Part shown: piece after piece, positions 1 to 32,785 of the stretch | Layout of the letters: the number at the start of each line of letters is the position of its first letter | How positions within the stretch are numbered: position 1 is the stretch's first letter | NCBI GenBank assembly: GCA_018334565.1 | Contig: JAGXLU010000007.1 | Location: forward strand, 1 to 32,785 | DNA: 32,785 nucleotides | Direction: 5' to 3' | Origin: Halanaerobiales bacterium | GTDB taxonomy: Bacteria > Bacillota > Halanaerobiia > Halanaerobiales > M55B127 | The notes under the pieces: generated by a model | Told to the model about the DNA's origin: nothing | The model's input: the letters and a program-made list of their open reading frames with translations, nothing else | Database searches by the model: none | Made by a program: the position numbers and the translations under genes

Positions 1-1
1 A

Positions 2-120
2 CTTCCGGTGGTAATTGCGGAGGGGTCACACCTGTTCCCATTTCGAACACAGCAGTTAAGTCCTCCTGCGCCTATGGTACTGCAGGGGTAGCCCTGTGGG
101 AGAGTAGGTCACTGCCGGAG
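2..120 (+). rRNA. rrf: 5S ribosomal RNA
   Basis: The RNA of the large ribosomal subunit central protuberance. It is recognised by the conserved central stretch with the CACACCTGTTCCCAT and CGAACACAG segments and by the terminal helix, in which the first bases (CTTCCGGTG type) pair with the last (CACTGCCGGAG type). The exact ends are uncertain by a few bases because the gene begins at the very edge of the window; 16S and 23S would lie upstream and are not visible. It is followed after 15 bases by a tRNA, as is common at the end of Firmicutes rRNA operons. Confidence 0.95.
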
Positions 121-135
121 ATTTTTTTATTGTGT

Positions 136-211
136 TCCCCGATAGCTCAGTTGGTAGAGCAGATGGCTGTTAACCATCGAGTCGTAGGTTCAAGTCCTAC
201 TCGGGGAGCCA
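136..211 (+). tRNA. tRNA-Asn (anticodon GTT)
   Basis: A full cloverleaf can be drawn. The acceptor arms TCCCCGA (136-142) and TCGGGGA (201-207) pair perfectly, followed by discriminator G208 and an encoded CCA at 209-211. The anticodon loop CTGTTAA lies between ATGG and CCAT, with anticodon GTT at 169-171, which reads Asn codons. The T-arm contains GGTTCAAGTCC. It is probably co-transcribed with the 5S rRNA just upstream. Confidence 0.97.
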
Positions 212-289
212 TTTTTTATTAATTAGGCCAATGTCCAATGTATTGATATCTAAATTTAATTAAAGTTAATATATCTATAAGAATAAATG

Positions 290-318
290 AAAAAGGTCAC
301 TTAGTGGCTTTTTTTTTA
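290..318 (+). terminator. Terminator of the rRNA/tRNA transcript
   Basis: A short hairpin (AAAAGGTCAC, loop TTA, GTGGCTTTT, including two G-T wobbles) runs directly into an unbroken run of T residues. It lies between tRNA-Asn and the ctsR promoter, so it most likely ends the rRNA/tRNA transcript. Bases 212-289 are AT-rich and I see no gene in them. Confidence 0.7.
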
Positions 319-347
319 TAATAATATAGAAAAATATAAATTTGCAC

Positions 348-375
348 TTGAATTTTGCTGAAAAAATAGTATTAT
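348..375 (+). promoter_or_regulatory. Promoter of the ctsR-mcsA-mcsB-clpC operon
   Basis: A sigma-A-like promoter: -35 TTGAAT (348-353), 16-base spacer, -10 TATTAT (370-375). It is followed immediately by the CtsR operator, so a bound repressor would cover the transcription start. Confidence 0.6.
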
Positions 376-385
376 ATATATAGAA

Positions 386-402
386 GGTCAAAAAAAGTCA
401 AA
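386..402 (+). promoter_or_regulatory. CtsR operator (heptad direct repeat)
   Basis: GGTCAAA (386-392), three A residues, AGTCAAA (396-402). This fits the established CtsR box, a direct repeat of (A/G)GTCAAA with a three-base spacer, with no mismatch. It sits just after the -10 element and 20 bases before the ctsR start codon. The operon is therefore expected to be autorepressed by CtsR and released on heat or protein stress. Confidence 0.93.
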
Positions 403-421
403 GTAAAGAGAGGGATCAAAT

Positions 422-880
422 ATGTCTAGTATTTCTGATAAGATTGAAGAGTATTTAAGGGCATTAATCAAAAGATATGAAGGTGAAGTTGAAATAAAGA
501 GGAATAGATTAGCTGATGATTTTAACTGTGCCCCATCTCAAATAAATTATGTACTTGATACCCGCTTTACAGTTGAAAGAGGTTTTATTATCGAAAGTAG
601 ACGTGGCGGTGGAGGGTTTGTTAGAATAATTAAGGTAAAATTAAACTCTAAAAATGAAGCAATGAAAAATATTATAAAACAGCTAGAAGGACCTCTCCAG
701 CCGAAAGAGGCCCAGGGAATAATCAAAAGATTATATGAGAATAACTTAATTAGTAAAAGAGATAGTATTATATTAGAAGCAGCTGTTAATAAGAAGGCTA
801 TAGGATTTGAAAGTGAAAAACAAAATGTAATAAGAACAAAGGTATTAAAAAACACTTTGAAAGCAATTTTTAAAATATAA
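422..880 (+). CDS. ctsR: CtsR, transcriptional repressor of class III stress genes
   Basis: A 152-residue dimeric winged-helix repressor that binds heptad direct repeats before clp genes and leaves DNA when heated or when acted on through the McsA/McsB system. The N-terminal half (about residues 5-70) is the helix-turn-helix. The glycine-rich wing RRGGGGFVRI spans residues 60-69 and is the family hallmark contacting the minor groove. The C-terminal half is the dimerisation domain. The length is typical. The ATG is preceded by the Shine-Dalgarno AGAGAGGG. It is the first gene of a four-gene operon whose promoter carries its own operator. No oddities seen. Confidence 0.95.
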   Translation: MSSISDKIEEYLRALIKRYEGEVEIKRNRLADDFNCAPSQINYVLDTRFTVERGFIIESRRGGGGFVRIIKVKLNSKNEAMKNIIKQLEGPLQPKEAQGIIKRLYENNLISKRDSIILEAAVNKKAIGFESEKQNVIRTKVLKNTLKAIFKI

Positions 881-905
881 ATTGTATTTGGAAAGGATGA
901 TTTTT

Positions 906-1412
906 ATGCTCTGTGATAATTGCAAAAAAAGAGAGGCTACTATTCATATTACCAAATATATAGATGACAAGAAAACTGAGCTATATTTATGTGAAAAGTG
1001 TGCAAGAGAAACAGGTCATTTAAATGATAATGATGGTTTTACTTTCCAGAACTTAATTACTGGAATTTTGAACCCGGATTTTAATGATTTAAATAAAATA
1101 AAAGAATCAACCATGGAATGTAATAATTGTGGTCTGACTTATGAAAAATTTAAAAGAAATGGGAAAATGGGTTGTACTGAATGTTATAGTAAGTTTGAAA
1201 ATAGGCTTAACCCTCTTATGAAAAAAATTCATGGTAGTGAAAGTCATATAGGTAAGGTTCCTCAGAGTGAAAAAAATCATTTAGATGTAAAAAAAGATAT
1301 AGAAGAATTACAAGCAAAAATGGAAAAAGTAATTGAAGATGAAAACTTTGAAAGAGCTGCACAATTGAGAGATGAGATATGTGAACTGGAGAAAAAAATA
1401 GGGAGTGAATAG
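906..1412 (+). CDS. mcsA: McsA, zinc-binding activator of the McsB arginine kinase
   Basis: A 168-residue protein with four CXXC pairs (Cys3/6, 29/32, 72/75, 90/93), the family's zinc- or metal-binding knuckles, and a C-terminal UVR motif at about residues 129-164 (repeated acidic and basic residues around FERAAQLRDEI). McsA activates the protein arginine kinase McsB and links it to CtsR and ClpC. I place the start at the ATG at 906: it follows GGAAAGGA at a good distance and gives the family's MLCDxC beginning. A longer reading from the TTG-type start at 882 would add eight residues upstream of that conserved beginning. It lies 25 bases after ctsR and 2 bases before mcsB. Confidence 0.93.
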   Translation: MLCDNCKKREATIHITKYIDDKKTELYLCEKCARETGHLNDNDGFTFQNLITGILNPDFNDLNKIKESTMECNNCGLTYEKFKRNGKMGCTECYSKFENRLNPLMKKIHGSESHIGKVPQSEKNHLDVKKDIEELQAKMEKVIEDENFERAAQLRDEICELEKKIGSE

Positions 1413-1414
1413 TT

Positions 1415-2497
1415 ATGTTCAATGATGAAAATATATCATTGAGCTCCTGGATAAAACAAAAAGGTAGTGAAGATGATATAATATTAAGTAGCAGAATTAG
1501 ATTGGCCAGAAACTTAAAAGAATTGCCTTTCCCCGGTCAATCTAATAGAAAACAAATGGATCAGGTTGTATCGATTATTAAAAATATTATGTTGAAAAAA
1601 AAGATTGAAGTTGCCGGTCAAAGTTATAAATTTAATTATATTGAAATTAAAAAAAAGACACCCCTACAGCGGATGATGTTTGTAGAAAAAAACTTGAGCA
1701 GTCCTGATTTTGCTCAGAATGGATATGGAAAGACTTTATTTTTTGATCAAAGTGAAGAGTTAAGTATAATGGTTAATGAAGAGGATCATCTTAGAATACA
1801 GGTACTTTTACCTGGTTTGGAAATAAAGAGAGCTTGGGTAATTGCGGATGCAATAGATGATCTGATTGAATCAAAAACAGAATATGCATTCTCAAAAAAA
1901 TGGGGTTATCTATCTGCCTGCCCTACCAATCTAGGTACAGGTCTTAGGGCTTCAGTTATGGTTCATATTCCAGCTTTAAATCTAAGCAGCAATATGACTA
2001 GATTATTTGAAGTTGTAGGCAAACTGGGATTGACTGTGAGAGGGATTTATGGAGAAGGCAGTGAATCAGCTGGTAATATTTATCAGATATCAAATCAAAT
2101 AACCCTCGGGAAAAAAGAAGAAGATATTATTGAAAATTTAGAGAGTGTAATAAGACATGTGATAAAACAGGAAAAAAATGCACGTGAAAAATTATATAAA
2201 AACAGGCCTGTCTTTATAAAAGATAAAATAATGAGGGCTTATGGACAACTAAAACATGCCTATAGTATTTCCACAAATGAAGCAATGGAACTGCTTTCTT
2301 ATGTTAAGCTAGGGAGGGAAATGGACATTATTAAGGAAAAAGAGATTTCCCCTCTCTTATTGAAAAGGCTATTTATAATTATTAGACCTGCTCATTTACA
2401 GAGTCTTATTGGGGAAAAAATAGATACTTCAGCAAGAGATATAAAAAGAGCTGAGCTAATTCAGACAGAAATAAATCGCAAAGGAGGACAAATATAA
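1415..2497 (+). CDS. mcsB: McsB, protein arginine kinase
   Basis: A 360-residue enzyme of the ATP:guanido phosphotransferase fold that phosphorylates arginine side chains on damaged proteins and on CtsR, marking substrates for ClpCP. Visible motifs: the nucleotide-binding SSRIRLARN (residues 25-33); the loop [15 protein letters not shown] with the catalytic-type Cys169; the GEGSE loop at 213-217; and RDxxRA at 341-346, the known allosteric phosphoarginine-binding motif of true McsB proteins. That last motif separates it from creatine or arginine kinases. Its last base overlaps the ATG of clpC, which implies translational coupling. Confidence 0.96.
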
Positions 2498-4917
2498 TGT
2501 TTGGAAAATTTACAGAACGGGCCAGAAGGGTTATCGCTATGGCTGAATCTGAAGCGAAGAAATTAAATCATAACTATGTAGGGACAGAACATATACTACT
2601 TGGTTTAGTTAAAGAAAAGAAGGGTATTGCTGCTAAGGTTCTTTCTGAACAGGCAGACTTAAAAGAGAGTCAAATTATAGATGTTATAAAATCGATTATT
2701 GGAAAAGGGAAAAACAAAGTTAAGGGTACAATTGGTTTAACTCCGCGTAGTAAAAAAGTTTTAAATCTCTCTATGGAACAGGCCAGGGATTTAAACCATA
2801 GTTATATTGGCACAGAACACATTTTACTTGGTATGATAGGTGAAGGTGAAGGTGTAGCTGTCAGAATTTTACAGGAACTTGGAGTAGATTTAGATAAGCT
2901 TAAAAAGGAGATATTACAGATACTTAATGAAAGTCAGGCTAAAAGTAAAGAAGTTGAAGAAAGTGACACACCTGAACTTGATAAATATAGCCGGAATTTA
3001 ACTGAGATGGCTGCAGAAGACAAATTAGATCCGGTGATTGGCAGAGAAAAAGAGATCAAAAGAGTTATTCAGGTACTCAGCCGCAGAACAAAAAACAATC
3101 CTGTTTTGATTGGTGAACCAGGTGTTGGCAAAACTGCTATTATAGAAGGTCTGGCTAAAAGTATTGTAGATGAAAATGTGCCTGAAATTCTGATTGGGAA
3201 AAGGGTAGTAGCTTTGGATTTAAGTTCTTTGGTAGCAGGATCCAAATACAGAGGTGAATTTGAAAAACGCTTAAAGTCTTTAATATCTGAGATTGTAGAG
3301 AATGGTGAAGTGATATTATTTATAGATGAAATGCATACTCTTGTAGGAGCAGGTGCAGCAGAAGGAGCTATTGATGCAGCTAATATTCTCAAGCCCGCTC
3401 TGGCACGTGGAGAACTGCAGGCTATCGGTGCAACAACCCTTGATGAATATAGAAAATATATTGAAAAAGATGCTGCTTTAGAACGAAGGTTCCAATCTAT
3501 AATGGTAAACGAAAATACTATCATACAATCCATTGCAATTCTAAAAGGTTTAAGAGATGCTTATGAGGCTCACCATAAAGTTAAAATAACCGATAAAGCA
3601 ATAGAAGCATCCGTAAATTTATCCCATAGATATATTACCGATAGATTTTTACCTGATAAGGCAATTGACTTAATGGATGAAGCAGCTTCCAGAGTTCGTT
3701 TAAGAAATAATACAAGACCAAAAAAATTAAGAGAAATAAATGAAAGAATAGAAGAATTGGAAAAAGAAAAAGAATCAGCTGTTAAAAATCAGGAGTTTGA
3801 AAAAGCAGCTCAGTTAAGGGATAAAGGAAAAGAATTAAAAACAAAGTTAAAGGATATAAAAGGCGAGTGGAAACAAAAAAAGAATAATAATAATACCGTT
3901 GTTCAAGTTGAGGATATTGCTCAAATAGTTTCAAGTTGGACCGGCATACCAGTTACAAAATTAGAAGAAACCGAAACTAAAAAATTATTAAAACTTGAAA
4001 AACTACTTCATAAAAGGGTTGTAGGTCAAGATGAAGCAATCAGGGCAGTATCACAGGCAGTTCGAAGGGCTCGAGCAGGGCTTAAGGATCCTCAAAGGCC
4101 TATCGGATCTTTTATCTTTTTAGGACCAACTGGAGTAGGAAAAACAGAATTAGCCAGAACTTTAGCGGAGGCTATGTTTGATGATGAGGATGCAATGATC
4201 AGAATTGATATGTCTGAATATATGGAGAAACATTCTGTATCCAGAATGGTTGGCTCCCCTCCCGGTTATATAGGACATGAGGAAGGTGGACAACTTACTG
4301 AGCCAGTCCGGAGAAGACCATACTCTGTAATACTCTTTGACGAAATCGAAAAGGCACACCCTGAAGTTTTCAATATATTGCTGCAGATTTTAGAAGATGG
4401 GGCTTTAACAGATTCCCATGGACGAAAAGTTGATTTTAAAAACACCGTAATAATCATGACATCTAATGTAGGGGCTAATTATATCAAAAAACAGTCTCAG
4501 CTAGGCTTTGCGGCAGAAGAGGATGAAGCTGCTGAATACGATAATATGAAAGATAATGTTATGACCAGGTTGAGAAAAACATTCCGACCTGAATTTCTTA
4601 ATAGGCTGGATGAAACAATTGTATTCCACTCCCTAAATAAGGAGCATATTTCTAAGATTATAGAAATTATGATTAGGGAATTACAGGATAGACTTGATCA
4701 AAAAGATATTAAAATAGAAATTAGCAAAAAGGCCAAGTCTAAATTAGTAGATGAAGGATATGACGCTGAATTTGGGGCAAGACCTCTAAGACGTGCTATA
4801 CAGAGACTTGTAGAAAATAAGTTATCGGAGCATATATTAAGTGGTGATATTGGTGAAGGTGACAAGGTAAATGTTGATCAAAAAGAAGATAAATTAGTTT
4901 TTAACAAAGTAAAATAA
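2497..4917 (+). CDS. clpC: ClpC, AAA+ unfoldase partner of ClpP
   Basis: An 806-residue class I Hsp100 ATPase that unfolds proteins and feeds them to ClpP; arginine-phosphorylated proteins are typical substrates. Order of domains: two Clp-N repeats (about residues 1-145, each with a [10 protein letters not shown] motif), AAA-1 with Walker A GEPGVGKT at 206-213 and Walker B ending in DE at 277-278, a middle UVR-containing coiled coil (about 410-455) that distinguishes ClpC from ClpA and ClpB, and AAA-2 with Walker A GPTGVGKT at 543-550. The LGF tripeptide in the second ATPase domain fits the ClpP-docking loop. The start is preceded by AAAGGAGG. It is the last gene of the operon and is followed by a terminator. 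Confidence 0.97.
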
Positions 4918-4926
4918 GACTGAATT

Positions 4927-4957
4927 GAACCCAGTTTAACAGCTGGGTTCTTATCTT
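4927..4957 (+). terminator. Terminator after clpC
   Basis: Stem GAACCCAG (4927-4934) and CTGGGTTC (4943-4950) pair perfectly with an 8-base loop, followed by TTATCTT. It ends the stress operon. The radA promoter begins at its downstream edge. Confidence 0.8.
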
Positions 4958-4984
4958 GTAATAAGTGTTTAAAAATGGTATAAT
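4956..4984 (+). promoter_or_regulatory. Promoter of radA (extended -10)
   Basis: -35 TTGTAA (4956-4961), 17-base spacer, -10 TATAAT (4979-4984) with an extended TG element at 4976-4977. It lies between the clpC terminator and radA and probably also drives disA. Confidence 0.7.
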
Positions 4985-5030
4985 TGTATTAATTGAATAT
5001 AATTAGAATGTATTTAACTGGAGAATTATA

Positions 5031-6401
5031 ATGTCAAAAAATGCAAAGACCTATATGTGCAAAAATTGTGGTTATAAAACTGAAAATTGGGCAGGGAAAT
5101 GTCCCAATTGTGGTGAATGGAATTCTATCAGAGAAGTTACCCCTGAAGAAATAAAAAAAAATAGGAGTTTAAAACTTAAAGATGATAAATTGCCTAAAAT
5201 TGAATCTCTGGATAAGATTAAAGGATCCAAGAAAAATCGTTTTCCTACAACTTTAACAGAATTTGACAGAGTTTTAGGAGGAGGTATTGTGGAAGGGTCC
5301 TTGATATTAATAGGGGGTTCTCCAGGGATTGGTAAATCCACCTTGATTTTGCAGGTGGCTTTCCTTTTAGCCATACACAATAAAAATGTGTTGTATATTA
5401 CTGGAGAAGAATCCCTTAGTCAAGTTAAGATGAGAGCAGAAAGGTTGGAGTTAATACATAAAAAAGTTTTTATTCTTTCTGAAATCAATTATGAAAAAAT
5501 TCAGGCTATAATTGCAGAAAAAGACTTTGATTTAGTGATTATAGATTCAATTCAAACCGTTAAACATCCCCAGATAAATTCTTCAGCCGGCAGTATTAAG
5601 CAGATTAAGGAAATTGCTGCAAGTTTGTTCAGAACAGCCAAACAAACAAATTTACCAATTATTATGATAGGACATATCACCAAAGATGGTGAATTAGCCG
5701 GGCCTAAGGTTTTAGAGCATATTGTTGATACTGTTTTACAGATGGAAGGGGATCAGAATTATTCTTACCGCATACTGCGGGGTTTAAAAAACCGGTTTGG
5801 TTCTACAAATGAGATGGGCATTTTTACAATGGAGAAAAAAGGTTTAAAAGAAGTGAAAAATCCCTCACAGATATTTATTAGTGAAAGGCCTGAAAATGCG
5901 AGTGGTTCAACTATAGTTCCGATAATAGATGGTAATAGAGTTATCTTGATCGAAATTCAAGCTCTTGTAACTGATACAGCTTATGCAACTCCCCAGAGAT
6001 TAACTACAGGTATCAATAAAAAACGGTTATCTATTTTACTGGCTGTATTAGAGAAAAAGCTTGGTTTTAACTTTAAGGTTAGTGATGTTCATATTAATAT
6101 TACAGGTGGCCTTTCAGCTAGTGAACCCGCAATAGATTTGGGGATTATATTTTCCGTAATTTCTAGTGTTAGTGACTATCCGATTGATTCTAAAACAGCC
6201 GTGATAGGTGAAGTTGGATTAACAGGGGAGGTTAGGGCTGTTAATAATTTCGAAAAAAGAATTACAGAGTTAAAAAAACTTGGTTTCAAAAATATTATTG
6301 TCCCGGCTGGCAATATTAAGAAGAGGGAATTTGATTTTGAGGTTAATATTGTTGAGATTAAAAACTTAAAAGAAGCACTTGATATGTATTTTAATTATTA
6401 G
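5031..6401 (+). CDS. radA: RadA/Sms, branch-migrating DNA repair ATPase
   Basis: A 456-residue RecA-like ATPase that acts on recombination intermediates with RecA. It has an N-terminal zinc finger (Cys10, 13, 24, 27), a RecA-type core with Walker A GGSPGIGKST at 95-104, the RadA-specific KNRFG motif at 253-257, and a C-terminal Lon-protease-like domain (about 280-456) that in this family is structural and not proteolytic. Length is typical. It lies 42 bases upstream of disA; this pairing is conserved in many Firmicutes, and RadA is known to bind and modulate DisA. Confidence 0.96.
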   Translation: MSKNAKTYMCKNCGYKTENWAGKCPNCGEWNSIREVTPEEIKKNRSLKLKDDKLPKIESLDKIKGSKKNRFPTTLTEFDRVLGGGIVEGSLILIGGSPGIGKSTLILQVAFLLAIHNKNVLYITGEESLSQVKMRAERLELIHKKVFILSEINYEKIQAIIAEKDFDLVIIDSIQTVKHPQINSSAGSIKQIKEIAASLFRTAKQTNLPIIMIGHITKDGELAGPKVLEHIVDTVLQMEGDQNYSYRILRGLKNRFGSTNEMGIFTMEKKGLKEVKNPSQIFISERPENASGSTIVPIIDGNRVILIEIQALVTDTAYATPQRLTTGINKKRLSILLAVLEKKLGFNFKVSDVHINITGGLSASEPAIDLGIIFSVISSVSDYPIDSKTAVIGEVGLTGEVRAVNNFEKRITELKKLGFKNIIVPAGNIKKREFDFEVNIVEIKNLKEALDMYFNY

Positions 6402-6443
6402 TAACTTATTTTTATTATTACTTTAAAAAAGGAGAGCAACCCA

Positions 6444-7526
6444 GTGCAGGAACATGAAGAGTGGTTAAATGAAATATTAGAATTGATAGCTCCTGGAACC
6501 GCCTTTAGGGAAGGCCTGGAGAATATATTAAAAGCTAAAACCGGTGGATTGATCATATTAGCAGAAAATAATGACGTCATTAAGAGCTTGGTGGATGGTG
6601 GATTTAAGATAGATGTTCTGCTAACTTCTACAAATCTTTATGAGTTAGGTAAGATGGATGGCGCAATTGTTCTTGATGCAGAAGCAAAAAATATTCTTTA
6701 TGCCAATGCACTTCTTATTCCTGACCCCACCATTAAGTCAAGTGAAACAGGCGCAAGGCATCGAACCGCAGAAAGGGTTGCCAAACAAACTTCCAATTTA
6801 GTAATAGCAATTTCAGAGAGAAGAGACATAATTACTTTATATAAAAATGAAAAAAAACATGTCTTGGAAGAAATCAGGGTTGTACTTTCCAAAGCCAATC
6901 AAGCTGTGCAAACCCTGGAGAAGTATAGAAAAGTTTTTGACCAGACCTTAATAAATTTAAGTGCTTTAGAATTTGAAAATTTGGTTACTATTGCAGATGT
7001 GGTTACTGTTATAAAAAGAGCAGAGATGGTTTTGAAAATTAAAAATGAAATCGAAAAATATATTTTAGAACTTGGCAATGAAGGTCGTTTAATTGAAATG
7101 CAGCTGGAAGAATTAGTAATGAGTGTAGAAGAAGAAAACAAGTTATTGATTAAGGATTATATCGCAGAAGAAAAACTTGCAGATGAGGTTGCAGCTGAAG
7201 ATATCATCAAAGAATTAAGAGAGCTTAATAAAGATGATATGCTAACAACAAGAGAAATAAGAAGCATTTTAGGACATGGTGGTAATGTTAATTCACTGGA
7301 TTTAATCATAGATCCAAGAGGATACAGGATTTTAAAAAAGATACCAAGACTGCCGATGCCGGTTATTGAAAATATTATTGAAGAATTTGGAGATCTAAAT
7401 GAAATTAATGTTGCTTCATTAGATGAATTAGATGAAGTAGAAGGTGTTGGAGAGGTTAGAGCTCAGGCCATTAAAGATGGACTGAGGAGATTGAGAGATC
7501 AAGTATTACTTGACAGGCACATCTAA
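6444..7526 (+). CDS. disA: DisA, DNA-integrity-scanning diadenylate cyclase
   Basis: A 360-residue octameric protein that makes c-di-AMP from two ATP and slows when it meets branched DNA. The N-terminal DAC domain carries both hallmark motifs, DGA at 72-74 and RHR at 105-107, so it should be active. A helical linker follows, and the C-terminal helix-hairpin-helix DNA-binding region includes GVGEVRAQ at 334-341. It starts at GTG 6444, seven bases after AAGGAGAG. It is probably co-transcribed with radA upstream and with the carD-like gene 27 bases downstream. Confidence 0.96.
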   Translation: MQEHEEWLNEILELIAPGTAFREGLENILKAKTGGLIILAENNDVIKSLVDGGFKIDVLLTSTNLYELGKMDGAIVLDAEAKNILYANALLIPDPTIKSSETGARHRTAERVAKQTSNLVIAISERRDIITLYKNEKKHVLEEIRVVLSKANQAVQTLEKYRKVFDQTLINLSALEFENLVTIADVVTVIKRAEMVLKIKNEIEKYILELGNEGRLIEMQLEELVMSVEEENKLLIKDYIAEEKLADEVAAEDIIKELRELNKDDMLTTREIRSILGHGGNVNSLDLIIDPRGYRILKKIPRLPMPVIENIIEEFGDLNEINVASLDELDEVEGVGEVRAQAIKDGLRRLRDQVLLDRHI

Positions 7527-7553
7527 AAAAGATAATAAAGGAAGGTTGATAAG

Positions 7554-8072
7554 ATGGCAGAAAGTATTTTTGATAAAGGAGATAGAGTAGTTTATCCAAA
7601 TCATGGAGCAGGTACTATTGTTGATATTGAGATAAAAAAGATTCTGGGAGAAGAGAGGAAATACTATATCATGGAACTGCCTATAGGCGAAATGAAGGTT
7701 ATGATTCCTGTTCATAAAGTAGAAGAAATAGGTATTCGAGATGTTATCAATGGGTCAGAGGCAGAAAATGTATTTCATCTCTTAAAGGGTGAAAAGAGCA
7801 AGATGTCACAAAATTGGAACAGAAGATATAGGGCAAATATGGAAAAACTAAAAACCGGTGATATATATGAAGTAGTAGAAGTTGTTAGAAATTTAACCAT
7901 TCGAGATATGGAAAAAGGTTTATCTACCGGGGAAAAGAAAATGTTAAGTAATGCTCGAAAAATATTAATTAGTGAGTTAGTTTTAGCTAAAGATATGCCA
8001 GAAGAAGATGTTGTTGAAAAGATTGATAATATTTTAGAAAATAATCCAAATGTAAATAATGATGATGATTAG
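7554..8072 (+). CDS. CarD/CdnL-type RNA polymerase-binding regulator
   Basis: A 172-residue protein of the CarD_CdnL_TRCF family. The N-terminal Tudor-like domain (about residues 5-62, with FxxGDxVVYPxHGxG) binds the RNA polymerase beta subunit; the helical C-terminal part contacts upstream DNA and stabilises open complexes in characterised relatives. The tail ends in an acidic, Asn-rich stretch. It starts at ATG 7554 after AAGGAAGG. It lies between disA and a PIN-TRAM gene, an arrangement seen in other Clostridia. Whether it activates rRNA promoters here, as CdnL does elsewhere, is inference. Confidence 0.88.
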   Translation: MAESIFDKGDRVVYPNHGAGTIVDIEIKKILGEERKYYIMELPIGEMKVMIPVHKVEEIGIRDVINGSEAENVFHLLKGEKSKMSQNWNRRYRANMEKLKTGDIYEVVEVVRNLTIRDMEKGLSTGEKKMLSNARKILISELVLAKDMPEEDVVEKIDNILENNPNVNNDDD

Positions 8073-8141
8073 TTTAAAGGAGGTGGATATAGAAATTAAT
8101 GAAAATTAAATTATAGATACAGCTAGGGGAGGTGATAATAA

Positions 8142-9224
8142 ATGCTGAAAAAAATCGTTAAAGTAATTTTAGGGTTAATTGGTGCTGTTATAGGATACAA
8201 CAGTATTGTTATGTTAGGAGTTGCAGAGGAAATAGATTTTTCAACCTCTAATATTGGGAGGTTTTTAATAAGCAAACAATTTATTGGAATTATTATAGGT
8301 GCTATTATTGGTTATTTTTTAATTTTTTTCTTACTGGAAAAATTACTTGACCTTATTTTAAACTTTGATTATAAGCTAAAAGAGCTTTCCTGGAAAAAGA
8401 TCATAATTTCCTTTTTAGGTATTATAATTGGACTCATATTTGGTTCTCTTATTAATCTTGCTTTTTCAATTTCTTCCATACCAGGCCTGGGGTTATCTTT
8501 ACAGATTCTGATAAATGTCATATTCATATATCTGGGGTTAACTCTTGCAATTTATAAATTTAATGATATATTTGATCTGCTTTTTGAAAACAAAAAATTT
8601 TTTTCAAGTAATAAAAACAAAGATTTAACCAAAAAAATTCTTGATACTAGTGTAATAATTGATGGGAGAATATATGATATCTGTCAAACTGGATTTGTAG
8701 AAGGAAAGTTGATGATTCCTGAATTTGTTTTAGAAGAACTACGCCATATTGCGGATTCCTCTGATGGTTTAAAGAGAAATAGAGGTAGAAGAGGTTTGGA
8801 TATTTTAAAAAAAATGCAGAAAGATAATCGAATTGATGTTGATATTGTGGCAAAAAATTATGAAGATATTCCGGAAGTGGATAGTAAGTTAGTCAAGATG
8901 GCCCAGGAGTATAAAGCTAAAATAGTAACCAATGATTTTAACTTAAATAAAGTATCAGAGTTACAGGGTGTTTTTGTATTAAACATCAATGAGCTCGCTA
9001 ATGCTGTTAAACCGGTTGTGTTACCCGGTGAAGAAATGGATGTCAAGGTTATTAAGGAAGGTAAGGAAGATCGTCAGGGTATTGGATATTTAGATGATGG
9101 AACGATGATTGTAGTGGATAATGGGGTAGAATACATGGATGAAGATATAGTAGTAATGGTTACCAGTATTTTACAAACCGCTGCAGGACGTATGATTTTT
9201 GCAAAACCGAATACCAATAGTTAA
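8142..9224 (+). CDS. Membrane-anchored PIN-TRAM domain protein (YacL-like)
   Basis: 360 residues: about four hydrophobic membrane segments (roughly 7-27, 48-68, 88-108, 120-138), a PIN nuclease-fold domain (about 166-285) and a C-terminal TRAM RNA-binding domain (about 293-354). The PIN acidic set can be picked out as Asp168, Glu199, Asp247 and Asp265, so metal-dependent RNA cleavage is plausible. The family (Bacillus YacL) is widely conserved, and its target is not firmly established. The ATG follows GGGGAGGTG. It lies between carD and ispD, the same slot as in Bacillus. Confidence 0.9.
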   Translation: MLKKIVKVILGLIGAVIGYNSIVMLGVAEEIDFSTSNIGRFLISKQFIGIIIGAIIGYFLIFFLLEKLLDLILNFDYKLKELSWKKIIISFLGIIIGLIFGSLINLAFSISSIPGLGLSLQILINVIFIYLGLTLAIYKFNDIFDLLFENKKFFSSNKNKDLTKKILDTSVIIDGRIYDICQTGFVEGKLMIPEFVLEELRHIADSSDGLKRNRGRRGLDILKKMQKDNRIDVDIVAKNYEDIPEVDSKLVKMAQEYKAKIVTNDFNLNKVSELQGVFVLNINELANAVKPVVLPGEEMDVKVIKEGKEDRQGIGYLDDGTMIVVDNGVEYMDEDIVVMVTSILQTAAGRMIFAKPNTNS

Positions 9225-9251
9225 TATTTGAATATAAGAAGGAGATTTACA

Positions 9252-9944
9252 ATGTATATTAGTGCAATTATTCCAGCGGCTGGATCAGGTAGCCGGATGC
9301 AGACAAGAGAAAATAAATTATATATTAAACTGGCGGGTAAGCCGGTGCTTTATCATACCTTAGAGACGTTTATTAATAATTCATTTATCAACAAAGTCAT
9401 CTTAGTTTTACAAACAGGTCAGGCAAAAAAATTTGAAAAAAATGTATTAAAATTATTAAATGATAAAAAAAGTAAGATTCAGACTATAATTGGTGGTGCA
9501 AGCAGAAAGGATTCTGTGTTTAATGGTATAAAAGCTGCTCCTGACGAAACTGACTATATAATTATTCACGATGGGGTAAGACCTTTAATAACAAATGATA
9601 TACTTAATAAAGTGATTGGTGCTTTAGAAATAGAAGAAGCGGTGACAACCGGGGTTAAAGTTAAGGACACTATTAAGATAAAAGATCATAATAATTATGT
9701 TGTAAAAACTGTAAATAGGGATAATTTGATTTCTATACAAACCCCGCAGGCTTTCAATTATGATTTAATAAAAGAAGCCCATCAGACTAATATTTTTGAT
9801 AAAAATATAACAGATGATGCTTATTTAATTGAATTGATGAATAAAAAAGTTAAGATTATTATAGGTTCATATGACAATATAAAAATAACAACTCCTATTG
9901 ATATTGCACTTGCAGAAAATATCTTAAAAAGTAGGAGCAAATGA
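9252..9944 (+). CDS. ispD: IspD, 2-C-methyl-D-erythritol 4-phosphate cytidylyltransferase
   Basis: A 230-residue enzyme that joins CTP and MEP to give CDP-methylerythritol, the third step of the MEP isoprenoid pathway. The CTP-binding loop AAGSGSRM is at residues 9-16 with Lys22 downstream, and DGVRPL and the ITDDAYLIE segment are also family features. I choose ATG 9252, directly after AAGGAGATTTACA, over an upstream in-frame TTG at 9228, because the family begins just before AIIPAAG. Its stop overlaps the first possible ATG of ispF. Confidence 0.94.
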   Translation: MYISAIIPAAGSGSRMQTRENKLYIKLAGKPVLYHTLETFINNSFINKVILVLQTGQAKKFEKNVLKLLNDKKSKIQTIIGGASRKDSVFNGIKAAPDETDYIIIHDGVRPLITNDILNKVIGALEIEEAVTTGVKVKDTIKIKDHNNYVVKTVNRDNLISIQTPQAFNYDLIKEAHQTNIFDKNITDDAYLIELMNKKVKIIIGSYDNIKITTPIDIALAENILKSRSK

Positions 9945-9958
9945 CAGGAGAGACAAAA

Positions 9959-10438
9959 ATGAGAGTGGGGATAGGTTTTGATGTGCACAAGTTTAAAAAA
10001 GATACCCCCTTATATTTGGGAGGAGTTAAGATAAATTATAAAGCCGGATTAAAGGGCCATTCAGATGCTGATGTTCTTATTCACGCCTTAATTGATGCTC
10101 TTTTAGGTGCAATGGGTAAGGGAGATATAGGAGAAATGTTTCCAGATACTGAGATTAAGTATAAAAATATAAGAAGTACTGAATTACTTAATGATGTAGT
10201 AGATATTATGTTAGATAATAATTATAAATTAATAAATACAGATCTGGTACTCATAGCCCAAAAACCCAAAATTAAAACATATAAAGATGTAATAGAAGAA
10301 AAATTAAGCAGTCTACTGAGGATAGAAAAATCACAGATAAATTTAAAGGCAACAACGACGGAAGGGCTTGGTTTTTTGGGCAGAACAGAAGGTATTGGTG
10401 CACAGGCAGTAGTGTTAATATCAGAGTTAATACAATAA
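9959..10438 (+). CDS. ispF: IspF, 2-C-methyl-D-erythritol 2,4-cyclodiphosphate synthase
   Basis: A 159-residue trimeric zinc enzyme that cyclises CDP-methylerythritol 2-phosphate with loss of CMP. The ligands are visible: Asp8 and His10 in GFDVH, and His42 after the HSDADV motif (34-39). The TTTEGLGFLGRTEGI region near the C-terminus is also typical. Two starts are possible. ATG 9959 has CAGGAG upstream and gives the classic MRVGIGFDVH beginning. ATG 9941, overlapping the ispD stop and preceded by TAGGAGC, would add six residues. I prefer 9959. ispE is not here, as is usual for this cluster. Confidence 0.94.
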   Translation: MRVGIGFDVHKFKKDTPLYLGGVKINYKAGLKGHSDADVLIHALIDALLGAMGKGDIGEMFPDTEIKYKNIRSTELLNDVVDIMLDNNYKLINTDLVLIAQKPKIKTYKDVIEEKLSSLLRIEKSQINLKATTTEGLGFLGRTEGIGAQAVVLISELIQ

Positions 10439-10467
10439 TTTAGCAAAAGAGTAGGTGAATATAAATT

Positions 10468-11253
10468 ATGTTGATTAAAGATATTATGACTAAAAACCCC
10501 ATTACAATTGAAACTAATATGACCGTATCAGAAGCCGAGAAGGTATTATCTATCAATAAGATAGGTAGATTAGTAGTTGTTGACGATGGGAAGATTGTAG
10601 GAATTTTAACGGACGGAGATTTAATAAGTAATCATCACATCAAAGGAAAAATAAATGATTATATGTCGAAAAATGTAATAACTATTAAAGAATCAGATAC
10701 TGTACAAAAAGCAGCTAGGTTATTATCTGATAATCAAATTGGCGGAATGCCGGTGATTAATAAAAATAATAAACTGGTCGGGATTGTAACTGCAGATGAT
10801 ATTGTATTTGGTTATATGAAAGACGGAGAAGAATTAGAGGTGGAAAAAAAGAATATAAATCCAGAAAGTGCTGCTATATATCTCTCCATGACAAGAAGTA
10901 GAGAATATGAAGAATACTGGTTGGAAAAGATTAAGGGATATGGATATAAAGGAGCTATTACCCAAACTGGAGCCAATTCAGAAAAGCTACCGGTAAAACT
11001 AAGGGAAAGTACGACTGTAGCAGCTATAGCAAGGGGTGTTATTGCTGAGAATTCCCGGGAGAAATCAGCAGTATCAAATGCAGTCAAAGATGCATATATT
11101 CAACTGGCTTTGATCAATCCAGGCCTGGGTGGAGGATTTAAGATAGCTGTGGTCAGGGGTCCTGAATATATATCGGTTGCAATCTTTGGTAAATTCGGAC
11201 ATGCTTTAGTTGATGGACATGAGCAACTATCAATTGGAACCAGTGTAATTTAA
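10468..11253 (+). CDS. CBS-domain pair fused to a HutP-like domain; putative ligand-sensing regulator
   Basis: 261 residues. Two CBS domains (about 1-55 and 60-118), normally an adenine-nucleotide-binding module, are followed by a HutP-like domain (about 131-261). The match to Bacillus HutP, recalled from memory, follows its whole core: TVAAIARGV, the GFKIAVVRG strand, and the final YISVAIFGKFGH...DGHEQLSIG block. HutP is a histidine-dependent RNA-binding antiterminator. The C-terminal metal-ligand His is retained here (His251), but the helix that carries the other two HutP histidines reads KSAVSNAVK and lacks them. Histidine sensing is therefore doubtful. It lies between ispF and gltX, with no hut genes nearby. 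The target and ligand are unknown. Confidence 0.8.
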   Translation: MLIKDIMTKNPITIETNMTVSEAEKVLSINKIGRLVVVDDGKIVGILTDGDLISNHHIKGKINDYMSKNVITIKESDTVQKAARLLSDNQIGGMPVINKNNKLVGIVTADDIVFGYMKDGEELEVEKKNINPESAAIYLSMTRSREYEEYWLEKIKGYGYKGAITQTGANSEKLPVKLRESTTVAAIARGVIAENSREKSAVSNAVKDAYIQLALINPGLGGGFKIAVVRGPEYISVAIFGKFGHALVDGHEQLSIGTSVI

Positions 11254-11323
11254 ATTGATTAGAATTTAATAATTTTTAGGTTCAAATCTAATAATTTTCA
11301 TAAGAATTAAGGAGGAGCTTTTA

Positions 11324-12799
11324 ATGAGTGAGATGCGCTTAAGATTTCCACCCAGCCCAACGGGTAAAATTCATATAGGTAATATGCGAACAGCCCTTTT
11401 TAACTGGCTATGGGCAAAAAAGAATAATGGTAAGCTTATATTAAGAATTGAAGACACTGATCAAAAAAGATCAACCAAAGAGTTTGAAGATATTATTATA
11501 AAAGAGTTGGACTGGTTAGGTATAGACATTGATGAAGGGGCTAGTGTTGGTGGTGAATATGGTCCCTACCGACAATCAGAAAGACTTGTCCTATATCAAA
11601 AATATGTTGAAAAGTTATTAAAAAAGGGTAAGGCATATAGATGTTATTGTAGTGAAGAAGAACTTGAGCAAATGAGAAAAGATGCCTTGGCGCGAGGAGA
11701 TATGCCTAAATATAATGGGCACTGTCGTAATTTAAGCCGGGAGGAAGAACTAAAATATATTGAAGAAGGACGAGAACCGGTTATCAGATATAGGTTAACA
11801 GAAGAAGATAAAGATATTGTGGTAAATGATGAGATTAGAGGTGACGTTACATTCAATACATCAGTTCTAGACGATTTTATAATCTTTAAATCTGATGGTA
11901 TGCCCACCTACAATTTCGCAGTGGTGATAGATGATGCCTTGATGAAGATCACCGAGGTTATCAGAGGTGAAGATCATTTATCTAATACACCCAAACAAAT
12001 ATTAATTTATGAAGCACTTGACTTTCCAGTACCTAAATTTGCACATTTACCTTTGATATTGGATAGTGATAGGGCTAAATTGAAAAAAAGAAGTGAAGAT
12101 GATGATGTTTACATCGGGGAATATAGAGAAAAAGGTTATCTGCCAGAAGCTTTATTTAACTTTCTTGTTTTTTTGGGTTGGTCTCCTCCGGATGATAAAG
12201 AAATCCTCACGAGAGATGAGATAATCAAAAATTTTGAACTCAACGATATTAATAAAAGTGCAGCTGTTTTTGATATTGATAAACTGAACTGGGTTAATGG
12301 AAAATATATTAGGGAGGCCGATTTAGATTATATAGTAGAGTTGTCAATACCTTATTTAAAAGAAGCAGGTTATATAGACGAGGTATTTGTAGAGAAAAAT
12401 TATGAATGGTTAAAAAAGGTAATAGGAGTATCCCGCACAGGAGTAGATTATCTGAGTCAAATTCCTAAAGAAGCAGAGTTATTTTTTAAAAAATTAGAGT
12501 TTGAAGATAAAAAGAAAGCTGTAAAGGAATTTCAAGAAGAGGGTGTGGAATTGGTCTTTACAAACCTCAAGAAAAAACTAATAGATTTAGATGAATTTAA
12601 GCCTGAAAAGATCAGCACTGTATTTTCGGAGTTGATTAAAGAACTGCCCGTAGGTGGTAGAACTGTTTATCACCCCACCAGATTGGCTTTAACTGGCATG
12701 GATTCGGGACCTGAAATGAAAAATGTCATATATATATTGGGCATCGAAGAAACAATCAACAGATTAGATAAAGCCCTCATGATGAGAGATCAAAAATAA
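11324..12799 (+). CDS. gltX: Glutamyl-tRNA synthetase
   Basis: A 491-residue class I synthetase that charges tRNA(Glu) in the cytoplasm. The HIGH motif is HIGN (17-20) within PSPTGKIHIGNMRTALFNW. The second ATP signature, usually KLSKR in bacterial GluRS, reads KLKKR at 252-256, with Lys in place of Ser. A zinc-finger-like CYC...C pattern follows at about residues 108-134. The C-terminal helical anticodon-binding region is complete. The start follows AAGGAGGAG. Whether the enzyme also charges tRNA(Gln), with correction by an amidotransferase, cannot be seen from here. A terminator-like hairpin follows directly. Confidence 0.95.
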   Translation: MSEMRLRFPPSPTGKIHIGNMRTALFNWLWAKKNNGKLILRIEDTDQKRSTKEFEDIIIKELDWLGIDIDEGASVGGEYGPYRQSERLVLYQKYVEKLLKKGKAYRCYCSEEELEQMRKDALARGDMPKYNGHCRNLSREEELKYIEEGREPVIRYRLTEEDKDIVVNDEIRGDVTFNTSVLDDFIIFKSDGMPTYNFAVVIDDALMKITEVIRGEDHLSNTPKQILIYEALDFPVPKFAHLPLILDSDRAKLKKRSEDDDVYIGEYREKGYLPEALFNFLVFLGWSPPDDKEILTRDEIIKNFELNDINKSAAVFDIDKLNWVNGKYIREADLDYIVELSIPYLKEAGYIDEVFVEKNYEWLKKVIGVSRTGVDYLSQIPKEAELFFKKLEFEDKKKAVKEFQEEGVELVFTNLKKKLIDLDEFKPEKISTVFSELIKELPVGGRTVYHPTRLALTGMDSGPEMKNVIYILGIEETINRLDKALMMRDQK

Positions 12800-12809
12800 A
12801 TAAAAACAT

Positions 12810-12850
12810 AACTTCTCCTCAATTGTGGAAATTATGAGGAGAAGTTTTTA
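12810..12850 (+). terminator. Intercistronic terminator/attenuator hairpin between gltX and cysS
   Basis: AACTTCTCCTCA (from about 12810) pairs perfectly over 12 bp with TGAGGAGAAGTT, and is followed by T residues and then, after a few bases, the cysS Shine-Dalgarno. Only about 20 bases separate it from the cysS start, and I see no promoter there. It therefore either ends gltX transcripts partly or acts as an attenuator before cysS. No T-box sequence (AGGGTGGNACCGCG type) is present. Confidence 0.75.
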
Positions 12851-12869
12851 CAGAAAGGAGTGTCCCAAC

Positions 12870-14312
12870 TTGCTTAAAGTATACAATACATTAACCAGAA
12901 AAAAAGAAGAGTTCAAACCTATAGAAGATAAAAAAGTACGAATGTATGTTTGTGGGCTTACTGTTCAAAATTATTCTCACCTGGGGCATGTTAGAGGTGC
13001 TATTAATTATGATGTAATAAGAAGATATCTAGAATTCAAAGGTTATGATGTTACTTATATCTCTAACTTTACGGATATTAATGAAAAAATTATTGCCAGA
13101 GCTGAACTGGAAGAAATGAAGCCAATGGCTTTAGCATATAAGTATGAACAGGCCTTTTTAGAAGACATTGAGGCACTCAATATAAAAAAAGCTGATCACT
13201 ACTGTAAGGCAACAGATAACATAGATCAGATTCAAAAAATGGTTCAAACTCTAATCGATAAAGGTTATGCTTATATTGCAGATGGGAATGTATATTTTAG
13301 TGTAGAAGAGTTTGAAGATTATGGAAAACTTTCCGGTAGAGATTTAGAACAGATGATTGCAGGAACACGTAAGAAGATTGAAAGTGATAAGAAAAACCCA
13401 CTTGATTTTGCCCTCTGGAAAAATGTTGAAGATCCTGAGGTAATTGCATGGGATAGCCCCTGGGGGAGGGGATGGCCTGGCTGGCATATTGAATGTTCCG
13501 CTATGTCAATTAAAAAGCTGGGCAGCAGTTTTGACATTCATGGAGGAGGAACAGATTTGATATTTCCTCATCATGAGAACGAAATTGCTCAATCTGAAGC
13601 ATACAGTGGAGTTAAACCGTTTGCAAAATACTGGATGCATAATGGAACAGTTAACTTAAGTGGTGATAAAATGTCTAAATCATTGGGCAACTTTTATACT
13701 ACCAGAAAGCTTTTGGAAAAATATTCTGCAGATCAACTCAGGTATTTTATTTTAACAAAACACTATAGGAGTCCTATAGAATACAGTGATGAAGAAATAG
13801 AAAACAGTAATAAAAGTCTGGAAAAATTAGTTAATACTAAAAATTCTTTAAAAAATATTTTAAAACAGTCACCAACTGATTCAGATAAAAAACAAACATA
13901 TCAACTGCTTGAATTTATAAAAGGAAAAGAAGAAAAATATTTTGCGGCTATGGATGATGACTTTAATAGTGCTCAAGCAATTGGTATACTACATGAAATG
14001 GCGACTGAGATCAATAAAGTTGTTAACAACTCTGAACTTAAATTAAATTCAAAATTATTAGAAGATCTGAAGGAAATATATAAAACTTTTAATGAACTGT
14101 TTGAAATTTTCGGATTGACATTAGAGTCGAGCAGTAGTTCATTAAGTTCTGATAGATACAGTGAGCTGGTAGAATATGTTTTAGAGTTAAGAAAAGAAGC
14201 TAGAGCAAATGAAAACTGGGAACTTGCTGATAAAATTAGAGATGATCTTAATAAATTGGGTATCAAGGTTCATGATACTCCGCGTGGAACAGAGTGGGAA
14301 ATAATAAATTAA
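12870..14312 (+). CDS. cysS: Cysteinyl-tRNA synthetase
   Basis: A 480-residue class I synthetase that charges tRNA(Cys). The start is the TTG at 12870, nine bases after AAAGGAG. With this start the zinc ligands fall at Cys28, Cys209, His234 and Glu238, the same numbering as the well-studied E. coli enzyme, which strongly supports it; the longer reading from the ATG at 12825 begins inside the preceding hairpin. The HIGH motif is HLGH (37-40) and KMSKS is at 267-271. It lies after gltX without a cysE between them, and is followed 11 bases later by thyX. Confidence 0.96.
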   Translation: MLKVYNTLTRKKEEFKPIEDKKVRMYVCGLTVQNYSHLGHVRGAINYDVIRRYLEFKGYDVTYISNFTDINEKIIARAELEEMKPMALAYKYEQAFLEDIEALNIKKADHYCKATDNIDQIQKMVQTLIDKGYAYIADGNVYFSVEEFEDYGKLSGRDLEQMIAGTRKKIESDKKNPLDFALWKNVEDPEVIAWDSPWGRGWPGWHIECSAMSIKKLGSSFDIHGGGTDLIFPHHENEIAQSEAYSGVKPFAKYWMHNGTVNLSGDKMSKSLGNFYTTRKLLEKYSADQLRYFILTKHYRSPIEYSDEEIENSNKSLEKLVNTKNSLKNILKQSPTDSDKKQTYQLLEFIKGKEEKYFAAMDDDFNSAQAIGILHEMATEINKVVNNSELKLNSKLLEDLKEIYKTFNELFEIFGLTLESSSSSLSSDRYSELVEYVLELRKEARANENWELADKIRDDLNKLGIKVHDTPRGTEWEIIN

Positions 14313-14323
14313 GGGGGAGCAAA

Positions 14324-15019
14324 ATGGAAGTCGAACCCAAGGTAGAATTGATTGATTTCACAGAAAACCCTGAGAGAAATGTGGCCACTGCTGCACGCCT
14401 ATGTTATTCCAAAAAAGGTGCAGTTCAGCTTAATCAGGAAATGTCCCAAAAAGAAGTTGAAAATTTAGTTAAAAAGGTTATGCAGATGGGCCATACTTCT
14501 ACCCTTGAACATACTTATTTTTTCTTTCATGTTCGTTGTAGTCGAGTTACTTCTCACCAAATTGTTAGGCAAAGAATAGGAACCTCCTACAGTCAGAGAT
14601 CGCAGAGATATGTGACCGAAGACGATTTTAGCTATATTACACCACCTAAAATAAAAAAAAATAAAAAAGCATATCAGATATATAAAGAAAAGATGGCAGA
14701 ATTAGAAAAGACTTATCTCGAATTGATTGAATTAGGCATACCCAAAGAAGATGCTAGATTTATACTGCCCACAATTAAGACCAATATTGTTATTTCATAT
14801 AATGCTCGTTCTCTTATCCATTTTATAAGGTTAAGAACCTGTAATCGTGCTCAGTGGGAAATCAGAAGTATAGCTAATCAAATGTTAAAAGAAGTTAAAA
14901 AAGTGGCACCTGTTATTTTTGAAAATGCTGGTCCTCCCTGTGAGATGGATGGAGAATGTCCAGAAGGAGATTTATCCTGTGGAAAAATAGATCAAATTAA
15001 GGAGAGGGAAAATAAGTAA
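14324..15019 (+). CDS. thyX: ThyX, flavin-dependent thymidylate synthase
   Basis: 231 residues. It makes dTMP from dUMP using FAD, NADPH and methylene-tetrahydrofolate, as an alternative to ThyA. The ThyX signature region is residues 82-96: RQR, then IGTSYSQRSQRY. The textbook motif is RHR-X7-S; here His is Gln and the spacing is one residue longer. The C-terminus is Cys-rich (PCEMDGECPEGDLSCG). I place the start at ATG 14324, after AAGGGGGAGC and 11 bases past cysS. Its stop overlaps the rlmB ATG by one base. In Bacillus this slot holds mrnC. Confidence 0.92.
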   Translation: MEVEPKVELIDFTENPERNVATAARLCYSKKGAVQLNQEMSQKEVENLVKKVMQMGHTSTLEHTYFFFHVRCSRVTSHQIVRQRIGTSYSQRSQRYVTEDDFSYITPPKIKKNKKAYQIYKEKMAELEKTYLELIELGIPKEDARFILPTIKTNIVISYNARSLIHFIRLRTCNRAQWEIRSIANQMLKEVKKVAPVIFENAGPPCEMDGECPEGDLSCGKIDQIKERENK

Positions 15020-15753
15020 TGAGAAATGTGGAAGGCAAAAATCCTGTTATTGAATTAATAAATATGAACAAAGAAATTGATAAAATATACTTACAAAAAG
15101 GCTTAAGAGGTGATAAAATAGGTCAAATAATAAGTAAAGCTAAAGATAGAAATATTAAAATAGAGTTTTTGAATAAATACAAGATGGATAAAAAAGCAGA
15201 GATTGATAATCACCAGGGAGTTATTGCTTTGACCTCCCAACTTAAAAAATATAATTTAAAACAGACAATAAATTATTTATCAAAGAGGGAAAAGGCCCCT
15301 TTATTATTAATTTTAGATCATATTCAGGATCCACATAATTTTGGAGCAATTATTAGAACTGCTTATGCAGCAGGTGTTGATGGTATAATTTATCCCAAGG
15401 ATAGAGCCTGTGGTATTACAGCTACAGTGGATAAAGTTTCTGCAGGAGCTATTGAGAACATAAAATTAATAGAAGTTATTAATGTTAATAGAGCTATAGA
15501 TTTTTTAAAAGACAATAATTATTGGGTAACTGGGGCAGATATATCCGGCCATAAAAAATATTATGAACATGGTTTTTCTGGCAAGGTTGTTCTGGTAGTT
15601 GGTCATGAAGGTAGTGGTTTGAGTAGACTAACCAAACAAAAGTGTGATTTCCTAGTCAAAATACCTATGCAGAATAACTTTAGTTCATTAAATGTGTCTG
15701 TAGCAACAGGTATTCTTTTGTTTGAAGCTAATAGACAAAGGAATACAATATAG
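15019..15753 (+). CDS. rlmB: RlmB-type 23S rRNA (guanosine-2'-O-)-methyltransferase
   Basis: A 244-residue SpoU/TrmH-family SPOUT enzyme, expected to methylate the ribose of a P-loop guanosine (G2251 in E. coli) using S-adenosylmethionine. It has an N-terminal L30e-like RNA-binding part (about 1-75) and a trefoil-knotted catalytic part with HIQDPHNFGAIIRTA, VVGHEGSGLS and the final IPMQNNFSSLNVSVA motif. It starts at an ATG overlapping the thyX stop. The Bacillus neighbour yacP is missing between it and sigH. The exact target base is inferred from the family. Confidence 0.9.
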   Translation: MRNVEGKNPVIELINMNKEIDKIYLQKGLRGDKIGQIISKAKDRNIKIEFLNKYKMDKKAEIDNHQGVIALTSQLKKYNLKQTINYLSKREKAPLLLILDHIQDPHNFGAIIRTAYAAGVDGIIYPKDRACGITATVDKVSAGAIENIKLIEVINVNRAIDFLKDNNYWVTGADISGHKKYYEHGFSGKVVLVVGHEGSGLSRLTKQKCDFLVKIPMQNNFSSLNVSVATGILLFEANRQRNTI

Positions 15754-15756
15754 TCC

Positions 15757-15785
15757 TTGACTAAAAAAGTTTTAAACAGTATAAT
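15757..15785 (+). promoter_or_regulatory. Promoter of sigH
   Basis: TTGACT (15757-15762), a 17-base spacer, and TATAAT (15780-15785): a near-consensus sigma-A promoter right after the rlmB stop. sigH therefore has its own strong start, separate from the cysS-thyX-rlmB transcript. Confidence 0.85.
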
Positions 15786-15815
15786 ATTAATGTATTAAAT
15801 AAGGAGGGATTCTGG

Positions 15816-16460
15816 TTGAACACATATGCCCAAGAAGTAGATTACCAGGATTATAGTCAACTTAGTGATGACGAACTAATTAAGATTATACGCAAAGGGG
15901 ATTCGCGAGCGGAAGAGGCATTGATTAAGAGATATAAAAATTTTGTTTTGGCTAAATCAAGATCCTATTTTCTTGTTGGGGCAGGCCGAGAGGACATTGT
16001 ACAGGAAGGTATGATTGGTTTATACAAAGCCGTAAGAGATTATAAAATTGATCGTCTGGCTTCCTTTAGAGCCTTTGCAGAATTATGCATCACCAGGCAG
16101 ATCATTACAGCTATTAAGGCTGCAACCAGACAAAAGCATCAACCACTAAATTCATATGTGTCTTTAAATAAACCGATATATGATGAAGAATCAGACCGAA
16201 CACTTCTTGACATTCTAAAGGGGACCAAACTTAATAACCCCGAGGAACTATTTGTCAGTAAAGAGACATATGATTTAATTGAAGATCAGATCAGTGAAAT
16301 GTTGAGCACTCTTGAATTCGATGTATTACAGGAATACTTAAATGGAAAATCTTATCAGGATATAGCTGATACCTTAGATAAACATGTAAAGTCTGTAGAT
16401 AATGCATTACAAAGAGTCAAAAGAAAGTTAGAGGATTTTTTAGAAAAACATGAGATATAA
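15816..16460 (+). CDS. sigH: RNA polymerase sigma factor SigH
   Basis: A 214-residue sigma-70-family factor. Region 2 (about 25-95) contains the -10-recognition and core-binding stretch around DIVQEGMIGLYKAVRDY; region 4 (about 150-210) carries the helix-turn-helix SYQDIADTLDKHVKSVDNALQRVKRKL. In Firmicutes SigH governs the switch to stationary phase, competence or sporulation. Its position after rlmB and before the secE-nusG block is the classic sigH locus. It starts at TTG 15816 after a full AAGGAGGGA Shine-Dalgarno. Which genes it controls here cannot be seen. Confidence 0.93.
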   Translation: MNTYAQEVDYQDYSQLSDDELIKIIRKGDSRAEEALIKRYKNFVLAKSRSYFLVGAGREDIVQEGMIGLYKAVRDYKIDRLASFRAFAELCITRQIITAIKAATRQKHQPLNSYVSLNKPIYDEESDRTLLDILKGTKLNNPEELFVSKETYDLIEDQISEMLSTLEFDVLQEYLNGKSYQDIADTLDKHVKSVDNALQRVKRKLEDFLEKHEI

Positions 16461-16517
16461 AGTCTATAGATAACCTATATAATAATATTAATGTTAACAC
16501 CGGCCTACAATATTAAC

Positions 16518-17729
16518 AAAGGAGAGATGAATATAATGGCTAAGGAAAAATTTGAAAGGACAAAACCACATCTTAATATTGGAACTATCGGACATGTTGA
16601 CCACGGCAAGACAACCCTAACAGCAGCAATAACCTCAGTATTAAACAATTATGGTGGAGCTGAGGTAAGGGATTTTGATTCAATTGACAATGCCCCTGAA
16701 GAGAAGGAAAGAGGCATAACAATAGCGACATCCCACGTTGAATACGAGACAGAGTCTAGACATTACGCTCATGTTGATTGTCCGGGGCATGCTGATTATG
16801 TAAAGAACATGATAACAGGTGCAGCCCAGATGGATGGAGCGATTTTAGTTGTATCAGCGGCAGACGGTCCTATGCCTCAGACCAGGGAGCATATTTTATT
16901 AGCTCGCCAGGTAGGAGTACCAAGCATTGTGGTATTTTTAAACAAGTCAGACATGGTAGATGATGAGGAGTTAATAGAGCTGGTAGAGATGGAAGTAAGG
17001 GACTTACTAAATGAGTATGATTTTCCAGGAGATGATATACCTGTAATAGTAGGTTCAGCTTTAAAGGCATTGGAGAATGCTGATCCAGAGGGTCCATATG
17101 GCAAGAAGATAGTGGAGTTAATGGAGGCAGTAGACTCATATATACCGGAGCCTGAAAGAGACAGTGACCAGCCCTTTTTAATGCCGATAGAAGATATATT
17201 TTCAATTAAGGGTCGTGGCACAGTAGCGACCGGCAGGGTAGACAGAGGCACATTACATCCTCAAGATGAGGTAGAGATAGTGGGCATCAAGGAGACCGAG
17301 AGCACGGTAGTGACCGGTGTAGAGATGTTCAGGAAGTTACTGGATGAAGCGGTAGCGGGAGACAATATAGGCGCCTTATTAAGAGGAGTCAAGCGAGAGG
17401 AAATAGAGAGGGGCCAAGTTTTAGCAGAGCCGGGCAGTATAAACCCTCATACCAAGTTCAAGGCAGAGGTATATGTATTATCGAAAGATGAGGGTGGGCG
17501 TCACACACCATTTTTTGATGGATATAGGCCTCAATTTTATTTCAGGACAACAGATGTAACAGGTACGATATATTTACCAGAGGGAGTAGAGATGGTAATG
17601 CCGGGCGACAATATAGAGATGAATGCAGAACTAATTACTCCGATAGCTATGGAAGAGGGTTTAAGATTTGCGATTCGCGAAGGCGGACGTACTGTGGCTT
17701 CTGGTGTTGTAACTGATATAGTTGAGTAA
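16518..17729 (+). repeat. Long direct repeat: tuf unit, copy 1 of 2
   Basis: A segment of about 1.2 kb (ribosome-binding site plus the whole tuf gene) recurs at about 31574-32785, an offset of 15,056 bases, in the same orientation. The upstream edge of identity is sharp (C before AAAGGAG here, A in the other copy). The downstream edge cannot be tested because the window ends there. Confidence 0.95.
16536..17729 (+). CDS. tuf: Elongation factor Tu, copy 1
   Basis: A 397-residue GTPase that delivers aminoacyl-tRNA to the ribosome. GTP motifs: GHVDHGKT (19-26), DCPGH (82-86), NKSD (137-140); domains 2 and 3 follow and are complete. The start is ATG 16536, 11 bases after AAGGAG; an in-frame ATG nine bases earlier sits too close to the Shine-Dalgarno. 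I see no difference from the copy at 31592, and the identity extends about 18 bases upstream through the ribosome-binding site. The central part is richer in GAG, GTA, ATA and AGG codons than neighbouring genes. A terminator follows. Confidence 0.97.
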
Positions 17730-17782
17730 TTTATTGTAAAAAAATAGATAAAATAAGTTATAAAAAAAGTTATAAAAAAAGA

Positions 17783-17809
17783 AGCATGTGCATAATGCAC
17801 ATGCTTTTT
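17783..17809 (+). terminator. Terminator after tuf copy 1
   Basis: AGCATGTGCA (17783-17792), loop TAA, TGCACATGCT (17796-17805), then T residues: a perfect 10-bp stem with a T tract. It separates tuf from the rpmG-secE-nusG transcript. Confidence 0.92.
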
Positions 17810-17816
17810 AAAACTG

Positions 17817-17845
17817 TTGACTTTTAAGGCGAGATATGATAAAGT
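17817..17845 (+). promoter_or_regulatory. Promoter of rpmG-secE-nusG
   Basis: TTGACT (17817-17822), 17-base spacer, TAAAGT (17840-17845). The -35 is strong and the -10 moderate. It lies just after the tuf terminator and before rpmG, as expected for the start of this operon. Confidence 0.6.
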
Positions 17846-17932
17846 AATTAAGGCTGTTATATCCAGAAAATAATATAATAAATATAGATTTGTTAACAGG
17901 TTTGAATACTGGCCGACCGAGGAGGTGGCACC

Positions 17933-18082
17933 ATGCGTGAGAAAATAAAATTAGAATGCACAGAATGTAAAAATAGAAACTATACAACCACGAAAAACAA
18001 ACAAAGTATGCGTGGTAGATTAGAAATAAAGAAATACTGTAAGCACTGTCAAAAACACACTTTACATCGTGAAACCAAATAG
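17933..18082 (+). CDS. rpmG: Ribosomal protein L33 (zinc-binding type)
   Basis: A 49-residue protein: [17 protein letters not shown] at the start, and a second Cys pair in [10 protein letters not shown]. The two CXXC pairs (Cys9/12 and Cys36/39) mark the zinc-binding form of L33 in the large ribosomal subunit; many bacteria replace these with a Cys-less form when zinc is scarce. The ATG follows GAGGAGGTGG. The length and the position directly before secE are typical for Firmicutes. Confidence 0.95.
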
Positions 18083-18130
18083 CACTGGGCTTTAATTTAA
18101 AAAATTACTATATTGAAGGATGTGATTTTT

Positions 18131-18331
18131 ATGGCCAAATTAGGTTTTTTAGGAAAATTCACTGGTTTTTTAAAAAAAGTAAGGCTGGAATTAAGGAAGG
18201 TTAACTGGCCGAGCAAAAATGATTTACAATCTTACACAATCGTTGTATTAATAACAGTTACTGTATTAATAACTTTTATTGGAATTATTGATTTAGGATT
18301 ATCAAATTTGATTACTCCCTTTATAATGTAA
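18131..18331 (+). CDS. secE: SecE, preprotein translocase subunit
   Basis: A 66-residue single-span membrane protein of the SecYEG channel. An amphipathic region with the conserved ELRKVNWPS (about residues 20-28) is followed by one hydrophobic segment (about 36-60). I choose ATG 18131, giving MAKLGFLGKF, about 10 bases after GAAGGA; possible starts at 18113 (TTG) and 18122 (GTG) lie on or before that ribosome-binding site. It is the usual neighbour of nusG, which starts 41 bases downstream. Confidence 0.93.
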   Translation: MAKLGFLGKFTGFLKKVRLELRKVNWPSKNDLQSYTIVVLITVTVLITFIGIIDLGLSNLITPFIM

Positions 18332-18333
18332 TT

Positions 18334-18372
18334 AAGGAGGTGAGGATCCTATCAATACAGGGTCCTTAAATT
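18334..18372 (+). promoter_or_regulatory. Hairpin-bridged ribosome-binding site of nusG
   Basis: A strong Shine-Dalgarno, AAGGAGGTG (18334-18342), lies 30 bases before the nusG ATG, too far to work in a straight line, and nothing similar lies nearer. Between them AGGATCCT (18343-18350) and AGGGTCCT (18359-18366) form an 8-bp hairpin with one G-T pair and an 8-base loop. Folded, the Shine-Dalgarno sits 6 bases from the start. An in-frame TAA at 18367-18369 rules out a start further upstream. Confidence 0.75.
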
Positions 18373-18903
18373 ATGGAAGACAAAACTCAATGGTATGTAG
18401 TACATACTTATTCTGGGCATGAGAAAAAAGTAAAAGCTAATTTGGAAAAGCGAATTGAAAGCATTGGTATGCAGGATAAGATCCAAGAAATATTAGTTCC
18501 TACAGAAGAGAAGATAAAGAGAAAGAAAGGTAAGAAAACTACTGTAGATAAAAAGATCTTTCCTGGTTATATAATTATTCAAATGGAGATGGATGACGAA
18601 ACGTGGTATGTAGTCAGGAATACTCCAGGTGTAACCGGTTTTATAAGTAGTGGCACAAAACCACTACCACTTGCGGAAGAGGAGATTAACCATATCCTTT
18701 CAGGTATGGGTTTACGAGAAAAAGAAATTACTGTGGAATTTGAAGTGGGGGACAATGTCATGGTAATAGATGGGCCCTTTGAAGAGTTTATCGGAACTGT
18801 TCAGGAAATACACTTGCAGCAACAAAAGGTTAAGGTTATGGTGTCAATGTTTGGAAGAGAAACTCCTGTTGAACTTGATTTTTCGCAGGTAGAAGTGGAA
18901 TAA
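18373..18903 (+). CDS. nusG: NusG, transcription elongation/termination factor
   Basis: A 176-residue factor that binds the RNA polymerase clamp and couples it to the ribosome or Rho. The NGN domain (about 1-115) includes WYVVHTYSGHEKKV and FPGYIIIQM; the C-terminal KOW domain (about 125-176) begins with FEVGDNVMVIDGPF. Length is typical. The ATG at 18373 is fixed because an in-frame stop lies four bases upstream. It follows secE and precedes rplK, the standard order. Confidence 0.96.
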   Translation: MEDKTQWYVVHTYSGHEKKVKANLEKRIESIGMQDKIQEILVPTEEKIKRKKGKKTTVDKKIFPGYIIIQMEMDDETWYVVRNTPGVTGFISSGTKPLPLAEEEINHILSGMGLREKEITVEFEVGDNVMVIDGPFEEFIGTVQEIHLQQQKVKVMVSMFGRETPVELDFSQVEVE

Positions 18904-18937
18904 TGAATTTAAGAGTTAAGAAAGGAGGAAGAATATC

Positions 18938-19360
18938 ATGGCAAAAAAGGTTATAGGAAACATCAAATTACAAATTCCAGGTGGACAGGCTAATCCAGCT
19001 CCTCCAGTAGGACCAGCTTTAGGTCAACACGGAGTTAATATCATGGATTTTTGTAAGGCCTTTAATGCAAAAACCTCTGATAAAGCAGGCACAATTATAC
19101 CTGTAGAAATCACGGTTTATGCCGATAGAAGTTTTGATTTTATAACTAAAACACCGCCGGCCTCAATTTTATTAAAGCAGGCAGCAGGTATTGAAACAGC
19201 TTCTGGTGAGCCTAATGTAGATAAAGTTGCAACAGTTAGCAAAGAAGATGTTAAGGAAATAGCTGAAACTAAAATGGAAGATTTAAATGCCGGTAGTATT
19301 GAAGCAGCAATGAGTATGATTGAAGGTACAGCCCGTAGTATGGGTATTTTAGTAGAGTAA
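18938..19360 (+). CDS. rplK: Ribosomal protein L11
   Basis: A 140-residue protein of the GTPase-associated centre that binds 23S rRNA. The N-terminal proline-rich stretch ([22 protein letters not shown], about residues 13-34) is the thiopeptide- and factor-contacting region, and the C-terminal half is the RNA-binding domain. The ATG follows AAAGGAGGAAG. It is 34 bases after nusG and shares its transcript with rplA downstream. Confidence 0.97.
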
Positions 19361-19374
19361 TAATTTTAAAAAAA

Positions 19375-19400
19375 GTGGGAGGCAGTGCCGCTTGAACCAC
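19375..19400 (+). promoter_or_regulatory. L1-binding site in the rplK-rplA spacer (23S mimic)
   Basis: GTGG (19375-19378) pairs with CCAC (19397-19400), and GGC (19381-19383) with GCC (19387-19389). This leaves an uneven internal loop of GA on one side and GCTTGAA on the other. From memory the 23S rRNA L1 site reads GGTGGGAGGC on one strand and CCGACCTTGAAATACCACC on the other; the likeness of GTGGGAGGC and CTTGAACCAC is close. Free L1 should bind here and reduce its own translation. Confidence 0.75.
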
Positions 19401-19415
19401 AGAGGAGGAAAATTT

Positions 19416-20123
19416 ATGGCTAAAAAAAGTAAGAGATATAGAGATTCATTGCAAAAAGTTGATAGGGAAAAGTTTTATGATCCAAAGGAAGCATTTGAAT
19501 TAGTCAAAAACTTAGCCAGCGCAAATTTCGATGAAACAGTTGAATTTTCGGCCAAGTTGGGTGTAAATCCTAAGCATGCTGATCAGAATATAAGAGGAAC
19601 ATTGGTTTTGCCGAATGGAACTGGACAGGAAGTTACAATAGCTGTTTTTGCCAAAGGAGAAAAAGCTCGTGAAGCTGAAGAAGCAGGAGCAGATTTTGTT
19701 GGACAAGAAGATTTGGCTGAAAAAATTCAAGAAGGCTGGATGGATTTTGATTTAGCTATTGCAACTCCTGATATGATGAGTGTGGTAGGACCATTGGGAA
19801 GGATATTAGGTCCCAAAGGATTAATGCCGAATCCCAAGGCTGGAACAGTTACCTTTGATTTAGCTGAATCAATCGAAGAATTTAAAGCTGGAAAGTTAGA
19901 ATATAGAGTTGATAGTGAAGGTAATATGCATCTACCAATTGGTAAAGCTTCTTTTAAGGTTGATGAAGTTGTTGAAAACTTTAAGAAATTGATGGATGTT
20001 TTAATGATAGAAAGGCCGGCTTCTGCGAAGGGTAAATATTTTATTTCAATAACTGTATCTTCAACAATGGGTCCAGGAGTTAAAATTGATTCTAATGCAG
20101 CTTTAAGTCTGATTGGGAGATAA
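19416..20123 (+). CDS. rplA: Ribosomal protein L1
   Basis: A 235-residue two-domain protein of the mobile L1 stalk that helps release deacylated tRNA and usually represses its own mRNA. Recognisable stretches are [21 protein letters not shown], the central [19 protein letters not shown] (about residues 125-143) and the C-terminal [12 protein letters not shown] choose ATG 19416 (MAKKSKRYR), which follows AGAGGAGGAAAA; a start at 19392 would read through the L1-binding hairpin region and add eight residues. It is followed by the L10 leader, which has its own promoter. Confidence 0.96.
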
Positions 20124-20127
20124 GTTA

Positions 20128-20157
20128 TTGACATCGGTTGACAAAATGTGTTATGAT
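20128..20157 (+). promoter_or_regulatory. Promoter of the rplJ-rplL unit
   Basis: TTGACA (20128-20133), 18-base spacer, TATGAT (20152-20157). A second TTGACA at 20138-20143 has no matching -10 at a usual distance. The promoter begins a few bases after the rplA stop, so rplJL can be made separately from rplKA. Confidence 0.75.
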
Positions 20158-20186
20158 TAGTTTTGTTAAAATTAAATATTAGTTAA

Positions 20187-20318
20187 CCATAGATAGTGGG
20201 GGTCAGATATGACTTAAACTTACCTGCTGAGGTTAGGTTTTTATAACAGTGTGATATAGTTATACATACTGGATAACATATCTAAAATCATCCTGCCTAT
20301 CTATGGCAGGCTTTTATT
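20187..20318 (+). ncRNA. L10 leader RNA with attenuator terminator
   Basis: Leader of the ribosomal-protein L10 type upstream of rplJ. CCATAGATAG (20187-20196) is an exact complement of CTATCTATGG (20297-20306). The same 3' segment also belongs to a terminator, CCTGCC (20292-20297), loop, GGCAGG (20305-20310), followed by a T-rich tract. The two folds exclude each other. In between lies an imperfect hairpin (about 20216-20243, AAACTTACCT with AGGTTAGGTTT). In Bacillus the L10(L12)4 complex binds this leader and promotes termination; the same is inferred here. Confidence 0.85.
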
Positions 20319-20375
20319 TTTATAAACTTGCAAATTTAATGTAGACGGTTATTATAGGGAGGTGAGTTGTTATAA

Positions 20376-20891
20376 ATGGCTAGAAAGGATAAAGAGGCAT
20401 CTGTAAAAGAACTGGAGAAAAAATTAAAGGAATCTAAATCCTTAGTTTTAACTGATTATATAGGTCTAAATGTGGCTGAAATGACGGAATTAAGAGCAAA
20501 ACTAAGAGAAGCTGGTGTAGATTACAAGGTTGTCAAGAATACCCTGGCCAAAATTGCTGCTGAAAATTCAAATTTAAGTGAAATAAATGACTTTTTTAGA
20601 GGTCCAACTGCAATTGCTTTTGGTATCGAAGATGTTGTATCACCTGCCAAAATCATTGATAATTTTGCAAAGGAACATGAAATACTAGAAATTAAGGGTG
20701 GTTACCTAAACGGTGAAGTGATTGGTATAGACAAAGTTAAATCATTAGCTGAAATTCCATCCAGAGATATACTGCTTGCTCAGGTTCTGGCAGGAATGCA
20801 AGCCCCTATCTCAGGTTTGGTAAATGTTTTAAGTGGAAACATGAGGAATTTGGTAAGTGTATTAAGTCAAATAAAAAATCAAAAAGAATAA
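20376..20891 (+). CDS. rplJ: Ribosomal protein L10
   Basis: A 171-residue stalk base protein that anchors L7/L12 dimers to 23S rRNA and with them regulates its own leader. It has an N-terminal rRNA-binding domain (about 1-130, with [19 protein letters not shown] and [11 protein letters not shown]) and a C-terminal helix that carries the L12 dimers. The ATG follows GGGAGGTGAG. It is 23 bases from rplL. Length is typical. Confidence 0.96.
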
Positions 20892-20914
20892 AATTATTTT
20901 AAGGAGGAACAGAA

Positions 20915-21283
20915 ATGAGTAATGAAGAAATTATGGAAGCTATTGAAAATATGTCTGTTTTAGAATTGGCTGAGTTAGTGGAAGAATTAGAAGAGAAATT
21001 TGGTGTAAGTGCTGCTGCTCCTGTTGCTGCCGTAGCTGCTGGAGGCGAGGCAGGTGAAAAAGAAGAGGAACAAACTGAATTTGATGTTTACTTAGAAAAT
21101 ATTGGTGGTAAAAAGATACAGGTTATCAAAGCTGTTAGAGAATTAACTGGTTTAGGCTTAAAAGAGGCTAAAGCTGTTGTTGATGATGCACCTCAGAATG
21201 TAAAAGAAGCTGTTAGTAAAAGTGAAGCAGAAGAAATGAAAGAAGCGCTTGAAGAAGTTGGAGCTACAGTAGAAATCAGGTAA
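20915..21283 (+). CDS. rplL: Ribosomal protein L7/L12
   Basis: A 122-residue acidic stalk protein that recruits translation GTPases. It has an N-terminal dimerisation helix (about 1-35), an Ala-rich hinge (about 38-52) and a C-terminal domain with [27 protein letters not shown], the factor-contacting surface. The ATG follows TTAAGGAGG. A terminator follows. Confidence 0.97.
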
Positions 21284-21312
21284 AATTTATTCATAAAAGT
21301 ATAAATGTATAG

Positions 21313-21339
21313 AAGTGCCCTTTGTTAAGGGCACTTTTT
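21313..21339 (+). terminator. Terminator after rplL
   Basis: AAGTGCCCTT (21313-21322), loop TGTT, AAGGGCACTT (21327-21336), then T residues: a perfect 10-bp stem. It separates rplJL from rpoBC, which has its own promoter. In many bacteria this is a partial terminator. Confidence 0.92.
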
Positions 21340-21377
21340 GTAATCTGTAAATATCAAAATCATCTGTTCGATTCAGC

Positions 21378-21406
21378 TTGACATTAAAAATGTAATGTGT
21401 TATCAT
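21378..21406 (+). promoter_or_regulatory. Promoter of rpoB-rpoC
   Basis: TTGACA (21378-21383), 17-base spacer, TATCAT (21401-21406). It lies after the rplL terminator and gives a leader of about 190 bases. An inverted repeat, TGTTATC and GATAACA (21398-21404 and 21418-21424), straddles the -10 and the expected start of transcription and could be an operator. Confidence 0.8.
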
Positions 21407-21604
21407 TATTAATTGTCGATAACATTTTAATAAAATGGCATAGTATATGCATATATTATGGTTTTTTTAAGTATTTATTTGGCCTTATATTTATAATTTT
21501 TGTTTTTATTTTAATAGAATATCCAATATATTATCAAGCATTTAAGTAGGTTGCAACTTACTTAAATGTTATATTTATAAACACAAGTATTCCTTGGGGG
21601 TGCA
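21407..21604 (+). promoter_or_regulatory. rpoB leader region with long palindrome
   Basis: With the preceding terminator and promoter, this is the rest of a 321-base stretch without a gene. It is very T-rich (21455-21520). It ends with a near-perfect 30-base palindrome (21539-21568): CATTTAAGTA and TACTTAAATG around GTTGCAAC with one G-T pair. The hairpin has no T tract after it, so it is unlikely to be a terminator. The rpoB Shine-Dalgarno (TTGGGGGTG) follows about 25 bases later. Confidence 0.7.
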
Positions 21605-24600
21605 ATGATGACAACAGTGAGAAAAAGATTAAGTTTTGCTAAAATTGACGATGCTATGGAATTACCTAATTTAATTCATACTCAATTGAGTTCGTATCAA
21701 TGGTTTTTAGAGCAAGGCTTAAAAGAAGTTTTTGAAGAGATCTCACCTATAGAAGATTTTTCGGAAAATTTAGTTTTGGAATTTGTCGGCTATCATTTAG
21801 AAGACGCTAAGTATACCGTTCAGGAATGTAGGGATCGGGATGACACATATGATGCTCCCTTACAGGTAAAGGTTCGATTAATTAATAAAGAGACAGGTGA
21901 AGTAAAAGAACAGGAAGTTTTCATGGGCGATTTTCCGCTTATGACGGACAAAGGTACCTTTATAATTAATGGTGCAGAAAGGGTAATAGTTAATCAGTTG
22001 GTTCGTTCTTCAGGTGTATATTTTGATGATGAACGTACTAAAGATGGACGCAGATTAATTAATGGAAGCATTATACCTAATAGAGGTGCCTGGATTGAAT
22101 TTGAATATGATAAAAAGAGAATAATATCAGTTCGTGTAGACAGAAAAAGAAAGATGCCTTCTACAATATTATTTAGGGCATTAGGGTATGGTAGTGATCA
22201 GGAACTTATCGATCTCTTAGGAGATTCTAAGGTGATTATGGATACTCTAAAACGCGATTCAACTGATTCTAAGGATGAGGCATTAATAGATTTATATAAA
22301 AAGCTGCGGCCGGGCGAACCCCCGACTGTAGATAGCGCAGAAAGTTTAATTGAATCATTATTTTTCGATTCCAAGAGGTATGATTTAGCTGCGGTTGGCA
22401 GATATAAGATCAACAAGAAACTGGGATTGGATATTGATCCAGACAAAAAACACCTTGATGAAAGAGACATAATTGAAACAGTTCGTTATATGGTAAAATT
22501 GGTAAATGAAGAACCAGACGCATATATTGATGATATTGATCACCTTGGCAATAGAAGATTAAAAACAGTGGGTGAGCTACTGCAAAATCAATTCAGAATT
22601 GGTTTATCCCGCATGGAAAGAGTTGTGCGGGAGAGGATGACTATTCAGGATATTGATGTTGTGACACCTCAGGCTCTAATGAATACCAGGCCTGTTGTAG
22701 CTGCTATTCAAGAATTTTTCGGAAGCAGTCAGTTATCTCAGTTTATGGATCAAACAAATCCGATGTCTGAACTTACCCATAAAAGAAGGTTAAGTGCCCT
22801 CGGCCCAGGTGGATTAAGCAGAGAACGAGCTGGTTTTGATGTAAGAGATGTTCACCATTCACATTATGGTCGAATATGTCCGATCGAAACTCCCGAAGGA
22901 CCCAATATTGGACTTATAGGTTCGATGGGTACTTATGCAATGACCAATGAATTTGGTTTTTTAATGACTCCTTATCGTAAAATAGTTGGAGGTCATGCTA
23001 CAGGAGAAATCGATTATCTTACTGCTGATGAGGAGGATCTAAATATAGTTGCCCAGGCAAATACCAAATTAGATGAGAATGGCAACATTGTAAATGATGA
23101 AGTTGTTGCCCGACATAGAGGAGATATTTTAGAGATATCACCTGATAAGGTTGACTATATGGATGTTTCAACTAAACAGTTGGTTGGAGTATCAGCAGCA
23201 ATGATTCCGTTTTTAGAAAATGATGATGCTAACCGAGCTTTGATGGGAGCGAATATGCAGAGACAGGCTGTGCCTTTATTAAAAACTGATGCTCCTATTG
23301 TTGCAACAGGTATGGAGCATAAAGCAGCCCGGGATTCTGGTGTTGTTGTAATTGCAGAAAAAGGCGGAATTGTTAAAAAGGTAACATCAAGTAAAATCTT
23401 TATTGAAAATGAAAAAGGAAATATTGATAAATATAAACTGATGAAATTTAAAAGATCAAACCAGGGTTCCTGCATGAATCAGGCCCCTATTGTTAGTATT
23501 GGCGATGAAATTGAAGCAGGGGATATAATTGCTGATGGATTTTCAACTGATCGGGGCGAGATGGCTTTGGGTAGGAATTCTTTAATTGCATTTATGCCTT
23601 GGGAAGGTTATAACTATGAAGATGCTATATTGATCAGTGAGAAACTGGTCAAAGAAGATACTTACACTTCTATTCATATTGAAGAACATGAGGCAGAAGC
23701 AAGAGATACGAAGTTGGGACCAGAAGAGATAACAAGGGATATACCAAATGTAAGTGAAAGTGTTTTAAAAGACTTAGATGAAAGAGGAATTATTAGAGTG
23801 GGGGCTGAGGTGAAAGAGGGAGATATTTTAGTTGGTAAGGTTACTCCTAAAGGTGAGACAGAGCTTTCTGCTGAAGAGAGATTGTTGAGAGCCATTTTTG
23901 GTGAAAAAGCAAGAGAAGTTAGAGATACTTCTTTAAAAGTTCCCCATGGTGAAAGAGGTATTATTGTTGATGTTAAAGTATTTTCACGTGATCAAGGAGA
24001 TGAACTTAAACCAGGTGTTAATAAGCTTGTAAGAGTATATATAGCAAATAAAAAGAAGATTTCTGTAGGAGATAAAATGGCCGGACGGCATGGTAATAAA
24101 GGTGTTATTTCCAGAGTATTGCCGGAAGAAGATATGCCTTTTTTAGAGGATGGTCAGCCGGTAGAAATCGTACTTAACCCGCTGGGGGTACCATCCCGGA
24201 TGAATATAGGACAGTTATTAGAAACACATCTGGGTATGGCTGCAAAAGCATTAGATCTTCATGTAAAAACCCCTGTATTCAACGGGGCTTTAGAAGAAGA
24301 GGTTGAAGAGTATCTAGAAAAAGCAGGCTTTAATAGGGATGGCAAGATGACTTTATATGATGGCAGAACAGGTAAGCCTTTTGACCATGATATAGCGGTG
24401 GGATATATGTATGTTCTTAAATTACATCATCTTGTAGATGATAAAATACATGCCCGTTCAACCGGCCCATATTCACTAGTAACCCAACAACCACTGGGTG
24501 GGAAGGCGCAATTTGGTGGTCAAAGATTCGGTGAAATGGAGGTTTGGGCTCTAGAGGCTTATGGAGCTGCTTACAGTCTTCAGGAAATGCTGACTGTTAA

Positions 24601-24856
24601 ATCTGATGATGTCATAGGAAGGGTAAAAACCTATGAGTCAATTGTAAAAGGTGAAGAAGTTCCACCACCAGGTGTGCCTGAATCATTTAAAGTATTAATT
24701 AAAGAGATGCAGAGTCTCGGACTAGATGCCCGCGTTTTTGTAGAAGAAGATAATGAAATGGAACTAGAAGAGGAAGGAACCGAAGTTAGTGAAACTGCAA
24801 AAAAACTTGGTTTAGATACTGATTTACAGCTTTCAAGACCTACTGAAGAACAATAA
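21605..24856 (+). CDS. rpoB: RNA polymerase beta subunit
   Basis: The 1083-residue beta subunit. The rifampicin-binding cluster, [30 protein letters not shown], falls at about residues 370-402 with the usual sensitive-type Asp, His and Ser residues. Further landmarks are [24 protein letters not shown] and the [13 protein letters not shown] region. The length is within the normal Firmicutes range, without large lineage insertions. Two adjacent ATG codons at 21605 and 21608 are possible; I use the first. It lies 33 bases upstream of rpoC and shares its transcript. Confidence 0.97.
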
Positions 24857-24889
24857 TAAAAATTATCAAAATAGGAGGGGGAGAGGCCC

Positions 24890-27800
24890 TTGTCAAATTT
24901 AAATAATTTCGATTCAATGCGGATCGGAGTTGCATCTCCTGAACAGATAAGAGAATGGTCTCGGGGGGAAGTTAAAAAACCAGAAACCATTAACTATAGA
25001 ACGCTCAAACCTGAAAAAGATGGTCTATTTTGTGAAAAGATATTTGGTCCTACCAAAGATTATGAATGTCACTGTGGAAAATATAAGAGAGTTAGATATA
25101 AAGGCGTAGTGTGTGATCGATGTGGGGTTGAAGTGACCAGATCAAAGGTTAGAAGAGAACGAATGGGTCACATCGAATTAGCTGCACCCTGTACTCATAT
25201 TTGGTTTTTCAAAGGGATACCCAGTCGATTAGGCTTAATTATGGATATGTCTCCCAGGGCTTTAGAGAAGGTTATATATTTTGTTTCATATATAGTTATT
25301 GATCCTGGTGATACATCACTTAGTAAAAGACAATTGCTGTCTGAACAAGAATACCGGGATGCTAAAACCAAATATGGCAATGAATTTGATGCCCGTATGG
25401 GAGCTGAGGCTGTTAAAATACTTTTAAGTCAAATTGATGTGCAAAAAGATGTTCAAGAATTAAAAAAAGAGGTTAAATCCACCTCAGGACAACGCCGCAG
25501 ACGGGCTGTGAGAAGATTAGAAGTTATGGACGGTTTGCTCAATTCCGGTTTGGAACCGGGATGGTTGGTCATGGATGTTATGCCTGTTATTCCACCGGAT
25601 TTACGTCCAATGGTACAGCTTGATGGTGGAAGGTTTGCAACTTCTGATTTAAATGACTTATATAGAAGAGTTATAAATAGGAATAATAGGTTAAAAAGAT
25701 TATTAGATTTAGGAGCACCGGAAATAATAATTAGAAATGAAAAACGGATGCTGCAGGAATCTGTCGATGCTTTAATTGATAACGGCAGAAGAGGCAGACC
25801 GGTTACTGGTGCTGGTAATCGTCCTTTAAAATCTTTAAGTGATATGCTGAAGGGCAAACAGGGCCGCTTCCGCCAGAACTTACTGGGTAAAAGGGTGGAT
25901 TATTCCGGCCGGTCGGTTATTGTTGTTGGCCCTGAATTAAAGATGGATCAGTGTGGACTACCTAAAAAAATGGCACTGGAGTTATTTAAGCCTTTTGTAA
26001 TGAAGGGCCTAGTCAATAAAGAATATGCTCATAATATTAAGAATGCCAAGAAAATGGTAGAGAAAGTAGATGAGAGAGTTTGGGATATTTTAGAAGAAGT
26101 AATAAAAGGGCAGCCTGTTTTATTAAACAGGGCACCAACTTTACACAGATTGGGTATACAGGCCTTTAAACCAGTTTTAGTTGAAGGAAAAGCTATTAAA
26201 TTACATCCTTTAGTCTGTACGGCATATAATGCCGATTTTGATGGTGATCAGATGGCTGTTCACCTGCCTCTTTCTGAGGAAGCTAAAACAGAAGCTAGAA
26301 CTCTGATGTTATCTACAACGAATCTTTTATCACCATCTGATGGTAGTCCTATTACAGTTCCCACCCAGGATATGGTTTTGGGAATATATTATCTGACAAC
26401 AGTCAAAGATGGAATTAAAGGTGAAGGCAAAATTTTCTCTAATGCAAATGAGGCAATTAAAGCATACGACACAGATAAAATATATCTACAGGCCAAGATT
26501 AAACTAAGAATTGATAATAAAATTATAGATACCACAGTAGGTAGGGTTATCTTCAATGAAGCCTTTCCTAAAGATATGGAATATATTAATCGTAGAGTCG
26601 GTAAAAAAGAGCTAGGTGATTTGATCTCACTATTAAATAATAATTTTGATGAAGAAAGTACAGTTGAATCACTGGATAATATAAAATCTCTGGGGTATGA
26701 TTTTGCCACACGTTCTGGTATAAGTATTGCAGTAGCTGATGCTGCTATACCAGATGAGAAGCCTAATATTTTAAGTGAGGCTGATAAAAAGGTTGATGAA
26801 ATAGAAGAATACTATAATCGTGGAGCAATAAATGAAGATGAGAGGTACCAGCGCATAATAAATATCTGGAATCAGGCCAAAGATGATGTTACAGATGCAT
26901 TGTTGGAACATCTGGATGAAGATAATAATATTTTTATAATGGCTACTTCTGGTGCCCGCGGTAACACATCACAAATTTCTCAGTTAGCCGGGATGCGTGG
27001 ATTGATGGCAGACCCTTCTGGTAGAATTATAGATCTGCCTATCAGGTCAAGTTTTAGAGAAGGTCTGAATGTGTTAGAATTTTTCTTATCCACTCACGGG
27101 GCTCGTAAAGGATTGGCAGATACAGCCTTGCGTACAGCCGACTCGGGATATTTAACAAGAAGGTTGGTTGATGTTTCACAGGATGTTATCGTTGAGAATG
27201 AAGATTGTGGTACTGATAAAGGTCTTTATATAGAAGCAATTGGAGGTAAAGGTGATCATGCTATAGAAACACTTAGGGAAAGAATCTTTGGACGTTACGC
27301 TGCTAAAGATGTTTTCAATCCCAATAATGATCAAGTTATAGTCGAGAAAAATGAAATGATAAAAAATGAGCATATAGATGTAATTGAAAATGTTGGTATA
27401 GAAAGAGTAAAAATCAGATCTGTGATAACATGTGAATCAGAACATGGAGTATGTTCAAAATGTTATGGACGTAATCTGGCTACATCACAAAAAGTTAATC
27501 AAGGAGAGGCAATCGGAATTGTGGCTGCTCAGTCTATAGGTGAGCCAGGCACCCAATTAACAATGCGTACATTCCACACAGGTGGAGTTGCTGGTGATGA
27601 TATTACTCAGGGCTTGCCCAGGGTGGAAGAGCTTTTTGAAGGGCGTACTCCTAAAGGTCATGCGATTATGACTGAAAAAGAAGGGAAAGTTAAGATTACT
27701 CAGAAAAGAAATTCAAAACGTGTTGTGGTGACCAGTGAGGATGGCAAAAAAAAGACATATAAGATACCCTATGGTTCAACACTTATTGTTAAAGAAGATG

Positions 27801-28366
27801 AATATGTTCAACCAGGTGACAAATTAACAGAAGGCCCGGTTGATCCCAGTGTTATGTTGAGAGTAAAGGGAGAGTCTGCTGTACAAAATTACCTATTAGA
27901 AGAGGTACAAAATGTTTATAGATCTCAGGGTGTTGAAATTAATGACAAACATATTGAGGTAATAATCAGACAAATGATGAAACGGGTTAAGGTTATAGAA
28001 TCTGGAGATACCGAAATGCTAACAGGTAGTCTGGTGACCAAGCATAAATTTTTAGATGAAAATGAGAAAGTCAAAAAGAATGGAGGTAAACCTGCTAAAT
28101 TTGTTCCACAAATAATGGGGATAACAAAAGCTTCATTAGCGACAGAAAGCTTTCTTTCAGCTGCATCATTTCAAGAAACTACACGGGTTTTAACGGAAGC
28201 TGCTCTGGAAGGAAAGGTGGATAATTTAAGAGGTTTAAAAGAAAATGTCATAATTGGACAGTTAATCCCAGCTGGAACAGGGATGAGAAAATATAGAGAA
28301 GGCCAAGAAGTCGGGGATAATGTTACTGATGTAACTCAAATTTTGGATCAATTAGATGATGAGTAG
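24890..28366 (+). CDS. rpoC: RNA polymerase beta' subunit
   Basis: The 1158-residue beta' subunit holding the active-site magnesium. The catalytic [12 protein letters not shown] motif lies at about residue 447. The N-terminal zinc site ([19 protein letters not shown]) and the second zinc site ([11 protein letters not shown]) are intact, as are the trigger-loop-region residues around [18 protein letters not shown]. The start is TTG 24890 after AGGAGGGGGAG. Length is typical for Firmicutes. After it comes the str operon promoter; the small L7Ae-type gene often found here in Firmicutes is absent. Confidence 0.97.
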
Positions 28367-28384
28367 ATAATTGGTAATTTATTG

Positions 28385-28413
28385 TTGACAACAACTATTA
28401 AAGGTGTTAAAAT
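28385..28413 (+). promoter_or_regulatory. Promoter of the str operon (rpsL-rpsG-fusA-tuf)
   Basis: TTGACA (28385-28390), 17-base spacer, TAAAAT (28408-28413), shortly after the rpoC stop. It gives a leader of about 140 bases before rpsL. I see no convincing terminator between rpoC and this promoter. Confidence 0.82.
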
Positions 28414-28484
28414 ACACTAGTGCGTGCAGAGAAAGCCCATTAAAAAGATATTTTATATGAATATATATGATTTAAAAGTATAAA

Positions 28485-28521
28485 AGCAGAGGACAGCATT
28501 AATTTTTAATGCTGCTTCCTG
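28485..28521 (+). promoter_or_regulatory. Leader hairpin upstream of rpsL
   Basis: CAGCATTAA (28494-28502) and TTAATGCTG (28506-28514) form a 9-bp stem with a 3-base loop. It can be extended by AGGA with TCCT and AGC with GCT, with small bulges. It is not followed by a T tract. The function is unknown; a leader or regulatory structure is inferred. Confidence 0.5.
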
Positions 28522-28557
28522 CTGTATTACTGAAATTCTCGAAAGGAGGTGGGTTTT

Positions 28558-28929
28558 GTGCCAACAATTAATCAGCTTATACGCAAAGGTCGTAATAAGA
28601 TTCAAAAGAAGAAAAATGCTCCTGCATTAGGAGGTTCACCTCAAAAGAGAGGAGTATGTACTAGAGTTTATACTGCGACTCCCAAAAAACCGAACTCTGC
28701 TTTAAGAAAAGTGGCCCGTGTTCGTTTAACCAATGGAAAAGAGGTGACCTGTTACATACCTGGAGAAGGACATAATTTACAGGAACACTCCGTTGTTTTA
28801 GTGAGGGGTGGGAGAGTTAAGGATTTACCAGGAGTTAGGTATCACGTTGTAAGAGGTACTTTAGATACTGCAGGTGTGGAAGATCGCAGACAGGGACGTT
28901 CAAAATATGGAGTAAAAAAACCCAGTTAA
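28558..28929 (+). CDS. rpsL: Ribosomal protein S12
   Basis: A 123-residue decoding-centre protein. The conserved loops [11 protein letters not shown] (Lys43/44) and [13 protein letters not shown] carry the Lys residues that usually go with streptomycin sensitivity. I choose GTG 28558, giving [12 protein letters not shown], spaced correctly from AAAGGAGGTG; an in-frame GTG at 28549 lies inside that Shine-Dalgarno. It is the first gene of the str operon, 41 bases from rpsG. Confidence 0.96.
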
Positions 28930-28970
28930 AACTTAGAATATACTAATTTTAAATTAAAGGGGGGAGTTAT

Positions 28971-29438
28971 GTGCGTAAAAATAGAGCAGAAAAAAGAAAT
29001 GTTAAACCTGATTCTGTATATAATAGTGTATTAGTAAACCGCTTTATAAATAAAATTATGTTGGATGGTAAAAAAAGTTTGGCAGAATCATTACTGTATC
29101 AAGCATTGGAAAGATTACAGCAAGAGACTGGAGATGAACCAATAACAATTTTACAGGAAGCTTTAAATAATGTTAAGCCTACATTAGAAGTTAAATCACG
29201 CCGTATTGGTGGATCAAACTATCAGGTACCGGTAGAGGTATCAGATCATAGAAGAAGATCACTTGCAATTCGCTGGATTATTAATGATGCTAGAAATCGA
29301 AATGAGAGAACAATGCAAGAAAGATTGACCACAGCAATTATGGAAGCCTATAATAATACCGGTGGTGCAGTTCGTAAAAAAGAAGAAGTACACAGAATGG
29401 CAGAAGCTAACAGAGCATTTGCACATTATGGATGGTAA
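28971..29438 (+). CDS. rpsG: Ribosomal protein S7
   Basis: A 155-residue primary binder of the 16S rRNA 3' domain that organises the head of the small subunit. It is recognised by the start RKNRAEKR, by [22 protein letters not shown] and by the end [18 protein letters not shown]. It starts at GTG 28971 after AAAGGGGGGAG. Length is typical. Confidence 0.96.
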
Positions 29439-29481
29439 ATTGATTAAAATTATGTTTTGTTACAATTAAGAAGGGGGGAGA

Positions 29482-31554
29482 ATGATGGCCCGACAATTTC
29501 CATTAGAAAAAATAAGAAATATAGGAATTATGGCTCATATAGATGCTGGTAAAACTACAACTACTGAACGCATCCTTTACTATACTGGTAGGGTACACAA
29601 AATGGGAGAAGTACACGATGGAGCTGCTGTAATGGATTGGATGGAACAAGAACAGGAAAGAGGTATTACTATAACTTCAGCTGCCACTACGGCTCAATGG
29701 GGCGAACATCGTATAAATATTATAGACACGCCCGGACATGTGGACTTTACAGTTGAGGTGGAGAGGTCTCTTAGAATACTTGATGGAGCAATTGCATTAT
29801 TCTGTTCTGTCGGTGGAGTTGAACCCCAATCAGAAACAGTCTGGCGACAGGCTGATAAATATGAAGTTCCCCGCATCGCTTTTGTGAACAAAATGGATAG
29901 AATGGGAGCTGATTTTTTTAGAGTTATTAAGATGATGAAAAAAAGGCTGGGAGCAAACGCTGTTCCTGTGCAGTTACCTATTGGAAGTGAAGATCATTTT
30001 AAGGGAGTTATAGATCTCATAGAAATGGAAGCTATTGTTTATAAAGATGAACTGGGTATAAACTTTGATAGAGTTGATATTCCTGAAGAGTATAAAGGAG
30101 AAGCTGAAAAATATAGAGAAGAATTATTAGAACAACTTTCTGAATTTGATGATGAGTTGATGCTGAAATACATTGAGGAAGAAAGTATAACAAAGGATGA
30201 TATTTTAAATGCTTTGAGAAAATCAGTAATAAATGTTGATCTTATTCCCGTCTTATGCGGATCTGCTTTTAAAAATAAAGGTATACAGATGTTATTAGAT
30301 TCAATAATTGATTTTATGCCTTCACCACTAGATGTACCGCCTGTTGAAGGCGAGAATCCTGAAACTGGTGAAGTTGAGATTAGAAAGGCTTCTGATGATG
30401 AGCCTTTTTCAGCGCTTGCCTTTAAAATAATGACAGATCCTTATGTAGGGAAACTGGCCTTTTTTAGAGCTTATTCAGGTGTGTTAGAAGCAGGCTCTTA
30501 CATTTATAATTCTTCAAGTCAAAAAAGGGAGAGAATTAGTAGGATATTACAGATGCATGCGAATCACAGAGAAGAAAGAGATAGTGTTTATGCAGGAGAT
30601 TTAGCTGCCGCAGTAGGATTGAAAAATACAAGCACAGGAGATACACTTTGTGCAGCAGATAATCCTATATTATTAGAATCAATGGAGTTTCCCGAACCAG
30701 TTATATCAGTTGCTATTGAACCAAAAAGTCAGGCTGATGAAGATAAATTAACACAGTCTTTGCTCAAATTATCAGAAGAGGATCCTACATTTCAAATTAA
30801 AACCGATGAGGAAACCGGTCAAACAATTATTAGAGGTATGGGTGAACTACACTTAGAAATTATTGTTGATAGATTATTAAGAGAATTCAAGGTTGATGCA
30901 AATATTGGCAAACCGCGAGTGGCTTATCGGGAAACTATTACGCGCAAGGTTGAAGATATAGAAGGAAAATTTATCAGACAATCAGGTGGCCGTGGTCAAT
31001 ATGGTCATGTAATTATTGACCTGGAGCCTGTTAAAGAAGGTAAGGGCTTTATATTCGAAAATGATATAACCAGGGGAGCGATACCGAAAGAATATATAAA
31101 TCCTGTGGAAGATGGAATTGAAGAAGCAATGGAAAATGGCATTAAGGCAGGTTATTCTGTTGTAGATGTTAAAGTAACATTAAAAGATGGAAGTTTTCAT
31201 GAAGTTGATTCCTCTGAAATGGCCTTTAAAATTGCTGGCTCAATGGCGTTTCGAAAAGCTGCCGAGAGAGCAAGACCTGTAATTTTAGAACCTGTTATGG
31301 AAGTTGAAGTTGTAGTACCAGAAGAATATATGGGTGATGTAATAGGAGATCTTAATGGCCGTAGAGGTAAGATTGAAGGAATGGAAAGAAGAGCTAATGC
31401 TCAGGTAGTTAAGGCCTATGTACCGCTCGCTGAGATGTTTGGTTATGCGACTGATCTGAGATCAAAAACTCAGGGAAGAGCAACTCATACCATGCAATTT
31501 TCACATTATGATAAAACACCTAAAAGTGTTGCCAAAGAGATTCTGGGTGAATAA
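29482..31554 (+). CDS. fusA: Elongation factor G
   Basis: A 690-residue translocase GTPase. GTP motifs: [15 protein letters not shown] (about residues 17-31), DTPGHVDF and NKMD. Domains II to V are complete; domain IV carries [12 protein letters not shown] and the C-terminus ends in the usual [15 protein letters not shown] region. Two adjacent ATG codons (29482 and 29485) follow AAGGGGGGAG; either could be used. It lies 37 bases upstream of tuf copy 2. Confidence 0.97.
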
Positions 31555-31573
31555 TAAAGATTAAAATTTTTTA

Positions 31574-32785
31574 AAAGGAGAGATGAATATAATGGCTAAG
31601 GAAAAATTTGAAAGGACAAAACCACATCTTAATATTGGAACTATCGGACATGTTGACCACGGCAAGACAACCCTAACAGCAGCAATAACCTCAGTATTAA
31701 ACAATTATGGTGGAGCTGAGGTAAGGGATTTTGATTCAATTGACAATGCCCCTGAAGAGAAGGAAAGAGGCATAACAATAGCGACATCCCACGTTGAATA
31801 CGAGACAGAGTCTAGACATTACGCTCATGTTGATTGTCCGGGGCATGCTGATTATGTAAAGAACATGATAACAGGTGCAGCCCAGATGGATGGAGCGATT
31901 TTAGTTGTATCAGCGGCAGACGGTCCTATGCCTCAGACCAGGGAGCATATTTTATTAGCTCGCCAGGTAGGAGTACCAAGCATTGTGGTATTTTTAAACA
32001 AGTCAGACATGGTAGATGATGAGGAGTTAATAGAGCTGGTAGAGATGGAAGTAAGGGACTTACTAAATGAGTATGATTTTCCAGGAGATGATATACCTGT
32101 AATAGTAGGTTCAGCTTTAAAGGCATTGGAGAATGCTGATCCAGAGGGTCCATATGGCAAGAAGATAGTGGAGTTAATGGAGGCAGTAGACTCATATATA
32201 CCGGAGCCTGAAAGAGACAGTGACCAGCCCTTTTTAATGCCGATAGAAGATATATTTTCAATTAAGGGTCGTGGCACAGTAGCGACCGGCAGGGTAGACA
32301 GAGGCACATTACATCCTCAAGATGAGGTAGAGATAGTGGGCATCAAGGAGACCGAGAGCACGGTAGTGACCGGTGTAGAGATGTTCAGGAAGTTACTGGA
32401 TGAAGCGGTAGCGGGAGACAATATAGGCGCCTTATTAAGAGGAGTCAAGCGAGAGGAAATAGAGAGGGGCCAAGTTTTAGCAGAGCCGGGCAGTATAAAC
32501 CCTCATACCAAGTTCAAGGCAGAGGTATATGTATTATCGAAAGATGAGGGTGGGCGTCACACACCATTTTTTGATGGATATAGGCCTCAATTTTATTTCA
32601 GGACAACAGATGTAACAGGTACGATATATTTACCAGAGGGAGTAGAGATGGTAATGCCGGGCGACAATATAGAGATGAATGCAGAACTAATTACTCCGAT
32701 AGCTATGGAAGAGGGTTTAAGATTTGCGATTCGCGAAGGCGGACGTACTGTGGCTTCTGGTGTTGTAACTGATATAGTTGAGTAA
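31574..32785 (+). repeat. Long direct repeat: tuf unit, copy 2 of 2
   Basis: Partner of the repeat at about 16518-17729. The match begins 18 bases before the start codon and runs to the end of the window. Confidence 0.95.
31592..32785 (+). CDS. tuf: Elongation factor Tu, copy 2
   Basis: 397 residues with the same sequence as the copy at 16536; I find no base difference over the gene or over about 18 bases upstream, and the sequences diverge immediately before that. GTP motifs, domains and start choice are as for copy 1. It is the last gene of the str operon. The window ends on its stop codon, so it is complete, but nothing can be said about how far the identity continues downstream. Confidence 0.97.

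Follow-up and report, generated by a model that had tools for sequence, protein, structure and literature searches.

The analysed stretch, referred to here as the window, comprises 32,785 nucleotides of contig JAGXLU010000007.1 from a Halanaerobiales bacterium. It encodes a 261-aa protein in which a tandem CBS pair is joined by a linker to a HutP domain (CBS-HutP, Table 1). The genes are arranged in the order ispD, ispF, CBS-HutP, gltX and cysS, and the position between ispF and gltX that had been assigned from the sequence was confirmed by profile matches for both neighbours. A disA gene (c-di-AMP synthase domain, 6444-7526) is part of this gene block and precedes CBS-HutP by five genes. Elsewhere in the window, a ribosomal protein L10 leader was detected at 20169-20327 (Rfam RF00557), and the ORFs 16491-17729 and 31583-32785, which share an identical 16-mer and similar antisense ORFs, are probably duplicate tuf genes.

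Table 1. Features of the CBS-HutP locus (positions in the window; residue numbers refer to CBS-HutP unless HutP is named)
Feature	Position	Strand	Evidence or remark
ispD	9228..9944	+	PF01128, E 8.9e-64
ispF, directly upstream, 29-nt gap	9941..10438	+	PF02542, E 7e-63
CBS-CBS-HutP protein	10468..11253	+	single 261-aa ORF; two Pfam CBS domains and HutP above cut-offs
CBS domain 1, approximately residues 3-53, with G45 and D51 of the nucleotide motif	10474..10626	+	Pfam
CBS domain 2, residues 63-113, with G105, T108 and D111 of the nucleotide motif	10654..10806	+	Pfam
Variable linker, residues 119-131	10822..10860	+	mean column identity 0.51
HutP domain, residues 134-257	10867..11238	+	PF09021 match; fold match to HutP
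S200 to N204; S200 and N204 at the positions of HutP His73 and His77	11065..11079	+	alignment
His251, at the position of HutP His138	11218..11220	+	alignment; His in the window alone among 49 compared
gltX, downstream	11324..12799	+	TIGR00464, E 1.7e-167

Both halves of the protein are recognised within the same ORF. The CBS match reached 109.9 bits (E 7.1e-32, cut-off 24), in line with the clear N-terminal CBS pair of the original prediction, and the HutP match (PF09021) reached 111.3 bits (E 4.9e-32, cut-off 25), with 112.8 bits in a further search. The fusion is genuine and is conserved in the class of the window. Both domains are already known and their pairing is visible to Pfam; no paper on it was found in the open-licence PMC literature, a scope outside which most subscription journals fall.

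CBS-HutP carries tandem CBS domains (PF00571) together with their nucleotide motif, which we take to be G-h-x-S/T-x-x-D: G45, D51, G105, D111 and a Thr or Ser at position 108 are present in all 49 CBS-HutP proteins compared, and a Thr or Ser at position 48 in 44 of them. In a model of the full-length protein, the CBS half matched AcuB and MJ0100 with Z-scores of 18-19, both of which were solved with adenine ligands. Together with DarB, these CBS-pair regulators superpose on the pair of CBS-HutP (Z 17-19) and the nucleotide motif is kept; in contrast to CBS-HutP, no HutP domain is named in their listed entries. With the NCBIfam model for the c-di-AMP-binding protein CbpB/DarB (NF041630), CBS-HutP scored 25.7 bits, below the cut-off of 125. 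The full-length model had a pTM of 0.50 and is thus a poor guide to how the domains are arranged relative to one another, and pLDDT values in the linker fell below 50 at residues 120-127. As all 50 matches listed in the fold search with this model were CBS proteins, it was uninformative on the HutP half.

The HutP half was assessed in a monomer model of its own, built from a 32-sequence alignment (pLDDT 91.7, pTM 0.88). The PDB matches found by Foldseek at E ≤ 0.001 were three HutP chains and nothing else (1vea, E 3.8e-9), and six HutP entries realigned with Z-scores of 17.0-18.4 and an rmsd of 1.9-2.3 over 123-129 residues, whereas SpoIIAB, the next of the listed entries, reached a Z-score of 6.9. 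The predicted structure thus agrees with the earlier proposal that the C-terminal half has the HutP fold. Sequence searches with the HutP domain of the window, its family profile, the standalone HutP-type protein L001 and a standalone profile found no solved HutP relative, so the tie of CBS-HutP to the HutP structures comes from the fold comparison; a paralog that retains the ligand histidines (L123) did match Bacillus subtilis HutP by sequence (E 3.5e-6). Compared with HutP of B. subtilis and Geobacillus (1vea, 1wpv, 4ok9), the HutP half has the same fold at 22-24 % identity, but CBS-HutP differs by the added CBS pair, a locus without hut genes and the family-wide replacement of the three metal-ligand histidines.

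Profile searches revealed that the architecture is recurrent and not an oddity of one genome. A profile of the HutP half scored at least 198 bits in 36 of 398 sampled genomes of the phylum, followed by a single 62-bit fragment from one of these 36 genomes and then by scores of at most 54 bits, and thereby sets the CBS-HutP family apart cleanly. Within the class of the window, the gene is present in 49 of 59 genomes (absent from G433, G420, G429, G275 and G398-G403), and in a second class in 15 of 17. None was found in 148 and 81 genomes of two other phyla, a result that shows little as it came with no positive control. In a phylogenetic tree, the 21 CBS-HutP domains included formed one clade (support 100/98); the long branches outside this clade are unreliable.

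The two halves of the protein evolve at different rates. In loci outside the class, the median identity to the window was 73 % for the HutP domain (16 loci) and 30 % for the CBS pair (16), compared with 45 % for IspF (15) and 34 % for IspD (9), which makes the HutP domain the slowest-evolving part, changing more slowly than the enzymes encoded next to it for which identity was determined. Across 49 distinct proteins, many of which are close relatives and not independent, 57 of 130 columns in the HutP half (residues 132-261) are invariant versus 6 of 118 in the CBS half, with mean column identities of 0.85 and 0.58, respectively. The nucleotide motif accounts for four of the six invariant CBS columns (G45, D51, G105, D111), and the HutP domain contains dense invariant polar blocks (MTRSR, KLRE, NPGLGGGFK and FGHAL.DG). 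For these counts the duplicates L086 (identical to L037) and L088 (identical to L039) were removed. The partial gene L055 was left out of every alignment, and the truncated L052 was omitted from alignments A1 and A2 and kept in the column counts; A2 held 12 of 22 CBS-HutP domains, A3 11 of 31 standalone proteins and A4 32 rows.

To describe the genomic neighbourhood, 58 loci were read, corresponding to 55 distinct ones (repeats: L037/L086, L039/L088 and L054/L095; L094 is the window). An ispF gene lies upstream of CBS-HutP in 55 of the 58, at a distance of up to 300 nt in 54 and of 448 nt in L104. In L115 and L135 the adjoining gene is ispD and no ispF was found, and in L139 the contig ends first. 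Consequently, the nearest recognised upstream gene is ispF or ispD in all 54 assessable distinct loci, in place of the hut genes that accompany the HutP antiterminator. On the downstream side, 41 of 58 loci (38 of 55 distinct) have gltX no more than 700 nt away; in many of the remaining ones a MurA-like ORF occupies this place (assigned by eye, with L110 scanned against Pfam), and L152 shows another arrangement. As ispF or ispD is found upstream wherever this can be assessed and gltX in 38 of 55 loci, the stable genomic partner is ispF/ispD and not gltX. Seven of the ten class genomes without CBS-HutP have ispF or a fused ispDF followed by gltX, so the gene can be missing; in two of these empty sites no gene remnants were recognised at E <0.2. 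In G433, G420 and G399 ispF was not found either, and the region may therefore be missing from the assembly. The proximity to ispF may reflect inherited gene order.

The residues that we take to form the metal and L-histidine site of B. subtilis HutP, His73, His77 and His138 (numbering verified on the PDB chain), align with residues 200, 204 and 251 of CBS-HutP. Among 49 distinct family members, residue 200 is variable, residue 204 is Asn in 46, and at position 251 there are 43 proteins with Pro, five with Thr and the window alone with His; even a relative that is 96 % identical over its best segment (L033) has Pro at this position. Hence, His251, which the original prediction had regarded as a retained HutP residue, does align with His138 but is not a kept ligand, and not two but all three of the metal histidines have been lost family-wide. 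Including Glu81, the set H73/H77/E81/H138 has changed to variable/N (S, Y)/D/P (T), and the site of the HutP antiterminator proper is lacking. Other HutP-type proteins carry sets of their own: His/His/Glu/His in three His-retaining paralogs, Gly/Gly/Glu/gap in eleven standalone proteins and Arg/Arg/Arg/His in four proteins of another type. The HutP His/Mg pocket has thus been rebuilt in CBS-HutP and its ligand has very probably changed, as had been proposed, and judging from the alignments, the differing sets fit a pocket with several changes of ligand. The presumed RNA contacts of HutP, Thr56, Thr99 and Glu137, are not kept either, their positions being occupied by Val/Ala/Ile-type residues, Gly and Gly.

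The location away from hut genes had been noted for this protein. It holds true for this locus but is not unusual: 257 of the 398 genomes sampled from the phylum contain PF09021 matches, and among 31 standalone loci read (the 30 top-scoring phylum loci, L003-L032, and L001), the 1.5-kb flanks contained a chorismate mutase ORF in 29, a TrpE-like ORF in 15 and a DAHP synthase ORF in six, with one example of each scanned against Pfam (examples near aromatic genes: L010:1052-1908, L012:2-943). No hut gene was recognised among the neighbours that recur in these flanks. The standalone types (e.g. L004, L001) share PF09021 with CBS-HutP and have no HxxxH motif in the 11 aligned rows; they differ in lacking the CBS pair, in forming a separate clade and in their chorismate mutase neighbour, and are 28-33 % identical to the HutP domain of the window in ten rows and 26 % for L001. 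They represent a possible unrecognised regulator of the aromatic pathway, and no paper linking HutP and chorismate mutase was found in the open-licence PMC literature. In the genome of the window itself, the genes for hutH and urocanase are located on contig C15, and its only two PF09021 matches are on C39 and C93. The one on C93 is a second, standalone HutP (L001:1489-1899), whose neighbours encode a rubrerythrin and the substrate-binding protein of an ABC transporter. Two further groups were noted: a subfamily of 156-166 aa with the Arg/Arg/Arg set lies beside an ABC transporter (L116:3259-3750, L117:3130-3627, L118:2929-3396), with LpxK also adjoining in L116, and three paralogs keep the HxxxH motif and the His at position 138 (L120:3146-3637, L123:2810-3229, L124:3029-3547), and visual inspection of the 6.5-7 kb read there revealed no hut gene.

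The neighbouring transcripts had been considered possible RNA targets, but the sequence around the gene gives no sign of one. Between ispF and gltX of the window there is no terminator-like site, no leader was found near the CBS-HutP gene, and the ispD-gltX region gave no Rfam match at gathering scores. The gap between CBS-HutP and gltX, calculated from script-chosen start codons, could be measured in 22 loci including the window; it spans 15-116 nt in 21 of them and 501 nt in L050, and in L051 gltX was not found. Repeated NAG-type triplets were not enriched: the triple-NAG pattern occurred 15 times in the window versus 21.5 expected, and triple TAG did not occur in the window; targets may lie elsewhere. 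For this locus, a cis antitermination target was therefore rejected. OLE RNA was also considered, as its genes can adjoin isoprenoid genes (PMC12265935). This candidate was discarded, as OLE was not found in the genome of the window and does not track the CBS-HutP gene (25 of 49 class genomes with the gene, 7 of 10 without).

Taken together, these results support a conserved regulator that combines a nucleotide sensor with an unusually constrained output domain of the HutP fold. HutP itself is well known as the antiterminator of a single operon, with a built-in L-His/Mg2+ pocket as its switch. Our preferred reading, to which we assign a probability of about 0.42, is that CBS-HutP acts as a regulator gated by nucleotides, with the HutP fold as its framework and RNA as its most likely partner. 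The CBS pair would bind an adenine nucleotide, such as ATP, ADP, AMP, c-di-AMP or an adenosyl compound, and binding would alter the arrangement of the HutP domains, which are probably assembled as in HutP. This rearrangement would then switch their binding to a conserved macromolecule, for which single-stranded RNA from transcripts produced elsewhere in the cell is the most likely candidate, and the regulated process probably includes isoprenoid supply by the MEP pathway. With the pocket rebuilt and an additional sensor present, the switching role may have passed from the L-His/Mg2+ pocket to the CBS domains; however, HutP types without CBS domains have lost the same histidines, so that their loss need not mean a takeover by the CBS pair. 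We infer RNA binding by CBS-HutP from a single line of evidence, the predicted fold. It is possible, though doubtful, that the family forms a new class of nucleotide-gated riboregulator, in which the HutP-fold RNA-binding assembly is retained, the His/metal switch is replaced by a CBS sensor, most of the genomes examined in two classes carry it and its function is tied to isoprenoid synthesis.

The conserved partner could also be a protein. An oligomer of CBS-HutP may sense the nucleotide and bind an enzyme such as IspD, IspF or another one without any involvement of RNA, using the HutP fold as a docking domain, comparable to DarB with Rel. The presence of ispF or ispD as the nearest upstream gene in all 54 assessable distinct loci, the loss of the HutP ligand residues and the precedent of CBS proteins like DarB that act on partners (Rel-DarB structure 8acu) are in agreement with this idea, but IspF and IspD vary far more than the HutP domain, which does not suggest a fixed interface, and ispF was not found in the two loci where ispD is next. 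We consider this explanation unlikely, albeit a serious contender. Improbable in our view, but likewise a serious contender, is that the HutP domain senses a metabolite of the neighbouring pathway, for example an MEP intermediate, while the CBS pair reads the energy charge and the output is RNA or protein. Each HutP subfamily indeed has its own rebuilt pocket and its own neighbours (aromatic genes, the ABC transporter and LpxK in L116, ispD/ispF); against this, the standalone L122 has no aromatic-pathway gene recognised by eye beside it, and a pocket alone does not account for 57 invariant columns. The dense invariant polar blocks would suit a HutP domain that has turned into an enzyme or a structural scaffold unrelated to regulation. 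This is very improbable, given that every listed PDB entry above Z 7 is HutP and that CBS pairs usually regulate rather than catalyse.

At this locus the HutP fold is fused to a nucleotide sensor, and the HutP domain shows greater conservation than the adjoining enzymes that were measured. If CBS-HutP binds RNA, HutP would belong to a wide family of RNA regulators in this phylum that are controlled by metabolites and nucleotides, and a connection of nucleotide signalling with isoprenoid supply could be put to the test.
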